Below, in pieces: positions 1 through 64,000 of a stretch of DNA of 64,000 bases. The notes below the pieces were generated by a model, which saw only the letters and a program-made list of their open reading frames with translations, did not search any database and was not told the origin of the DNA. Within the stretch, counting starts at the first letter, position 1. Each line of letters opens with the position of its first letter. The DNA lies in the NCBI RefSeq assembly GCF_015277515.1, contig NZ_CP063767.1, forward strand, positions 1,736,001 to 1,800,000, given 5' to 3'. Source of the DNA: Thermophilibacter immobilis. GTDB taxonomy: Bacteria > Actinomycetota > Coriobacteriia > Coriobacteriales > Atopobiaceae. The translations under genes and the position numbers were made by a program.

Positions 1-180
1 CGTACCCGTGTCGCGATCGATGAGAAACGCGGCGGGAGAACTCACCGTGGGCTCCTCGTCGGCCGACCAGGTAGCATCGACGTCGTCGTCGGCACGGGCG
101 AGGCTTGGGAGCGCACAGGTGCCCAAAACGCAGAGCGCGCAGGCCAGCGTCAGGACCAGGGCGCGCAGACGCCCCCTCAT
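1..180 (-). CDS. Secreted D-alanyl-D-alanine carboxypeptidase-like protein, N-terminus only
   Basis: The gene runs off the left edge and only about 60 codons are visible. The ATG at 178-180 is preceded by GGAGAAG at a spacing of six, so it is preferred over the in-frame ATG at 193-195. The N-terminus has an RGR basic start, a hydrophobic core and an ARA cleavage site followed by DDDVD, which is a good Sec signal peptide. The mature part reaches SPAAFLIDRDTGT, matching the start of the penicillin-binding S11 D,D-carboxypeptidase domain (typical form AAILIDADTGKVL). Such enzymes trim peptidoglycan stem peptides outside the membrane. The serine motif lies outside the window, so the family call rests on this short segment. 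It follows uppP (25 bp gap), consistent with a cell-wall pair. Confidence 0.55.
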   Translation of the reverse strand, partial: MRGRLRALVLTLACALCVLGTCALPSLARADDDVDATWSADEEPTVSSPAAFLIDRDTGT

Positions 181-204
181 CAGGTACTTCTCCATCCCCG
201 CCCC

Positions 205-1146
205 CTAGCGCAGCCCGAACCAGATGATGACGGACACGCCCAGGACGATGCGGTACCAGCCGAACGGCTTGAAGTCGTGCTTGCGCACGAAGCCCATGAG
301 AAAGCGAATGGCCGCAAGCGAGACCGCGAAGGCGACCACGCAGCCCGTGAGCAGAATCGCCGCCTCCATGCCCGTGAAGCCGTTGCCGGCCAGGAGGTAC
401 TTGCCCAGGCGCAGGGCGCTGGCGCCAAACATGACCGGGATGGCCAGGAAGAACGTGAACTCGGCGACCGCCGTGCGCGAACAGCCCAGGATGAGGCCAC
501 CGATAATCGTGGAGCCGGAGCGAGAGGTGCCCGGCACGATCGAGAGCACCTGGAACGCCCCGATGCCGAGGGCCGTCTTCCAGTCGATATCGTCGACCGT
601 CTGGATGCGCGCCTGGGCGTCGGCGAGCTCGGAGGACGTGGGGGACGTGTCGCCAGACGGCGCGGCAAAATGCCTGCCCGCCTTCCGGGACGCGGGCGCG
701 GCGCCATGCGACCCCCCATCCGCCACACGTCGCTCGCGCAGGGTCTCGATCACGATGAACGCGACGCCGTAGACGATGAGCGCCGCCGCGATGACGAACG
801 GGCCGCCCAGGTGCTTCTCCATCCAGTCATCGAGGGGAATGCCAATAAGGGCGGCTGGCAGGCAGGCCACGATGGTCTTGGCCCACAGCGTCCAGGTGGA
901 GCGGCGCTCGGGAGCGCTCTTGCGCCTCGAGAATGGGTTGAGCTTGCCGAAGAAGATCACGCACACAGCCAGGATCGCGCCCAGCTGGATGACGACGAGA
1001 AACATGTTCCAGAAGTCATCCGAGACGCTCATGGTCAGAAACTGATTGAGTAGCAGCATGTGGCCGGTCGACGAGATGGGAATCCACTCGGTGACGCCCT
1101 CCACGATGCCGAACACGGCTGCCTTGACAAGCTCGATAAAGTTCAA
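205..1146 (-). CDS. uppP: Undecaprenyl-diphosphatase UppP/BacA
   Basis: This membrane enzyme dephosphorylates undecaprenyl pyrophosphate to recycle the lipid carrier for peptidoglycan and polysaccharide synthesis. The N-terminus carries the diagnostic GIVEGVTEWIPISSTGHM motif, and a second block, VPGTSRSGSTIIGG, supplies the other active-site region. Several hydrophobic segments span the whole protein. A TTG start at 1144-1146 is chosen because GGGAGGT sits five bases upstream and translation then begins MNFIELVKAA as in relatives; an upstream TTG at 1168-1170 is possible. At 313 residues it is about 40 longer than the E. coli enzyme. The extra length is a polar loop (ADGGSHGAAPASRKAG and following) between two membrane segments. 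The gene for a D,D-carboxypeptidase follows. Confidence 0.95.
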   Translation of the reverse strand: MNFIELVKAAVFGIVEGVTEWIPISSTGHMLLLNQFLTMSVSDDFWNMFLVVIQLGAILAVCVIFFGKLNPFSRRKSAPERRSTWTLWAKTIVACLPAALIGIPLDDWMEKHLGGPFVIAAALIVYGVAFIVIETLRERRVADGGSHGAAPASRKAGRHFAAPSGDTSPTSSELADAQARIQTVDDIDWKTALGIGAFQVLSIVPGTSRSGSTIIGGLILGCSRTAVAEFTFFLAIPVMFGASALRLGKYLLAGNGFTGMEAAILLTGCVVAFAVSLAAIRFLMGFVRKHDFKPFGWYRIVLGVSVIIWFGLR

Positions 1147-1331
1147 CGCTACCTCCCACGCACCTAGCAAACCGTCCCATCATCGCCGCTTCGCGCATGC
1201 CCTTCACCTGCAAGGAGCCGCCGCCACCGAAAAACTATGCCGTCTGTCGAGAAGAGGGGCCCGCTCGCCGGATTTAGGGCATAAGCAGAGCAAGCCGCAG
1301 GAAAGCCCCGCGGAGGACGAAGGGAGCCCTC

Positions 1332-1796
1332 ATGGCTGACCATGTCACCCAAACCTATCAGGACCTCGGCTACGACAGGATCTTTGTCTCCCTGGACGGC
1401 TCGGACGAGCAGAACCGCATACTCGACCGTGCCGTTCTCATGGCTGCCAACGACAACTCCGAGCTCTACATCGGCCACGTCATCGACTCCACGGCACTCG
1501 AGGCCGCGGGGACCTTCCCCGTCGACGTCATCCCTGCCCTGGAGAAGAGCTTCCGCGAGTCAATCGCGGGCAGGGTCAAGGCAGCTGAGGCCACCCCCGA
1601 AATCAAGAAGGTCGAGGTGCTCGTGCGCGCCGGGCGCATCCGCGAGACCCTCAAGGACGAGATGCTCGACGTCATCGAGCCGGATCTGGTGATTTGCGGG
1701 GCGCGCGGCCTTTCCTCCATCAAGTACGCAATTCTCGGCTCTATCTCCACCTTCCTCACGCGTAACACAACCTGCGACACGCTCGTCATCAAGTAG
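1332..1796 (+). CDS. Universal stress protein (UspA family)
   Basis: Single-domain 154-residue UspA-fold cytoplasmic protein. It opens with YDRIFVSLDGSDEQNRILDRAV, the usual beta1-loop-alpha1, and ends with GARGLSSIKYAILGSIS, the G-2x-G-9x-G(S/T) nucleotide-binding signature, so it probably binds ATP or AMP. The ATG follows GAAGGGAGCCCTC, a good ribosome binding site. It is a single gene facing away from uppP and is followed by a hairpin at 1823-1854. The physiological signal it responds to cannot be told from sequence. Confidence 0.93.
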   Translation: MADHVTQTYQDLGYDRIFVSLDGSDEQNRILDRAVLMAANDNSELYIGHVIDSTALEAAGTFPVDVIPALEKSFRESIAGRVKAAEATPEIKKVEVLVRAGRIRETLKDEMLDVIEPDLVICGARGLSSIKYAILGSISTFLTRNTTCDTLVIK

Positions 1797-1822
1797 GGTC
1801 CTGAACAGTACATCTTCTCGCG

Positions 1823-1854
1823 GCACCTCCCCCCTTTCTGAGCGGGGGGAGGTG
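1823..1854 (+). terminator. Hairpin after the universal stress gene
   Basis: Perfect 12-bp inverted repeat (GCACCTCCCCCC and GGGGGGAGGTGC) with an eight-base loop, 26 bases after the usp stop codon. There is no long T tract (only TTGC follows), so it may be a weak intrinsic terminator or an mRNA 3' stabiliser. Confidence 0.6.
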
Positions 1855-1965
1855 CTTGCAGTCGTGAAGGAACCGTGAGCAGGCTCCGCACGCAGTAGAA
1901 TCCGGTAGCTTGCACGATTGCACGCCCGCCTGACGGGACCCAGATCGCGGAGGTTGTCGATACCC

Positions 1966-3030
1966 GTGTGTGACACATCAGGTCAACGATCGTTCAGAGC
2001 TGCGCTGGCCGCGCTCTCGGTGTTTCTCACCGCCACCTGCGCCCTTCTCACCTTGCCTCGCACCGCTCGGGCTGACGACCTCGCCGAGCTGCAGAGCGCT
2101 CAGGAGCAGGTACAGGCGAGCAATCAGGCCTACGATGACGCCAGCTCCCACGTCGAGGAGCTCGAGGACCAGATAGACGCCAACCAGGAGCGTGTCGCCC
2201 AGATTGAGGAGCAGCTCCCGGCTCAGCGCGAGCGCGCCGCTGACTCCATGCGCGTCCTCTACAAGATGCAGCAGGGCTCCGGCGGGCTTATCGACCTCCT
2301 CCTATCGTCGGACAGCTTCTACGAGCTCGTGAGCACCGTCCAGTATCTCGACGCCATTCAGTCCTACAACACCGATGCCATCGAGCAGCTCACGGCCCTG
2401 TGCGACGAGCTCAAGCAGACGCAGAGCGATCTTCAGACCCAGATGCAGCAGGCCGAGACGGAGCGCCAGAACGCCTCCGACGCCCTCGCCCAGGCCCAGG
2501 CCGCGCGCGACCAGCTCCAGGAGCAGATTGACGCCCAGGCGGCCGCCGAGGCGGCTGAACGCCAGGCAGCCGTCGAGGCGGCCCAGGCCGCAGCCGCCTC
2601 AGATGCCACCTTCACCACCGAGTCGGGCACGGACGCCCAGGTCGTCGCACCCACCGAGAACGATCCCGACCCCGTCGACTACGGCGCGGATTGGGGCGCG
2701 CGCATCGACGCCTATCTCGCGGGGTCCCCTCTCGCGGGGCACGGCAGCACATTTGCCGAGGCCGCCGAGGCCTATGGGGTCGACCCGCGCTTCTCGCCCG
2801 CCATCTCGGCGGTCGAGAGCAGCAAGGGCCTCTACTGCTTCAAGCCCTACAACGCCTGGGGCTGGGGCAGCACGGGCTGGAGCAGCTGGGACGAGGCCAT
2901 TTGGGCGCACGTCAGCGGCCTGGCCTCCGGCTACGGCGGCCAGCTCACCCTTGCGGCGGCCCAGAAGTACTGCCCTCCCAGCGCCAACCAGTGGTATTCC
3001 TCCGTGCTCGCCAACATGGAGATGATCTAG
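1966..3030 (+). CDS. Secreted coiled-coil peptidoglycan hydrolase with lysozyme-like C-terminal domain
   Basis: A signal peptide (RAALAALSVFLTATCALL ending TARA, then DDL) is followed by a long charged, Gln/Glu-rich coiled coil of about 170 residues, like the N-terminal regulatory region of PcsB/RipA-type hydrolases. Then come an Ala-rich linker, a Thr/Asp-rich spacer and a C-terminal domain of about 100 residues (YGVDPRFSPAISAVESSKG, NAWGWGSTGWSSWDEAI) that matches the glucosaminidase/lysozyme-like superfamily; the Glu in AVESS is the likely catalytic acid. It probably cleaves glycan strands at the cell surface. The start is uncertain: GTG at 1966 lies 12 bases after GGAGG, TTG at 1954 lies too close, and the frame is open back to 1918. 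Confidence 0.8.
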   Translation: MCDTSGQRSFRAALAALSVFLTATCALLTLPRTARADDLAELQSAQEQVQASNQAYDDASSHVEELEDQIDANQERVAQIEEQLPAQRERAADSMRVLYKMQQGSGGLIDLLLSSDSFYELVSTVQYLDAIQSYNTDAIEQLTALCDELKQTQSDLQTQMQQAETERQNASDALAQAQAARDQLQEQIDAQAAAEAAERQAAVEAAQAAAASDATFTTESGTDAQVVAPTENDPDPVDYGADWGARIDAYLAGSPLAGHGSTFAEAAEAYGVDPRFSPAISAVESSKGLYCFKPYNAWGWGSTGWSSWDEAIWAHVSGLASGYGGQLTLAAAQKYCPPSANQWYSSVLANMEMI

Positions 3031-3096
3031 GGAAGGCGTAGGCCCCTTGTGACTCACGGGTCTCGTGATTCGCCGAGGTTGCCTCACCGCCTGCCC

Positions 3097-4059
3097 TCAC
3101 GCCGTGAGATAGACCATCGCGATGATGAGCGCGAAGCCCGCGATGTCGGCGGCCCCGAAGGACGTCTGCAGCCAGACGACCGTGGCGACGGTGGCCGTGA
3201 CCGGCTCGATCGTGCCCAGAAGGCTCGCGCGCATGGAACCAGCGTCCTTCACGCCCTGCAGGTACAGGGCGTACGCGCCAAAGGTTCCCAGCACGACGCA
3301 GAGCACGAGCACGACGACGGCCGCGGCGTCGAGCGCCGGCATGTGCTCCCAGGGTCGATAGGCGACCGTGAGCATGATGCCCGAGCAGAGAAACGCCAGT
3401 CCGTTAACCGTGAAGTTGCCCCAGCGAGCCATGGGCCTGGCCGGCAGGATGGAGAGGCAGGCTGCGGCCCCGGCGCACAGAAGTCCCCAGGCGAGCCCCT
3501 CGGCAGGCAGGCTCAGCTGCCCGGGATTGCCCCCCGTCGCCACCAGGAAGGTGCCCACGAGCGCGAGCGCGATGCCCAGGATCTCGCGACGCCGCGGATG
3601 GCGGCGCATCTTGAGGCAGACGTAGGCCAGCACGAGCACCATGCCCAGGCTCTGCATGATGGTGGCCGTGGCCGAGTTGGTCCAGTGAATCGCCTCGAGG
3701 TAGGCCACCTGGGAGAACAGGATCGCCCCCACGCTCACGCCCAGTATGGCGAGAAGGTCGCGTGGGCTGCCCCACACACCCCTGAGCTGCGCGCGCCCGC
3801 GCTGCGTGAGCGCCGCGGCGGCGAGAAAGAGCCAGCAGGCCGTGAGCTGGCGTAGGCACGCGAGCCAGAGCGGGTCGATGGCATAGGTGTCCATGAGCCA
3901 CTTGGACACCGTCCCGTTGAGGCCCCAGAGGGTCCCTCCCACGAGCGTGGCCGCGATCCCGCGCCTCACGCGACGGCGCCGCTCGTCGTCACCCTCACCT
4001 CTTCGGGCCTCGGCGAGGTCCTCGGCCCTCCCGGCCCCTCTGGTCTCGCTGTCTGCCAC
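3097..4059 (-). CDS. EamA/DMT-family transporter
   Basis: About 320 residues with a charged cytoplasmic N-terminus (about 35 residues, rich in Arg and Glu) followed by ten predicted hydrophobic helices arranged as two EamA repeats. The first repeat begins ATLVGGTLWGLNGTVSKWLM, the second ARWGNFTVNGLAFLCSG; the last ends ALIIAMVYLTA. Members export metabolites or amino acids across the inner membrane; the substrate is not evident. The start is a GTG at 4057-4059. It is transcribed away from the M16 protease gene. Confidence 0.9.
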   Translation of the reverse strand: MADSETRGAGRAEDLAEARRGEGDDERRRRVRRGIAATLVGGTLWGLNGTVSKWLMDTYAIDPLWLACLRQLTACWLFLAAAALTQRGRAQLRGVWGSPRDLLAILGVSVGAILFSQVAYLEAIHWTNSATATIMQSLGMVLVLAYVCLKMRRHPRRREILGIALALVGTFLVATGGNPGQLSLPAEGLAWGLLCAGAAACLSILPARPMARWGNFTVNGLAFLCSGIMLTVAYRPWEHMPALDAAAVVVLVLCVVLGTFGAYALYLQGVKDAGSMRASLLGTIEPVTATVATVVWLQTSFGAADIAGFALIIAMVYLTA

Positions 4060-4155
4060 GCGCGTCCCCTCTCGTCCGTCCTGTGCCCAGATAGACTAGC
4101 ACCGTCGCAGGTAGGGTATGCTGACCCAGATGAAACTCAACTCCCGGAGGCACCC

Positions 4156-7101
4156 ATGGACCACGCAAAGCAGCGCTTTGACACCCTTGACCCCGCACTC
4201 GCCGCAGGCACCGCCCACGCCGGCTTCACCGTCACCCGGGCGGTGCCCCTCCCCGAGATCTCGGGCTCGGCCTACGTCATGCGCCACGACGCCACCGGCG
4301 CGCGTGCCCTCTGGCTCGCCTGTGCAGACCCCAACAAGTCCTTCTCCATCTCCTTCAAGACCCCTCCGACCGACGACACGGGGGTCTTCCACATCCTCGA
4401 GCACTCCGTCCTGTGCGGGTCCGCGCGCTACCCCGTCAAGGAGCCCTTCGTCAACCTGCTCAAGACGAGCATGCAGACCTTCTTGAACGCCATGACCTTC
4501 CCCGACAAGACCATGTACCCGGTGGCCTCCACCAACACGGCCGACCTGGAGAACCTCATGGGCGTCTACCTGGACGCGGTTCTGCACCCGGCCATCTACG
4601 AGCGCCCCCGCATCTTCGAGCAGGAGGGCTGGCACCTCGAGGTCACGGGCGAGGGGGATGACGCGTCGCTCTCCTACAACGGCGTGGTCTTCAACGAGAT
4701 GAAAGGCGCGCTCTCCGATCCCGACGACGTCCTCTACCAGGCCCTCTCGGCAGCCCTGTTCCCGGACACGGCATACGCCCACGAGTCGGGCGGCAACCCC
4801 CGCAAGATCCCCACCCTCACCTACAAGGAGTTCCTGAACAACCATGCGCGCCACTACACCCTGGCCAACAGCTACACGGTTCTCTATGGCGACCTTGACA
4901 TAGACCGCGAGCTGGCCTTCATTGACAAGCGCTTCCACACGGCACAGGCGCGCGACGCCGGCGCGCCCAACGAGCTCGAGCTCCAGGCCCCGGTGCGCCC
5001 CACACGGCGCGAGGTCCGCATGGCGACCGCTCCCACGAACTCGTCGATCGGCCTGTCCTACGTGCTGGGAACCGCCGCCGACCGCACGCGCGTGCTCGCC
5101 GTCGACGTGCTGCTCGATGCCCTCTGCGGCTCCAACGAGGCCCCGCTCAAGAGGCGCGTCCTCGACGCCGACCTCGCCGACGACTTCAGCGCGATGCTCA
5201 TCGACGGGGTGCTGCAGCCCCAGGCCATGTTCGTGCTCAAGGGCCTGCACGAGGGAGCCACCGAGCGGTTCCGCGCCCTCGTGGAGGACGTCTGCTGCGA
5301 GCTCGCCCGCGACGGCATCGACCGCGAGCGGCTCGAGGCGGCCCTGGCCCAGGCCGAGTTCACCTTGCGCGAGGGAGACTGGGGCGGCTACCCCGACGGC
5401 GTGGCCCTCTCCATGCAGGCGATGTCGGGCTGGCTCTACGACGACGAGCGACCGCTGGACTACCTGCGCTACGAGGATGCCCTCGCCGAGCTCAAGGCCG
5501 GCCTCGACGCCGGGTACTTCGAACGCCTGCTCCAGGGGCTCATCTGCGAGAGCGCGCACGCGGCCGAGGTGGAGCTCGTGCCCGTGGAGGGCGGAGACGC
5601 CGCCGACGAGACCCTGGAGCTCGCGCAGACGCGGGCCCAGATGAGCGAGGAGGACCTGGCAGCCGTCACGCGCGAGGTCGAGGCGCTTCGCCACGAGCAG
5701 GAGGCACCGGACACGCCCGAGGGGCTGGCCAGCCTGCCGAGCCTCACGGTGGACGACGTGGAGGCCCCCGCCGCCGAACCCGAGCCGCGCGACACCCAGG
5801 CCCCTCTGCCCTGCATCGCCCACGAGCTCGACACGCACGGAATCGACTACGTCTATCACTACTTCGACCTGCGTCGGCTCTCCTTCGAGGAACTGCCGTA
5901 CGTCGGCGTGCTCACCGACCTTCTCGGCCGGCTCGACACGGCTCGCCACTCGGCCTCCGAGCTCGACACCCTCATCGGGAAGAACCTCGGTGGGCTCGAC
6001 TTCTTCACCGAGACCTACACGCGCGACGACGACCTGGGCTTTGCCGATCCCGTCCTGGTCGTGGGCGCGAGCTCCCTGCGCGCCAACGTCGACATACTGG
6101 CCACGCTACCGCGCGAGGTCTGGGCGGAGACGCTCTTCTCCGACGCGGCGCGCATGAGAGACGCCCTCACGCAGCGCAAGATCGCCCTCGAGCAGTACTT
6201 CGTGGGCTCGGGGCACGCGGCCGCGTTGGCCCGCACCAGCACGTACTTCTCGGCGGCCTCTGGGGCGGCGAGCCAGATGGCGGGGCTCGACTACTACCTC
6301 TTCTTGAAGGGGCTCCTCGCCGACTGGGACGCGCGGGCGCAGGGGCTCGAGGCGCGCCTCTCCGCCCTCGCCGGGCACATCTTCACAGCCGACGAGGTCA
6401 CGGTGAGCTTCACTGGGAACGCGGCCGAGCGGGAGCGTTTCTGGGAGGCGGGCGGCCCGCTGGGGCTGACCCCCGCGGGTGACGTCGCCCACCGGCTCGC
6501 GATTCCCGCGCCGGCTCCGCGCAACGAGGCGTTCGTGATTCCCTCCAACGTGAGCTACGTCGCCCGCGCGGCCGCGCCGTCTTCCGCCGACGCCGGAACG
6601 CTCGGGGCCTGGCAGGTCGCCACGCGGGCGCTGTCCTACGACTACCTGTGGAACGAGGTGCGCGTCAAGGGCGGCGCCTACGGCGTGGGCTTCAAGCGCA
6701 CCACCGAGGGTCTGCGCCAGTTCTGGTCCTTCCGCGACCCCGCCGTCGACGCCACGCTCGGGCGCTACGACGGCGCAGCGGGATGGCTCGCCGGGTGGCG
6801 GCCCGACTCCGCAGAGCTCGACGGCTACGTCGTCTCCGCCGTTGCCGCCCACGACGCCCCCGTGAAGCCCCGGCAGCTGGCCCGACGCCAGGACATGGTG
6901 CGCTTTGGCGGCCGGCCGGCCGGATGGCGCGACCTCGTCCGCGCCCAGGAGCTCGCCTGCACGGTCGATGATGTGCGCGCCCTTGCGCCCGCGCTCGCCG
7001 ACGACACTTGCGCCCGCGGCATCTGCGTCTTCGGCGGGCGCGAGGCCATCGAGGCCTCGGGCGTCGCCTTTGACTCCGTCACCGAACTCGTCGGCGCGTA
7101 G
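4156..7101 (+). CDS. M16C insulinase-family metalloprotease (presequence-protease-like)
   Basis: A 981-residue zinc peptidase with the inverted HxxEH motif in VFHILEHSVLCGS near residue 80 and the downstream glutamate region NEMKGAL. The length, the PVKEPFVNLLKTSMQTFLNA block and the hydrophobic two-lobed organisation match the M16C group (PreP/Cym1, bacterial YdiC-like), single-chain enzymes that degrade short unstructured peptides in a closed chamber. The C-terminal half retains the R/Y motif region (NEVRVKGGAYGVGF). It has no signal peptide, so it is probably cytoplasmic. GGAGG lies five bases before the ATG. It is transcribed singly and followed by the 28-bp hairpin at 7169-7241. Confidence 0.93.
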   Translation: MDHAKQRFDTLDPALAAGTAHAGFTVTRAVPLPEISGSAYVMRHDATGARALWLACADPNKSFSISFKTPPTDDTGVFHILEHSVLCGSARYPVKEPFVNLLKTSMQTFLNAMTFPDKTMYPVASTNTADLENLMGVYLDAVLHPAIYERPRIFEQEGWHLEVTGEGDDASLSYNGVVFNEMKGALSDPDDVLYQALSAALFPDTAYAHESGGNPRKIPTLTYKEFLNNHARHYTLANSYTVLYGDLDIDRELAFIDKRFHTAQARDAGAPNELELQAPVRPTRREVRMATAPTNSSIGLSYVLGTAADRTRVLAVDVLLDALCGSNEAPLKRRVLDADLADDFSAMLIDGVLQPQAMFVLKGLHEGATERFRALVEDVCCELARDGIDRERLEAALAQAEFTLREGDWGGYPDGVALSMQAMSGWLYDDERPLDYLRYEDALAELKAGLDAGYFERLLQGLICESAHAAEVELVPVEGGDAADETLELAQTRAQMSEEDLAAVTREVEALRHEQEAPDTPEGLASLPSLTVDDVEAPAAEPEPRDTQAPLPCIAHELDTHGIDYVYHYFDLRRLSFEELPYVGVLTDLLGRLDTARHSASELDTLIGKNLGGLDFFTETYTRDDDLGFADPVLVVGASSLRANVDILATLPREVWAETLFSDAARMRDALTQRKIALEQYFVGSGHAAALARTSTYFSAASGAASQMAGLDYYLFLKGLLADWDARAQGLEARLSALAGHIFTADEVTVSFTGNAAERERFWEAGGPLGLTPAGDVAHRLAIPAPAPRNEAFVIPSNVSYVARAAAPSSADAGTLGAWQVATRALSYDYLWNEVRVKGGAYGVGFKRTTEGLRQFWSFRDPAVDATLGRYDGAAGWLAGWRPDSAELDGYVVSAVAAHDAPVKPRQLARRQDMVRFGGRPAGWRDLVRAQELACTVDDVRALAPALADDTCARGICVFGGREAIEASGVAFDSVTELVGA

Positions 7102-7168
7102 GGGCGGCGAGAGGCCCACAGCCTACACGCACCGGATGCCTCCATGAGGAAATGACCGGACGGCTAGA

Positions 7169-7241
7169 TTGCCGACCATGCCCGAACGCCCGATTCGGGG
7201 CCAAAATCCACTTGAATCGGGCGTTCGGGCATGGTCGGCAA
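7169..7241. repeat. Perfect 28-bp inverted repeat with a 17-nt loop
   Basis: The arms at 7169-7196 and 7214-7241 are exactly complementary over 28 bp; the loop at 7197-7213 is GGGGCCAAAATCCACTT. It occupies the gap between two convergent genes (the M16C protease ending at 7101 and the nitroreductase ending at 7249). It may act as a bidirectional terminator or be a mobile palindromic element; there is no adjacent T tract. Confidence 0.85.
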
Positions 7242-7248
7242 AGTATGC

Positions 7249-7833
7249 CTAGACGAGAAGCTCTCCCACGGAGAGCTTGGGGACGTGGTGCGACCCGTCG
7301 GTCTCGCGCCAATAGGCCAGGCCGTGCTCCCCTGACGCGCCCACGTCCTCGAGCACCACGTGCTCGACGGGTACGCCCACGGCCAAGACGAGAACCGGCG
7401 TAAGGTCGTCCGGCAAGGCGAGGTCAGCCGCCAGGGCCGCGTCGAAGTTCCTGAGCATGCAGCAGCCCAGTCCCCGTGCGCGGGCGGCGAGGGCCATGGT
7501 CTGCGCGGCTATCCCTGTGTCCATGAGGCGAATCGGGTTTGTCGCCAGCTTCTTGGGCAGGCAGATGACCACGTAGCCGCCGGGGCGCTCCCCGGCCGTG
7601 GGCCCGTCCCAGTCCTTGAGCAGAGCCGCCCAGCCCAGGTGCGAGAAGGTCGTCGCGCACGCCGGGGCGCCCGCGACCAGTCTGAACCGCAGGACCTGTT
7701 TGTTGTTGCCCGAGGGTGCCAGACGCGCCGCCGCCACGAGCGAGCGCAGCGCGTCCTCTTCCACCAGGCTGCCGTCGTAGCGCCGAAAGCTCCTCGACGA
7801 CGCCGCCAGACCCTCGAACTCCTGACCGTCCAT
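7249..7833 (-). CDS. Nitroreductase-family flavoprotein
   Basis: A 194-residue FMN-dependent oxidoreductase of the nitroreductase fold. Diagnostic parts are SSRSFRRYDGS at the N-terminus (phosphate-binding Arg-Ser-Arg region), LVAAARLAPSGNNKQVLRF, and the C-terminal glycine-rich DTGIAAQTMALAARARGLGCCML. The ATG at 7831-7833 follows GGAAAGGAGCG, making it the start; the frame is open further upstream. It probably reduces nitro compounds or quinones in the cytosol; the substrate is unknown. The adjacent aminotransferase gene lies 34 bp upstream in the same direction, so the two may be cotranscribed. Confidence 0.9.
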   Translation of the reverse strand: MDGQEFEGLAASSRSFRRYDGSLVEEDALRSLVAAARLAPSGNNKQVLRFRLVAGAPACATTFSHLGWAALLKDWDGPTAGERPGGYVVICLPKKLATNPIRLMDTGIAAQTMALAARARGLGCCMLRNFDAALAADLALPDDLTPVLVLAVGVPVEHVVLEDVGASGEHGLAYWRETDGSHHVPKLSVGELLV

Positions 7834-7867
7834 GATCGCTCCTTTCCGGGACGCCCGTCCGGCGTCC

Positions 7868-9028
7868 CTAGATTCCCGCCGCGCCGATGGCCGCCACGAC
7901 CTGACGCAAATCCTCCGGAGGCAGGACCAGCGCCATGCGCACGTAGCCCTCGCCCGCGGGCCCAAAGCTCGCTCCCGGTGTCACGATCACGCCCGCCCCC
8001 TCCATGAGCTCGGCCGCAAAGGCCACAGAGTCCTCGCGCCCACCCGGCAGGCGCGCCCAGACGAACATCGAGCCGTGCGCGTTGGGGCGCTCCCAGCCCA
8101 AAGACGCAAGGCCGTCGCACAGGGCGTCGCGACGCTCCTGGTAGGCGAGCCTCTGCGCCTCCACCGGCTCGAGCGGGCCGGTGAGGGCCGCGACCGCGGC
8201 GGCCTGCTCGGGATGGAACATGCCAAAGTCGACCTGCCCGCGCAGCTTTTTCGCGGCGGCCACCACGTCGGGGCGACCCACCAGAAAGGAGAGGCGCGCC
8301 CCGGTCACGTTGAAGGACTTGGAGAGCGAGAGGAACTCGACGCCCACCTCGAGCGCCCCGGGATAAGCCAGAAAGGACCCGGCCGCGGGCCCGTCGAAGA
8401 CGATGTCCGAGTACGCGTTGTCATGGATCACCACGAGGTCGTGCGCACGGGCGAAGGCGATGAGCTCCTCGTAGACCTCGGGCGTCCCGACCGAGCCCAC
8501 GGGGTTCGCCGGCAGGGAGACGATCAGGTACCTCGCGGCGTCGGCCACGTCGTCGGGAATCTCGGAGAAGCACGGGAGGAAGCCGTGCGCGGCGGTGAGC
8601 GGGTAGTAGTGCGGGCGGGCGCCCGCGAGCATGGTCGCGTTGCGAAAGACGGGGTAGCACGGGTCGGGGACCAGAGCCACGTCGCCCGGGTCGCACAGCG
8701 CCGCGCAGACGTAGCCCAGGCCCTCCTGCGTGCCCCGGCAGCTCGCCACCATGTCCGGCGTGATGCCCCCCACGCCAAAGCGCCGCTCGTAGTACGCGCA
8801 GACGGCACCGGTGAGCTCGTCGGTGTCGCGCAGCGCGTACCTCCAGCTGGCGGGGTCCGAGGCGCTTCTCACCAGGGCGTCGATCACGTGCTGGGGCGGG
8901 GCGAAGTCGGGAGTCCCCACCGAGAGGTCCCACACACGCCGCCCCCGCGCCTCGAGCTCGCGCCGGCGCACGTTGAGCGCCGCGAACACCTCGTCCTCGA
9001 ACGCGTCCAGACGCCTCGACAGCTCCAT
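7868..9028 (-). CDS. Class I/II PLP-dependent aminotransferase
   Basis: A 386-residue fold-type I aminotransferase. Landmarks are DLSVGTPDFAPPQHVIDAL near the N-terminus, the Asn-Pro block SLPANPVGSVG, the Asp/Tyr region VIHDNAYSDIVFDG, and the PLP-lysine motif SLSKSFNVTGARLSFLVG. The closest general type is the DapL/DapC-like and alanine/aspartate aminotransferase group; the true substrate is not decided. The ATG at 9026-9028 with GAGGGGGAA upstream gives the start MELSRRLDAF. It probably forms a unit with the nitroreductase downstream. Confidence 0.88.
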   Translation of the reverse strand: MELSRRLDAFEDEVFAALNVRRRELEARGRRVWDLSVGTPDFAPPQHVIDALVRSASDPASWRYALRDTDELTGAVCAYYERRFGVGGITPDMVASCRGTQEGLGYVCAALCDPGDVALVPDPCYPVFRNATMLAGARPHYYPLTAAHGFLPCFSEIPDDVADAARYLIVSLPANPVGSVGTPEVYEELIAFARAHDLVVIHDNAYSDIVFDGPAAGSFLAYPGALEVGVEFLSLSKSFNVTGARLSFLVGRPDVVAAAKKLRGQVDFGMFHPEQAAAVAALTGPLEPVEAQRLAYQERRDALCDGLASLGWERPNAHGSMFVWARLPGGREDSVAFAAELMEGAGVIVTPGASFGPAGEGYVRMALVLPPEDLRQVVAAIGAAGI

Positions 9029-9123
9029 GCCCGTTCCCCCTCGCCTCGTCCCCGACGCCCTCACTCTATCCCAACCGGGCCTTCACGCATGCACGGTGGG
9101 CCCCCAAAGGATGGCAAAAGAGC

Positions 9124-9201
9124 TTATCCAAGGCGCATTCGGCTACCTGCGCCAAGGGGGCTTATCAACAGCGCCTTTCAACTTTGTACATGTTATCAAC
9201 A
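9124..9201 (+). promoter_or_regulatory. Three DnaA-box-like 9-mers upstream of nrdD
   Basis: TTATCCAAG (9124-9132), TTATCAACA (9162-9170) and TTATCAACA (9193-9201) lie in the same orientation, each one or two mismatches from the DnaA box TTATCCACA. The last overlaps the first NrdR box. DnaA control of ribonucleotide reductase genes is known in E. coli (nrdAB). Whether these degenerate sites bind DnaA here is inference. Confidence 0.35.
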
Positions 9202-9244
9202 ACATATTGTGCTAGTTCTCGGATAGGACCACCACAAGTTGTGT
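9197..9244 (+). promoter_or_regulatory. Tandem NrdR box pair
   Basis: Two 16-bp sites at 9197-9212 and 9229-9244, both ending TTGTG, resemble the NrdR consensus acaCwAtATaTwGtgt. The first is strong (CATATTGTG core); the second is weaker (CACAAGTTGTGT). Their starts are 32 bp apart, three helical turns, which is the usual geometry of NrdR box pairs in ribonucleotide reductase promoters. This suggests ATP/dATP-dependent repression of nrdD-nrdG; nrdR itself is not in the window. Confidence 0.75.
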
Positions 9245-9288
9245 CATAGTAGAGAAAAGCAGATAGAGGCACGGTAAAGGGGCTCGCT

Positions 9289-11511
9289 ATGAAAATCATA
9301 AAGCGCAACGGTTCCGAGGTCACGTTCGACGTCATCAAGATCGAGAACGCCATCCGCGCGGCCAACCTCGAGGTGCCCGCTGCCGAGCGCCTCACCGATC
9401 GCGAGATCAAGTTCTCCTCTCTCAACGTCACCGACGAGTGCCTCGAGGCCGGTCACACGGTCACGGTCGAGGAGGTCCAGGACCTCGTCGAGGACCAGCT
9501 CATGGCCCTCGACCACTTTGAGGTGGCCCGTCGCTACATCATCTATCGCTACCTGCAGGGCCAGAAGCGCCAGAAGAACACCACCGACGACAAGATTCTC
9601 TCGCTGATCGAGTGCAACAACGAGGAGGTCAAGCAGGAGAACTCCAACAAGAACCCCACCGTCGTCTCGGTCCAGCGCGACTACATGGCCGGCGAGGTCT
9701 CCAAGGACCTCGCCATGCGCAAGCTGCTGCCCGCCGAGGTCGTCGACGCCCACAACGAGGGCATCATCCACTTCCACGACTCCGACTACTTCGCGCAGCA
9801 CATGCACAACTGCGACCTCATCAACCTCGAGGACATGCTCCAGAACGGCACCGTCATCTCAGGCACGCTCATCGAGCGCCCGCACAGCTTCTCGACGGCC
9901 TGCAACATCGCCACGCAGATCATCGCGCAGGTGGCCTCCTGCCAGTACGGCGGCCAGTCCATCTCGCTCACCCACCTCGCACCGTTCGTGGACGTCTCCC
10001 GCAAGAAGATCCGTCGCCAGGTCGCGGCCGAGATGGAGGCCATCGACGCCCACCCCGGCGAGGAGAAGCTCAACCAGATCGTTGAGAAGCGCCTGCGCGA
10101 GGAGGTCTCGCGTGGCGTCCAGACCATTCAGTACCAGGTCGTCACCCTCATGACCACCAACGGCCAGGCGCCCTTCATCACCGTCTTCATGTACCTCAAC
10201 GAGGCCAACAACGAGCAGGAGAAGGCGGATCTGGCCCTGTGCATCGAGGAGATGCTGCGTCAGCGCTATCAGGGCGTCAAGAACGAGGAGGGCGTCTGGA
10301 TCACGCCGGCCTTCCCCAAGCTCATCTACGTCCTCGAGCCGGACAACGTGGCCGAGGGCACGCCGTACTTCTACCTCACCAAGCTCGCGGCCAAGTGCAC
10401 CGCCCGCCGCATGGTGCCCGACTACATCTCCGAGAAGAAGATGCACGAGTACAAGCTCTCCAAGGGCGAGGTCGAGGGTGAGGGCGACGTCTACACCTGC
10501 ATGGGCTGCCGCTCCTTCCTCACGCCCGACCGCTCGGGCAACGGCTACGACAACGTGGCCAAGGCCGGCAACTACGAGCCGGGCAAGCCCAAGTACTACG
10601 GACGCTTCAACCAGGGCGTCGTGACCATCAACCTGCCCGACGTGGCGCTTTCCGCCAAGGGCGACATGGACCGCTTCTGGGAGATCTTCGACGAGCGCTT
10701 GGAGCTCTGCCACCGCGCCCTGCGCTGCCGCCACGAGCGTCTGCTCGGCACCCTCTCTGACGCCGCGCCGATTCTGTGGCAGTACGGTGCGCTCGCCCGC
10801 CTGGACAAGGGCGAGAGAATCGACAAGCTCCTCTACGGCGGCTACTCCACGATCAGCCTCGGCTACGCGGGCCTCTACGAGTGCGTCAAGGCCATGACCG
10901 GCCACAGCCATACCGACCACGAGGCTACGCCGTTCGCGCTGTCCGTCATGCAGCGCATGAACGACAAGTGCAACGAGTGGAAGGCCGCCGAGAACATCGA
11001 CTACTCGCTCTACGGCACCCCGCTCGAGTCCACGACCTACAAGTTCGCAAAGTGCCTCCAGCGCCGCTTCGGCATCATCGAGGGCATCACGGACAAGGGC
11101 TACATCACCAACAGCTATCACGTCCATGTGAGCGAGGAGATCGACGCCTTCACCAAGCTGCAGTTCGAGAGCGAGTTCCAGCGCCTCTCCCCCGGCGGGG
11201 CCATCTCCTACGTGGAGGTCCCCAACATGCAGGACAACCTCGAGGCCGTCATCTCCGTCATGCAGTACATCTATGACCACATCATGTACGCCGAGCTCAA
11301 CACCAAGAGCGACTACTGCCAGGAGTGCGGCTACGACGGTGAGATCAAAATTGTGGAGGACGACGGCAAGCTCGTCTGGGAGTGCCCCAACTGCGGCAAC
11401 CGCGACCAGTCCAAGATGAACGTGGCCCGTCGCACCTGCGGCTACATAGGCACTCAGTTCTGGAACCAGGGGCGCACGGAGGAGATCAAGGACCGCGTGC
11501 TGCACCTGTAA
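9289..11511 (+). CDS. nrdD: Anaerobic ribonucleoside-triphosphate reductase, large subunit
   Basis: A 740-residue class III enzyme that reduces ribonucleoside triphosphates to deoxy forms using a glycyl radical. An ATP-cone allosteric domain fills about residues 1-90 (IIKRNGSEVTFDVIKIENAI), followed by the catalytic barrel. The C-terminus has a four-cysteine zinc site (CQECGYD and CPNCGN) and the glycyl-radical loop RTCGYIG at about residues 715-721. It needs the NrdG activase, encoded 171 bp downstream. The ATG lies 6 bp after GGGG. Use of this oxygen-sensitive enzyme fits an anaerobic lifestyle, and NrdR boxes precede it. Confidence 0.97.
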   Translation: MKIIKRNGSEVTFDVIKIENAIRAANLEVPAAERLTDREIKFSSLNVTDECLEAGHTVTVEEVQDLVEDQLMALDHFEVARRYIIYRYLQGQKRQKNTTDDKILSLIECNNEEVKQENSNKNPTVVSVQRDYMAGEVSKDLAMRKLLPAEVVDAHNEGIIHFHDSDYFAQHMHNCDLINLEDMLQNGTVISGTLIERPHSFSTACNIATQIIAQVASCQYGGQSISLTHLAPFVDVSRKKIRRQVAAEMEAIDAHPGEEKLNQIVEKRLREEVSRGVQTIQYQVVTLMTTNGQAPFITVFMYLNEANNEQEKADLALCIEEMLRQRYQGVKNEEGVWITPAFPKLIYVLEPDNVAEGTPYFYLTKLAAKCTARRMVPDYISEKKMHEYKLSKGEVEGEGDVYTCMGCRSFLTPDRSGNGYDNVAKAGNYEPGKPKYYGRFNQGVVTINLPDVALSAKGDMDRFWEIFDERLELCHRALRCRHERLLGTLSDAAPILWQYGALARLDKGERIDKLLYGGYSTISLGYAGLYECVKAMTGHSHTDHEATPFALSVMQRMNDKCNEWKAAENIDYSLYGTPLESTTYKFAKCLQRRFGIIEGITDKGYITNSYHVHVSEEIDAFTKLQFESEFQRLSPGGAISYVEVPNMQDNLEAVISVMQYIYDHIMYAELNTKSDYCQECGYDGEIKIVEDDGKLVWECPNCGNRDQSKMNVARRTCGYIGTQFWNQGRTEEIKDRVLHL

Positions 11512-11519
11512 ACTCCTGG

Positions 11520-11593
11520 GACCCGACCGAACGGGCCCAGCGCTCAGACAGTTTGCTACGCAAAAACTCGCGGTGGGCCCGTTCGGTCGGGTC
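11520..11593 (-). repeat. Variable-stem hairpin element, copy A
   Basis: Perfect 20-bp arms at 11520-11539 and 11574-11593 enclose a 34-nt core. Read on the minus strand the core contains CGCGAGTTTTTGCG, then GCAAACTGTCTGAGCG, shared with the elements at 18935, 20417 and 33143, while the arm sequence is different. It begins eight bases after the nrdD stop codon and separates nrdD from nrdG. It could be a REP/REPIN-type palindromic element that also ends or attenuates the transcript. Confidence 0.85.
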
Positions 11594-11682
11594 TGCCGCG
11601 AGACTCTTCTGTACAGCACGGGGCGTTGATCTCCTCCGTGCGCCCCGCTCCAGGCTTCGTCAAGGTTTTTTAAGGACATGAG

Positions 11683-12243
11683 ATGAACTACGCGAATATC
11701 AAATATTGTGATATTGCCAACGGGGTGGGCGTGAGGACGACGCTGTTCGTGTCGGGATGCCGACTGCACTGCCCGTTCTGCTTCAACGAGGAGGCGTGGG
11801 ACTTCTCGGCGGGAAAACCGTTCACGGATGAGGTCGAGGAGAAGATCATGGCGTCGCTCGAGCCGGCGTACGTGAGCGGGCTCTCGGTCCTGGGCGGCGA
11901 GCCCATGGAGCCCGAGAACCAGGAGGGCCTCGTGGGCTTTCTCGAGCGGGTGCGCGACCGGTTTGGGTCCACGAAGTCCATCTGGCTCTACTCGGGGCAC
12001 ACCTTCGAGCAGCTCGCGCCCGGCGGCGCGTGGAACCTCGGGGACGTGACCGACCGCATCCTCGACACGCTCGACGTGCTCGTGGACGGCCCCTTCATGC
12101 AGGAGAACTACGACATCTCCCTGCGCTTTCGCGGCTCATCCAACCAGCGTCTCATCGACGTGCCCGCCACGCTCGAGGCCCCCGACGACGAGGTCGTCTG
12201 GTGGCAGGACGATCCGGTCTTCTCCACGCACGCGATGGACTAG
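11683..12243 (+). CDS. nrdG: Anaerobic ribonucleotide reductase activating protein
   Basis: A 186-residue radical-SAM enzyme. The cluster motif CRLHCPFCF (CxxxCxxC) lies near residue 28, preceded by NGVGVRTTLFVSG, and the glycine-rich SAM-binding stretch VLGGEPMEPEN follows. It generates the glycyl radical on NrdD. AAGGACATGAG precedes the ATG. The gap to nrdD contains hairpin element copy A, so cotranscription would have to read through it. Confidence 0.95.
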   Translation: MNYANIKYCDIANGVGVRTTLFVSGCRLHCPFCFNEEAWDFSAGKPFTDEVEEKIMASLEPAYVSGLSVLGGEPMEPENQEGLVGFLERVRDRFGSTKSIWLYSGHTFEQLAPGGAWNLGDVTDRILDTLDVLVDGPFMQENYDISLRFRGSSNQRLIDVPATLEAPDDEVVWWQDDPVFSTHAMD

Positions 12244-12343
12244 GAGCGGGCAGGCAACGACCACTTTTGGCTCGCTTGCCCCGCGCGCGTCAAGAGGCTA
12301 GGATGGGGCCAAAGCCGGGGCGACCAGAGGAGGTGCCTTCCCC

Positions 12344-12433
12344 ATGAGTGACGGCGACAGTCACAACTTATCGATTCATCAGTCCGAGGGGGAGGCGCCC
12401 GTCGCACGGGAGAGCGAGCGCCGCTGCGCCTAG
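12344..12433 (+). CDS. Short leader ORF upstream of mgtA (29 codons)
   Basis: The ORF starts at an ATG eight bases after GAGGAGGTG, a very strong ribosome binding site for so short a frame, and ends TAG at 12431-12433. The peptide (MSDGDSHNLSIHQSEGE, then APVARESERRCA) is rich in Asp/Glu, Ser and Arg and has no domain. An intrinsic terminator begins 22 bases after its stop and the mgtA start follows. Known enterobacterial mgtA leaders encode Pro- or acid-rich peptides that make translation Mg2+-sensitive. A similar role here is inference from position, RBS and acidity only. Confidence 0.5.
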   Translation: MSDGDSHNLSIHQSEGEAPVARESERRCA

Positions 12434-12455
12434 CTTGTAGCATGCGCACCCCCGA

Positions 12456-12481
12456 GGGCTGCCCCATGGGTAGCCCTTTTT
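12456..12481 (+). terminator. Intrinsic terminator / candidate attenuator upstream of mgtA
   Basis: Stem GGGCTGCCC (12456-12464) and GGGTAGCCC (12468-12476), nine pairs with one G-U, a three-base loop CAT, and then TTTTT at 12477-12481. It lies between the leader ORF and mgtA, 27 bases before the ATG at 12509, so it would block mgtA unless read through. This is the layout of transcription attenuation. Confidence 0.8.
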
Positions 12482-12508
12482 GTTCTCCCGGGAATGCGAG
12501 GTGGCGCA

Positions 12509-15238
12509 ATGCTTCTGACCACCCTCCTCTCGCGCACCCCAACGCGCGCGAGCAAGAACCAGAGCCAGCGCACGACCGTCTCCGGGCGCTCATGGCTGCA
12601 GCACGTGGCCGAGCTCTCCGGTGCCGAGGTCCTCGACGAGCTCGGGGCCCACCCGCGCGGGCTCGCCGCCGACGAGGTCGACGCCATGCGCTCCTTCTGG
12701 GGCGAGAACCGCATGGCCCACACCGAGCGTCCGGCGCTGCCCCGTCGCGTGCTCGGTGCCTTTGCCGACCCCTTCACCTACATCCTCGTCGTCATCGCCA
12801 TCGTGTCCGTGCTCACGGACTGGGCCTTCGCCGAGGCGTCCCAGCGCAGCCTCACCACGCCCGCGATCATCGGCCTCATGGTGCTCATCTCGGGCGTTCT
12901 GCGCTTCGTCCAGAACGAGCGCAGCGGCAACGCCGCCGCCGCCCTGGCCGAGATGATCGAGACCACCTGCAACGTCGAGCGCGAGGGCGCCGGCCGCGCC
13001 GAGGTCCCCCTCGACGAGATCGTGGTCGGAGACGTCGTGCACCTCTGCTCCGGCGACATCGTCCCCGCCGACCTGCGCATCCTCACGGCACGCGACCTCT
13101 TTGTGAGCCAGTCGTCGCTCACGGGGGAGTCCGCGCCGGTCGAGAAGCGCGCGGCGGCCACCGAAGGCGATGCCGCCGACGCGACCGTGACCGACCTCGA
13201 GAGCCTCGTGTTTCTCGGCAGCACGGTGATCTCGGGAACCGCCACCGGGGTCGTGGTGGCCACCGGCGAGCGCACCCTGTTCGGCGAGGCCGCCGGCTCC
13301 CTCGGCCCCATGGCCACCGCGCGCCAGACCTCGTCGGATGCGGGCATCGCCGCCACGAGCCGCCTGCTCGTGGGGCTCATGGTCGTCATGGTACCCGCGG
13401 TGTTCCTGATCTCGGGCCTCACCAAGGGCGACTGGCTCGCCGCGCTGCTCTTCTCGTTGGCCGTGGCCGTGGGCCTCACGCCCGAGATGCTGCCGATGCT
13501 CGTGACCGTCTGCCTGGGCAAGGGTGCCGTCGACCTCTCCGGGGACCGGGTCATCGTCAAGCGCCTCGACGCGATCTCGGACTTGGGGGCCATGGACGTG
13601 CTCTGCTGCGACAAGACCGGAACCCTGACCGAGGACCGCGTCATCTTGGAGCGCCACCTCGACGTGCGGGGCAACAGGGACGTGCGCGTGCTGCGCGCCG
13701 CCTTTCTCAACAGCTTCTTCGAGACCGGCGTCAAGAACCTCATCGACTCCGCCATCATCCGCCGTGCGCTCGAGGAGGACGAGGACGCCGAGGAGCTCTG
13801 CGGGCGTTACACCCTTGTCGACGAGCTCCCCTTCGACTTCGAGCGCCGGCGTCTGAGCGTCGTGGTGGGAGACGAGGCGGGCCGCACCCGCATGATCTGC
13901 AAGGGGGCCATCGAGGAGATTCTCTCCGTCTGCAGCCAGGTCGAGCTCGACGCAATCCGCGAGCCGCTCACGCCCGAGCTCGAGCGCACGGTCATGGCGC
14001 GCGCCGCGGGCCTCTCCGAGCGGGGCATGCGCGTGCTGGGCGTCGCCCTCAAGGACGACCCGGCCGGGGCCGACCGGCTCACCACCGCCGACGAGAAGGA
14101 CATGGTCCTCGTGGGCTACCTCGCGTTTCTGGACCCGCCCAAGGAGACGGCGGCGAAGGCGGTCAGGGCGCTGGCCGAGCACGGGGTGTCGACGAAGGTC
14201 CTGACCGGGGACTCTTCGCGCGTGGCCGTCTACGTGTGCGAGACCATAGGCATCCCCGTTGAGGGCGTGCTCACGGGCTCCGAGGTCGAGGCCATGGACG
14301 ACGCCGAGCTCACCAGCCGCGTGGAGCGGACCTCGGTCTTTGCCAAGCTGGCACCGGCGAGCAAGGCGCGCGTCGTGAGCACCCTGCGCGACCTCGGGCA
14401 CGTCGTGGGCTTCATGGGTGACGGCGTGAACGACGCGGCCGCGATGGGAGCCTCCGACTGCGGCGTCTCCGTGGACTCCGCCGTCGACGTGGCTCGCGAG
14501 GCCGCCGACGTCATCTTGCTCGAGAAGGACCTCATGGTTCTCGAGCGTGGCATCGTCTGCGGGCGCCGCACGCTGGCCAACATGTTCAAGTACGTGAAGA
14601 TGACCGTGAGCTCCAACTTCGGCAACATCATCTCGGTGATCGTGGCCGCGACCCTGCTGCCGTTTCTGCCCATGGGACCGGTCCAGCTGCTCCTTCTGAA
14701 CCTCATCTACGACCTCACCTGCACGGCGCTGCCCTGGGACGGCGTCGACGACGAGCTCGTGCGCGGCCCACGCGTGTGGGACAGCTCATCCGTCAAGAGC
14801 TTCATGTTCTGGATGGGGCCCGTGAGCTCGCTGTTCGACATCCTCACGTTTGTCGCACTCTTCTTCTGGATCTGCCCTGCGGTGACGGGTGGGACCTGGG
14901 GCACCCTCGATGCCACGGGACAGGTCGTCTTCGTGGCCGTGTTCCAGTCCGGCTGGTTCGTCGAGAGCATGTGGTCGCAGACGCTCGCCGTCCACCTCAT
15001 GCGCACGGCGCGTCGCCCGTTTCTGGACAGCCGCGCCGCGGCGCCGCTCACCGTGCTAGGGCTCGCGGGAATCGCGCTGGCCACCGTGCTGCCGTTCACG
15101 CCCGTTGCCGCCGCGCTCGACTTCGCGGCGCTGCCCGCGAGCTACTTTGCGCTGCTCGCCGGGGTCGTCGTGGGCTACGTCTGCGTCCTGGCGCTCGTCA
15201 AGCACCTCTACGTCCGCCGCCACGGGGAGTTCCTGTAG
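12509..15238 (+). CDS. mgtA: Magnesium-translocating P-type ATPase (MgtA-like)
   Basis: A 909-residue P3B-type cation ATPase of the inner membrane, importing Mg2+. It has the actuator motif TGES (SLTGESAPVE), the phosphorylation motif DKTGTLTED with the aspartate at about residue 368, the hinge GDGVNDAAAMGASDCGVSVDSA, and about ten membrane helices (four before the P domain, six after). The membrane sequence GLTPEMLPMLV matches the MgtA/MgtB group. The ATG at 12509 with GAGGTGG four bases upstream is preferred over the in-frame ATG at 12494. The leader ORF and terminator upstream suggest attenuation control. No match to the known M-box riboswitch was recognised. Confidence 0.92.
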   Translation: MLLTTLLSRTPTRASKNQSQRTTVSGRSWLQHVAELSGAEVLDELGAHPRGLAADEVDAMRSFWGENRMAHTERPALPRRVLGAFADPFTYILVVIAIVSVLTDWAFAEASQRSLTTPAIIGLMVLISGVLRFVQNERSGNAAAALAEMIETTCNVEREGAGRAEVPLDEIVVGDVVHLCSGDIVPADLRILTARDLFVSQSSLTGESAPVEKRAAATEGDAADATVTDLESLVFLGSTVISGTATGVVVATGERTLFGEAAGSLGPMATARQTSSDAGIAATSRLLVGLMVVMVPAVFLISGLTKGDWLAALLFSLAVAVGLTPEMLPMLVTVCLGKGAVDLSGDRVIVKRLDAISDLGAMDVLCCDKTGTLTEDRVILERHLDVRGNRDVRVLRAAFLNSFFETGVKNLIDSAIIRRALEEDEDAEELCGRYTLVDELPFDFERRRLSVVVGDEAGRTRMICKGAIEEILSVCSQVELDAIREPLTPELERTVMARAAGLSERGMRVLGVALKDDPAGADRLTTADEKDMVLVGYLAFLDPPKETAAKAVRALAEHGVSTKVLTGDSSRVAVYVCETIGIPVEGVLTGSEVEAMDDAELTSRVERTSVFAKLAPASKARVVSTLRDLGHVVGFMGDGVNDAAAMGASDCGVSVDSAVDVAREAADVILLEKDLMVLERGIVCGRRTLANMFKYVKMTVSSNFGNIISVIVAATLLPFLPMGPVQLLLLNLIYDLTCTALPWDGVDDELVRGPRVWDSSSVKSFMFWMGPVSSLFDILTFVALFFWICPAVTGGTWGTLDATGQVVFVAVFQSGWFVESMWSQTLAVHLMRTARRPFLDSRAAAPLTVLGLAGIALATVLPFTPVAAALDFAALPASYFALLAGVVVGYVCVLALVKHLYVRRHGEFL

Positions 15239-15292
15239 GGATGCCGGGGGACGGGATCCGCAACAAGAAGGCGACCAGACGGGCGAGAGGCC

Positions 15293-16501
15293 CTACGCGT
15301 TGAAGACGTGCGTGTCGAGTCGCCTGAACGCCTCCTGCACGCGCGCGAGCGGCAGCGCGAGGTTCACGCGCACGTGACAGGGGCCGTGAAAGGCCCGGCC
15401 GTCCTGCCAGTCCACGCCCACGCGCCAGGCCGCATGCTCGAGCCAGTCGATGTCGCGCCCGTGGGCCCGACACCACTCGGTGCAGTCAAGGAACAGCATG
15501 TAGGTACCCTGGGGCCTGCTCACGCGCACCCCCTCGAAGTGCTCGGCCACAAAGTCGCAGGCCCAGTCCACGTTGCCCGCGATGACCTGGTTGAGCTCGT
15601 CGAGCCACGCGCGCCCCTCGCTGCCGTACGCACCGATAAGGGCGTGCATGGAAAGCACGTTCATCGAGTTGTAGTGCGACTTGGCGGCCTTGGCGCACAC
15701 GCGGTCGCGCAGGTAGTCGTCGTAGATGACGTGATAGCTGCCTATGAGGCCCGCGAGGTTGAAGGTCTTGCTCGGCGCGTAGAGGGCCACCGTGCGTCGA
15801 CGGGCGTCCTCGCTCACGCTCTGCGTGGGCGTGTGGCGCACGCCCGGGCGCACGATGTCGGACCAGATCTCGTCCGAGATGACCACGCAGTCGTACTTTC
15901 GATAGAGCTCCAGGGCCCGCTCGATCTCCCAGCGCTCCCAGACGCGCCCGCAGGGGTTGTGCGGCGAACAGAACACCGCAACGTGGATGTGATTCTCGGC
16001 GAGCCTTCGCTCCATGTCCTCGTAGTCCATGCGCCACGTGCCGTCGGCGTCGAGCACGAGCGGCGAGAGCACGATCTTATAGCCGTTGCCCTCGATGCTG
16101 TGCGTGAAGCCGATGTAGGTGGGGCTATGCAGCAGCACGGCATCGCCCGGAGCGGCGAAGGCCGTGAGCGCGGAGATCACCCCGCCGAGCACGCCGTTCT
16201 CGTACCCGATGTGCTTGGCCTCGAGGCCATCGACGCCGTTGCGGTCCTGCTGCCAGTCAATGATGGCCTGGTAGTACTCGTCGCGCGGATTGAAGTACCC
16301 AAAGGCCGGATGCTGGACTCGCTCGACGATGGCCCGCGTGATCGAGGGGGCCGTGGGAAAGTTCATGTCAGCTATCCACATGGGGATGGGGTCGAAGCCC
16401 TCGTCGGGAAGCTCGGGAGCCGAGCCACCGGTGCCGAGCGCATCCAGCGCGATGGCGTCCTTGCCGCGACGCTCCATGATGGAGATAAAGTCATAGGCCA
16501 C
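15293..16501 (-). CDS. MalY/PatB-family PLP aminotransferase (cystathionine beta-lyase-like)
   Basis: A 402-residue fold-type I PLP enzyme. PIPMWIADMNFPTAPSI near residue 40 is typical of the MalY/PatB group, with the Asn-Pro block FCSPHNPCGRVW, the Asp/Tyr region VVISDEIWSDIV, and the PLP-lysine motif ALYAPSKTFNLAGLIGSY. Relatives cleave cystathionine or other C-S bonds; some transaminate. A GTG start at 16499-16501 is chosen because AGAGGAG sits six bases upstream and translation begins MAYDFISIMERRG; the frame is open further upstream to 16645. It is divergent from the VOC protein gene. Confidence 0.9.
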   Translation of the reverse strand: MAYDFISIMERRGKDAIALDALGTGGSAPELPDEGFDPIPMWIADMNFPTAPSITRAIVERVQHPAFGYFNPRDEYYQAIIDWQQDRNGVDGLEAKHIGYENGVLGGVISALTAFAAPGDAVLLHSPTYIGFTHSIEGNGYKIVLSPLVLDADGTWRMDYEDMERRLAENHIHVAVFCSPHNPCGRVWERWEIERALELYRKYDCVVISDEIWSDIVRPGVRHTPTQSVSEDARRRTVALYAPSKTFNLAGLIGSYHVIYDDYLRDRVCAKAAKSHYNSMNVLSMHALIGAYGSEGRAWLDELNQVIAGNVDWACDFVAEHFEGVRVSRPQGTYMLFLDCTEWCRAHGRDIDWLEHAAWRVGVDWQDGRAFHGPCHVRVNLALPLARVQEAFRRLDTHVFNA

Positions 16502-16637
16502 GTGCGCTCCTCTCTGGTCGCCCCTTGGGCGGCTGGTCCGTGTTCCCTTGGCATCATAGCCGACCGTTATGCCCCGAGACGACACTACAATCAAGCGAAA
16601 CGCAACCTCTCGGCAACCCCTAGACGAAAAGAGGACC

Positions 16638-17021
16638 ATGCACATCGAACATGCCGCACTCTACGTCCGCGACCTCAAGGGCGCACGAGACTTTTTTGTC
16701 CGCTACTTCGAGGCAGTCGTGGGCCCGCTCTATCACAATCCGAGGATGGGTTTTCGCTCGTACTTCCTGAGCCTGGACGAGGGTGCCCGCCTCGAGCTCA
16801 TGTGCAGGCCCGAGCTCGCTGATGGCGAGAAGGATCTGCTACAGGTGGGCTGGGCCCACCTTGCCGTGAGCCTTGGCAGCCCCGACGAGGTGAATCGCCT
16901 GACCGCGCATCTAGCCGCCGACGGCTATGAGGTCACAAGCGGCCCGCGCACCACCGGGGACGGATACTACGAGAGCTGCGTTCTGGGCCCCGAGGACATC
17001 CCAATCGAGCTCACGGTCTAA
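16638..17021 (+). CDS. VOC-superfamily (glyoxalase-like) protein
   Basis: A 127-residue protein of the vicinal-oxygen-chelate fold: MHIEHAALYVRDLKGARDFF at the start, a central FRSYFLSLDEGARLELM, a WAHLAVSL strand after the linker, and a C-terminal GDGYYESCVLGPEDIPIEL ending with the usual metal-site glutamate. His at residue 5 and the His/Glu positions are kept, so metal binding is plausible. The substrate is unknown; related small proteins are often annotated as glyoxalase or lactoylglutathione-lyase-like. The ATG at 16638 has AGAGGACC before it; the longer frame from 16569 lacks a site. Confidence 0.85.
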   Translation: MHIEHAALYVRDLKGARDFFVRYFEAVVGPLYHNPRMGFRSYFLSLDEGARLELMCRPELADGEKDLLQVGWAHLAVSLGSPDEVNRLTAHLAADGYEVTSGPRTTGDGYYESCVLGPEDIPIELTV

Positions 17022-17037
17022 CGCAAATCACTCTCTT

Positions 17038-17261
17038 CGGGTTTGGGTTCGCAGACGAGCCGCCCTCTCTCTGGCTTCCTCTAAAAATGCAGGTCAGCGA
17101 CGCACTGAAAAAGTTACAAACCCCACAAATGAAAAAAGTGAACCCAAACCCATTTCGGGGTTTGGGTCCGCTTTCTGGTCGCTCTGCGAGAGGCCGTGAT
17201 CTCAACCTGTGCTTTTCTCGGGAGCGCACCCCGATTCGTCTCCACGAGGAACCCAAACCCG
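17038..17261. repeat. Four alternating inverted copies of a GGGTTTGGGT motif
   Basis: The motif occurs at 17038-17050 (+), 17140-17151 (-), 17157-17169 (+) and 17249-17261 (-). These form two hairpin-capable units with loops of 89 and 79 nt, and a tight hairpin across 17140-17169. The block fills the space between the convergent VOC gene and leuB. It may serve as a bidirectional terminator or be two copies of a small palindromic element; the loop sequences show little similarity by eye. Confidence 0.7.
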
Positions 17262-17268
17262 AAAGGGC

Positions 17269-18399
17269 CTAGCCGAGGGCCTCCACGATCTTGTCGCCCA
17301 TTGCGGAGGTGCCCAGGACGCGGTCGGCGGCAGTGAGCTCGTCGGCGATGTCGACCGTGCGCCAGCCCTCGTCGAGCACGCGCGTCACCGCGGCCGAGAG
17401 CTCGTCGGCGGCCTCGTCCATGCCAAGGCTGTAGCGCAGCATGAGCTCGACCGAGAGGACCTGCGCGATCGGGTTGGCGATTCCCCGACCCGCGATGTCG
17501 GGGGCAGACCCGTGGCTGGGCTCGTAGAGGGCCACACCGTCGCCTAGGCTCGCCGACGCGAGCATGCCGAGCGAGCCCGTAAGCATGCTGGCCTCGTCGG
17601 ACAGGATGTCGCCGAAGGTGTTCTCGGTCACGAGCACGTCGAACTGGGCCGGGTTGGCCACGAGCTGCATGGACGCGTTGTCCACGTACATGTCCTCGAT
17701 CGTGACCTCGGGAAACTCCGCGCCCACCGCGTGGGCGACCTCACGCCACATGCGCGAGGTCTCGAGCACGTTGGCCTTGTCCACCGAGCAGACGCGCCCG
17801 CGCCGGCGGCTGGCGGCCTGGCAGGCCCAGCGCACCACGCGCTCGACCTCGTACTCGGAGTACTCCATCGTGTCGCGCGCGAACTCGCCGCGCGCTCCGT
17901 TCCCGCCGGCGCCCTCGACGCCCCACTCGCGCTCGTGTGCGCCAAAGTAGAGCCCGCCCGTGAGCTCGCGCACGATCAGGAGGTCGACCCCCTCGAGCAG
18001 CTCGGGCTTGAGAGAGGAGGCCCCCACGAGCGCGCGGAACATCCGGACCGGACGCAGGTTGAGGTAGAGGCCGAGCTCCTTTCTGATGGCGAGAAGTCCC
18101 TGCTCGGGACGAATCGCCCCGGCGTTTGTGTTGGTCCACTTGGGGCCGCCCACGGCTGCGAGCAGCACGGCGTCCGAGGCGCGGGCGGCCTCGAGCGTGG
18201 TGTCCGGCAGCGCCGAGACAGGCCCGCCCGCCTCGGTCGTGGCGTCGATGGCCGCTCCGCCGATGAGTTGGTCGGTGCAAACGAACTCGACGTCGTGCCG
18301 AGCTCCCACGGCGGCGAGCACCTTCTTGGCCTCGGCGATGATCTCGGGGCCGATGCCGTCACCCGGCAGCGTGCAGATGCGATACGTCCTTGGGGCCAT
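17269..18399 (-). CDS. leuB: 3-isopropylmalate dehydrogenase
   Basis: A 376-residue NAD+-dependent decarboxylating dehydrogenase catalysing the third step of leucine synthesis. It begins YRICTLPGDGIGPEIIAEA, has the substrate loop VRELTGGLYFG, the metal-site block DILSDEASMLTGSLGMLASASLG, and the NAD-binding EPSHGSAPDIAGRGIANP. The ATG is at 18397-18399 with GGGAG eight bases upstream. It lies three bases downstream of the leuD stop codon, so the two are translationally close. A short Gly/Asn-rich insertion (VEGAGGNGARGEF) sits after HEREWG. Confidence 0.96.
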   Translation of the reverse strand: MAPRTYRICTLPGDGIGPEIIAEAKKVLAAVGARHDVEFVCTDQLIGGAAIDATTEAGGPVSALPDTTLEAARASDAVLLAAVGGPKWTNTNAGAIRPEQGLLAIRKELGLYLNLRPVRMFRALVGASSLKPELLEGVDLLIVRELTGGLYFGAHEREWGVEGAGGNGARGEFARDTMEYSEYEVERVVRWACQAASRRRGRVCSVDKANVLETSRMWREVAHAVGAEFPEVTIEDMYVDNASMQLVANPAQFDVLVTENTFGDILSDEASMLTGSLGMLASASLGDGVALYEPSHGSAPDIAGRGIANPIAQVLSVELMLRYSLGMDEAADELSAAVTRVLDEGWRTVDIADELTAADRVLGTSAMGDKIVEALG

Positions 18400-18402
18400 G
18401 CG

Positions 18403-18909
18403 CTACGCTCCCTGCTTCTCGGCCAGCACGCGCTTCGTGCGCGCGACCAGGCCGCCGTCGTTGATGATCTCCTGGATGAACGGCGGGAACGGCGCGGCCC
18501 AGAAGGTCATGCCACTCGTCTCGTCCACGATAGTTCCCGTGTCGGCGTCCACGGAGACGACGTCGCCCTCGGAGATGGCCGCAGCCGCCTCCGGGCACTC
18601 GAGGATGGGAAGCCCCATGTTGATCGAGTTGCGATAGAAGATGCGCGCGAAGCTCTTGGCGATCACACACGACACCCCTGCCGCCTTGATGGCCACCGGC
18701 GCATGCTCACGTGACGATCCGCACCCAAAATTCTCATCGGCTACGACAATATCTCCCGGCTTGACACGCTTGACGAACGTCGGATCCAAGTCCTCCAGGC
18801 AGTGCTTCGCCAACTCCGCCGGATCCGACGTATTGAGGTAGCGCGCTGGAATAATTACATCGGTATCAACGTCGCGTCCATACCGGAACACCGTTCCCCT
18901 GAATTGCAT
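18403..18909 (-). CDS. leuD: 3-isopropylmalate dehydratase small subunit
   Basis: A 168-residue subunit that, with LeuC, isomerises 2- to 3-isopropylmalate. It shows [18 protein letters not shown], the swivel-domain signature, and the [13 protein letters not shown] active-site loop. Its short length matches the archaeal/actinobacterial LeuD type rather than the longer E. coli form. The ATG at 18907-18909 has GGAGG seven bases upstream; the frame continues upstream through hairpin element copy B, which is not part of the protein. leuB follows at once. Confidence 0.95.
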
Positions 18910-18934
18910 TTCCGCACCTCCGTAAACCGCACCC

Positions 18935-19010
18935 GGGGCGTGGCCCTTGTCCCCGCGCGCAGTTTTTGCGCCAGCAAACTGTTTGAGCACGGGGACAAGG
19001 GCCATGCCCC
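18935..19010 (+). repeat. Variable-stem hairpin element, copy B
   Basis: Arms of 21 bp (18935-18955 and 18990-19010, one G-U pair) enclose a 34-nt core beginning CGCGCAGTTTTTGCG and continuing CCAGCAAACTGTTTGAGCA. The core matches copies A, C and D; the arms do not match copy A. It lies between leuC and leuD, so any leuCD transcript contains the hairpin. Confidence 0.88.
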
Positions 19011-19019
19011 CGCAACGAT

Positions 19020-20276
19020 CTACAAATCAGACGGCAGGGCAATGTGGCCCATGATGGCTGACGCCGCTGCCACGGCAGGGCTCGCCAGGTAGACCTCCGA
19101 GGTCGGATCGCCCATCCTTCCGACGAAGTTTCTATTGGTCGTGGAGATGCACCTCTCGCCGGCGGCGAGGATGCCCATGTAGCCGCCGAGGCAGGGCCCA
19201 CAGGTGGGCGTGGAGACCACGCAGTGCGCGTTGACGAAGATGTCCATGAGGCCCTCGTGGACGCACTCGAGCCAGACGCCCTGAGTCGCGGGGATCACGA
19301 TGCAGCGTACGTTGTCGTTGACCGTGCGACCGCACAGGACCTCGGCCGCCGCGCGCATGTCCTCGATGCGACCGTTGGTGCACGAGCCAATGACGGCCTG
19401 ATCAACGAAGATGTGACGGCTCTCGGTGACCGGGTGGGTGTTGGAGGGCAGGTGCGGCCACGAGACCATGGGCACGATGTCGGCCGCGTCGATGCGCAGG
19501 ACCTGCTTGTAGTGGGCATCGGGGTCCGGATGGTACTCGACGATCTGGCGCTGGCTGCGTCGGCTCACGTAGTCGCGGCACTTCTCGTCGACCTCGAACA
19601 GGCCCGCCTTGCCGCCCGCCTCGATGGCCATGTTGGCGATGGTCAGACGCCCCTCGACCGAAAGGTCCTCGATCGTGGAGCCCGCGAACTCCATGGCCTG
19701 GTAAAGGGCACCGTCAACGCCGATAAGCCCGATCACGTAGAGGATGATGTCCTTGGCCGTGGCACCCGGTGGCAGCTCGCCCTCGACCTCGATGCGGATG
19801 GTCTCGGGCACCTTGAACCAGGCGCGCCCGGTGGCCATGCCCACGCCGGCGTCCGTGGAGCCCACGCCCGTGGAGAAGGCCCCGATGCCGCCGTAGGTAC
19901 AGGTGTGGGAGTCGGCGCCGATCACGAGGTCGCCCGGAACCACGATGCCGCGCTCGGGCAGCAGCGCGTGCTCGATGCCCATGCAGCCCTGCTCGAAGTA
20001 GTGGGTGATGGCCATCTCGTGGGCGAAGTCGCGCGTGACCTTGGTCTGCTCGGCGCTCTTGATGTCCTTGTTGGGCGCGTAGTGATCGGGCACCAGGCAG
20101 ATCTTGTCCTTGTCGAAGACGCTCGCGCCAATCTCGCGCACGGTCTTGATGGCGATAGGGGCCGTGATGTCGTTGGCGAGCACGAGGTCCAGGTCGCACT
20201 CAACGAGCTGGCCCGGCACGACCTCCTCGAGCCCCGCATGGGCCGCGAGTATCTTCTCCGCCATGGTCTGTGCCAT
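19020..20276 (-). CDS. leuC: 3-isopropylmalate dehydratase large subunit
   Basis: A 418-residue aconitase-family subunit with a 4Fe-4S cluster. Motifs include [28 protein letters not shown] and [10 protein letters not shown], the last two providing cluster cysteines. The length and LeuD partner indicate the short LeuC/HacA-like type. The ATG at 20274-20276 follows GGAGGGAAGAGAC. Upstream (20300-20400) is an AT-rich stretch that may hold its own promoter, since hairpin element copy C separates it from leuA. Confidence 0.96.
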
Positions 20277-20416
20277 GTCTCTTCCCTCCTGAAAGTCGGG
20301 GTCCCGATCGTGCTACAACACCCCTACGCTCTCATTAACGTACAACTTACAATAAGAAAAAATTACAGAGCTTACGAAAAGTACGGGAACACCCGCCGCA
20401 GAAACGCCGACGAGCA

Positions 20417-20497
20417 GGCCCGGCGCCCGTCTTGTCCGGCGAGTTTTTGCGCGCCCTCCGCGCAAACTGCTCGAGCCGGCAAGACGGGCGCCGGGCC
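20417..20497 (+). repeat. Variable-stem hairpin element, copy C
   Basis: The arms 20417-20440 and 20475-20497 pair over 23 bp with one bulged T; the 34-nt core begins GAGTTTTTGCGCG and ends GCGCAAACTGCTCGA, matching copies A, B and D. It begins five bases from the leuA stop codon, on its downstream side, between leuA and leuC. The stem is GC-rich and unrelated to those of A and D, but shares a CTTGTCC segment with copy B. Confidence 0.88.
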
Positions 20498-20501
20498 GGA
20501 C

Positions 20502-22049
<1,548 letters not shown>

Positions 22050-22186
22050 CGTTCGTGCGCCCTCAGGGCGCGTCTGGCGAGAAGGGAGGGCCGTGCGATG
22101 TCACGAGAAGAGAAGAGGCTGCGGGGCAAAGGCGCGCCGGTTACGGCCGGCGACTCGACGTCACGCGCGCAGGAGGCAGCGCCGTC
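22050..22186 (-). promoter_or_regulatory. leuA leader with alternative hairpins (attenuator region)
   Basis: Between the leader-peptide stop and leuA, the transcript can form a CGCCGG/CCGGCG hairpin (22135-22152) followed by only TTT, and a GCGCCC/GGGCGC hairpin (22057-22071) that buries the GAGGG preceding leuA. GC-rich repeats (GCGCGCG at 22186-22192, CGCGCGT near 22164) near the leader stop could pair alternatively. This fits ribosome-mediated attenuation, possibly at the level of translation initiation because the T tract is weak. Confidence 0.5.
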
Positions 22187-22312
22187 CTAGCGCGCGCTGG
22201 GTAGCGGGAGGGTAAGGTCCAGGTCAAGGGCTAGAAGCTCAGAGCCGCCGAGAAAATCGCGTGCCATTGCGCACCCGCTCACTCGAACGCCTGCAGCCTC
22301 GTGCCGTGCCAT
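22187..22312 (-). CDS. leuL: leu operon leader peptide
   Basis: A 41-codon ORF starting at the ATG 22310-22312, which has an excellent AAGGGAGG site five bases upstream. The C-terminal part, from FLGGSELLALDLD to LTLPLPSAR and stop, contains eight leucines in 20 residues. Several use CTT or CTA codons, uncommon in this GC-rich gene set. It ends 137 bases before leuA. A Leu-codon-rich short ORF immediately upstream of leuA is the hallmark of a leucine attenuation leader. An internal ATG would give a 26-residue version but lacks a ribosome binding site. Confidence 0.8.
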   Translation of the reverse strand: MARHEAAGVRVSGCAMARDFLGGSELLALDLDLTLPLPSAR

Positions 22313-22419
22313 GGTACCTCCCTTGATACGGCGCCCACATCGGGCGCTTATGAAGGCACTATCGCACAGACGCACCCTCATTCACGTAACAGTAGCGCGC
22401 CGGAAACATTCCCGGCACG

Positions 22420-22443
22420 TTTTTGAGAACCCAAACTCAAAAA
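22420..22443. terminator. Bidirectional terminator-like hairpin
   Basis: TTTTTGAG (22420-22427), loop AACCCAAA, CTCAAAAA (22436-22443): eight pairs with T tracts on both strands. It sits just downstream of the remnant gene ending at 22455 and upstream of the leu leader, insulating the two minus-strand units. Confidence 0.6.
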
Positions 22444-22454
22444 GACGGCTGTAG

Positions 22455-22833
22455 TTAAAAGTACTTTTGCAGATACTCTCTAAGTGCCTTATTCTCCACG
22501 TAGACGTGCGTTCCAAAGATTCCCCGCGTAAGAAGGACGTAGTAGATATTTATGAGGTAGCGAGTCAGCTCCTCCGGCTTGGCTGTAGCGTAGCCGTTTC
22601 TGTCAAAGTAACTGCTCTTGTTTGCCCAGAGCCTGCCCGTTTGGGTGTCGAGCTCGAGGTCATTCCCGATGATGACATAGGCATAGCTCAAATCGTAGCC
22701 TTGGGAACACCTCCAAAAGCTCGGAGACCTCCAGGCTAATCGAGATGGCAAGACCTTTCGGATTGTGAAACTGTGCCCAGTCTCGCGCGTCTCTGAATGC
22801 AAGAGCTCGTTTTGATGCCTCTTCGAATTTCAT
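22455..22833 (-). pseudogene. Deletion-fused remnant: MazG-like pyrophosphohydrolase start joined to DUF2075 helicase end
   Basis: From the ATG at 22831-22833 (GGGGGAC upstream) one frame reads MKFEEASKRALAFRDARDWAQ, then FHNPKGLAISISLEVSELLEVF. This is the N-terminus of a small MazG-like nucleotide pyrophosphohydrolase, after which it leaves the family and stops at 22660. A second frame from about 22700 to 22455 reads GYDLSYAYVIIGNDL and ends IYYVLLTRGIFGTHVYVENKALREYL, the C-terminus of DUF2075-type helicases. In other genomes such genes can be neighbours, so an internal deletion joining the two is the simplest explanation. Neither piece should be functional. Confidence 0.75.
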
Positions 22834-22875
22834 TGTCCCCCTAGCGCACAGAGGTACTCTTCGGTGGTGGTTCGT

Positions 22876-23421
22876 TTACTCGTCCTCATCGGGCGTGAAG
22901 GGCCCCGTGATGAACGGCTTTCTGGTCTCGTCCACCCCAGCGAGGCTCAGCGCATAGGCAAAGCCAAAGAACACAGGCAGCACCGGCACCGCGAACGAGA
23001 CGAACAAGAACACCACCATGAAGGCGGACAGGGAGCTCCCCGCATCGCCCGCCAGCAGGGGAACGAACGCGAGGACCGTGTTGGCCAGAACCAGGACGTC
23101 AAGCACCCTCAGCGCCACGCGCACGGCACGCCGCAGCTTGATCTTCTTGAACCAGGCAATGAGAAGACCCGCAAGGGCCCCCAGCGAGAACATGCTCACC
23201 GGACCTGCGAGGATAATCATCACCTGCACGAGCACGCCCGACTGAACGGCCACGGGGCCCGCCTCGCTGTCCAGCCCGCGATACCACACCTCAAACGCGC
23301 CGCAGATCATGACCACGAGGATCAAACCGATCAGGTTCACGAGGAACGTGATTTTCTTCACAACAATCTCCCCCGGCTGCAAGGGAAGCGTATGCTCTTC
23401 CCTATCCGATACCGTGGCCAT
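22876..23421 (-). CDS. Small integral membrane protein, function unknown
   Basis: A 181-residue protein with four or five hydrophobic helices (ITFLVNLIGLILVVMICG, VLVQVMIILAGPVSMFSLGALAGLLIAW, VLDVLVLANTVLAFVPLLAG, AFMVVFLFVSFAVPVLPVFFGFAYAL) and an acidic tail ending PDEDE. The ATG at 23419-23421 has GGAGG upstream at a spacing near ten. No family was recognised. Its arrangement resembles that of the 309-residue membrane protein at 26115-27044, another DUF-like protein. It is divergent from hemolysin III. Confidence 0.7.
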   Translation of the reverse strand: MATVSDREEHTLPLQPGEIVVKKITFLVNLIGLILVVMICGAFEVWYRGLDSEAGPVAVQSGVLVQVMIILAGPVSMFSLGALAGLLIAWFKKIKLRRAVRVALRVLDVLVLANTVLAFVPLLAGDAGSSLSAFMVVFLFVSFAVPVLPVFFGFAYALSLAGVDETRKPFITGPFTPDEDE

Positions 23422-23469
23422 TGTACCCGCACCTCCGCACCCCTTGGCCCAACGAGAGAGGCCCTGATC

Positions 23470-24150
23470 GTGATCAGTGAAACTGCAGTTCAAAAGCAGA
23501 AAAAGCAAAAGCCCGCCCCCCGTCCCTACACCCTCGGCGAAGAGATCGCCCACTCCGTCTCGCATGGCGTCGGCGTCCTTCTCTCCATCACGGCGCTCGT
23601 GCTGCTCGTTGCGACCGCCCTGTCACACGGCGGCGGAATACGCCTCGTCGCCGCCGTGATCATGGGTGTCTCTCTCATCCTGGAGTACCTGTTCTCGACG
23701 CTTTACCATGCCCTCGCCCCCCAATCTGCCAAGAAGATCTTCCGCGTGCTCGACCACTGTGGCATCTACCTGCTCATCGCTGGCAGCTACGCGCCCTTCT
23801 CGCTTATCACCCTCGCAGATCGGGGAGGCTTCTGGCTCACGGTGGCCATCTGGGCCATCGCGGCCGTGGGCGTCACCGCCGAGGTCCTCCTGCGCGAGCG
23901 CCAGCCCGCGTGGTTCACGGCTCTCGTTTACGTGCTCATGGGCTGGCTCGTCGTCTTCCACATCAACGACCTCCTGCTGCTCCTGCCCACGCCCGCCTTC
24001 TGGCTCCTTGTGTCCGGCGGCATCAGCTACACCGTCGGCGCGCTCTTCTACATTCCCAAGCAGATTCCCTACCTTCACTTCGTCTTCCACCTGTTCACGC
24101 TTGCCGGCAGCGTCTGCATCACGCTGTCCGCGCTGCTCTACGTCATCTGA
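23470..24150 (+). CDS. Hemolysin III family (PAQR/TrhA) membrane protein
   Basis: A 226-residue seven-helix protein of the progestin/adipoQ receptor superfamily. Diagnostic are TLGEEIAHSVSHGVG, STLYHAL, RVLDHCGIYLLIAGSYAPF and YLHFVFHLFTLAGS, which carry the conserved Ser/His/Asp metal-site residues. Family members are membrane hydrolase-like proteins affecting lipid homeostasis; the hemolysin name is historical. The GTG start at 23470 is chosen from the family N-terminus and GAGAGG eight bases upstream; the frame is open far further upstream only because it shadows the opposite gene. Confidence 0.9.
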   Translation: MISETAVQKQKKQKPAPRPYTLGEEIAHSVSHGVGVLLSITALVLLVATALSHGGGIRLVAAVIMGVSLILEYLFSTLYHALAPQSAKKIFRVLDHCGIYLLIAGSYAPFSLITLADRGGFWLTVAIWAIAAVGVTAEVLLRERQPAWFTALVYVLMGWLVVFHINDLLLLLPTPAFWLLVSGGISYTVGALFYIPKQIPYLHFVFHLFTLAGSVCITLSALLYVI

Positions 24151-24167
24151 GTTCGAATTTGCCCCAG

Positions 24168-24507
24168 CGGGGCAGTTGCCGCACTTCTCGGTTAGCAAAC
24201 GCGTCAAGCGCCCCGTTGTGCCAGGCGAAAAGATACCGTACGGGGCAGTTGCGACATTCTTCTACTGACAAACGCGTCAAGTGCCCCGTCGCCCTAGATG
24301 GGAATTGCCCCTGCGGGGCACATGCGGCTGTTTTCAGTCGACAACCGCGTCATGTGCCCCGTTGCGCATCTGGAGACGTCGCTCTGCGGGGCACCTGCGG
24401 CACTTCTCGGTTAGCAAACGCGTCAAGCGCCCCGTCCGAGAAGCACGGCGCGTGTCGCGCGGGGCACTTGCGGCACTTCTCGGCTAATGAACACGACCAG
24501 CGCCCCA
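24168..24507. repeat. Five-copy 73-bp tandem hairpin array with 24-bp variable spacers
   Basis: Units start at 24168, 24241, 24314, 24387 and 24460, exactly 73 bp apart. Each has a conserved half of about 49 bp (CGGGGCACTTGCGGCACTTC, then TCGGTTAGCAAACGCGTCAAGCGCCCCGT) and a 24-bp stretch that differs in every unit. The ends of the conserved half form an 11-bp stem in unit 3 (CGGGGCACATG / CATGTGCCCCG) and near-perfect stems in the others, with paired changes. Because 73 is not a multiple of three, the array is not coding. It lies between hemolysin III and the M20 peptidase gene. Confidence 0.9.
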
Positions 24508-24600
24508 CAACGACGCCCAGGTGAAGGCTACAAGATATGCCGTGCCTCGACGCGCTAAGATGGACGTCAAAACAACGATCGCACGATTCAAGGAGGCACC

Positions 24601-26025
24601 ATGATAGACGAGAAGTTCAAGGCAGACGTCGACGCCTACGTCGACGAGGTGTGGGAGGACGTCATCGAAGACATCCGCTCGCTTGTGAAGATCGAGTCGG
24701 TCGAGGACCTCGAGCACGCCGAGCCCGACAAGCCCTGGGGGCCCAAGGCCAACGAGGCCCTGCTCGGGGGCATCAAGATCGCCGATCGCCTAGGACTTGA
24801 GACCACCAACGTCGACGGCTACCTCGGCTTCGGGGACGTGCCCGGAGCCTCTGGGCCTCAGACCTACGTCGCCACGATCGCCCACACCGACATCGTCCCC
24901 CTTGGCCTAGGCTGGAACTACCCCGCCCTCGACGTCACCCGCAAGGACGGCTACCTCATCGGCCGCGGCGTCCTGGATGACAAGGGTCCCTTCGTGCTCT
25001 CGCTCTACGTGGGCCACTTCTTTGCCCGCCGCGCCGCCGCCGGCCACGAGCTGCCGTACACGCTGCGCTGCATCATCGGCAACAACGAGGAGACCGGCAT
25101 GGGGGACGTCCCCCACTACCTGGAGCGCTATCCCGAGCCCGCCTTCTGCTTCTCCCCCGATGCGGACTTCCCGCTCATCTGCGGCGAGAAGGGCGTCTAC
25201 CACGGCGAGTTCTCCTCGGCTGCCGTGGCCGGCGAGAAGATCGTGGAGCTCAACGGGGGCACCGTGCCCAACGCCATCCCCGGTCAGGCCACGGCACTCG
25301 TGCGCGCCACGCTCGACGAGCTGGGAGCCGCCGACAGCATCGCCCTCGAAGACGCGGGCTCGGGACTCGTGCGCGTGGTCGCCACGGGCAAGGGGGGCCA
25401 CGCCTCGCTTCCGGCGGGCACTGTCAACGCCATCGGGATTCTCGCCCGCTACCTGCTCGACCAGGGCGTCTACAGCGAGGCCGAGCACCCCTTCCTCGAG
25501 CTTCAGCGCACCCTCACCACCGACACCGACGGCACCACCATGCACATCGACTCTGTCGACGACAAGTTCGGCCCGCTCACCTGCATCGCGGGCACCGTGC
25601 GCACGAGGGAGGGACGCTTCTACCAGACCGTGGACTCACGCTACCCCACCTCCACGACGGGAGAGGCCATCACGGCCACGCTGAGCCAGCTCGCAGGTGC
25701 CCACGATTGCACCTATCGCTGCATCTCGGACACCGTGCCGTTCTACATCAGCCCCGACTCCCCCGAGATCAAGGCGCTTCTCGCGACCTACACCGAGTAC
25801 ACCGGGCGTGACGCCCAGGCGTTCGTAATCGGCGGCGGCACCTACGCGCGCCACTTCAAGCGCGCCTGCGCCTTTGGCGCGCACGAGCCCACCGAGCCCG
25901 AGCCCTCCTGGATCGGCATGGAGCACGGCCCCGACGAGGGCATCTCCGAGGAGTCCCTGCGCCGCGCGCTCAAGATCTACATCGTGTCCATCGCGCGCCT
26001 CATGGAGCTCGACCTCACGGCCTAG
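24601..26025 (+). CDS. M20-family dipeptidase (Sapep/PepV-like)
   Basis: A 474-residue metallopeptidase. Metal ligands lie in VATIAHTDIVPLG, GRGVLDDKGP and IGNNEETGMGD, with a further His in YARHFKRACAFGA near the C-terminus; the lid domain occupies the middle third. These are the signatures of the PepV/Sapep group, cytoplasmic zinc dipeptidases that process di- and some tripeptides. The ATG follows AAGGAGGCACC. The C-terminal block SWIGMEHGPDEGISEESLRRAL is strongly conserved. Transcribed alone; the hairpin at 26052-26083 closes the unit. Confidence 0.92.
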   Translation: MIDEKFKADVDAYVDEVWEDVIEDIRSLVKIESVEDLEHAEPDKPWGPKANEALLGGIKIADRLGLETTNVDGYLGFGDVPGASGPQTYVATIAHTDIVPLGLGWNYPALDVTRKDGYLIGRGVLDDKGPFVLSLYVGHFFARRAAAGHELPYTLRCIIGNNEETGMGDVPHYLERYPEPAFCFSPDADFPLICGEKGVYHGEFSSAAVAGEKIVELNGGTVPNAIPGQATALVRATLDELGAADSIALEDAGSGLVRVVATGKGGHASLPAGTVNAIGILARYLLDQGVYSEAEHPFLELQRTLTTDTDGTTMHIDSVDDKFGPLTCIAGTVRTREGRFYQTVDSRYPTSTTGEAITATLSQLAGAHDCTYRCISDTVPFYISPDSPEIKALLATYTEYTGRDAQAFVIGGGTYARHFKRACAFGAHEPTEPEPSWIGMEHGPDEGISEESLRRALKIYIVSIARLMELDLTA

Positions 26026-26051
26026 GCCCTGAAGTCGGCTACAGAGGCCAT

Positions 26052-26088
26052 GCGGGGCCACACCCTTTTAGGTGCGGTCCCGCTTTTT
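26052..26088 (+). terminator. Intrinsic terminator after the M20 peptidase
   Basis: Thirteen-position stem (GCGGGGCCACACC / GGTGCGGTCCCGC, one G-U and one A-C pair), loop CTTTTA, then TTTTT at 26084-26088. It lies 27 bases after the stop codon, between convergent genes. Confidence 0.8.
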
Positions 26089-26114
26089 GTCACCCATATC
26101 TTTTTTTCGCTCAT

Positions 26115-27044
26115 CTATTGTGGAACAACCGTCGCCGAGTTCTCGACGAGCTCCGGCAGGGGCGGCTGCCTCAGAATGCGCACCGACATCCATGTGCACG
26201 CCCCCATGAACAGCAGGTCCAAGATGAGGTCGAACGCGAGACCGCTGATGCCCCCGTGCTCCACGATCGAACCGGCCACCTGGACCACATCAATGACGAG
26301 GGCAAGAACCGCCAGGACGAGGAAGGGACGAATCTTCTCGGGCCGGTTGGACCCCCAAATGCCCAGCCCTCCCGCGACCAGGTCCACGGCGGCCGAGACG
26401 GCCGTGGCGGCGAGCTGCGGGAGCAGGGACTGGTCGAGCGTCATCGAAATGCCCGAGAGGGTTATGCGCCCGCCCTCCCCGGAGGAGATCAGCGCGACTG
26501 CCACGACCGCCACGACCACGCCCGTGAGCGCGCCCTTCAAGACGATGACTTCGCTGAGCAGGTGCAGGGTCCGCTGGTGGCGCGAGCGCAGGAAGGTCTC
26601 GCCGCGCACGCCCGCGTCGTGCTCCTCCTTGACCTTGTCGGCCAGGGTGGAGCAGATGAGCACATAGACGATGGTCGTGGCCAGGACCAGGGGGTTAAAG
26701 AGGATGAAGGTGCCCAGACCCCATCCCCACACGATGGCGACGAGCACCGCGAGGCCCACGAGGTAGCACAAGAAGCGGTAACGGCCCACGTTCGAGGAGT
26801 CGTTGGACGCGGCCAGCCCGAGCACGGCCGTAAGGATGAGCAGGCCGGCAGCCACCAGGATGATGACGCCAAAGGTGATCGAGGTCCACAGGTCCCCGCT
26901 CGCGAGGCCGAACGCGTTTCCAGCCACGATCGCCACGATTCCGCCGGCCAGCGTCAGGCCGCCGAGGATGAGCATGATGATGGAGACGATGCGCAGCACC
27001 GCCTGCGTGGGCGTGCGCCGAATCGATGGCTTGACGTCACTCAT
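26115..27044 (-). CDS. Polytopic membrane protein, function unknown
   Basis: A 309-residue protein with about eight hydrophobic segments in two groups separated by a charged stretch (DKVKEEHDAGVRGETFLRSR near the middle). The N-terminal half (AVLRIVSIIMLILGGLTLAGG) and C-terminal half each hold about four helices. No catalytic motif or family was recognised. The ATG at 27042-27044 has GGAGG ten bases upstream, preferred over the longer frame from 27092. It is separate from the NAD operon that ends at 27131. Confidence 0.7.
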   Translation of the reverse strand: MSDVKPSIRRTPTQAVLRIVSIIMLILGGLTLAGGIVAIVAGNAFGLASGDLWTSITFGVIILVAAGLLILTAVLGLAASNDSSNVGRYRFLCYLVGLAVLVAIVWGWGLGTFILFNPLVLATTIVYVLICSTLADKVKEEHDAGVRGETFLRSRHQRTLHLLSEVIVLKGALTGVVVAVVAVALISSGEGGRITLSGISMTLDQSLLPQLAATAVSAAVDLVAGGLGIWGSNRPEKIRPFLVLAVLALVIDVVQVAGSIVEHGGISGLAFDLILDLLFMGACTWMSVRILRQPPLPELVENSATVVPQ

Positions 27045-27130
27045 GGAGCGGGCACCTCCTGCCAAGATAAGCTGAAAGTCCAAGTATACCAATTCGAACC
27101 GGGACGGTCCGTTTCCTGTCCGGCGGGGTC

Positions 27131-27670
27131 TCAGAGCGTCTCGCGCTCATAGTCCGTCAGGGGGGCGAGAAACCCGCGCTTGTCGAGGGCCTCCCCGATC
27201 AGGTCGAGCGTTTCCTCGTCCGCGGCACTCACGTGATGGAAGTGGTAGCCGCTCGTGACCATCATGAGGGGGGCGGAGCGCCCGGTTGAGAGGCCCTCCA
27301 TGAAGAGCTCGACGTCGCGGCGGCAGGCAATCCCCAGCTTGGAGGAGATCAGCCCGTAGATGCGATGGTTCACGAACACGTCCTCCACCCGTCCGCCCAG
27401 GTCAACGACGCAGAGGAGCTCCTCGGCGGTCTGGTCTTGCGTGTGGCGGCACTTGAAGAGGCGGCACGGACGCGCAGGGGCGGGTCCTAGCAGATAGCCT
27501 CGGTTGGTCGAGACGATGTGCGCGCCCTGGCTGCGCAGCAGGGCGATGTCCTGCACGACCACCTGACGGCTCACGCCGCAGGCCTTCCCCAGGGACGCGC
27601 CCGAGAGGGGCTCGGCGGACGCGTGCAGCGCATCCACGATAGCCTGCCGGCGCTCGTCTCCCCGGCTCAT
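27131..27670 (-). CDS. niaR: Niacin-responsive transcriptional repressor
   Basis: A 179-residue regulator with an N-terminal winged HTH (HTH_11: ERRQAIVDALHASAEPLSGA, CGVSRQVVVQDIALLRSQG) and a C-terminal 3H domain, whose three histidine regions are visible (KCRHTQD, FVNHRIYG, SGYHFHHVS). Members bind nicotinic acid and repress NAD synthesis and niacin uptake genes. The ATG overlaps the nadC stop codon (ATGA), so it is the last gene of the nadA-nadB-nadC unit and probably controls it through the site near 30776-30815. Confidence 0.93.
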   Translation of the reverse strand: MSRGDERRQAIVDALHASAEPLSGASLGKACGVSRQVVVQDIALLRSQGAHIVSTNRGYLLGPAPARPCRLFKCRHTQDQTAEELLCVVDLGGRVEDVFVNHRIYGLISSKLGIACRRDVELFMEGLSTGRSAPLMMVTSGYHFHHVSAADEETLDLIGEALDKRGFLAPLTDYERETL

Positions 27671-28521
27671 CCCAGCACCTCGAGATGCTTGAGCGAGAGG
27701 TCCAAGATGGGGGCGGAGTGCGTGAGCGCCCCGCACGAGACGTAGTCCACGCCCAGGCCCGCATAGGCACCGGCGTTGGAGGCGTCCACGTTGCCCGAGG
27801 CCTCCGTCTTGGCACGGCCGCCCACGAGGGCCACGGCAGCGGCCATGGTGGCGTGGTCCATGTTGTCGAGCATGATGACGTCTGCCCCAGCCGCGAGCGC
27901 CTCGCGGACCATGCCGAGCGTCTCGCACTCCACCTCGACCTGGCGCACGAAGGGCGCATAGGCGCGGGCGCGCTCGACCGCCTGCGCGACGCCGCCCGCC
28001 GCGTCAACGTGGTTGTCCTTGAGGAGTACCCCGTCCGAGAGGCCAAAGCGGTGCAGAGAGCCCCCGCCCAGGCGCACGGCCTCGCGCTCGAACAGGCGCA
28101 TGCCCGGCGTGGTCTTGCGCGTGCACACGAGCGTGGTGGGCGTGCCCGCGAGCGCCTCGGCCACGCCGCGCGTGTAGGTGGCGACGCCGCTCATGCGCTG
28201 CAGATAGTTGAGCGCCGTGCGCTCGCCCTCGAGCAGGACCCGGACGTCGCCCTCCACGGTAGCCACGTGCAGGCCGCTCGTGACGACATCGCCGTCGGCC
28301 ACGAGCGGCGTGACCGTCGTCTGTGGGTCGAGCAGGGAGAAGACGCGCGAGAAGACCGACAGACCCGCGATCACGCCTCTGGCCTTGGCGATGAGCTGCA
28401 CGCGCCCCGGGTGCGGCTCGGGCATGATCGCGGCCGTGGAGACGTCGCCGAAGGGCGCGTCCTCGGCGAGCGCGGCACGGATGTGCTCGTCCATCTGGAG
28501 CTGGACCATGGGATCGATCAT
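27667..28521 (-). CDS. nadC: Quinolinate phosphoribosyltransferase (carboxylating)
   Basis: A 284-residue type II phosphoribosyltransferase converting quinolinate and PRPP to nicotinate mononucleotide. Landmarks are EDAPFGDVSTAAIM, LNYLQRMSGVATYT, CTRKTTPGMRLFEREAVRLGG and LLKDNHVDAAGG, with the C-terminal IMLDNMDHATM and SGNVDA. The ATG at 28519-28521 overlaps the nadB stop (ATGA), and the stop overlaps the niaR start, so the three are translationally coupled. Confidence 0.96.
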   Translation of the reverse strand: MIDPMVQLQMDEHIRAALAEDAPFGDVSTAAIMPEPHPGRVQLIAKARGVIAGLSVFSRVFSLLDPQTTVTPLVADGDVVTSGLHVATVEGDVRVLLEGERTALNYLQRMSGVATYTRGVAEALAGTPTTLVCTRKTTPGMRLFEREAVRLGGGSLHRFGLSDGVLLKDNHVDAAGGVAQAVERARAYAPFVRQVEVECETLGMVREALAAGADVIMLDNMDHATMAAAVALVGGRAKTEASGNVDASNAGAYAGLGVDYVSCGALTHSAPILDLSLKHLEVLG

Positions 28522-29813
28522 CGGGCGTCTCCCCTCTCGTATGAGGTCATGGTAGCAGCACGGGCGGCCTGCGCCAGCTGCGCGGCGGTGTCGGCCGCGA
28601 AGCGGTCGCGCATGATCTTGTCGGCAGCCCTCTGGGCGAAGACGAGGGACTCGAGCAGACTGTTGGACGCCAGGCGGTTCTTGCCGTGCACGCCGTTGCA
28701 GCAGGTCTCGCCTGCGGCGAAGAGGTGCGGCAGCGTGGTCTCGGAGTCCGCGTTCACGTGGACGCCGCCCATGAAGTAGTGCTGGGCGGGCACCACGGGG
28801 ATGGGCTCGGCGAGGATGTCGTAGCCCTCCTCCAGGCAGCGGGCTCGGATGTGCGTGAAGTGGCCCGTAACCACGTCGCGCGGCACGTGCTCGAACGAGA
28901 GCCAGACGTGCGCGGCGCCGGTGCGCTCCATCTGGGCCCGGATGGCCGCCGAGACCACGTCGCGCGGCTGGAGCTCGTCGCAGAAGCGCTCTCCGGCGTC
29001 GTTCAGGAGCACCGCGCCCTCCCCGCGCGCCGACTCGCTGATAAGAAAGGCCCGTCCGGACTGAGCGGTCCACAGCGTGGTGGGATGAATCTGCACGTAG
29101 TCCATGTGCTCGAGCAGGGCCCCGTGCGCGGCGGCCACGCGACAGCCGTCTCCCGTGAGGCAGGGATAGTTGGTCGAATACTCGTAGAGGCCCCCGATGC
29201 CGCCCGTGGCCAGGAGCGTGGCACCGGCGACGAGATTGAGCGTGGAGCCGTCCGGCGCCGTGGCCGCGACGCCGCGGCAGACCCTGCGCCCCCGCTCGTC
29301 GAAGCCCTCCAAAAGGTCCGTCATGCAGGCGTGCTCGAGGATGGTCGCGTGGGGGAGCGCGCGGGCGCAGGCCAGGAGGTGCGTCGTGATCTCCTCGCCA
29401 GTGACGTCCTCGTGGTAGACGATGCGCGGCCGGGAGTGCGCGCCCTCGCGCGTGTAGTCGAGGCCACCGTCCGCGCGCCGAGCGAAGCGCACCCCACGAC
29501 GCGCGAGGTCCTCGATGATCGACCGGCTTGCGCGAATCATGAGGTCCACGCTCTCCAGGCGATTCTCGTAGTGGCCCGCGCGCAGCGTGTCCTCGAAGAA
29601 GGCATCGTAGTCGGAGGCGTCTGGCAGGACGCAGATGCCGCCCTGGGCAAGCATGGAGTCGCAGGTGGCGACGTCCTGCTTGGAGAGAAGGACCACCCTC
29701 AGGGCTGGGGGCAGGTTGAGCGCGGCGTAGAGACCGGCCACCCCGCACCCCACGATGACCACGTCGCAGTTGATGACGCGGTTCTGGTCCACGCGCTTCT
29801 CGGCAGCCTCCAT
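28518..29813 (-). CDS. nadB: L-aspartate oxidase
   Basis: A 431-residue flavoprotein oxidising aspartate to iminoaspartate for quinolinate synthesis. The FAD site is CDVVIVGCGVAGLYAALNLP. Other family blocks are AQGGICVLPDASDYDAFFEDTL, LATGGIGGLYEYSTN, QIHPTTL, and ENERLASNSLLE-type KNRLASNSLLESLVF. It is about 100 residues shorter than the E. coli enzyme, lacking most of the C-terminal helical domain. The start ATG at 29811-29813 has GAGGTAGGC just upstream and lies two bases past the nadA stop codon. Under anaerobic conditions fumarate would be the likely acceptor (inference). Confidence 0.93.
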   Translation of the reverse strand: MEAAEKRVDQNRVINCDVVIVGCGVAGLYAALNLPPALRVVLLSKQDVATCDSMLAQGGICVLPDASDYDAFFEDTLRAGHYENRLESVDLMIRASRSIIEDLARRGVRFARRADGGLDYTREGAHSRPRIVYHEDVTGEEITTHLLACARALPHATILEHACMTDLLEGFDERGRRVCRGVAATAPDGSTLNLVAGATLLATGGIGGLYEYSTNYPCLTGDGCRVAAAHGALLEHMDYVQIHPTTLWTAQSGRAFLISESARGEGAVLLNDAGERFCDELQPRDVVSAAIRAQMERTGAAHVWLSFEHVPRDVVTGHFTHIRARCLEEGYDILAEPIPVVPAQHYFMGGVHVNADSETTLPHLFAAGETCCNGVHGKNRLASNSLLESLVFAQRAADKIMRDRFAADTAAQLAQAARAATMTSYERGDAR

Positions 29814-29815
29814 GC

Positions 29816-30742
29816 CTACCTCGCCAGCTCGAGCATGCGGGAGAGGGCCGCACGGGCGCGCTCGGCCACGTCGTCCGGGGGAAGGTCCACCTCTCCGGTA
29901 CCGTCCGCCAGGCAGGAGCGGACCTTCTCGCCGCTCACGCGCGCCATGTTGGGACAGATGGGCGTCGTGGCGGGAAAGTGGAAGCGCTTGCCCGTGCCCG
30001 CGCAGCGCCGCTCGAGCTCGGAGAGGACCCCGTGCACGGTGAGGACGATGAAGTCCGTGGCATCGGAGGAGACGGCCGCCTCGATCATCTGCGAGGTCGA
30101 GCCCACGAAATCGGCCTTCTCGAGGACCCAGGAGCCGCACTCGGGATGCGCGAGGGTCACCGCATGGGGATAGCGCTCCTGGAGTGCCTCGACCTCGACG
30201 ACCTCGATGGCCTCGTGCGTGGGACAGAAGCCGTCGTTCAGGATGACGTTCTTCTCGGAAACCTGCTCGGACACGTAGTGGCCCAGGTGCTGGTCGGGGA
30301 TGAACAGGACATGTGGCTGAGGCAGGGCGCGCACGATCCTGACCGCGTTGGACGACGTGACGCAGACGTCGGAGAGGGCCTTCATCTGGGTCGTGGAGTT
30401 CACGTAGCAGGCCACGGCGAGGTCGTCTCCGTAGGTGGCGCGCGCCTGGTCAATTGTCTCGCGACGCATCATGTGGGCCATCGGGCAGTCCGCCGAGGGC
30501 TCGGGCATGAGGACGCGCTTGTTTGGCGAGAGGAGCTTGGCGCTCTCGGCCATGAAGCGCACCCCGGCGAAGACGAGCGTCTTGCAGTCGAGCGTGGCCG
30601 CGAGCTTGGAGAGAAAGAAGGAGTCCCCCACGTAGTCGGCGAGCTCCTGGGCCTCGGGCGTCACGTAGTAGTGCGCCAGGATCACGGCGTCCTGCTCGGC
30701 CTTGAGCCGCTCGACCTCTGCGCGCATCTCGTCAGATACCAT
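29816..30742 (-). CDS. nadA: Quinolinate synthase A
   Basis: A 308-residue 4Fe-4S enzyme condensing iminoaspartate with dihydroxyacetone phosphate to quinolinate. It contains ILAHYYVTPEAQELADYVGDS, MAESAKLLSPNKRVLMPEPSADCPMA, CYVNSTTQMKALSDVCVTSSNA, HPECGSWV and CPNMARVSGEKV, which provide the cluster cysteines and substrate loops. The ATG at 30740-30742 follows GGGGAGAG. It is the first gene of nadA-nadB-nadC-niaR, and a consensus-like promoter lies just upstream. Confidence 0.96.
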   Translation of the reverse strand: MVSDEMRAEVERLKAEQDAVILAHYYVTPEAQELADYVGDSFFLSKLAATLDCKTLVFAGVRFMAESAKLLSPNKRVLMPEPSADCPMAHMMRRETIDQARATYGDDLAVACYVNSTTQMKALSDVCVTSSNAVRIVRALPQPHVLFIPDQHLGHYVSEQVSEKNVILNDGFCPTHEAIEVVEVEALQERYPHAVTLAHPECGSWVLEKADFVGSTSQMIEAAVSSDATDFIVLTVHGVLSELERRCAGTGKRFHFPATTPICPNMARVSGEKVRSCLADGTGEVDLPPDDVAERARAALSRMLELAR

Positions 30743-30775
30743 TCTCTCCCCCTCCTCGCACCTGCATGCCTGCCT

Positions 30776-30815
30776 AGTATGGCATTTAACTTTACAGGTG
30801 ACAAGACAGTATGAG
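30776..30815 (-). promoter_or_regulatory. Promoter of the NAD operon with candidate NiaR operator
   Basis: On the minus strand, -35 TTGTCA (30799-30804), a 17-bp spacer and -10 CATACT (30776-30781) form a good sigma-70-type promoter about 35 bp before nadA. The sequence ACAGGTGACAAGACAGT (plus strand, 30795-30811) covers the -35. It resembles the NiaR operator type known from Bacillus NAD genes as I recall it, so repression by the operon's own NiaR is proposed. Confidence 0.65.
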
Positions 30816-30898
30816 CCGGAGGTGATGACGTGGGAACGATTAGCCTATGTGCCTGTCAGCTCCTTCTTTCTCCTTCCTCCATAAAATAGAACATATGT

Positions 30899-30927
30899 TT
30901 GCTTCTGAGACTCAAGAGTGGTATGAT
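30899..30927 (+). promoter_or_regulatory. Promoter of the brxD-brxHI-like pair
   Basis: TTGCTT (30899-30904), 17-bp spacer, TATGAT (30922-30927), about 32 bp before the ATG at 30959. This is a close sigma-70-type match pointing away from the NAD operon, indicating the two-gene unit has its own promoter. Confidence 0.7.
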
Positions 30928-30958
30928 GCCCTTCACGATGACGAGAGGAGCACCCCGC

Positions 30959-32341
30959 ATGAGTACCACCCCGCAAAAAGACGCGCCCAAGGTGCCCAGG
31001 CGCATCGCAGCGGTCATCATTAACTCGCTCAAGGGCGGCGTCGTCCCCCGCATAGGCCTGCCCTACATCACCGTGGGACGCGAGCGCGAGGTGGCAGCCC
31101 TGCTCCATGACCTTGACCTCGTGGCGGACGGAGGCGCAAGCTTTCGCTTCTTGGTGGGCCGCTACGGCTCGGGCAAGAGCTTCCTCCTGCAGACCATCCG
31201 CACGCACGCCATGGGCAGGGGCTTTGTGGTGGCAGATGCCGATCTCTCCCCCGAGCGCCGGCTCCAGGGCACGCACGGGCAGGGGCTCGCCACGTACAAG
31301 GAGCTCATGCGCAATCTCTCCACCAAGACCCGGCCCGAGGGTGGGGCCCTGCCGCTCATCCTGGACCGCTGGGTGGACGCCGTGCGCGCGGACGTGATCT
31401 CCGAGGAGGGCCTCTCTCCAGATGATCCCAGCTTTGGCGATGCGGTCGAGAGGCGCATCTACGCCGTAACGCAGTCCCTGGAGGAGATGGTCCACGGCTT
31501 CGACTTCGCACGCGTCCTCACCCTCTGGTGGCGTGCCCACCTCGAGGGCGACGATCAGACCAAGGGCCTGGTCATCAAGTGGTTTCGCGGGGAGTATCGC
31601 ACCAAGACCGAGGCCCGCCAGGAGCTGGGCGTCAACGTGTGCATCACGGACGACGACTGGTACGAGTACCTCAAGCTCTTCGCGCGCTTCCTGCAGAAGG
31701 CCGGCTACCAGGGGCTCATCGTGCTCGTGGACGAGCTCGTGAACCTCTACAAGATCCCCAACGCCACCACGCGTCAGTACAACTACGAGAAGATCCTCAC
31801 CATGTACAACGACACCCTCCAGGGCAAGGCTCATCACCTGGGCATCATCATGGGGGGCACACCCCAGTCCATCGAGGATCGCCGGCGTGGAGTCTTCTCC
31901 TACGAGGCGCTGCGCAGCCGTCTCACGCAGGGCCGCTTTGCCTCCGAGGGCATGGTGGACATGCTCGCCCCGGTCATCCACCTCGAGCCCCTCACCTACG
32001 AGGAGCTGCTCGTCCTCATCGAGAAGCTCGCGGACATCCACGCCGGCTACTTTGGCTACGAGCGCACCCTCACCGAGGAGCAGCTGGTGAGCTTCCTCAA
32101 GATCGAGTTCGGGCGCGTGGGGGCAGACACCCACCTCACCCCGCGCGAGGTCATTCGAGATTTCATAGAGCTTCTCGACATCGTCTGCCAGAGCCCCGAC
32201 GCGGGCGTGGAGAAGATCCTGAAGTCGGATGCCTTCTCATCTGCACCCGACCTGCCAGGCGCGGCGGGAGCCTCAGACACAGGCGAGAGTTCGGGCGAAG
32301 TCTCAGACGGATCCAACCCCTACGCCGAGTTCACCATCTGA
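30959..32341 (+). CDS. brxD: BrxD-like P-loop ATP-binding protein (DUF2791 family)
   Basis: A 460-residue protein of the BrxC/BrxD ATPase group. The Walker A motif GRYGSGKS lies at residues 67-74, inside the family-typical FRFLVGRYGSGKSFLLQTIR. VVADADLSPERRL and LATYKELMRNLSTKTRP follow, and a Walker B-like LIVLVDELVNLYK is near residue 255. BrxD is a component of type 2 BREX and also occurs in Ter-linked gene sets; its role is presumed ATP-driven control of DNA processing. The ATG at 30959 follows GAGAGGAG, and the helicase starts 15 bases after the stop. No pglX, pglZ or other BREX gene lies in the window, so this is a stand-alone pair here. Confidence 0.85.
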   Translation: MSTTPQKDAPKVPRRIAAVIINSLKGGVVPRIGLPYITVGREREVAALLHDLDLVADGGASFRFLVGRYGSGKSFLLQTIRTHAMGRGFVVADADLSPERRLQGTHGQGLATYKELMRNLSTKTRPEGGALPLILDRWVDAVRADVISEEGLSPDDPSFGDAVERRIYAVTQSLEEMVHGFDFARVLTLWWRAHLEGDDQTKGLVIKWFRGEYRTKTEARQELGVNVCITDDDWYEYLKLFARFLQKAGYQGLIVLVDELVNLYKIPNATTRQYNYEKILTMYNDTLQGKAHHLGIIMGGTPQSIEDRRRGVFSYEALRSRLTQGRFASEGMVDMLAPVIHLEPLTYEELLVLIEKLADIHAGYFGYERTLTEEQLVSFLKIEFGRVGADTHLTPREVIRDFIELLDIVCQSPDAGVEKILKSDAFSSAPDLPGAAGASDTGESSGEVSDGSNPYAEFTI

Positions 32342-32356
32342 CCAGGGGGGCGACCC

Positions 32357-34726
32357 ATGAGCGTCTTCGACCGCTATGCGCCGTTCGTGCAGGACTTCAT
32401 CTACGATCACGACTGGGAGAACCTGCGTGCGATTCAGGTCGCCGCTGGTGAGGTCATCTTTGACACAGATGATCACGTGCTGCTGTGCGCCTCCACCGCC
32501 TCCGGCAAGACCGAGGCCGCCTTCTTCCCCATCCTCTCCCAGTTCTGGGAGAGCCCGCCCGCCTCGGTCGGGGCCGTCTACGTGGGGCCCACCAAGGCGC
32601 TCATCAACGACCAGTTCTATCGCCTCACTGACCTCTGCGAGCAGGCGGACGTTCCCGTCTGGCACTGGCACGGGGACGTCTCGGCCTCCCACAAGGCCAA
32701 ACTCATGAAGCGTCCCTCGGGCATCCTGCAGATCACGCCCGAGTCCCTCGAGGCCCTGCTCATGCACCGCCATGCAGCCGTAGCGCGCCTCTTCTGCGAC
32801 CTGCGCTACGTGGTCATCGACGAAGTCCACTCGCTTTTGCGCGCGGATCGCGGGGGCCAGACCCTCTGCCTCATCGAGCGCCTCTCCCGCATGGCTGGCG
32901 TAAATCCCCGCCGCATAGGTCTTTCTGCCACCATCGGAGACCCCCAGGCCGTGGGCGCGTTTCTCGCCTCCGGCACCGGACGTCCCACGGTGATTCCTCG
33001 CGTGGAGGAGCCCCCTCGCACCTGGCGCCTCTCCATGGAGCACTTCTACCAAAACGGTCCCCAGGCGGATGTAAATTCTTTTCAAAATGAGTCGGGTAAC
33101 CTTGAGGCCGAGGTCTTGGCAGTGGAGACCCTTGGCTCTGCAGGTCCTCGGGGTCTGTCCTCGCGCGCAGTTCCGCAGCGCAGCGAGGACTGTCTGAGCA
33201 CGAGGACAGACCCCGAGGACCCCACAGACATCGCACCCCCACTCGCGGACCCAGGCATCGGCTACGTCTTCGAGCATACGCAGGGTCGTAAGTGCCTGGT
33301 CTTCTGCAACTCGCGCGAGGAGGCCGAGGAGGTCACCACCACCCTGCGCCGCTACTGCGAGGCCAACGGAGAGCCCGATCGCTTCCTCATCCATCATGGC
33401 AACCTCTCCGCCGCCATCCGCGAGGAGGCAGAGGAACTCATGCGCGATGACGCCTGCGACCTCACCTGCGTGGCCACCTCCACGCTCGAGCTGGGCATTG
33501 ACGTGGGAAAGCTCGAGCGCGCCTTCCAGATCGGCGCCCCGTTCACCGTGTCCTCATTTCTGCAGCGCATGGGTCGCACGGGCCGGCGCGGGCAACCTCC
33601 CGAGATGTGGTTCGTCATGCGCGAGGAGCAACAGGAGCCGCGCGCGCCGCTGCCCGATACCATTCCCTGGAAGCTTCTGCAGGGCATCGCCCTCGTCCAG
33701 CTCTATCGGGAGGAGAGGTGGGTGGAGCCGCCACGCCTGGACCGCCTGCCCTATAGCCTGCTGTGCCACCAGACGCTGGCCATCCTTGCCTCCGAGGGCG
33801 AGCTCTCCCCCGCCGAGCTCGCCGGACGCGTGCTCACGCTCACCTACTTCCATCGCGTGAGCGCCGATGACTTTCGTGAGCTCCTGCGCCACCTGCTCGA
33901 GCGCGACTTCATCGAGCGGACCGAGTCCGGGGGGCTCATCGTGGGTCTGGCGGGCGAACGCGTTACCAGCTCCTACAAGTTCTACGCCGTCTTCAAGGAG
34001 AACGTCGAGTACGCGGTGCGCTGCGAGTCGACCGAGATAGGCACCCTCGTGGCCCCGCCCCCGCCCGGCGAGAAGGTCGCCATTGCCGGGCACGTCTGGC
34101 TCGTCGAGGAGATTGACCACGAGCGCCACCTACTCTACGTGACCAAGGTCAAGGGCAAGGTCCCAGCCTACTTCGGCGAGTGCGCCGGAGACGTCAACAC
34201 CAAGATCCTCGAGCGCATGCGACGCGTCCTGGATCAGAGCGCTCCCTACCCCTACCTCAGGGACCACGCCTGCGCCCGCCTGGCCCAGGCCCGCCACGTG
34301 GCGAGGAGCTCGCATCTCACCAGATCGCCCCTCGTGAGCCTGGGCGAGTCCGACAAGGGGGCCACCATGTGGTGTCTCCTGCCCTGGCTGGGGACCTACG
34401 CGTTTCTCGCCCTCGAGCGCCTCATCAAGATCAAGTGCGCGGACGAGCTGGGAATCAAGGGGCTCGACTCCTCGCGCCCCTACTTCATGACGTTCGTCAT
34501 GCGCGAGGACGAGAGGAGCTTCTTCGCCGTGGTGTGCGACGCGGCCGAGCGGCTGGAGGACCCCATGGAGCTCCTCTACCCCAGCGAGGTCCCCTACTTC
34601 GAGAAGTACGACGAGCTCGTGCCCGTCTCGCTCGTCCGCAAGGGCTTCGCCGAGGGCGTCCTCGACGTCGATGGCATGAAGGCGCGCGCGGCCGAGTGGG
34701 AGCGGTCCAGGAGGACCCTCGCCTAA
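32357..34726 (+). CDS. brxHI: BrxHI-like DEAD/DEAH-box helicase carrying an in-frame hairpin element
   Basis: A 789-residue superfamily 2 helicase related to Lhr/BrxHI. It has RAIQ (Q-motif-like), ASTASGKT at 45-52 (Walker A), VIDEVHS (DEVH box), LSATIGDPQ (motif III), STLELGIDVG (motif V) and RMGRTGRRGQ (motif VI). A large C-terminal half unrelated to the core (about 370 residues) follows. Between the two RecA domains, residues 263-289 are encoded by hairpin element copy D, read in frame without stops, in a low-complexity linker before GYVFEHTQGRKCLVFCN. It pairs with the BrxD-like gene 15 bases upstream, probably as a DNA-defence module. Confidence 0.87.
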   Translation: MSVFDRYAPFVQDFIYDHDWENLRAIQVAAGEVIFDTDDHVLLCASTASGKTEAAFFPILSQFWESPPASVGAVYVGPTKALINDQFYRLTDLCEQADVPVWHWHGDVSASHKAKLMKRPSGILQITPESLEALLMHRHAAVARLFCDLRYVVIDEVHSLLRADRGGQTLCLIERLSRMAGVNPRRIGLSATIGDPQAVGAFLASGTGRPTVIPRVEEPPRTWRLSMEHFYQNGPQADVNSFQNESGNLEAEVLAVETLGSAGPRGLSSRAVPQRSEDCLSTRTDPEDPTDIAPPLADPGIGYVFEHTQGRKCLVFCNSREEAEEVTTTLRRYCEANGEPDRFLIHHGNLSAAIREEAEELMRDDACDLTCVATSTLELGIDVGKLERAFQIGAPFTVSSFLQRMGRTGRRGQPPEMWFVMREEQQEPRAPLPDTIPWKLLQGIALVQLYREERWVEPPRLDRLPYSLLCHQTLAILASEGELSPAELAGRVLTLTYFHRVSADDFRELLRHLLERDFIERTESGGLIVGLAGERVTSSYKFYAVFKENVEYAVRCESTEIGTLVAPPPPGEKVAIAGHVWLVEEIDHERHLLYVTKVKGKVPAYFGECAGDVNTKILERMRRVLDQSAPYPYLRDHACARLAQARHVARSSHLTRSPLVSLGESDKGATMWCLLPWLGTYAFLALERLIKIKCADELGIKGLDSSRPYFMTFVMREDERSFFAVVCDAAERLEDPMELLYPSEVPYFEKYDELVPVSLVRKGFAEGVLDVDGMKARAAEWERSRRTLA
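33143..33221 (+). repeat. Variable-stem hairpin element, copy D, inside the helicase gene
   Basis: Perfect 21-bp arms (33143-33163 and 33201-33221) flank a 37-nt core starting CGCGCAGTTCCGCAGCG and ending GGACTGTCTGAGCA. The core ends match copies A-C; the middle has changed and is three bases longer, which preserves the helicase reading frame. It encodes about 26 residues (GPRGLSSRAVPQ, then RSEDCLSTRTDPEDP). Confidence 0.85.
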
Positions 34727-34732
34727 GAAGGA

Positions 34733-34765
34733 GACGGCCTCGGACCAACGAGGACCGAGGCCGTC
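34733..34765. terminator. Hairpin between convergent helicase and pirin genes
   Basis: Eleven-bp perfect stem GACGGCCTCGG (34733-34743) and CCGAGGCCGTC (34755-34765), loop ACCAACGAGGA, six bases past the helicase stop. It has no clear T tract, but its position suggests a shared terminator for both strands. Confidence 0.6.
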
Positions 34766-34787
34766 CCATCACAGATTGATCCGCCGA

Positions 34788-35636
34788 TCAGCCTTGAATC
34801 TCCTCCTTGAGGAACGTCCCTGCCTCGAGCTCGCGAAAGGCGTCGGAGAGCTCCTCGCGCGTGTTCATCACGATGGGACCGCCCCAGGCGACCGGCTCGT
34901 CCAGGCGCCGCGAGCTCATGAGCAGCGTCTGGGTGCGCGCGGCTCCGCGGTTCTCGATCGTGACCGTGTCGCCGTCCGCAAGGCGCACGGCGGTCTTCTC
35001 GGCAATGGATGCACCGCAGACCTGGGCCTGTCCCATAAGGGTGAAGGCCATGACGCTGCGGTCGGTTCCCACGGGCACGCTCACGGACGCCCCCGGCTCC
35101 AGCTGCACGTCGTAGTAGTCGAGCGGCAGCTGCTGGCTCTGGAAGCCCCGGGCCTCCCCGTAGGAACCCGCGAGCACGCGGACCAGGCTTTTGCCCCCCA
35201 GTGCCACCTCGGGGATGTCCGAGCTCTCTATGCCGTGGTAGGCGGGGGCGACCATCTTGTCCGCCGCCGGCAGGTTCAGCCACAGCTGAACGCCGAGCAG
35301 GCGGTCGGCCTCGGGAATCATCTCCTCGTGGAGGATGCCCGAGCCCGCCGTCATCCACTGCACGCCTCCATCCGAGATGGACTTGGCGTGACCCAGACTG
35401 TCGCGATGGACCATGGTGCCGCGATAGACGTAGCTGATTGTCTCGATCCCGCGATGCGGGTGCATGGGGAAGCCCGCCACGTAGTCCGCGGGGTTGGTGC
35501 TGTCGAACGAGTCCAGCATGAGGATGGGGTCAAAGGCGTCGGCCGTCCGGTTTCCCAGCACCCGCACGAGGCTCACCCCCGCCCCGTCCTGTGTCCTGTA
35601 GCCGGTGACCTGGTCTTCTACGGTGCGTTCCTTCAT
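34788..35636 (-). CDS. Pirin-family protein
   Basis: A 282-residue bicupin. The metal-binding cupin block is FPMHPHRGIETISYVYRGTMVHRDSLG and then QWMTAGSGILHEEMI, keeping the His/His/His/Glu ligands of pirins. Bacterial pirins can have quercetin 2,3-dioxygenase activity or act as redox-linked regulators; no substrate is indicated. The ATG at 35634-35636 follows GAAGGGAAAG, preferred over the longer frame. It converges on the helicase gene. Confidence 0.93.
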   Translation of the reverse strand: MKERTVEDQVTGYRTQDGAGVSLVRVLGNRTADAFDPILMLDSFDSTNPADYVAGFPMHPHRGIETISYVYRGTMVHRDSLGHAKSISDGGVQWMTAGSGILHEEMIPEADRLLGVQLWLNLPAADKMVAPAYHGIESSDIPEVALGGKSLVRVLAGSYGEARGFQSQQLPLDYYDVQLEPGASVSVPVGTDRSVMAFTLMGQAQVCGASIAEKTAVRLADGDTVTIENRGAARTQTLLMSSRRLDEPVAWGGPIVMNTREELSDAFRELEAGTFLKEEIQG

Positions 35637-35685
35637 GGTCTTTCCCTTCTTTGTGGGGGAGCGCACATCAGCATGGCGCCCCCTG

Positions 35686-36132
35686 CTAGGAAACTACCCC
35701 CTTGGCGGCTGCGGCTATCGTGGTCTGGCACCACTCCACAAAACGGTCCTTCCTCTGCGACAGCAGGTCGAGAGCGTGTCGCGTGAGGGAGAGCCCCTCC
35801 CCCGCCGCATGGTCGGTGTGCTTCTCATCCTCGACGACAAGGCCCTCGCGCAGCAGAAACTGCACGAGACGCTGGTACTCCCCGTCCGTGCAGAGAAGCA
35901 CGCGGGCGCTGACGGTGCGCCTCGTGTTGAGGGCCTTGAGGAAGTCGAAGGCGTCGTCCTCGAACCTTCGGCTGGCCTTCTTCCTGATGACGTAGTCCGG
36001 CCTCACGTCCTCGGGAATGAACCACCTACCTCCGGCAATCCTACGAGCGCCCTTGATCAGGCCCCTCTCAAGATAGCGCTCCAGGTCGCGCGTGCGGTAG
36101 CCGTACCTCTTCTGGTAGGAGTCGAAGTCCAT
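35686..36132 (-). CDS. Small DNA-binding-like protein with MerR/excisionase-type N-terminus
   Basis: A 148-residue protein beginning MDFDSYQKRYGYRTRDLERYL, then ERGLIKGARRIAGGRWFIPED. This looks like a winged HTH of the MerR/excisionase kind: helix, turn, helix, then a GGRWFIPED wing. The remaining 100 residues are charged and helical (RFEDDAFDFLKALNTRRTV, LVQFLLREGLVVEDEKH) and unrecognised. The start is uncertain; ATG at 36130-36132 is used, with 36145-36147 possible. It is solitary and marks the transition to gene-poor DNA. Confidence 0.55.
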   Translation of the reverse strand: MDFDSYQKRYGYRTRDLERYLERGLIKGARRIAGGRWFIPEDVRPDYVIRKKASRRFEDDAFDFLKALNTRRTVSARVLLCTDGEYQRLVQFLLREGLVVEDEKHTDHAAGEGLSLTRHALDLLSQRKDRFVEWCQTTIAAAAKGVVS

Positions 36133-36913
36133 GTGGGGTACCCCCATCCCAAGATGCCGTGGCTGCAGGAGCGGGAGTCGGCCGATGCTCCTGGCCCAGA
36201 ATATACGCCATGGGGGGTGTATGAGTGACGGCTGAGATGCCCCCATGGGCGTACGAGAGTCATGATGAGACTCTTCTGACAACCTCTTGGGCTCAGAAGG
36301 GGCTTTGCAGCAGTTTTTTTGAGGGAGCCCAAGTATCACCAATTCGCGCAAGCCTCTGACCTGCTCCTTTAACAAAGCTCAGGACTCGAATACTCAGGAG
36401 GTCGCCAAAAAACTGCTGCAAGGCCTCGATCGGTTACGACTCACGTACCAAGCACGACGCACATTGTACGCAAACGCCCTATAAACCCCGCCATATGCCA
36501 CTCAGACAACCCCGTCTCAAATATCCTCGCCAACTATGGTCTCCTTCACGCGGACGAGAGCCTTGATATGCCGTATTTTACGGACTGAACTCTTGGTGGT
36601 GTTGCCCTCAGCCGTCGAGCCAAGCGAGGAAACTCATAGGATACGACAGATGTCGTGACCTTGCCAAGATATGGGGGACTAGCAGCCCATGAGATGGAGA
36701 TGGATATACAGGAAGCCGAAGCTCACCTGTGCAATGGATAGCGGACATGGCTTCCACGAAGAGCACGAATCTTGACGGCGGGAAACAGAGCGAGACAACC
36801 TTCGCTGTCATGCTTACTTAAAAATTTTTAATTAAAAAACTGACTTCATCGCCTTGTCAAGATGCTGCGTCTAACCAAAACCGAACATAGCTTGCGTTTG
36901 GACAAGGACGCTA
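36133..36913. other. Gene-poor stretch
   Basis: No convincing gene is visible. Short open frames (for example 67 codons at 36608-36811 on the minus strand) have no recognisable product or good start. The stretch contains the inverted repeat at 36305-36421 and becomes AT-rich toward 36830, where TTAAAAATTTTTAATTAAAA occurs. Confidence 0.6.
36305..36421. repeat. Inverted repeat TTGCAGCAGTTTTTT with an 87-nt loop
   Basis: Perfect 15-bp arms at 36305-36319 and 36407-36421. The loop contains a weaker inverted pair (GACCTGCTCCT near 36359, AGGAGGTC near 36396), so the element can fold as a branched structure. It lies upstream of the small DNA-binding gene and may be a MITE-like remnant or an RNA. 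Confidence 0.7.
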
Positions 36914-37713
36914 TCAAAATCGCTTCCTCTGATTCCCATTTATCCCTTGTTTATAAGGGGGATTGGAAGGCGAAGCCAGTGCTGCTGTGTCACGGATATC
37001 TACCCTATTGAATCCGATGAACTGAGGGAATCGGGCGCCGTCGAGTCTGGAGTAGACAGACAGGAGGACGTCAGAATCATTTAGTCCATCTGTTTTAGTG
37101 AGGCCGTCAAGGGTGAGCTCGCTAACTCTCGAGTCAAGAAGTTCCATGACACGAGTTTTACTGCCCCTGATATCAGTGCACATGATGTCACCATCGAAGC
37201 CAAACGACTCATGTCGATCTATAGACGATGGATGCGCAAGGACAAAGGATCTCACTGCACGGAAATACTCCGAGTGCTTTTGAAGAAGTCTTTCGCGCGA
37301 ATAGCAGAACTCCTTCTCTGTACCGGACTTATAGCAGCTAGTTTCCTTTCGGTAGCCGCGCACTCCTCGGTTAGCGCCGAGACCAGGTTCTCCGTCGTCC
37401 TCTTGTCCTGCAGCAGGGCCCCCTTCTCGGCAAGGCTGCTCTTTGCCGCCTCGCGCATGCGTGGGAGATTCATCCTTCCCAATCCGACTCTAGCTGCGTG
37501 AGCTGCATCAAGCACGAAGTTAGCTGGCTCGTAGCCATCTTCTTCGGAATCCGCAAACACAACGCAGGGACTCGCCAAGTTCCCCGCAGCACGGGAGAGC
37601 CTCACATGGGCGCTGCCACACGAGATCTGATAGTCCTCGACTATCTTGTCCACACTCTTCTCATCGGTTACGATACGTCCCAACGCGTAGTCTCCCTCGA
37701 GGCGCATCCCCAT
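36914..37713 (-). pseudogene. Unrecognised gene, apparently frameshifted
   Basis: Two overlapping minus-strand frames could be one broken gene. The upstream part (37252-37713, 153 codons) starts MGMRLEGDYALGRIVTDE and reads AHAARVGLGRMNLPRMREAA, then ALLQDKRTTENLVSALTEEC. The downstream part (36914-37363, 149 codons) reads SRERLLQKHSEYFRAVRSFV and ends with ARFPQFIGFNRVDIRDTAAL. Both have protein-like composition, but no family was recognised. If joined the product would be about 260 residues. Alternatively the upstream frame is a complete small gene and the other is noise. Confidence 0.4.
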
Positions 37714-38086
37714 CCTCTGCGTAATAATGTCAGTACCCGCTCAAGCGATAATATCTAACCTTATACTTCAAGGCCCCGTCTTTCCAAAACAAAACCCGCC
37801 AGCGTGCATGCTGCATGGTAATCTACAAGACAGAGACCCGGCAGGCTTATTAACTGGAATCTTAACCACAAGTTTCTTTACTAGCTAGATCTAAAACCAT
37901 CTTTTTCTAGACGCAAAAACCTATTTAGCGCTTAGTTGTTGGGAGCATTTCCATCACCCAGAACTCCACAGGGAGAGCCCCCGGAAAAACTATCTCAGAA
38001 GCCCTCCCCATTTATACACTTAAGATCATCAATTCTCTCGAATATCAGCCCGACAAACGTGAGCCGCCTCGCGCCATGTACAGAAC
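37714..38086. other. Gene-free spacer downstream of the aldolase gene
   Basis: AT-rich DNA with no convincing ORF, hairpin or promoter. It separates the unrecognised gene from the minus-strand PTS/aldolase unit. Confidence 0.5.
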
Positions 38087-38989
38087 CTAGCAATACGCCT
38101 GTCGCCACTGAGGCATGCCGGCTTCCCGATAAAGGCTCGCCTTTCCCACGGAGCCGAACAGCCCCATCTTCTGGGCAATGACCACCTTGCCAGCCTCAAT
38201 GCACGAGGGGAAGATTGCATTGGGCTCCCAGCCGGAGCCCGCTTGGGACAAGATCTCACGTGCCCTATCAAAGAAGGCACTCTTATAGTCAGATGAGATG
38301 TTCACCTTCTGGATACCAATGCTCACTGCCTCGGCCACCTCGGAGTCGCGGTTGCCCGATCCCCCATGTAATACAAGGGGAACGTCCACGACGGCCTTTA
38401 TGGACTCGAGGACGTCCATACGAAGTTTGGGCTCCACCCCCCGGGGATACAGCCCGTGACAGGTTCCGATGGCAACGGCCAGGGTGTCGACTCCGGTCCG
38501 CTCAACAAAGGTACGGGCATCGCTCGGGTCGGTGTAGATAACCTTGGTCACACCCCCCTCGATAGAGATCCCCGTGTCACCGATAGTCCCCAGCTCCCCT
38601 TCCACCGAGACGCCCAGCATGTGACAGTAGCGCACGACCTCGGCCGTTTCGGCCACATTCTCCTCAAAGGGCAATGCTGAGCCATCAATCATTACCGAGC
38701 TAAAGCCTATCCTTACCGCGCGCATGACACTTTCGATTGAGTCACCATGATCAAGATGTACCACAAATGGCACGGGGCTATTTGAGACTCGCGCGAGCAC
38801 GTACTTGAGAAAATCATCTTTACAGTACGCAAGCTCCATCGGGTGGATGGCAACGATGGCCGGCGCATCGTTGCCCTCGGCTGCCTCCACGACCGTGCGA
38901 AAGAGATTCGAATCGGATAGGTTGAAAGCGCCAACGGCAAACCCGTGGCTCTTTGCCACACCGAGCATTTGATTCATGTTGATCAGCAT
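38087..38989 (-). CDS. Class II fructose/tagatose-bisphosphate aldolase family protein
   Basis: A 300-residue zinc-dependent TIM-barrel aldolase. Key parts are VGAFNLSDSN at the N-terminus, the zinc and catalytic region VVHLDHGDSIE, the acidic loop VEGELGTIG, the zinc histidine in AIGTCHGLYPRG, and the phosphate-binding VLHGGSGN and INISS-like VNISSDYK. The family cleaves fructose-1,6-, tagatose-1,6- or related sugar bisphosphates. Its ATG immediately follows the stop codon of the PTS permease gene with GGAGG shared, so the phosphosugar delivered by that permease is the likely feed after a further phosphorylation. Which epimer is unclear. Confidence 0.88.
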   Translation of the reverse strand: MLINMNQMLGVAKSHGFAVGAFNLSDSNLFRTVVEAAEGNDAPAIVAIHPMELAYCKDDFLKYVLARVSNSPVPFVVHLDHGDSIESVMRAVRIGFSSVMIDGSALPFEENVAETAEVVRYCHMLGVSVEGELGTIGDTGISIEGGVTKVIYTDPSDARTFVERTGVDTLAVAIGTCHGLYPRGVEPKLRMDVLESIKAVVDVPLVLHGGSGNRDSEVAEAVSIGIQKVNISSDYKSAFFDRAREILSQAGSGWEPNAIFPSCIEAGKVVIAQKMGLFGSVGKASLYREAGMPQWRQAYC

Positions 38990-40408
38990 CTAGACCTCCT
39001 CCCCATCAGACAGCGGCTTCTTGACCAGGCCCAGGAGCACCGCCCCCACGACCGTGCCGCACGCAATCGAGAGGACCCACATCAGGGGATTGTCAAAGAC
39101 GTTTGGAATGAGTGTCGCCCACAGACCACCGTGCGGGACGCGACATGCGCAGTTAAAGACCAGCGAGAAGGTCGAGGAGACGGCGCTGCCGGCCATGATG
39201 CAGGGGATAACGTGCAGGGGATCACCAACAGCAAAGGGAATCGCGCCCTCGGTAATGTTGGAGGCTCCCAGAATCCAAGCGGACTTGCCCATCTCTCGCT
39301 CCTCGGAGGTGTACCTATTCTTAAAGAGGACGCAAGAGAGGGCAAGGGCGAGTGGGGGCGTAACGCCACCGGCCATAACGGATGCGAACGGCACATAGTT
39401 ACCCGCCTCAAAGGCAATCATGCTGAACGCAAAAATGGACTTATTGAGAGGGCCACCCATGTCAAAGGCCATCATGCACCCCGTTATGATGCCAAGAGCG
39501 AGCTTGTTGCTCGTGTTGAGGCCGGTAAGCCAGCCCTCCAACATGCCAAGCAATACAGAGACGGGCGCACCGACGACAAACCACATGATCAGCGCAGAAA
39601 TCCCCACCGAGAGGACAGGAATCAGGAGAACCGCCTTGATGGACTCGAGACTCTTGGGAACCTTTATATACTTCACGAGCAGTAGGGCGGTATATCCGGC
39701 CAGGAACCCCCCAATCATGCCTCCCAAGAAGCCAGCTCCGATGTACTTGGCGATCCAGCCGCACATAAGCCCAGCGGTGATTCCCGCCCTGTCAGCAATT
39801 GAATAGGCAATGCCTGCAGCAAGGACGGGGACCATGAGCCCAAGGGCTCCGTCTCCACCGCCAATGAAGTTCAGTGCGGCGGCAATGGGGTTGTAAGACG
39901 GGTCTCCCGCCGTCGCAGAGTCAAGACCCCAGATGAAACTGATGGCCAGCAGAATGCCACCCGCAACGACCACGGGAATCATAAAGCTCACGCCAGCCAT
40001 GAGATGACGATAAATTTGGGATACGGCTCCGCGGGCACCTTCCTTTTCATCGGCGGCCATCCTCTGGTCAGGTCCTGAGGCTTCCGTCGTCGAACTCCCC
40101 CATACCCGAGCTCGGATAATCGCATTCTCAACGAACTCATCAGCATTTTTCACAGCTCTGGACGTACCGGCCTCGTAAAGACGCTTTCCTACGAAGCGCT
40201 CCTTACTTACGGCAGCATCGGCAGCAATGATAACCAAGTCGGCGGAGTCTATCTCATCCTTGGTCAGCTCGTTTTCTGCCCCCATGGCCCCGCGAGTCTC
40301 GACCTTAATGCAATGGCCCTTTTGCTCGGCGGCTTTTTGTATTGCCTCCGCAGCCATATACGTATGGGCAACACCAGTTGGACAGGTTGTTACGGCAACG
40401 ATACGCAT
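38990..40408 (-). CDS. Fructose-family PTS permease, EIIBC
   Basis: A 472-residue two-domain sugar transporter. The EIIB domain opens MRIVAVTTCPTGVAHTYMAA with the phosphorylated cysteine at residue 9. After a polar linker (SSTTEASGPDQR) the EIIC domain has about nine membrane helices (SFMIPVVVAGGILLAISFIWGL to LSIACGTVVGAVLLGLV). No EIIA domain is fused or adjacent, so EIIA must come from elsewhere. The ATG at 40406-40408 follows GGGGAGAACCC. The stop abuts the aldolase start. Confidence 0.92.
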   Translation of the reverse strand: MRIVAVTTCPTGVAHTYMAAEAIQKAAEQKGHCIKVETRGAMGAENELTKDEIDSADLVIIAADAAVSKERFVGKRLYEAGTSRAVKNADEFVENAIIRARVWGSSTTEASGPDQRMAADEKEGARGAVSQIYRHLMAGVSFMIPVVVAGGILLAISFIWGLDSATAGDPSYNPIAAALNFIGGGDGALGLMVPVLAAGIAYSIADRAGITAGLMCGWIAKYIGAGFLGGMIGGFLAGYTALLLVKYIKVPKSLESIKAVLLIPVLSVGISALIMWFVVGAPVSVLLGMLEGWLTGLNTSNKLALGIITGCMMAFDMGGPLNKSIFAFSMIAFEAGNYVPFASVMAGGVTPPLALALSCVLFKNRYTSEEREMGKSAWILGASNITEGAIPFAVGDPLHVIPCIMAGSAVSSTFSLVFNCACRVPHGGLWATLIPNVFDNPLMWVLSIACGTVVGAVLLGLVKKPLSDGEEV

Positions 40409-40572
40409 GGGTTCTCCCCTTTCGCACGGGTAAGCGTCAACATCTACGCACACGCCCTAAGACGACCAGGCCATTCTGCAGACACCTCCTCTCCACCTGT
40501 GCAGACTGGGCACATGGCTTTTGCCGTAGGGCAAAGATAAGTTTTTGATTTCTAAGGGCTGGCGGGTAGAGC

Positions 40573-41520
40573 CTAACTCTTGTAGCCTCTCTTCCTGAGC
40601 AGCCCATCCATGGTCTTCACCACATCAAGAGACATGTCAAAGCACGTGGCTGCCAGGTCTCCAGAAACGGCTCGTTCAAAGTCCTCTATCTCGTACGCCA
40701 AGGCGTCCGAGGTTTTTCCGCACGCAATATAACTAGAGGTTCCATCCGGATAGACCAACGTAGCCTCCTCTGCACGCACATAGTTATCGACAGTAACGTA
40801 GGCCTTGTCTCCAGCGACAATGGCTCGCTTGGGCAGCTTTGCCCGGAAGGCAAGGTTGGCACAGCCGATCATGTCCTCGCTCGTATGGAGGCTAATTGCC
40901 CACATCTCGTCAACACCAGTTTGGTATGCCTGGGTTACGCAACGAATCTCGTCGAAACTCCCCCTCAGAAAATAGCGCAGGAACGAAAGTGCATAGGTCC
41001 CTATGTCGAGCATCGCCCCGCCACCAAGCTCCCTGCTAAAAAAGCGGTTGGCGGGGTCATCCTCCTTGAGACTACCAAGGTCTGCCTTGACCATCTTGAT
41101 GGTACCTAGATTATCATTTTCAATCATATTAGCAATCTTTTTAAAGAGGGGCATGTGAAAAATTGTCATGGCCTCGGCAAGCACGAGCCCCCCTTTCCTC
41201 GCAAGGTCCTGAAGCTCCAGAAGCTCGTCATAATCCCCCCAAATCGCCTTTTCGCACAAGACATGCTTGCCGTGCTCAAGGCAGGCTCGAACGTCGGCGA
41301 AGTGGCGGGAATTAACCGTTGCCACGTAGACGGCTTCGACCGAATGGTCCCGAAGCATCTCTTCGTAGCTGCCGTATGCCTTGACAGCACCATACTCATC
41401 CTTGAAAGCGCAAGACTTTGCCAAGTCGCGCGAGGCCACCGCATAGATGCCCTGCTTAGATGCGAGTGCCTCAGCGAATTCGCGGGCGATGTGACCCAGC
41501 CCCATGATTCCCCAGCGCAT
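40573..41520 (-). CDS. Gfo/Idh/MocA-family oxidoreductase
   Basis: A 315-residue NAD(P)-dependent dehydrogenase. The N-terminal Rossmann motif is MRWGIMGLGHIAREFAEAL, followed by VEAVYVATVNSRHFADVRACLEHGKHVLCEKAIWG. The EK of the CEKAI motif is the usual catalytic-lysine region, and the C-terminal half is the sheet domain (GGGAMLDIGTYALSFLRYF). It probably oxidises or epimerises a sugar or inositol. It lies between the rpiR-type gene and the PTS gene in the same direction; an RpiR-like palindrome lies 49 bases upstream, so it is likely controlled with them. Confidence 0.9.
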   Translation of the reverse strand: MRWGIMGLGHIAREFAEALASKQGIYAVASRDLAKSCAFKDEYGAVKAYGSYEEMLRDHSVEAVYVATVNSRHFADVRACLEHGKHVLCEKAIWGDYDELLELQDLARKGGLVLAEAMTIFHMPLFKKIANMIENDNLGTIKMVKADLGSLKEDDPANRFFSRELGGGAMLDIGTYALSFLRYFLRGSFDEIRCVTQAYQTGVDEMWAISLHTSEDMIGCANLAFRAKLPKRAIVAGDKAYVTVDNYVRAEEATLVYPDGTSSYIACGKTSDALAYEIEDFERAVSGDLAATCFDMSLDVVKTMDGLLRKRGYKS

Positions 41521-41568
41521 ACGTCCCTCCCTGACTCTCTCCGTTTCCCATCCTCTATGTGGAATTCT

Positions 41569-41595
41569 ATTTCATAGTATCAATTACTATGAAAT
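41569..41595. promoter_or_regulatory. 27-bp palindromic operator, probably for the RpiR regulator
   Basis: Perfect 11-bp arms ATTTCATAGTA and TACTATGAAAT separated by TCAAT, lying between the RpiR-type gene and the oxidoreductase gene. A related half-site TTTCACAGTA occurs upstream of the regulator's own start (42571-42594), supporting autoregulation. Confidence 0.75.
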
Positions 41596-41649
41596 ACATA
41601 ACCAGCATGCCCCTCGAGAACGCGTACGGTAGTAAATCGGCGGTAAGCG

Positions 41650-42531
41650 TTAGCTGAAGGTGGGAGTGGATTCCTTGTCCTTCCCCAAGCTCTTACGCTC
41701 CATGCGCGCGTGCTCATGGGTGGCGCCGCCGCCCGCAAAAACAAAGAGGAAGAGAGTTTCGAGCACGAAGTCCGTCGAAATGTGGGACGAGAACTGGCTG
41801 CCCGCAAGCATCTGATCCCGTGAGACTGCACTGAGGACCACATCTGCGCGTTGCGCAAGTTCAGACGTGGGGTTTGACGTCACGAATACTATAGTAGCTC
41901 CCGAATCCTCCGCATTATCCACGATGGTCTCAAGACGCCTAGAATATCCGGAGGCCGATACCACAAACAGGACGTCTCCCCTTCGCAGCGAGAGGGATGC
42001 CAAAATCATGGCCTCCGTAGTGGGAGGGCAGATCGTACGAATGCCAATTTGTCCCAGTTTAAAAGAAAGGTTCGAGCAGAGGGGGATGGAGTTTCCTACA
42101 GCGGCAAACTCAACAGTGTCGGCCCACCTGATCAAATCGACCACGCTATTGACAAGCTGAGGCTCGAGCTGCAATGCCGTACCCCTCAGCTCCTGAATTT
42201 TTGTCGCCAAAATATACTCTATCGAACCAGCCGCGTTATCAGGAGAAATCTCAGTTGCTGCCGGGAAACTGCCATCGTCCTCTATGACACCCTGTTCCTC
42301 GGCGATGGCCAGGCGTAGAGCGGAGAAGCTCTCATATCCAGCATGACGCACGAATCGGGAGACGGTTGCGCTCGAGGTTTGGCTGCCCTCCGCGATCTCC
42401 CTCACGGACAGGCGCGGTATCTCGCCGCCGTTTTGAAGTATGAAGTCCGCGACGCGGCGCTCCGTATCGGATAGCGTGTCGTAACCAGCACAGATCGTGT
42501 CAATCGTTCCCAACTTCTTGCTCATGAACAT
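41650..42531 (-). CDS. MurR/RpiR-family transcriptional regulator
   Basis: A 293-residue sugar-phosphate-responsive regulator. The N-terminal HTH_6 region reads YDTLSDTERRVADFIL, LSVREIAEGSQTSSATVSRFVRHAG; the C-terminal SIS domain has AVGNSIPLCSNLSFKL, GDVLFVVSASGYSRRL and IVFVTSNPTSELAQRADV. It probably regulates the oxidoreductase, PTS and aldolase genes downstream through the palindrome at 41569-41595. The start is the ATG at 42529-42531 (MFMSKKLG) or the second ATG two codons on. Confidence 0.92.
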   Translation of the reverse strand: MFMSKKLGTIDTICAGYDTLSDTERRVADFILQNGGEIPRLSVREIAEGSQTSSATVSRFVRHAGYESFSALRLAIAEEQGVIEDDGSFPAATEISPDNAAGSIEYILATKIQELRGTALQLEPQLVNSVVDLIRWADTVEFAAVGNSIPLCSNLSFKLGQIGIRTICPPTTEAMILASLSLRRGDVLFVVSASGYSRRLETIVDNAEDSGATIVFVTSNPTSELAQRADVVLSAVSRDQMLAGSQFSSHISTDFVLETLFLFVFAGGGATHEHARMERKSLGKDKESTPTFS

Positions 42532-42570
42532 CTCCCTGACGGCTGTTGGGCTCTCACTCTAGCATAATAA

Positions 42571-42594
42571 TCACAATGAAACATACTGTGAAAC
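42571..42594. promoter_or_regulatory. Second RpiR-type operator candidate
   Basis: TCACAATG, AAACA, TACTGTGAAAC: imperfect inverted repeat (TCACA / TGTGA) that shares the TACTNTGAAA half-site with the palindrome at 41569-41595. It lies 40 bases upstream of the RpiR-type start codon. 42595-42760 shows no gene. Confidence 0.5.
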
Positions 42595-42760
42595 GTTATT
42601 TCTACGGACAGGAGAGAAGAGGCACCCAAAGCATCCCGCAGCACCGCCAAAGACCGCATTGAGCTCCTGGCCTTAACAAGGCAGACACTCCCGCCCCTAT
42701 CGATGAGGTGAGCGATCGGTGCAAGGTCTCGCCATTACAACGATAAATTCACTTAGTAGC

Positions 42761-43663
42761 TCAACGCATGGAGACCGCATACAGGGCAAAATTCAACGCC
42801 AGATCTGATGAGGCCCGCTCATTATAGGCTACCGAAAGCTGACGCCTGCTCAACGGAGTTTTCAACGCGTAATAGAAAATATCAGAGCAATTACTTCCCT
42901 TTATAATCCCAGAAGGAACAATGCCAACACCGCATCCACTCTTAACAAGCTCATATATATTGCTCGAGCTCTCGGTCTCAATTGAGCAAATCGGGCGGAA
43001 TCCCGCAGATTTGCAAATTGCCATGACACTCTCACGAAGCCTACGACCTTGCTTTGGGACTATGAAGGGGACGCTGGACAACTTACGAAAATCATCCATT
43101 GAACATGGCCTGTCTTCTTGTGGCATGTTGGCCATGAAAACTCTTGTCCTTGGCATGATGAGCACCAGATCGTCATCAAACACACACTTGCACTTAATAG
43201 ACTTATCCTTCCTAGGAGAGATGACAAAGGCCAGGTCGACATCGCCCATGACGAGCAGGCGCTCCCCCTCATCCGACATGGCCTCTATGATTGAAAAAGT
43301 AACCGAGGGATGAGACTGTTGGAAACTGGCCAAGACATTAGAGAGATAGCACTTCTCGTAGTAGGGTGCTATTGCTAGCCTTAGGTGTTTTCCCCTGTTT
43401 CCGATACAGGCTTCCATCTTTTCTTTTAGCGCGCTCATCGCGTCGAGAACGTTCTCTCCCTCGCCCACAAAAACCTTTCCTGCATCCGTAAGAGTAAGAT
43501 GCCGACCATTTCCGCGCAGGAACAGCTTTGTGCCCAGCTGAGACTCCAACTTGCTAATGGCCTGCGACAAAGCTGGTTCACTCACAAAGCACGCGCTTGC
43601 AGCTTCGGTAAAGCTACCCAACTTTGAGACACTAAGGACATATTGAATGTCTCTCAGCTGCAT
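42761..43663 (-). CDS. LysR-family transcriptional regulator
   Basis: A 300-residue LTTR. The N-terminal winged HTH reads MQLRDIQYVLSVSKLGSFTEAA, FVSEPALSQAISKLESQLGTKLF, and the C-terminal periplasmic-binding-like effector domain follows (LRLAIAPYYEKCYLSNVL, GCGVGIVPSGII). It is divergent from the enolase-superfamily dehydratase and DcuC-like transporter genes, which it probably activates; palindromes of LysR type lie in the 460-bp intergenic region. The effector is probably an intermediate of that pathway (inference). Confidence 0.93.
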   Translation of the reverse strand: MQLRDIQYVLSVSKLGSFTEAASACFVSEPALSQAISKLESQLGTKLFLRGNGRHLTLTDAGKVFVGEGENVLDAMSALKEKMEACIGNRGKHLRLAIAPYYEKCYLSNVLASFQQSHPSVTFSIIEAMSDEGERLLVMGDVDLAFVISPRKDKSIKCKCVFDDDLVLIMPRTRVFMANMPQEDRPCSMDDFRKLSSVPFIVPKQGRRLRESVMAICKSAGFRPICSIETESSSNIYELVKSGCGVGIVPSGIIKGSNCSDIFYYALKTPLSRRQLSVAYNERASSDLALNFALYAVSMR

Positions 43664-43847
43664 TATTTAATATCCTCTCTTTATATGGCATTAGTCATTT
43701 TTTATCTTCTCACTCCTTCAAAGCTGCCACTCGTTCGAGTCGGTGATCGGACAATCTTTTACCATTTACCTTCGCCAATCGCCTGTGAACGGCATTGTTG
43801 GCATTCATTTGTAATACTGCGCTCTATAGTATCCTTCCTAAAACTCA

Positions 43848-43967
43848 TTTAGTATTACTATTATTTATTTCATTTACCATTATTTACCATTGATCTAATA
43901 ATTTTATAGGTAATAAGTACTGATAAAATAAACTCATTCTATGAAATCAATAGTATTAGTAATACTA
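43848..43967. promoter_or_regulatory. Paired LysR-type palindromic sites
   Basis: TAGTATTAGTAATACTA (43951-43967) is a perfect 17-bp palindrome with a central G, of T-N11-A type. A related site, TTTAGTATTACTATTATTTA with TTTCAT after it (from 43848), is an inverted partial copy of the region 43941-43968. The two sites face each other across about 70 bp of very AT-rich DNA between the LysR gene and the dehydratase gene. Confidence 0.7.
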
Positions 43968-44123
43968 AGTTACTCCTAGAATAAACAATAAATACTTGTT
44001 GGATTCCGACGCATTCATAAAATGAAAAGGAAGCGGTGCCCAGCACCGATCAGCACTGGCGCCAGTGCGAAAGATCACGTCAAAAATGCACAGAACATGG
44101 AACATCTAAGAGAGGCTCCCTAC

Positions 44124-45332
44124 ATGGAAATCACAAGTATTGACGTCTATCTGCTTGACGCGGGAAATCAACGAGAGTACCGGCGTCCAGTTGTATGCCG
44201 GGTGCATACGGATGAAGGCATCTTTGGAGACGGGGAGGCGGGCATCCCCTACGGGATCGGCGCCCCAGGCGCGTTCGGAATGCTCCAGGACATCGCCCAC
44301 CTTGCAATTGGCATGGACCCCATGGAGAACGAGGTCATCTGGAGCAAGATGTTCAAGGCCAGCTCATGGGGCCTTGGCGGAGGAGGCATCATCTTCGCCG
44401 GCATTAGCGCCATTGACATGGCCGTTTGGGACATTCGCGGCAAAAAGCTCGGCGTCCCCATCTACGAACTTCTGGGAGGGAAGTTCCGCAGCGAGCTGCG
44501 GACCTATGCCTCACAGCTTCAGTTTGGCTGGGATGACAAGATCGGACCCTGGAAAACACCGGAGGAGTATGCCTCCGTTACGCAATACGCGCTTGACCAG
44601 GGATACGACTGCGTGAAAATTGACTTTACCCAGATTGCTCCGGACGGCACTCGACTGCCCAAGCACGACGTCGAGGGAATCCCGACCCCCAAGACAATGA
44701 AGATGCTTGATGACCGCATGGGCGCGGTTCGCGCTACGTGTGGCTGGGATTTCGACCTCATGGTCGAGTGTCATAGCCGCACTGACGCCATAAGCGCCAT
44801 AAAGCTTGGACAGCTGTGCGACAAGTACAGCTGCATGGTCATCGAAGAGCCGACCATTCCCATGAACCCGCTGATGGACAAGGCCGTTCATGAAAAGGTC
44901 AAGACCCCCATCGCTACTGGAGAGCGCCTGTATGGGCGTTGGAACTATCTGGGCCACTTCCTAAACAATGCCGTTCAGCTGGCACAGCCCGACGCGTCCA
45001 ACTGTGGAGGCATCACCGAGGTCAAGAAGATTTGTGATATGGCAGAGGTCTTCGATGTCACTATGCAGGTTCATTGCTCGGGAGGTCCGCTTTCGACGGC
45101 GGCGTCACTTCAGGTTGAAGCCGCGATTCCGAACTTCTGCATCCACGAGCATCATTTCCGCAGCACTCAGCCCGACATAAGGAGGCTCTGCAAATACGAC
45201 TATCAGCCCGTCGACGGTGTCTACGAGGTGCCCGATCTTCCAGGGCTCGGAAACGAGACGTCCGACTGGGCAATCGAGCACGCCCTCAAACATGCACAGG
45301 TAAACAGCGCCAAGCGTGGCCTGAACGGTTAA
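44124..45332 (+). CDS. Mandelate racemase/muconate lactonizing enzyme family protein (sugar-acid dehydratase-like)
   Basis: A 402-residue enolase-superfamily enzyme. The capping domain begins MEITSIDVYLLDAGNQREYR; the barrel has ISAIDMAVWDIRGKKLGVPIYELLGG, the KxD-like VKIDF, metal-site regions DLMVECHSRTD and VIEEPT, and ATGERLYGRW, then MQVHCSGGPLSTAAS and the HEHHF loop. These suggest a Mg2+-dependent dehydratase of an aldonic or uronic acid (galactonate-dehydratase-like), but the exact substrate is open. The ATG at 44124 has AGAGG eight bases upstream. The downstream transporter gene suggests uptake of the substrate. Confidence 0.88.
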   Translation: MEITSIDVYLLDAGNQREYRRPVVCRVHTDEGIFGDGEAGIPYGIGAPGAFGMLQDIAHLAIGMDPMENEVIWSKMFKASSWGLGGGGIIFAGISAIDMAVWDIRGKKLGVPIYELLGGKFRSELRTYASQLQFGWDDKIGPWKTPEEYASVTQYALDQGYDCVKIDFTQIAPDGTRLPKHDVEGIPTPKTMKMLDDRMGAVRATCGWDFDLMVECHSRTDAISAIKLGQLCDKYSCMVIEEPTIPMNPLMDKAVHEKVKTPIATGERLYGRWNYLGHFLNNAVQLAQPDASNCGGITEVKKICDMAEVFDVTMQVHCSGGPLSTAASLQVEAAIPNFCIHEHHFRSTQPDIRRLCKYDYQPVDGVYEVPDLPGLGNETSDWAIEHALKHAQVNSAKRGLNG

Positions 45333-45335
45333 CCC

Positions 45336-45386
45336 ATACGTATGCCACGAGTCGGGCGCCCAGGATCCGGCTCGTGGCATACGTAT
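45336..45386. repeat. Perfect 16-bp hairpin between dehydratase and transporter genes
   Basis: Arms ATACGTATGCCACGAG (45336-45351) and CTCGTGGCATACGTAT (45371-45386) with a 19-nt loop TCGGGCGCCCAGGATCCGG. It starts three bases after the dehydratase stop codon. It may control the ratio of the two genes as a partial terminator or processing site. Its loop vaguely resembles that of the 7169-7241 hairpin (GGG, CC, ATCC). Confidence 0.8.
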
Positions 45387-45415
45387 TTACACCAACTAAA
45401 AGGGGGATGAATAAC

Positions 45416-46792
45416 GTGGAAATACTCGCGGTAATCCTTACGCTTGCATACATTTTTTTCGTGTCTTACCTCGTCATTAAACAGTACAACGTGGTTTTTG
45501 TCTTTATGTCTTCAGGCATTGCCGTCCTTCTCCTTTGCGCATTGCTTACGGGCCAGTCGGTATTAGACGCCGACAAGTCAACTGGCAACCTCCTGATTGA
45601 CGTCTTTCAGTTTGTGGAGAACGAGTTCAATTCCAATACCGCTGGAACCGGAATTACCCTGATGGTCGTCTCAGGCTACGCAGCATACATGTCACATATT
45701 AGGGCGTCTAATAAGTTGGCAAAGATCGTTGTAGGTCCCCTCTCCAAACTGAGGTCACCCTACCTCGTCGCAGCGCTCTTGTTCGTCATTGATAGCTACA
45801 TGAAAACAATCATCAGCAGCCACTCGGCCCTGGGCATCCTACTCATGGCAATCGCATTTCCAATCTTAGTCGAGCTTGGGCTTAGTAGATTAAGCGCCGC
45901 AGCGATTGTGGTCATTGGCGGCTTCATTGACTGGGGGCCCAGCTCGCCCAGTGCCATTTTTGCCAGCAGCAAGGTTCTTGGGATCTCCCCCACTGAGTTC
46001 TTCCTTCAAGATCAGCTGCTGCCAGGAACAGTTCTCGTGCTGGTCGCGGCCATATTCACTGCCCTCTATTTCAGATACCTAGACAGGAAAGCCTCCGGTG
46101 GTTCTGACTCCAAGCTGGGGGTAGACAAAGTGGCGCCAGCGGAGACCGTCCCTAGCTGTCCAACTTGGTACGCCCTGTTCCCAGTGCTTCCTCTCGTGCT
46201 GATCATTGTGTTTTCAGTTCTCCCCGTCTTTAAACTCCAGGTGGTCTCCGCGTTCCTGCTCTCGCTTATGGTGGTATTCGTTATAGAGCTCGTTCGCTCC
46301 TCCAATAAAAAGGCCACTACGGGCGATTTCAAGATCGTCATGAGTGCCATGGGGAAATCCTTTACAAACGTGGTGACCATCATTATTGGTGCCAGCGTAT
46401 TTGTCAAGGCGATCGAGTCTCTGGGCGGGATCACCATTATCTCGAACGCCCTCGCATCAGCCAATATCCCAATTCTGGCCAGCACCCTCATGTCCCTGAT
46501 CACATTCCTTGCAGGGATAGTCCTCGGATCGGGAATCGCCTCCTGGTACGGGTTTGGCCCGCTCGTTCCGGACATCGCCACAAAAATGGGGATTTCCACC
46601 CTTTCTATCGCGCTCCCCATGGAAATCGCCTCCGGCATTGGTCGCTGCATGTCACCAGTCGCAGCAGTAATGATTGCCGTGGCAGGCATGGGCGGGGTGA
46701 AGCTGATGGACCTGGTCCGTCGGTGTGCCGTACCCTGCGTTGTAATATTTATTGCAAACCTAATCATCTGCGCCATCTTTACTCTCGTCTAA
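45416..46792 (+). CDS. DcuC/C4-dicarboxylate-like anaerobic transporter
   Basis: A polytopic carrier of about 458 residues with roughly 12 hydrophobic segments, beginning EILAVILTLAYIFFVSYLVIK. Blocks such as DSYMKTIISSHSALGILLMAIAFPILVELG and GGFIDWGPSSPSAIFASSKVLG match the DcuC anaerobic C4-dicarboxylate family. Given the dehydratase upstream it may import a sugar acid or exchange products. GTG at 45416 is preferred because AGGGGG lies nine bases upstream; ATG at 45407 touches that site directly. Confidence 0.82.
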   Translation: MEILAVILTLAYIFFVSYLVIKQYNVVFVFMSSGIAVLLLCALLTGQSVLDADKSTGNLLIDVFQFVENEFNSNTAGTGITLMVVSGYAAYMSHIRASNKLAKIVVGPLSKLRSPYLVAALLFVIDSYMKTIISSHSALGILLMAIAFPILVELGLSRLSAAAIVVIGGFIDWGPSSPSAIFASSKVLGISPTEFFLQDQLLPGTVLVLVAAIFTALYFRYLDRKASGGSDSKLGVDKVAPAETVPSCPTWYALFPVLPLVLIIVFSVLPVFKLQVVSAFLLSLMVVFVIELVRSSNKKATTGDFKIVMSAMGKSFTNVVTIIIGASVFVKAIESLGGITIISNALASANIPILASTLMSLITFLAGIVLGSGIASWYGFGPLVPDIATKMGISTLSIALPMEIASGIGRCMSPVAAVMIAVAGMGGVKLMDLVRRCAVPCVVIFIANLIICAIFTLV

Positions 46793-47399
46793 ATCTGACA
46801 GGAGCCCCTACGAGGATGATTAGCGAACGCATCTCTGAGTCCTCGTATCAAAGTGCTCACAACGGACACCGCCGCTGTGAGCACGTCTTAAGCGCTGTGA
46901 GTATCTAGCGTCATGATGAAGCAGCCCTGCATGAAGAAGCTCTCGCCGATACGCCCACCCCGCACTCCGCCGCATAGCGGCGCGACGCGCGATAGCACCT
47001 GAAATGCTGGTATGCTGGAATTTGGGGGACGAATAAATCAATGTAATAATCTCACGCCAGCGGCATCAGTCCTTCGCCTTCCGAATGTGCGAGAAACAGC
47101 CCTGAGATCCGCCCCGTGCGACCCGTGTCAACGAGCAGGGCTTCATGGCCGAGTAATGGGCCCTGACACTAGGACGTCGAGGACCATCTCCGCATATGCC
47201 CTTATCGCTCTTTACTTGTGGGGCATCCTGGCAGGGCGCTCCGTCAGGCCCTTATCTGTACCGATCGGAATCTTATAGTTCAGTACCTCCTGATTGGCAC
47301 GAGAGTGCTTGTAGCCGGCGTGAGGAGTATAGATGTGATATTAGAAGCAATGGTCATTCTGGCCCAAGTTGCTTGGGCCATTGAACTCGTCCACCATGA
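46793..47399. other. Gene-poor stretch with two hairpins
   Basis: No convincing gene is visible. TACGAGG / CCTCGTA (46809-46815, 46841-46847) and GTGCTCAC / GTGAGCAC (46853-46860, 46877-46884) may end the transporter transcript. GGCCCAAG, TTG, CTTGGGCC (47361-47379) is another small hairpin, at the end of the dprA remnant. Short frames here look like decayed coding DNA. Confidence 0.5.
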
Positions 47400-48060
47400 T
47401 CTATTTTGAAGAGGGCGTGACATTGCCCAATCGCCTGGAGAGCTTCCGTTACCGAGGAGACAACCTTTGGCCCCTTCTCCGTGAATCCCCTGGCCCACGA
47501 GATGCTCTCCACCACGCCGGGCAGAAAGATCAGCTCCTTGTGCTACTCGATGCATGCCCTCGCCTGTGTGCACGTGTCGCTGGTCTCGCCGACCTCGACG
47601 GTGACCGTCGACCCAGGGTGAGAAGCCATGGTGATGTTTCGCGCGGAAAAGTAGTAGCGCTGGGGTGTCGAACGGCTGATGGTCATACCGATAAATGGGC
47701 GCCTAACTCAGGAGCAGGTACTCCAGGGCGACCCGCTCCTGAAGGCCCTGATTCTCCTTTGGGTAGTACCTGCCCATAGAGTCCCAATCACCCCGATGGC
47801 CTCGCCGCCGGCATCCATGGCGGCTGTCATGGCGGCGATGTCAATTCCCGCAGAGAGACCGACGCATCCGTGATACCTCTCTCGGCGAGAGCATAGGCAA
47901 CGCGTTGAACCGCCGCCCCATGATCACTCGGATGCCTCGTACCCACGATGGACACGCGCTTTGACTCCACAAGAGAGACGTTTCTATAGTGACAGAAGAC
48001 GGAGAGTGAACGCTTCTCCGCCCTGAGCCCCTAGGAAACTGGGGGCCACCGTCAATCAGC
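47400..48060 (-). pseudogene. dprA-like (SMF/DNA-processing Rossmann) pseudogene
   Basis: Reading the minus strand in shifting frames gives successive DprA-family segments. These are RAEKRSLSVF, KRVSIVGTRHPSDHGAAVQRV then AYALAERG (about 47890-47970), SAGIDIAAMTAAMDAGGEAI then GVIGT, YYPKENQGLQERVALEYLLLS followed by a stop, MTISRSTPQRYYFSARNITM, VTVEVGETSDTCTQARACIE followed by a stop, and VVESISWARGFTEKGPKVVS then SVTEALQAIG (about 47420-47500). At least four frame changes or stops interrupt them. DprA loads RecA on incoming single-stranded DNA; related SMF proteins also occur in mobile elements. This copy cannot make a full protein. Confidence 0.8.
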
Positions 48061-48520
48061 ACCGAAAAGCTGCCAAGATGACCGTCGACGTAGCACTTGA
48101 CCTCGGAGTACTTTGACCTGCTGAGGAGAAGTCCCCTGTCGAGACAGCCGCGTTGGTCGGAAGATTCCATTAGTCGCCAGGACCTTGGAGACCCTGCTCC
48201 TAGAAGTCCCCTTCCAGTGGATGCGTGCAAAGATACTACCGCTTTTCCTTTACTATAGGAGCGCTACACAAAAAATGAGCCCGCGAACGCACCCAACGCA
48301 ACAAAATCGACCGCTGCCTTTTGAGCCTTCAGACCTCTGAGTACCGAACTGTCCAGCCCCACCTAAAGAGATTTCTCATGTAGATTTTCCTGGTAACTAT
48401 AGCAAATCCTGGGATACGCAGCCTAAGGCGCAGAGAAATGTTCGCCTCAAGCCATACCCTTTCGAAATCTCGTCTTGCCGGCATTAATCTGACAGAGAGA
48501 CCCGCTACGTTATCTATAAT
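48061..48520. other. Gene-free stretch
   Basis: No supported gene. The open frame that covers 47841-48230 on the minus strand is partly the dprA remnant and otherwise lacks recognisable sequence. AT content rises toward 48520. Confidence 0.45.
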
Positions 48521-49051
48521 TCAGCACTTTAAATCTTCTCGTATACTATCAGTTAAATAATCAATTGATGTTTTTATTTTTTCGTCAGCTGCGTGGTGAT
48601 TGGCGGCAATAAACTTTCCATCACGTTGCGCTTGTTCAAGTGCCTGAACGAAGTATTCATATAATAGTCCATCTAAATCATCGCACGCTTTTCTGACCTT
48701 ATCGCTTCCTAATGCAGATAGCCGTACAGAATGCATCTTGAGCTCATCAAGAGCACCACTAAGAGCTGAGAGATGTGCTGCTAATTCTTTATCACGTCGC
48801 ATGGCCTCTTTTTTTTCGTCTTCTGGCGAATTTACTTCAGGTTCTTTCCTCCCGCTTAATGACCCGCCCATTCCCTCAAAGTGCCGCTTTATTTTTTGCG
48901 CACATTCCATTACAGCTAAACTTTCTTCAATCTTATATTTTCCAAGCTGCTGCTTCCAAACAGAACCAGTCGCTATTTTTTGTGCGATTATCGCTGTCGC
49001 AGCTGCAACTATGCTGCTCAAAACAGGAATCCATGCGTCCACAAAAGGCAC
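48521..49051 (-). CDS. Hypothetical membrane-anchored helical protein
   Basis: A 176-residue protein with one N-terminal hydrophobic segment (VDAWIPVLSSIVAAATAIIAQ) and a long charged helical cytoplasmic part (KYKIEESLAVMECAQKIKRHF, MRRDKELAAHLSALSGALDEL, ALEQAQRDGKFIAANHH). No family was recognised. AT-rich codon use unlike the GC-rich core suggests acquired DNA. The GTG at 49049-49051 touches GAGAGG; a GTG three codons further on has better spacing. It is isolated between decayed regions. Confidence 0.6.
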   Translation of the reverse strand: MPFVDAWIPVLSSIVAAATAIIAQKIATGSVWKQQLGKYKIEESLAVMECAQKIKRHFEGMGGSLSGRKEPEVNSPEDEKKEAMRRDKELAAHLSALSGALDELKMHSVRLSALGSDKVRKACDDLDGLLYEYFVQALEQAQRDGKFIAANHHAADEKIKTSIDYLTDSIREDLKC

Positions 49052-49659
49052 CCTCTCAATAATCTTCTGTCCTGATAAACAAATAACAGCATAGGAACTC
49101 GGAACAAAGCGCGAAATTACTCCCCTTTACCAAGCCCGTCAACCGCATAATACAAAGAACGCCCGTGTGTTTAGCTTATGCCATTCAGCCATTCTGATTA
49201 CGTCCCAAGTCAAGTCATCAGCGTCGCTTTGCGAAGAACGTAGCCAACAGCACCTAAAGTCGTTAGCCTCTATGCTACTGAGAATCAGCCATGAATAACA
49301 TGGGGTACCCTAGACCATCGCGCAGCGTGTCCTATCAAGTAGTATTTATAATCAGTAGAATCTGGGCAGAAAGGGCTGCAGTAAGAATCCCGAACCAGAT
49401 ATGGCAGTCGGCACGGTCGACCACGCTGAGCACCACGGTAGGCTTCCCAGTTCCGCGGCAAGTTGCGCCGCATCAGCCACGCTTCCATGAAAGAGCAATG
49501 GGCACTCGAGAACCCTTACGTAGTTCCTCGCGATATTAGCTCAGTTATTATTGAATGCCTCAGTTATTATTGAATGTAAATGATGTCCCACGCTGAGATC
49601 GATGGATGGGCTGGTGCTGTTGTGGACTTAACCCGTTTTCGTTGACACCCCCTGTGTGA
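49052..49659. other. Gene-poor stretch before the IS3 remnant
   Basis: No supported gene. Minus-strand DNA near 49320-49430 can be read as TVVLSVVDRADCHIWFGILT and AALSAQILLIIN, a hydrophobic stretch that could be the tail of a lost membrane protein. The likely end of the IS3 remnant is near 49620-49660 (TTGACACCCCCTGTGTGATC). Confidence 0.4.
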
Positions 49660-50500
49660 TCACGCCGCCTCTCGTAACCTCTGCATACTAGTCTCAAGCT
49701 CCTCAGGGCTCAAGTGTCCAAGAGCCGAACTCATCCACATTCGATTGTAGAAAACCTCGCTATAGTCAAATATCGTAAGGCGGGTGTCATACCTGGTCTT
49801 GAAGGTCGTCTCGTTGGTACATTCTAATTTGATAATGGCTAGGAGTGATTCGGTCACCGCGTTATCCCCAGGAGATGATATCGCCCCCATCGACGGGATG
49901 ATGCCGTTTATCTCCAGCGTCCCGCCCAAGAGAAGCGACCTGCATTGAGAACCACGGCCGGAATGATGGACCAGGCCCGCAGGCGGGTTCCTCCTTTTGA
50001 TCCCCATACAAAAGGCATTGTCAACAAGCCTCGCTTCCATCGAATCATCCATCGACCAGCCCGCTACCTTCCTCGGCCAGATGTCGATTGACCAGGTCTA
50101 TTCTATTTTCTCTCAGGCTTACTCACTTTCTGGTTGAGTTTTGCTTTCTCTTGGGTACGTCTTGAGTGTCGTTTTCCCTCATCAGATGGGCGATGCGTTT
50201 GCAGGAGGTCCGAATACCCTTACGATTCAAGTCTTATTTATATGAGAAGAGTCATAGATATTTTACTTTTTTTCCTCCACCTCGATAAACCAGAAGATCA
50301 CTTTTTTGAAAGGCTCTCCTTCGCGAAGAAGGCAGCGGCTTTTTAGAATCTCGTTTTCCTCTTGAAGGATGGCGTTCTCCTTGCGAAGAGCCCGGAGTTC
50401 CTCTCGTTCGCTTAAGGCGAGAGCTATCTTTCCCCTCTCGTCCCTCTTGATCCATGATTTGATTATGCTGAATGATAGAACTTGCGCCAGCTCCGCAAGA
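49660..50500 (-). mobile_element. IS3-family insertion sequence remnant
   Basis: The minus strand carries two broken transposase pieces. Near 50340-50480 is the end of OrfA, a leucine-zipper-like ALSEREELRALRKENAILQE then ENEILK. It continues AAAFFAKESLSKK only after a frame change at a CTAAAAAG run. At 49660-50052 is the C-terminus of OrfB (GIIPSMGAISSPGDNAVTES, LTIFDYSEVFYNRMWMSSAL, then GHLSPEELE), with the DDE-domain glutamate region. The DNA between (50053-50340) has stops in all frames and lacks most of OrfB, so the element is dead. It truncates the epimerase pseudogene. Confidence 0.85.
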
Positions 50501-51549
50501 GCAATACCCACACTCTAACCCCGCTGCCCCCACCGGCGTTTCGGCGGTGCGCGCGAGCCTATGCGCACCCTTCAACCCCAGAGCCTCTAGCTTCGACGAG
50601 TCCAGCGCGAAGCACGTCATGGGGTTGTAGGCAGCACGCTCCCCCTGCGTGGGGAGCTCGAACCTCACCGACACTCCCCCAGCCACCGCTAAGGCCTCCG
50701 CGAGCTGCCGGACGGTCACGACCGGGCCGGGGTTTGAGATGTTGTACGCCTGCCCCATCTCGCCGCGCAGGAGGACGGCAAGCAGGGCCGTCGCGCAGTC
50801 GAGCGAGTAAGTGTACGAACGCAGCTGGTTGCCCTCGCTCTTCATCACGATGTCCCTCCCGGCGGCGGCCTCGCGCGCAAATGACGCGTGCGCGCGGGTG
50901 TCGGCAGGCGTGACCTGCGGACCGTAGACGTGGCTGGGGCGGACCATGACAACGTCGACACCGTACTCCGTCGAGTAGGCAGCGTAGAGGGTCTCGGCCG
51001 GTCGCCTGGCGGAGGGGTAGCACGAGCGCGGGCTGGTCACGTCGACGTACGCGTAGTCCCCCTCCCCGTAGAGCTCCGTCCCGGACCTGGTTCCGTAGAC
51101 CTCGCTGCTGGAGATGGGGAGCAGCCTTCCCGACCCCCGGAGGCGGCGCAGCGCCTCCAGTATCTCCCGGGCACCGTAGGCGATCCCCCACGCCATCTCG
51201 ACGGTCTCCTTGGCATAGGCGCTCGGATGCGCGTTGGCGGCGCAGTGCACGACGTAGTCATAGCTGCCCGCTGGCTCGAAGACGGCCAAGGCGTCGTGCT
51301 CTCGAACGAGAAAGCCTCACTCCCCCACCGCAGGTACCGCTCTTCCACGTGCCCCCGATCCCGACCGACAAAGGCCAGGCGCACGCTCCCGCCAAGCTCA
51401 GTGCTCCTGCACAGCAGGGCGTCGGCCAGCGCGGAGCCGATGAGGCCCGTCGCACCCGTCACCAAGACGAACTGGCCATCAAGCGCCGCGAGCCGCGGGC
51501 CGCTCGCAGCCTCACGCAGGTCGCCGAGGTAACCCTCCGTGTATCTCAT
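50500..51549 (-). pseudogene. NAD-dependent epimerase/dehydratase pseudogene, frameshifted and truncated by IS3
   Basis: The start ATG at 51547-51549 (GGGGGAACGA upstream) leads to AALDGQFVLVTGATGLIGSA with the GxxGxxG NAD motif. The frame breaks near 51300-51310: SEAFSFE continues as EHDALAVFEPAGSYDYVVHC only after a one-base shift. The second frame keeps SSSEVYG, SCYPSARRPAETLYAAYS (YxxxK region altered to RR) and VRPSHVYGP. It then loses its C-terminus at about 50500, where IS3 sequence begins. It is a paralogue of the intact gene at 56017-57069, with the same gene order next to a TarI-like gene. Confidence 0.85.
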
Positions 51550-52150
51550 TCGTTCCCCCAGGTGAGATCGGACTTCAGCCAGGACTCCTGCTTGGTGTGC
51601 AGGAGCGCCTCGAAGATACGCAGGTCCTCCACCGTCATTATCTTCAGGTTCGTCTCCGAGCTGCGCAAGAAGAAAATCTCCTGTCCGAACTTCTGCATGA
51701 GCGTGCACGACGCCGCCGTGTTAATTTCCCGCGCCTCGCCGCCTCGTCGCGCGCCCACAGGAGCCTGCCCAGTGGCCAGATAGGCGGGGCCCGAGTCCTC
51801 CACAGCTCCTCGCGCGGAAGGGACTCCGTGGATGAGACGCCGTCCGCACAGCGGAAGATGGCCTCGACACAGGGAATGGCCTCAACAGAGCAGCCTCGCT
51901 CCCGATAGGTGGCCAAGCCATCAGAAATGACCTCGGCAGACACCATGGGACGAATACCATCATGGATGATCACCGCATCATCGGGGGAGGAGTGCCGCGC
52001 AATTTCCTTCAGGCCGAGAAGAATGGACTCCTGACCCGTGCCTCCCCAGGAATGACCCACTTGAGCTTAGTGATGCCAAACTGCCTCGCATACGCCCAGA
52101 GAACGTCCGTCCATGAGTCTAGCCTTACCACAATCAAGATGCTTGCATCG
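51546..52150 (-). pseudogene. TarI/IspD-like cytidylyltransferase pseudogene
   Basis: Fragments in three frames resemble the intact gene at 57082-57801. They are LDSWTDVLWAYARQFGITKL (about 52070-52130), GQESILLGLKEIARHSSPDD then AVIIHDGIRPMVS with AEVISDGL (about 51915-52040), and a C-terminus AASCTLMQKFGQEIFFLRSS then ETNLKIMTVEDLRIFEALL ending at 51546. The nucleotide-binding N-terminus is missing, and frame changes occur near 52040 and 51790. The stop overlaps the epimerase pseudogene start (ATGA), showing that the pair was once coupled. Confidence 0.82.
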
Positions 52151-52164
52151 GAATAATATTAAAA

Positions 52165-53229
52165 TTATATCCGCTTATTTATTAGTTTAGAGATAGCTTT
52201 CGTTGCCTTCCCAACCGCAAGGGCCCAAAGCACAGCGAACGCAGCTAATATGATAGCTAGCCAGAGCCGTCCGTCAATAAGGGGAAGGCCAAGTTTGTTA
52301 GTGAATAAGATGCAATGCGTTAAATAAACCTCAAGAGAGATGCCCCCAAAGATGCCTAACACAGATTGCAGCCTTCTTCCAAAGCTGCCCAATTTGGACA
52401 CAGCAGCAATCATGAATGACAATGAATAACTTACTGTTATACCAGCTGGAAAGTATGCCAATCTCCACCACCAGTGCCTAATGCCTGGTGGAGATACAAC
52501 CACGAAGAAAATAATCGTAATCATAAAAACAGGAATCCAGACCGGCCAAGGGAGTCTAACATTCTCCTTAACCAAATGACCAGCATAGCAACCCACAATG
52601 AAAATAGGAATGCGAGCAAGCCCTATTTCAGATATTTTAAACCACTTCAAGTCAAACTTATGTACCAGCCAGTAGAATAGCAGGGCTGCAACGACCAGCG
52701 CAGCCATCCTCATAAAGATGAAACCTTCACTTTTTTTCTCAGATGACTCTTCAATATACACACCATAAATAAATAGATATATATAGGGAAAAATGAGATA
52801 CATACCGATGATAAACACAACAAACCACATGCCATTGTCCCCGCCTGGCAATCCTGAAACCATTCTTGAAATAAGCGTAAAATTCCATAGCAGCTGTGCA
52901 AAAGAGTAATCTCCACCGATGAATCGGGCAATCCAAAATACTCCGTAGGTAAGTGCCAGAGGCGGCAGGATACGAGTTAGCCGTTTTATAATAAACAGAT
53001 CAGCCCTCTGATTTTTTTGAAACGAATAGTAAAGACTAATTCCCGATAGAAAAAGGAATATATCGACTCCAAGACTTCCAACGGATACAAATGCTTGTAG
53101 AGGTTGAAGGACAGATATTCCAAATGAAAAATCAACCATAGCGTTATGGGCCATATGGAATAGAATAATCCATATGGCACAAAACCCATATAATTCTTTG
53201 CGGTATCTACTTACCAGCCCAAGGTCCAC
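52165..53229 (-). CDS. Acyltransferase family 3 (OafA/YrhL-like) membrane protein
   Basis: A 354-residue integral membrane protein with about ten helices. The N-terminal motif RKELYGFCAIWIILFHMAHNA holds the conserved histidine; SLGVDIFLFLSGISLYYSF and FIIKRLTRILPPLAL supply further family blocks. Such proteins O-acetylate or succinylate surface polysaccharides or wall polymers using cytoplasmic acyl-CoA. It is AT-rich like its neighbours and is the last intact gene of the polysaccharide locus, next to the decayed pair. Confidence 0.88.
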   Translation of the reverse strand: MDLGLVSRYRKELYGFCAIWIILFHMAHNAMVDFSFGISVLQPLQAFVSVGSLGVDIFLFLSGISLYYSFQKNQRADLFIIKRLTRILPPLALTYGVFWIARFIGGDYSFAQLLWNFTLISRMVSGLPGGDNGMWFVVFIIGMYLIFPYIYLFIYGVYIEESSEKKSEGFIFMRMAALVVAALLFYWLVHKFDLKWFKISEIGLARIPIFIVGCYAGHLVKENVRLPWPVWIPVFMITIIFFVVVSPPGIRHWWWRLAYFPAGITVSYSLSFMIAAVSKLGSFGRRLQSVLGIFGGISLEVYLTHCILFTNKLGLPLIDGRLWLAIILAAFAVLWALAVGKATKAISKLINKRI

Positions 53230-53271
53230 CTATTCCTCTTCCTTCAACCTATCTAGTTATATGGCCTTGTG

Positions 53272-54492
53272 TTAATCTCTTTTATTTTTCTCTGCACATT
53301 CCATACTTATTTTTCTAAAAAACGCTGAGCACTCTTGCCAAACCCAGAATAGAAACGTGCTGTAAAGAAGATTGAGGAGTTGAGGGTCAAAAGCAGAATG
53401 AGCTGCAATTACAAACAGAATGAGGCACATCAGTAAGTCATCTTTTGATGCAGCCTCTCTCGACGCGACCGAAAATGCTACAAGAACAGCCAGAAATGGC
53501 ACAAGACCTCTGAGGACTAATGTATTCAGATATGAACTCTCAATATAATTCTTATCTGCCTCAGGAAAGGATTCCTTTCTTGAAACAAGTGAGCCTCCCG
53601 TAACCAAGCTGTTGCCCGCAAATTCAATCTCCTGCCCGAATGGCTTGATGCCATACTTATTTAGTGAGGCATGATCTTGAGCAAGCCTATTGCTGCTGAG
53701 GCTGTTTAGTGCCTTCCATGCTGGAGTTGAGGAATCATATACAAGCGCCATAACGAGACCAATGACAGAAAATGCAACAAAAGAATACTTGGCGAGAGAT
53801 CTTAAACAACTACCTAACCATGGCCTTTGTCTAAAGATGCTAAGGCAGAGAGTTCCTATCATCAAGAGAAGGACTAGTGCGAATGAATTACGTGAATCCG
53901 TAAATATAAATATTAATATATTAATTATAATAATTCCGATGTACTGCCAGGCTGGCAGCTTACCATCTCTCACATAGAGATGCAGCATTACGAGATTAAG
54001 ATATATATGGCTTAGATAGGTGCAGTATCGAAAGCCTAATCCGTGCCGCACCGCCTCAGAACCTCGCTTAAAAAGATAGTCCGGGATTACTCCAAATTGC
54101 GAAAGAACAACAATGACAACGCTACCTGCGCCAATGAGATATAGGGTAAACCAAGCTATCTTCTTAAATTCAACTTTTCTGCCAGCGTAAAGTATGAGAG
54201 CCGTGTCTAGCAGAAGGACATCACCGGCTGCGATTTTTACTGCTATCCCAATACCTGCCGTAATTACAAATAAAATAAGTGAGACATCCATTGAGATGCT
54301 CATAAGGATCGATATTAAGATTAGCCCATACACGAGCGCATGAGTCATCGTATTAAATACAGACCCCTCGGCAACTGAAAGCATAGAGATGCTCACGAGC
54401 TTCCAAATAAGCCACAATCCATAGCCAGAAAAAAAGGATGCACAAGCCAGACGTGTCCTAAGTTTTGAAGGTTCCATATGCCCCACAACCAT
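53272..54492 (-). CDS. Polysaccharide polymerase/O-antigen ligase-like membrane protein (Wzy-like)
   Basis: A 406-residue hydrophobic protein with about ten membrane helices and a large extracytoplasmic loop (SSTPAWKALNSLSSNRLAQD, YGIKPFGQEIEFAG). This, with the NSFALVLLLMIGTLCLSI and LLYSTFLFWVWQE segments, matches the Wzy/O-antigen ligase style. It sits next to a flippase in an operon of glycosyltransferases, so it probably polymerises the repeat units. Sequence identity in this class is low, so the assignment rests largely on topology and context. The start may be 54492 or the ATG at 54475-54477. Confidence 0.75.
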   Translation of the reverse strand: MVVGHMEPSKLRTRLACASFFSGYGLWLIWKLVSISMLSVAEGSVFNTMTHALVYGLILISILMSISMDVSLILFVITAGIGIAVKIAAGDVLLLDTALILYAGRKVEFKKIAWFTLYLIGAGSVVIVVLSQFGVIPDYLFKRGSEAVRHGLGFRYCTYLSHIYLNLVMLHLYVRDGKLPAWQYIGIIIINILIFIFTDSRNSFALVLLLMIGTLCLSIFRQRPWLGSCLRSLAKYSFVAFSVIGLVMALVYDSSTPAWKALNSLSSNRLAQDHASLNKYGIKPFGQEIEFAGNSLVTGGSLVSRKESFPEADKNYIESSYLNTLVLRGLVPFLAVLVAFSVASREAASKDDLLMCLILFVIAAHSAFDPQLLNLLYSTFLFWVWQECSAFFRKISMECAEKNKRD

Positions 54493-54550
54493 CTAGATAT
54501 CCTTTTCTAAATAGATCTTCATGAATGCATCCTGCTCGATTATATGAAAA

Positions 54551-56017
54551 TTAACTCCGGGTCTTTCTTGGAAGGTATTTCCCAAAGAGCCGTCGAAACT
54601 GAACATCTTTTGTCGCCAAACACCATACGATTGAAATACCAAGATAGACGATAGCTCCTACAACTACCTCCGCCAAGAGAGTCAATAGAGAGATTCCCCT
54701 CGCACGGAGCATTCGCGGGGCAAATACCCGAATTGCTGCCGACATAATTATTCCAATACACAAAAACGGGATTGCGCCCTTAAAATAAGAGAGAAGGGGA
54801 AGCTCTTCGCGCACCATTATTGACTGAGTCACAAGAATAGATAGCTCTGCTAGCACGGTGCCAATGGCGGCCCCCATGGCCCCCAACAAGGGGATAGTGA
54901 TGAGATTGAAGACAACGTTGACAATTGCCCCAATAACCAAAGATAGCGTGTACTCCCCGTCACGGGATGAGGGAAGAAGGTATTGCTTTCCAATCACATT
55001 TGTCATCGAAATCACAGGAATGATTACCACGAGAACGCGCATAAGGCCAATGCAAGCCTCGTATCCTTTGCCAAAGAACACGGGAACAAATACGGGCGCA
55101 ACCGCAGCGATGCCCGCAGCAAGGGCAATTGCGGTAGCAAGCATAATCCAGACGGCTGTCTTAAGAAGCGAAAGGCCTTCTTTCCGATCACCGTATTGCA
55201 GCGTCTGAGACATTCGGGGCAACATAACCGTGCCGAGGGCGGTTACCACATTTAAAGGCAATCGTGAGATTTTCTCCGAGTAGTCAAAAAAAGCAACCTG
55301 ATCACTTGAAGATAAAGAGCCCAGCATGATCTTATCTAACGTGGTATAAATCGAGACTGCAATGACAGGCACAAAAAGACGTGCGCTTGCCTTTAAATGC
55401 TTCCAAACTTCACTTGGCTTAGGCTTGGCAAAATCAATATAGTTCTTCATGAATGGCCAGAGTGAAGCTGCATTTAAAAAGTAGCTTCCCGAGACAGCCA
55501 TCACATAAACCCATAGGTCGTTTTCGTCATGCACAAAAAAGAATACCGTCACAATCATAATGATCTTGGTTGCGAAGCTCCTGATGGTAGGAATCTTGAA
55601 CTCTTCGCATCCAAATAGAAGCCATGAAACGTCTGTTGCCGCGTAGAGCACCCATAGCCCCCAGAGCGCTGCAATAACTGTCCCACCCTTGTGTATCGTC
55701 GCTGCATATAGGATATAGACCAGCATAACTACAAGGCCAACGCCAAGCTGAGAGGCATAAATTTCGCAAAAGGTCTGAGAGCGTTTTTTCCGGTCTTCTC
55801 CGCACAATGCAATGGTGCGCACCCCGTAGATTGACATTCCGAGTGTTGCAAATAGAACGAAGTAGTTGGTAATTGACTGTGTATATGAAAAAACTCCATT
55901 CTGATCTGGGCCAAGAACTCTTGCAAGATACGGTGTGGTAAGCAGGGGAGTCACTGCCTGGAGGATCTGGTATGCAGAGTTAAGAAGAAAGTTCTTCCTC
56001 AGGCTTCGCCCGCCCAT
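54551..56017 (-). CDS. Oligosaccharide flippase (Wzx/MATE-like)
   Basis: A 488-residue membrane protein with about 12-14 helices. It begins LRKNFLLNSAYQILQAVTPL, then LTTPYLARVLGPDQNGVFSY, the typical start of the polysaccharide biosynthesis (Wzx) family, and contains TDVSWLLFGCEEF and LPRMSQTL. It should flip lipid-linked repeat units across the membrane. The start codon overlaps the epimerase stop (TAATG), so the genes are coupled. Confidence 0.92.
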   Translation of the reverse strand: MGGRSLRKNFLLNSAYQILQAVTPLLTTPYLARVLGPDQNGVFSYTQSITNYFVLFATLGMSIYGVRTIALCGEDRKKRSQTFCEIYASQLGVGLVVMLVYILYAATIHKGGTVIAALWGLWVLYAATDVSWLLFGCEEFKIPTIRSFATKIIMIVTVFFFVHDENDLWVYVMAVSGSYFLNAASLWPFMKNYIDFAKPKPSEVWKHLKASARLFVPVIAVSIYTTLDKIMLGSLSSSDQVAFFDYSEKISRLPLNVVTALGTVMLPRMSQTLQYGDRKEGLSLLKTAVWIMLATAIALAAGIAAVAPVFVPVFFGKGYEACIGLMRVLVVIIPVISMTNVIGKQYLLPSSRDGEYTLSLVIGAIVNVVFNLITIPLLGAMGAAIGTVLAELSILVTQSIMVREELPLLSYFKGAIPFLCIGIIMSAAIRVFAPRMLRARGISLLTLLAEVVVGAIVYLGISIVWCLATKDVQFRRLFGKYLPRKTRS

Positions 56018-57069
56018 TAGTTCTTCTGCTCCCTAAGAAACTCTCCAAGACGCCGATAAGCTTCACGTAAGTCGGCCGTTGGCACCCAACCAAGATTGCG
56101 CAGTTTTTCGGAGCTCAGGAAGAGACGGACGTCAGGAGCATATCCAGATGCCCCCTCTTCATCAAGCTCAAGAACAATCTTAGATTTGCCCTGAGAGAGC
56201 GTCTGAGAGACAAGTTCCGCCATCCCTCGTATGGTCGTATGAGATGCTTCGTTGCAGACATTGTATACCTCACCGGCAATTCCTTTTGCAAGTAGAAGAA
56301 GTAGAGCGGCTACCGCATCTGCTGCATAGACATAGTTGCCCTCGGAGAGTCCCCTTGTCTTGAGAACTATGTTCTCCCCCGCCAGAGCGCTACGCGCAAA
56401 TTGGGCGAACACTCGATTTTCGGTGGGGAGAATACCCGCGCCAAAGGTCTGAGCAAGACGGGCAATAGCTACCCCGACACCATACTGCTCTGCGTATGAG
56501 GTGCAGAGGCACTCACACAGCCTCTTGCTTTCTGGATACCCAGACCGCACCGAGCGAATGTCAATGAAGCCCAGGTCAGACTCCGATGTCTTACCTCGCT
56601 TATCAATGTTGCCATACACCTCCATGGAGGAGAGGTAGACCATTCTGGCACCGGTCCTATGAGCAAGCTCAAGAAGAGCTCGTGTGCCCTCGAACGAGGT
56701 GACAATCGTATCGACCGGCTTCGTAACCATGATCTTTGAACTAGTAATGGCCGCCGTATGTACGATGTAGTCGCAAGAATCAATGCCCTCGGGAATCTGC
56801 CCACTCTGCAGGTCGCAGACAAGGCAGTGAACGTCGCCATTGGCGTCATATGCCTCTAAGAGATTACGAGCTTTATCTGCATCACGCACAAGCACACAAA
56901 TTGACACATTGAGATCGTATGCGGCATTAGCGAGTAAAAGATAACGCGCAACAAGCGAGCCAATCAACCCCGTCGCGCCAGTAATAACAATACTTGCCTC
57001 ACGAAAAGGCTCGAAAAGATCACGACCAAGAGAGACGAAGTCACGTTTGACCATCTTGCTGATTTTCAT
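56017..57069 (-). CDS. NAD-dependent epimerase/dehydratase (extended SDR)
   Basis: A 350-residue extended SDR. The Rossmann motif ASIVITGATGLIGSLVARYL is at the N-terminus, with DYIVHTAAITSSKIM, YLSSMEVYGNIDKRG, and the catalytic Tyr/Lys in SGYPESKRLCECLCTSYAEQYG. It presumably makes or modifies the nucleotide-linked polyol or sugar supplied by the TarI-like enzyme encoded 12 bases upstream. A decayed paralogue with the same partner lies at 50500-52150. The exact substrate cannot be read from sequence. Confidence 0.9.
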   Translation of the reverse strand: MKISKMVKRDFVSLGRDLFEPFREASIVITGATGLIGSLVARYLLLANAAYDLNVSICVLVRDADKARNLLEAYDANGDVHCLVCDLQSGQIPEGIDSCDYIVHTAAITSSKIMVTKPVDTIVTSFEGTRALLELAHRTGARMVYLSSMEVYGNIDKRGKTSESDLGFIDIRSVRSGYPESKRLCECLCTSYAEQYGVGVAIARLAQTFGAGILPTENRVFAQFARSALAGENIVLKTRGLSEGNYVYAADAVAALLLLLAKGIAGEVYNVCNEASHTTIRGMAELVSQTLSQGKSKIVLELDEEGASGYAPDVRLFLSSEKLRNLGWVPTADLREAYRRLGEFLREQKN

Positions 57070-57081
57070 ATTGGATCCCTA

Positions 57082-57801
57082 CTAAACGTAAATCTGCTCG
57101 TTCTCGCGAGCATCCAGGATGGCTCTCATAGAGAAGAAATCTCCTGGCGTCGTAATCTTGATATTCTCCACGGGCCCATCAATAAGATGCAGACCGTGTC
57201 CATACTCCATCATCATAGTGGCAGAATCCACGAAGTCCGATCTGCCCTCGGTGATGGCGCGCCTATGCGCAGCAAGAATTTCCTCAAGCCAGAAACTCTG
57301 TGGGGCACGTGCGAGGCGGATGTTCCTGCGTGGAGGAACTGAGGCTATACTGCCATCCTCCGTAACTTCAACCACCGTCTCAGATGCCTCTATCGTAGTT
57401 ATCGCAGAACCATAGGACCTCACTGACTCGAGATTGTCAGTTATGGTCTTGTGCGCTATGAGCGGCCTCACGCCATCATGAATAAGTACAATCGAACGCT
57501 CTCCGGCAGCGAGTTTTTCTGCAGCGCAAAGACCACTATAGATGGAGAGTTGACCTGTCTCACCGCCTGGAACAACAGCCTTCACTTTCGAAATCCCATA
57601 GTTCTCAAAGATGTCTTTGCAATGGGAAATCCAGTCTGGGTGACAGGAAACAACGATGCTATCAATATCTGGATGCTCTTCAAATAGTGCTGCCGTATGA
57701 ACGATGATTGGCTTACCGTGAATCTCAAGAAATTGCTTTGGTAATTCTCTCGAATGCATCCTTTTGCCAACGCCACCAGCAAACAGCACGGCCACATTCA
57801 T
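57082..57801 (-). CDS. IspD/TarI-family cytidylyltransferase
   Basis: A 239-residue enzyme with MNVAVLFAGGVGKRMHSREL as the CTP-binding N-terminus, EIHGKPIIVHTAALFEEHP, SIVLIHDGVRPLI and KITTPGDFFSMRAIL at the end. The KITTPxDF form and the polysaccharide context point to ribitol-5-phosphate cytidylyltransferase (TarI) rather than isoprenoid IspD. It would supply CDP-ribitol or a similar CDP-polyol to the transferase gene that overlaps its start by four bases. Confidence 0.87.
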   Translation of the reverse strand: MNVAVLFAGGVGKRMHSRELPKQFLEIHGKPIIVHTAALFEEHPDIDSIVVSCHPDWISHCKDIFENYGISKVKAVVPGGETGQLSIYSGLCAAEKLAAGERSIVLIHDGVRPLIAHKTITDNLESVRSYGSAITTIEASETVVEVTEDGSIASVPPRRNIRLARAPQSFWLEEILAAHRRAITEGRSDFVDSATMMMEYGHGLHLIDGPVENIKITTPGDFFSMRAILDARENEQIYV

Positions 57802-59006
57802 TGTTTTTCCCCTTGTTCAAGAGTGCGGACGTGCTCCTCGATTACCTTTGCGACGGCCTCACATGCATGGCCAGTTTCAAAAGAACCTAGGTCATTATGA
57901 TGCTTTTCCATTCGCACCCTATACGATATGGCATCAAATGAGCGAATCGCCTCCGCAAGCTCCTCATTCGACTCACAAACTGGAAAGCCCCATTCGTGGA
58001 TGTCAACGTCAAAACCACGGTCGCGCTCATACTGAGCTAAATCAGGAGTAAAAAGAAAACAAGGCCTATAGGTGAACGAGAAGTCCCAGATAACAGACGA
58101 ATAGTCTGAGATAATGGCATCACAAGCAAGAAGTAGACCCTGCATATCGCGATAGTCAGAGAGATCGCGGTCAAAACCCTTGCCAGAAAACTCTGAAAAA
58201 TAATGTCCCCGTTGACCAAAAATAATATTTTTATCCGATATAACTTCGAATGCATCGTGGACGATGCTAATATCAACCTGGGGAATATCGTCAGAGAAAT
58301 CACGCCATGTAGGAACAAAAAGAACAAGGTAATCCATCTCGTCTAATCCAAGGCTCTTGCGAATTCTCAGTCTCTCTGAAGAACTGTTAGTCACCAATCT
58401 GTCATTACGAGGCATGCCCCTCTCAATAACTTCACCCGAATACGCATATTGTTTACGAATTACTTCATCTGTAAAAAACTTGCTACTTGAAACAAAATAG
58501 TTATAATGAGAGAATTGATTTCTTGTCATAAACCGAGAGAATGGCAGGCCAGCATTAGTTGCAATGCCAACTTTTTTATAACATCCGCCCCCATGCCATG
58601 TTTGAATCTGAAGTTGCTCTTTGCGAGCAGGAAGATCATTAGAACGAGGGCTATTGGTTATAAGGACCGACGCGAGGCAGGCCATTCTTCGATGCTCTTG
58701 AGAGCGATACCGAATGACTCTCGTATTGGGCCGAGAAGCCAAATCGGCCCACTTATCTGGATCCTGTGCAGCCCATATATACGAAAACCGGTTCGGATAA
58801 TGCTCACATAGATACTCATAAATTGCGCGAGGATTACATTCCAAGCGAGTCCCTAGAAAACTTTCCAGCAGAATAAGTTTCTTTTCTGTTGGGCGGCTCA
58901 AGAGCTGTGCTTTAGTCGCAAGGGCAAAAATCTTTGCACCAACAAATTTAACTGCTCTTGCTATTTCATCTCGTGCTTCTATCTTACGGTTAAGCTTCAT
59001 GTTCAT
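57798..59006 (-). CDS. CDP-glycerol/CDP-ribitol poly(polyol phosphate) transferase (TagB/TagF/TarL-like)
   Basis: A 402-residue glycerophosphotransferase of the teichoic-acid family. An N-terminal segment (KKLILLESFLGTRLECNPRA) precedes QIQTWHGGGCYKKVG (family motif TWHG), VIERGMPRNDRL, LVLFVPTWRD, and the acidic C-terminal ACDAIISDYSSVIWDFSF with YRPCFLFTPDLAQYERDRGF. It transfers polyol-phosphate units to a membrane-linked glycan. Coupled to the TarI-like gene (ATGA-type overlap), it suggests a teichoic-acid-like or polyol-phosphate-decorated polymer. Confidence 0.92.
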   Translation of the reverse strand: MNMKLNRKIEARDEIARAVKFVGAKIFALATKAQLLSRPTEKKLILLESFLGTRLECNPRAIYEYLCEHYPNRFSYIWAAQDPDKWADLASRPNTRVIRYRSQEHRRMACLASVLITNSPRSNDLPARKEQLQIQTWHGGGCYKKVGIATNAGLPFSRFMTRNQFSHYNYFVSSSKFFTDEVIRKQYAYSGEVIERGMPRNDRLVTNSSSERLRIRKSLGLDEMDYLVLFVPTWRDFSDDIPQVDISIVHDAFEVISDKNIIFGQRGHYFSEFSGKGFDRDLSDYRDMQGLLLACDAIISDYSSVIWDFSFTYRPCFLFTPDLAQYERDRGFDVDIHEWGFPVCESNEELAEAIRSFDAISYRVRMEKHHNDLGSFETGHACEAVAKVIEEHVRTLEQGEKQ

Positions 59007-59020
59007 AGTTAAATAATCAT

Positions 59021-59962
59021 CTATTCAGTTATTCCGGTTACAGATCTTTTATTTCCGTACTTTCCCAAATCAAATTCAAATACGAAGTGGCTCTCACGGT
59101 CTAATTCAGAGGGTGGTGTCATATAGTCCGGACCATACAGTCCAGAGAGATATACCTCGTAGTGGACAGGAATAGGTACTTCGTATCCGTCGAAGTCCAC
59201 GTTTTTAACCGGAAAAAAATCACTACGTCGATAGAGTTCTCCAAAATAGTGCTTTCGGCCAACAGGAACTGAAATATATTTCGATCTTTCCTTGCCAAAC
59301 CGGGCATTCCAGCGATCCCATGTGATAGTCCATGCTACGGGTGAACGAAAAGAAAGTAGCTTGCCGAACATAATTTTTATTTTAAATATTCTCATATTCT
59401 TGGGAGATCCAGATACGAGGGACAGATACTCCTCCCCTCTTGATGCAAATCTACGACACGAATAGGCAAGTCCGAGCAGAAGCGAAACAGTCCCATGGAT
59501 ATACCTAAAAGGAGCGGAGTCTGGAACATTATCAATATAAAATATATCGATATAAGCCCCACATTGACCAGACTCATAGTCATCCCTACACTTCACAACC
59601 GTTCCCTTGAGCCTGACTCTCGGAAATGCAAGGTCGTAGCCTGGAGTCACACCGGGTTGCTGAACCCAATACTTATCGCCAAAACGAGCTGAGAAAGCCT
59701 CTGAAAAGCGGGCGAAGTCCTTCCGTGTCATGTTGATATCGAGATCATCGTCCCAGGGGATAAAGCCCCTGTGCCGCACTGCGCCCAAACAACTTCCACC
59801 GCCCAAAACGTACGTAATTTTATTGGCTAGGCACACCTCATTTATATCCCCCAGCATCATGCGAAGCACGTTTTGGAGCTGCTCTAGCATATCAGGTGAT
59901 ATTTCAACTGAATCATCAGTATTTAAAATATGTTTAAATACATCAAAAGTAGATAGTCCCAT
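59021..59962 (-). CDS. LicD-family phosphotransferase
   Basis: A 313-residue nucleotidyltransferase-fold protein. ITYVLGGGSCLGAVRHRGFI and PWDDDLDINMTRKDFARF form the classic LicD active-site region with the DDDxD metal motif, and the C-terminal part (KYISVPVGRKHYF, VPIPVHYEVYLSGLYGPDYM) is also typical. LicD proteins attach phosphocholine or other phospho-substituents to surface glycans. No licA/licC choline genes are in the window, so the transferred group is open. Located between GT2 and the teichoic-type transferase in the same operon. Confidence 0.92.
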   Translation of the reverse strand: MGLSTFDVFKHILNTDDSVEISPDMLEQLQNVLRMMLGDINEVCLANKITYVLGGGSCLGAVRHRGFIPWDDDLDINMTRKDFARFSEAFSARFGDKYWVQQPGVTPGYDLAFPRVRLKGTVVKCRDDYESGQCGAYIDIFYIDNVPDSAPFRYIHGTVSLLLGLAYSCRRFASRGEEYLSLVSGSPKNMRIFKIKIMFGKLLSFRSPVAWTITWDRWNARFGKERSKYISVPVGRKHYFGELYRRSDFFPVKNVDFDGYEVPIPVHYEVYLSGLYGPDYMTPPSELDRESHFVFEFDLGKYGNKRSVTGITE

Positions 59963-59979
59963 TATACTCTCTTTTATAA

Positions 59980-60804
59980 TTAGCGTATTTGCTCAGGAGC
60001 CATGGAGAAATACCTGTTCTTCCAGAAGTAATACACGAGTCCCTTTATATGCTCAAGGTTCATCTTGCTCATAATCTTCTTATGCGATAAACGCTGATAC
60101 TCATGCACTATATGTGCTTCGTAGCAACGAACGACACGCAGCCCAGCCGCATGACATCTCACACACCAGTCCACATCTTCGGGAGCGTAGAAAATCTTCT
60201 CGTCAAAAAGACCAACAAGGTCAAGGACCTGCTTAGGAAGCACCCAACAAGCCGAAAGCAGATACCCCACATCTTGAATCCCATTAACGATAGGCGTCTT
60301 AGGCTCCTCCGCTTTTGCTGCTTTTTTTGAGACACTACCAAATGGCCATGCCTTACCAAGCTTAATACTAGGCGTAGGAAGATTCCTGCCAGATAGCTGG
60401 ACAGACCCGTCTGAGCTTGACATTGTCGGTCCAACTACACCTATCTTCTGATTCGAAACCAACACAGCTACCATCTGATCGAATGCAGCTTGGTTCACAA
60501 CTGTGCCTGAGTCGAGTATGCAGATATAGTCTGTAGCCGATTCAATTTCTTTAAGAGCTTCATTACGGGAAATAGTAGTACCCAAATTTTTATCGCTGGT
60601 AACGACGTGCAGATTCGAATGGGCTGATGAGAGTTCGGCCAGAATGCAAGGCGTAGAATCCGTAGAGCCGTTATCCACAACCCACACATCAAGATCTGTG
60701 CAGTCCAGAGCCAAAACTGATTCCAGGCAGGGCCTTACCACGGCTTCGGAGTTCCACGCCAAGATAACGAAGCCCACCCTTGCCTTGCAAAAGTCAGGTC
60801 TCAA
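59980..60804 (-). CDS. Family 2 glycosyltransferase (rhamnosyltransferase-like)
   Basis: A 274-residue GT-A enzyme: VGFVILAWNSEAVVRPCLESVL, WVVDNGSTDSTPCILAEL, the DxD-like ICILDSG, and the acceptor region FDEKIFYAPEDVDWCVRCHAAG that marks rhamnosyltransferase-type GT2 proteins. It would add the second or later sugar of the repeat unit at the membrane's inner face. The start is a TTG at 60802-60804, one base past the stop codon of the initiating transferase. Confidence 0.9.
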   Translation of the reverse strand: MRPDFCKARVGFVILAWNSEAVVRPCLESVLALDCTDLDVWVVDNGSTDSTPCILAELSSAHSNLHVVTSDKNLGTTISRNEALKEIESATDYICILDSGTVVNQAAFDQMVAVLVSNQKIGVVGPTMSSSDGSVQLSGRNLPTPSIKLGKAWPFGSVSKKAAKAEEPKTPIVNGIQDVGYLLSACWVLPKQVLDLVGLFDEKIFYAPEDVDWCVRCHAAGLRVVRCYEAHIVHEYQRLSHKKIMSKMNLEHIKGLVYYFWKNRYFSMAPEQIR

Positions 60805-60805
60805 G

Positions 60806-61615
60806 CTATTGCCCCGTCTTTCTCGCCATGGCCCTGAAGGTGCGGACGAAGATCCTTAGGTCCAGGCTCAGGCTCGCATGGCGCACGTAGAAGAGCTCAA
60901 GCCCCTGACGCTCGCCGTCGGCCCACGTGGCATCGTTTCTGGAAGTGACCTGCCACCAGCCAGTGATGCCAGGCTTGCGGGAGAGGAACTCATCGCGGGC
61001 GTTTGCCAGCTGCCAGGTCTCGGCCTCGGTCACGGGGCGCGGCCCTATAACGGAGAGGTCACCCTTGAGGACGTTGAGGAACTGCGGGAGCTCGTCCAGG
61101 GAGGCCTTACGCAAAATGCGGCCCACGTGCGTGACCCGCGGGTCGTGGTCTACCTTCTGCTCGCGACGCCACTCCTCGAGCTGCGTTTCGTTGAGGTAGC
61201 GCTCCGGATGATCGTGAGCGTCGACGTACATGGTGCGGATCTTGTATATGCGAAAAGGCCTCCCGTCCTTTCCGATGCGCTCTTGGGTGAACATGGCCGG
61301 TCCAGCCGACTCCAGACGGATGGCCAGGCACGCGATCGCAACCGGGATGGCCAGCACCACCGTCACGCAGGCGGAGAACACAAAGTCGAAGACGCGCTTG
61401 ACAGCCCGGTACGCGACTCCTCCCGGGAGCGGCAGCGCGCCCGCCACGGGAGCCGGAGCGCGATAGGTCACCTCGGGGTGGGCGACCGCAAAGGCCTTCT
61501 CGTCAAAGTCGGGAGGATAGGCGGCTGCCTCCGCTTCGAGGGGGCTGACCACCGTAACCTCTTCCTCAAGGGGGCTAGCCACGGCTGCCCCCGCCACGTC
61601 CACGTCCGACGTCAT
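60806..61615 (-). CDS. Initiating sugar-phosphate transferase (WbaP/EpsL-like)
   Basis: A 269-residue polyprenyl-phosphate sugar-1-phosphate transferase. An acidic, Ala/Pro-rich N-terminal tail of about 65 residues precedes one hydrophobic hairpin (VFDFVFSACVTVVLAIPVAI). The catalytic domain follows: FTQERIGKDGRPFRIYKIRTM, KASLDELPQFLNVLKGDLSVIGPRP, GITGWWQVTSRND. It loads the first sugar phosphate onto undecaprenyl phosphate. The ATG at 61613-61615 overlaps the loaP stop (ATGA). GC content is like the core genome, unlike the AT-rich genes that follow it. Confidence 0.93.
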   Translation of the reverse strand: MTSDVDVAGAAVASPLEEEVTVVSPLEAEAAAYPPDFDEKAFAVAHPEVTYRAPAPVAGALPLPGGVAYRAVKRVFDFVFSACVTVVLAIPVAIACLAIRLESAGPAMFTQERIGKDGRPFRIYKIRTMYVDAHDHPERYLNETQLEEWRREQKVDHDPRVTHVGRILRKASLDELPQFLNVLKGDLSVIGPRPVTEAETWQLANARDEFLSRKPGITGWWQVTSRNDATWADGERQGLELFYVRHASLSLDLRIFVRTFRAMARKTGQ

Positions 61616-62190
61616 CTCTTCGTACACGAGCAGGCGGCCCTCGCTCTCGTTCGTGCGGTTACGGCTGCGTCCTCGTCCGACGCGGCCAGGACGGCCAGCC
61701 CCACGCGCGTGGAGACCGTGCGCCCGCACAGGTTGACTTCCAGATATGCCGTGGACTTGCGGCGGTTCACGTCGCGGATGAGGCCCTCGTGGCCCACCAG
61801 CGGGCCGTCCACGACCGTCACCCGCTCGCCCTCCTTGACCGCGCGGCTCATGGGGACCACGCGCTCGCCGGGGCGGGTGAGCGCGCCGATGAGGGCGACC
61901 TCCTCGTCTGCCAGGGGGACGGGCCTCTCGCCCATGGTGAGCAGGCGGGCGAACTCGGGAAGGCGCGCGAGCTCTGACTCGAGCGCCACCGGATCGTCCG
62001 AGATGGCAATGAGGTAGCCGGGGAACAGTGGCTTGGCGCAGGGGACCCAGAGGCCGTGAAGCTTGATCTCGGCCTCGTACTGGGGGTAGAAGCACTCCTC
62101 GAGGACTTCCGCAGAGGCCACTCGAGCTATGAGCTCGACCATGGCCTCCTCGCGACCCCTTGCGACCTGAATCACGTACCACATGCGCAT
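61612..62190 (-). CDS. loaP: LoaP-type NusG paralogue (transcription antiterminator)
   Basis: A 192-residue NusG-like regulator. The NGN domain begins MRMWYVIQVARGREEAMVEL and has LFPGYLIAISDD; a C-terminal KOW-like domain follows (EGERVTVVDGPLVGHEGLIR, then DVNRRKS). LoaP proteins bind RNA polymerase and a leader RNA hairpin to let transcription pass terminators in long polysaccharide or antibiotic operons. As the first gene of an 11-kb locus it probably plays that role here. The ATG at 62188-62190 follows GAGG at a spacing of five. Confidence 0.88.
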   Translation of the reverse strand: MRMWYVIQVARGREEAMVELIARVASAEVLEECFYPQYEAEIKLHGLWVPCAKPLFPGYLIAISDDPVALESELARLPEFARLLTMGERPVPLADEEVALIGALTRPGERVVPMSRAVKEGERVTVVDGPLVGHEGLIRDVNRRKSTAYLEVNLCGRTVSTRVGLAVLAASDEDAAVTARTRARAACSCTKR

Positions 62191-62243
62191 CACCACCTCA
62201 GCTGTCCGCCGTCCGACAAAACAGGGAGAATGCCCACTACTAG

Positions 62244-62289
62244 GGAAGACTTTTAGGGCTACGCCCTTCCGGCAAAAAACCGGTCTTCC
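62244..62289 (-). ncRNA. Branched leader RNA element upstream of loaP (candidate LoaP target)
   Basis: GGAAGAC (62244-62250) pairs with GTCTTCC (62283-62289), and inside it GGGC/GCCC (62256-62266) and CCGG/CCGG (62269-62283 region, loop with six A or T) form two smaller hairpins, giving a three-way junction. It lies 54 bases before the loaP start in its 5' leader. Whether it is the LoaP-binding element or a terminator is not decided. Confidence 0.5.
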
Positions 62290-62716
62290 AGAGTCTCTGC
62301 ATTCCCTGAACTCGTCGAAGCACGCACGTGGCGCTGCCCCAAAGAGAAAGGTATGTCTCGCAGTTTCCTGCGCGGGAACCGCTGGTTTGCAGCGAGCCCC
62401 GCGCAAAAGGCTGCCTGGCGCCCTAGTTCCCCGGCGTCGCCCCCTGCCCCCGGACGGCCGGCACGGCCGAGGCGCACGGGCCCCCTTTGGTTAACGGATG
62501 AATGTGGCCCAGAGCAGCGGGACAACCAGACGGCCAGAGCCCCCAGCTCACTTTTCCACCCAGGGGGACCGCGGGGCGCAGGGGACGTACCGGTGCGCTC
62601 TCTGTGCCCATCACCTGCGCCGCCTTCCTTCAATTGACTTTAAGCTGTTTTGCTATAGTAGACCAAATCGTGAGGTAGGGTCCTCGGCGCGGTTCACAAC
62701 ATATGAATCCCATGCT

Positions 62717-62739
62717 GCGGCCCCGTCGAGCGGGGCCGC
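62717..62739 (-). terminator. Hairpin downstream of the hydrogenase gene
   Basis: Perfect nine-bp stem GCGGCCCCG (62717-62725) and CGGGGCCGC (62731-62739), loop TCGAG, about 35 bases past the hydrogenase stop. No T tract follows, so termination is presumed rather than shown. Confidence 0.55.
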
Positions 62740-62773
62740 ACGGCACGTCGCGCGCGCTTCTGACCAAGGGGTC

Positions 62774-64000
62774 CTACCCGAGCGCGGCCTCGCGCGGGAG
62801 CCGCCAGGCGCGATGATCCGTGTGCAGGAGCCTCTCGGCGCGCTCGGAGAGGGGGGCTCCCAGGTAGTCCTCGTAGCAGGCCGCGATGGCAGGGTTCTCG
62901 TAGGAGTTGCGCAGATCGGCCGCGCGGTCGAGGCCCCAGAGCACGTCCCCGCGCGCGCCGGCGAGCTCCTGGCCCTCGTGGATGGGCTGGCCACCCCCGC
63001 CCGCGCAGCCCCCGGGGCAGGCCATGACCTCCACGAAGTCGTAGGAGACCTCGCCCGCGGCAAGGGCGTCCAAGAGGAGCCCGGCGTTGGCCAGGCCGCT
63101 TGCCACGGCCACGCGCACCGGCGCGCCCGCCAGGTCGAAGGTGGCCTCCTTCCAGCCATCCAGCCCCCGCACGGCGGAGAACGCGTCGGGCGTGGGCTTC
63201 TCGCCCGTCACCAGGTGGTAGGCCGTGCGCAGGGCCGCCTCCATGACGCCTCCCGTGGCGCCGAAGATCACGCCCGCGCCCGTGGCCGTGCCCAGGGGCT
63301 CGTCGAACGCCTCGTCCGGGAGTGCCCGGGGGTCCAGGTGCTCGGCGCGAATCATGCGGCAGACCTCGCGCGTGGTCAGGGCCACGTCCACGTCCGCGTC
63401 CCCGCAGGCGTCGTTCATGGTGGGGATGGCCACCTCTGCCTTCTTGGCCGTGCACGGCATGACCTCCACGCAGAAGATGCGGTGCGGGTCTATGCCCATG
63501 AGCTCGGCGTAGTAGCTCTTGGCGATGGCGCCGAACATCTGGCCCGGCGACTTTGAGCTGGAGAGCTGGTCGGTGAACTCGGGGCGCGTGGCCTTGACGT
63601 AGCGCACCCACCCCGGGCAGCACGACGTGAACATGGGGAGCTTCTGGTCCTGGGGGTGAGCGAGCTTCTGGAGCAGCTCGCTTCCCTCCTCCATGATGGT
63701 GAGGTCCGCCGAGAAGTCCGTGTCGAAGACGTAGTCCGCGCCCATCTGGCGAAGGGCGGCCACCAGACGCCCCACGCCGGCCTCCTCGTGCGTGAGGCCG
63801 AGCTGCTCGCCCCAGGCCGCGCGCACGGCCGGCGCGATCTGAACCACGACGACCTTGTCCGGGTCCGCCAGGGCGTCGAAGACGCGGGAGGTGTCGTCGC
63901 GCTCGCGCAGGGCGCCTGTGGGGCAGTGGGTGATGCACTGGCCGCAGAGCGTACAGGCGGACTCGGCTATGGGGACCGCCCCGCGCGTGTTCACGCTCGT
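62774..64000 (-). CDS. [FeFe] hydrogenase catalytic subunit, C-terminal part (runs off right edge)
   Basis: At least 408 residues are visible; the reading frame is open to the window edge. Near the edge is a ferredoxin-type 4Fe-4S motif (CTLCGQCITHCP). The H-cluster motifs are complete: L1 FTSCCPGWVRYV, L2 VEVMPCTAKKAEV, L3 VEVMACPGGCAGGGGQP. The short C-terminus follows LRNSYENPAIAACYEDYLG. The upstream part, possibly with more iron-sulfur domains as in NADH-linked bifurcating enzymes, is outside the window. It makes or consumes H2 in fermentation. The GTG at 63992-63994 is probably internal. Confidence 0.92.
   Translation of the reverse strand, partial: TSVNTRGAVPIAESACTLCGQCITHCPTGALRERDDTSRVFDALADPDKVVVVQIAPAVRAAWGEQLGLTHEEAGVGRLVAALRQMGADYVFDTDFSADLTIMEEGSELLQKLAHPQDQKLPMFTSCCPGWVRYVKATRPEFTDQLSSSKSPGQMFGAIAKSYYAELMGIDPHRIFCVEVMPCTAKKAEVAIPTMNDACGDADVDVALTTREVCRMIRAEHLDPRALPDEAFDEPLGTATGAGVIFGATGGVMEAALRTAYHLVTGEKPTPDAFSAVRGLDGWKEATFDLAGAPVRVAVASGLANAGLLLDALAAGEVSYDFVEVMACPGGCAGGGGQPIHEGQELAGARGDVLWGLDRAADLRNSYENPAIAACYEDYLGAPLSERAERLLHTDHRAWRLPREAALG

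What the first reader, a model, noticed from the sequence alone, without database searches (positions are those of the whole stretch)
12344..12509. Leader ORF plus intrinsic terminator ahead of mgtA
A 29-codon ORF with a strong RBS, rich in acidic residues, is followed after 22 bases by a nine-bp stem with T5, then mgtA. This architecture matches Mg2+-responsive attenuation known from enterobacterial mgtA (leader peptide mgtL), but the sequence is unrelated and no M-box was recognised. It could be an independent solution in Coriobacteriia.
Basis: partly seen in the sequence, partly recalled or inferred. Interest (0 to 1): 0.6.

Follow-up and report, generated by a model that had tools for sequence, protein, structure and literature searches.

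The report
Actinobacterial mgtA leader-peptide attenuator
In front of a bacterial magnesium pump gene lies a tiny leader gene whose RNA can switch between two shapes, apparently so that how the ribosome moves along the leader decides whether the pump gene is read; the arrangement is conserved across many related bacteria and was not found described in the databases or papers searched.

Summary
A 29-codon ORF (12344-12433) with a strong Shine-Dalgarno sequence precedes an intrinsic terminator (12454-12478, T5) and mgtA (TIGR01524). It is not a chance ORF. An ORF at the same place, starting M-[S/D]-D-x-x-S behind GGAGGTG, lies before 55 of about 65 mgtA orthologues examined in this family, before mgtA in a second family, and in single cases before mgtA of a third family and of three actinomycetes, one of them Rhodococcus.

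Three signals stand out. (1) The Ser codon AGT is placed in frame (61 of 63 occurrences) at early positions: 53 observed, 0.4 expected. (2) The leader's own ribosome-binding site pairs with the middle of its ORF. (3) The same mid-ORF strand pairs alternatively with a segment that in the window's clade overlaps the terminator stem. Both pairings beat swapped partners in a permutation test (0 of 20,000). A sigma-70-type promoter lies upstream of the leader, not downstream.

Best reading: a ribosome-mediated attenuator of mgtA. The sensed signal (Mg2+, via destabilised or slowed ribosomes, or Ser-tRNA decoding AGU) is inferred. There is no Rfam match and no M-box. The intrinsic terminator is confined to the window's clade. 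Novelty: a new variant of a known kind, wider than Coriobacteriia.

The parts
12276..12304 (+). Promoter TTGCCC-N17-TAGGAT driving leader and mgtA (start expected near 12311)
   Evidence: Weighted sigma-70 scan z = 4.1 in the window; mean z 1.65 over 42 leaders (18 above 2), versus mean 0.05 just before mgtA
12329..12343 (+). Leader Shine-Dalgarno and spacer = segment 1; 12332-12343 pairs with 12388-12399 (12 bp)
   Evidence: (window z = -4.4)
12344..12433 (+). Leader ORF, 29 aa MSDGDSHNLSIHQSEGEAPVARESERRCA; in-frame AGT codons at 12347-12349 and 12359-12361; D-x-D at residues 3-5
12380..12399 (+). Segment 2 (mid-ORF switching strand): pairs with segment 1 (12332-12343) or with segment 3 (12449-12461)
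   Evidence: (window z = -2.0)
12449..12461 (+). Segment 3: pairs with 12380-12392 (11 bp with a tandem G.A); overlaps the terminator's 5' stem
12454..12484 (+). Intrinsic terminator stem-loop (12454-12478) and U-tract
   Evidence: z = -3.5
12509..15238 (+). mgtA, Mg2+-translocating P-type ATPase (TIGR01524), Shine-Dalgarno GCGAGGTGG

Best explanation
A ribosome-mediated transcription attenuator for mgtA. One transcript starts from the promoter at 12276-12304 and carries the leader ORF, a terminator and mgtA. Segment 1 (leader ribosome-binding site) pairs with segment 2 (mid-ORF) when no ribosome initiates; the terminator then forms and mgtA is off. If a ribosome initiates and is held over the first about ten codons (rare AGU Ser codons, acidic residues), segment 1 is covered, segment 2 is free to pair with segment 3 as RNA emerges, and this opposes the terminator stem, so mgtA is on. 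If the ribosome runs on quickly it covers segment 2, the terminator forms and mgtA is off. Shown by sequence comparison: conserved ORF, in-frame AGU, helices 1:2 and 2:3, promoter position, terminator in the window's clade. Inferred: translation, order of events, and that the signal is low Mg2+ acting through slow or destabilised early elongation. In other genera without a U-tract the off-switch would have to be Rho or translational (inferred).
For: Conserved leader before mgtA. AGT in frame 61 of 63, and 53 against 0.4 expected in codons 2-10, while only 3 occur in the rest of the ORFs. Helix 1:2: mean z -2.4 over 42 leaders against +0.3 for 26 control genes with none below -2; cognate -20.35 against swapped -17.09 kcal/mol, 0/20,000 permutations among 27 leaders under 70% identical. 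Helix 2:3: -17.23 against -14.92, 0/20,000; window z -2.0. Terminator z -3.5. Promoter upstream only. Leaders with two in-frame AGT behind GGAGGTG were seen only before mgtA in 193 genomes. In a tandem mgtA pair the second copy lacks a leader (L054).
Against: At equilibrium the terminator beats the full 2:3 helix in the window by 6.7 kcal/mol when segment 1 is covered (-52.3 against -45.6); the 2:3 helix is favoured only until the transcript end passes about 12474, so the switch would have to be kinetic. Helix 2:3 scored near zero in two earlier, differently drawn tests; the later test allowed mismatches, widened the segment and set segment 2 by hand in two leaders. Most genera lack a U-tract. 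Helix 1:2 is weak in some of the second-family leaders. No expression, ribosome-profiling or Mg2+ data were available.
Confidence: 0.62

Rival explanations
1. Charged-tRNA attenuator: the in-frame AGU codons sense decoding by tRNA-Ser(GCU), so mgtA responds to serine or serine-tRNA supply rather than to Mg2+ directly, as attenuators of amino-acid operons do.
For: AGU makes up 59 of 99 early Ser codons in the leaders against 1.9% of Ser codons in mgtA genes, is in frame 61 of 63 times, and is kept where Asp, His and Cys mostly use their usual C-ending codons. Replacing AGU by other Ser codons changes the folding by less than 1 kcal/mol on average, so RNA structure does not explain it.
Against: Eight of 43 leaders have no early in-frame AGU; other rare codons (AAA, CGA, AGA, ATA) are enriched too. 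No physiological link of serine to MgtA is known to me.
Confidence: 0.2
2. Translational control: the leader hairpin gates leader translation, and leader translation opens the mgtA ribosome-binding site, which pairs with the ORF's 3' end.
For: Individual leaders (L007, L008) can pair the ORF end with the mgtA RBS, z about -2.3 and -1.5.
Against: No general signal: mean z -0.2, and swapped partners pair as well as cognate ones (13,516 of 20,000).
Confidence: 0.12
3. Direct Mg2+-sensing RNA: the leader hairpin itself melts at low Mg2+, freeing the leader RBS, without any role for the peptide or its codons.
For: The hairpin encloses the RBS in almost all leaders, and the distance from ATG to segment 2 is 37 nt in most leaders of the window's genus and of genus g8.
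Against: Does not explain in-frame AGU. No match to M-box or any other Rfam family.
Confidence: 0.15
4. An ordinary terminator and chance ORF between nrdG and mgtA, with no regulatory coupling.
For: Short ORFs and hairpins are common in GC-rich DNA.
Against: Conservation, codon bias and covariation; the leader stays with mgtA when the upstream gene changes (L006, L008).
Confidence: 0.03

Closest known systems
MgtL leader peptide / mgtA leader of enterobacteria
   Same: Short ORF between promoter and mgtA; early acidic residues; premature termination as the off-state; alternative RNA structures (mechanism as summarised in PMC11282234).
   Different: No resemblance to the EPDP peptide seen; segment 1 is the leader's own RBS; AGU-Ser codons instead of Glu-Pro-Asp-Pro; an intrinsic terminator in the window where MgtL uses Rho; Mg2+ response untested.
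trp/his/leu-type ribosome-mediated attenuators
   Same: Leader ORF with regulatory-looking codons, mutually exclusive 1:2, 2:3 and 3:4 pairings, intrinsic terminator.
   Different: Controls a cation pump, not an amino-acid operon; helix 1:2 sequesters the leader RBS; the codons lie between segments 1 and 2.
M-box riboswitches (RF00380), including the Mycobacterium tuberculosis pe20 M-box with its conserved uORF (PMC12810186)
   Same: RNA leader with a conserved small ORF linked to Mg2+-related genes in Actinomycetota.
   Different: No M-box here; M. tuberculosis has no MgtA homologue (PMC12810186).
Salmonella mgtCBR tandem attenuators (PMC3641672, abstract only)
   Same: Short ORFs in the leader of a Mg2+-transporter operon act through alternative stem-loops.
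   Different: Different genes and bacteria; a single ORF here; the sensed signals here are unknown.

Membership tests
Ribosome-mediated attenuator (functional class) | Translated leader ORF with constrained codons | tested here: met
   AGT in frame 61/63, 53 observed against 0.4 expected; translation itself not observed
Ribosome-mediated attenuator (functional class) | Mutually exclusive alternative helices 1:2 and 2:3 | tested here: met
   Both exceed swapped partners, 0/20,000 each; they share 12388-12392
Ribosome-mediated attenuator (functional class) | Terminator (3:4) before the structural gene | tested here: met
   Window z -3.5 with T5; most other genera lack a U-tract
Ribosome-mediated attenuator (functional class) | Expression changes with leader translation | not testable with these tools
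   Needs reporters
Enterobacterial MgtL/mgtA leader | Homologous leader peptide (EPDP motif) | tested here: not met
   Leader peptides listed show no EPDP; an acidic pair within residues 2-6 in 12 of 43 against 9% background
Enterobacterial MgtL/mgtA leader | Rho-dependent terminator | tested here: inconclusive
   Window has an intrinsic terminator; C>G skew after the ORF in other genera
Enterobacterial MgtL/mgtA leader | Induction at low Mg2+ | not testable with these tools
   Needs expression measurements at several Mg2+ levels
M-box riboswitch RF00380 | Covariance-model match | tested here: not met
   No M-box match at E <= 10 or at gathering score

The most novel reading that the evidence does not exclude
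An attenuator class spread over Actinomycetota in which AGU serine codons next to early acidic residues form the sensor: early elongation at AGU (tRNA-Ser GCU wobble decoding) is the step made slow or unstable by low Mg2+ or low Ser-tRNA, so that ribosome dwell on the first ten codons is read out as Mg2+-pump expression.
Probability: 0.3. Interest if true: 0.85.

Novelty: new variant of a known kind. Interest (0 to 1): 0.66.

Why it matters
It would be a sequence-unrelated counterpart of MgtL: Mg2+-pump expression tied to how ribosomes start a leader peptide, in a phylum where only M-box riboswitches turned up in the papers searched. The codon-specific, frame-specific AGU conservation turns a vague question (what does the ribosome sense at low Mg2+?) into a directly testable one, and the element marks mgtA regulation in many Coriobacteriales genomes and some other Actinomycetota.

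Tried and rejected
Pairing of the ORF's 3' end with the mgtA ribosome-binding site looked good in single sequences but has no general support (permutation). A promoter between terminator and mgtA: no signal. M-box or another known RNA: none. The leader before other genes: pattern searches in 193 genomes gave in-frame AGT-AGT leaders only before mgtA; the other hits (for example ATGCCAGCACAGTC...) have AGT out of frame or look like starts of other genes. The other P-type ATPases of this genome have no such leader (L067-L069). Reading-frame phase of the mid-ORF CATGG motif was uninformative. The public named-genome scan with MgtA returned only 6 loci, but one of them (Rhodococcus, L074) proved useful. 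The first two tests of helix 2:3 were inconclusive.

Full report
Check of the observation. The ORF (12344-12433), its strong Shine-Dalgarno sequence (12329-12333), the stem-loop with T5 (12454-12484) and mgtA (12509-15238) are all present as described. MgtA is confirmed by TIGR01524. Rfam gives nothing credible.

Conservation. The genomes holding relatives are unnamed. mgtA orthologues were taken from the window's genus and family and their upstream DNA was read. Fifty-five of about 65 examined genes have a 18-45-codon ORF, about 130-320 bases upstream in nearly all of them, behind GGAGGTG or a close variant, starting mostly M-[S/D]-D/A-x-x-S. It persists where the gene upstream of mgtA differs (L006, L008). 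It is absent from the second copy of a tandem mgtA pair (L054). A second family has the same thing (MEGSHSRKTCMSPSARREDSVFA and others, L084-L101), as do a third family (L163, MDDSCSAIPLRQ...), Rhodococcus (L074, MDEPPSRLSTRITMTDGGRRAL) and two unnamed actinomycetes (L168 MSPDRSPCSALVR; L173 MSDDHSRLTCPSG...).

Coding signal. Among 43 dereplicated leaders, 61 of 63 AGT triplets in the first 11 codons are in frame, in 35 leaders. In codons 2-10 of 40 leaders (the three AT-rich ones left out) AGT is seen 53 times against 0.4 expected from mgtA codon usage, but only 3 times in the rest of the ORFs; AGA, AAA, CGA and ATA are also enriched and G-ending codons depleted. Asp, His and Cys mostly use their usual C-ending codons, so this is not a general shift. 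Exchanging AGT for other Ser codons hardly alters folding. Forty of 43 leaders have at least one acidic residue in residues 2-6, and 12 have an acidic pair (including the window, D3-G-D5), against 9% of windows in MgtA and 5 of 29 other genes of the window.

RNA switch. The leader RBS pairs with the middle of its own ORF: mean z -2.4 over 42 leaders (window -4.4), while 26 control genes with strong Shine-Dalgarno sequences average +0.3 with none below -2. Compensatory differences are plain: window CCTTCCCC/GGGGGAGG, L045 GCCAACC/GGTTGGTGC, L064 GTGCTTTAT/GATAAAGTGC, L074 GGTGACCGCCGT/ACGGCGGTCGCC, L173 GATCCGTCG/CGACGGATC. The same mid-ORF strand pairs with a segment usually 45-75 bases before mgtA; in the window's clade this overlaps the terminator stem (L007 GGUCCAUGGGAG/CUCCCACGGGCC, 11 of 12; window 12380-12392/12449-12461). 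Cognate partners beat swapped partners for both helices (0 of 20,000 each, 27 leaders below 70% identity), while ORF-end:mgtA-RBS pairing shows nothing (13,516 of 20,000). Helix 2:3 was near zero in two earlier tests that used other segment boundaries or forbade mismatches, so its support is real but weaker than that for helix 1:2.

Promoter and terminator. A promoter-like site with 16-18-base spacing lies 25-70 bases before the leader ATG (window z 4.1; mean 1.65), none before mgtA (mean 0.05). The terminator with U-tract is strong in the window and present in its near relatives; in other genera it is mostly missing and the post-ORF RNA is often richer in C than G, which fits Rho but does not prove it.

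Energetics. Helix 1:2 plus the terminator is the minimum-energy state of the window leader (-80.4; a fold with 2:3 enforced -67.8). With segment 1 covered, the terminator (-52.3) still beats the complete 2:3 helix (-45.6); 2:3 leads only while the RNA end lies before about 12474. Antitermination must therefore be kinetic, as the RNA emerges, or 2:3 acts mainly as a pause or delay.

Mechanism and comparison. The architecture is that of a ribosome-mediated attenuator. It resembles MgtL in place and purpose (PMC11282234) but shows no EPDP motif and differs in the identity of segment 1 and in the terminator type. It is not an M-box. What is sensed is open: early elongation slowed or destabilised at low Mg2+ (my favourite, by analogy with acidic-residue drop-off in MgtL) or Ser-tRNA at AGU. 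No paper on an mgtA leader in these bacteria was found; the library lacks most subscription journals.

Noticed in passing
window 11469-11646: Two nested near-perfect inverted repeats between nrdD and nrdG (26 nt arms 92% complementary, 24 nt arms 96%); the outer arm repeats the 3' end of nrdD in inverted form. Terminator-like or a small palindromic insertion.
   Followed up: partly
L033/L054 and L024: Some genomes carry two tandem mgtA genes; in one pair (L033/L054) the leader stands only before the first copy, and the second copy seen in another genome (L024) has none either.
   Followed up: partly
L031, L070, L014, L013: AGTCAC repeats in the leaders expand and contract in whole codons (Ser-His repeats: SHSHSHS), which suggests replication-slippage variation within the leader peptide.
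   Followed up: no
L118-L120, L131-L135: A conserved gene start GGAGGTGn(5-8)ATGCC[AC]GC[AT]CAGTC[AC]AAGT (MPAQSK...) in both families, apparently unrelated to mgtA; gene identity not determined.
   Followed up: no
L089, L090, L101: In the second family a very strong hairpin (AAACCACCACAAAGG...CCTTTGTGGTGGTT) without an immediate U-run sits between leader and mgtA; its loop (GGTGCC) could pair with the mid-ORF strand.
   Followed up: no
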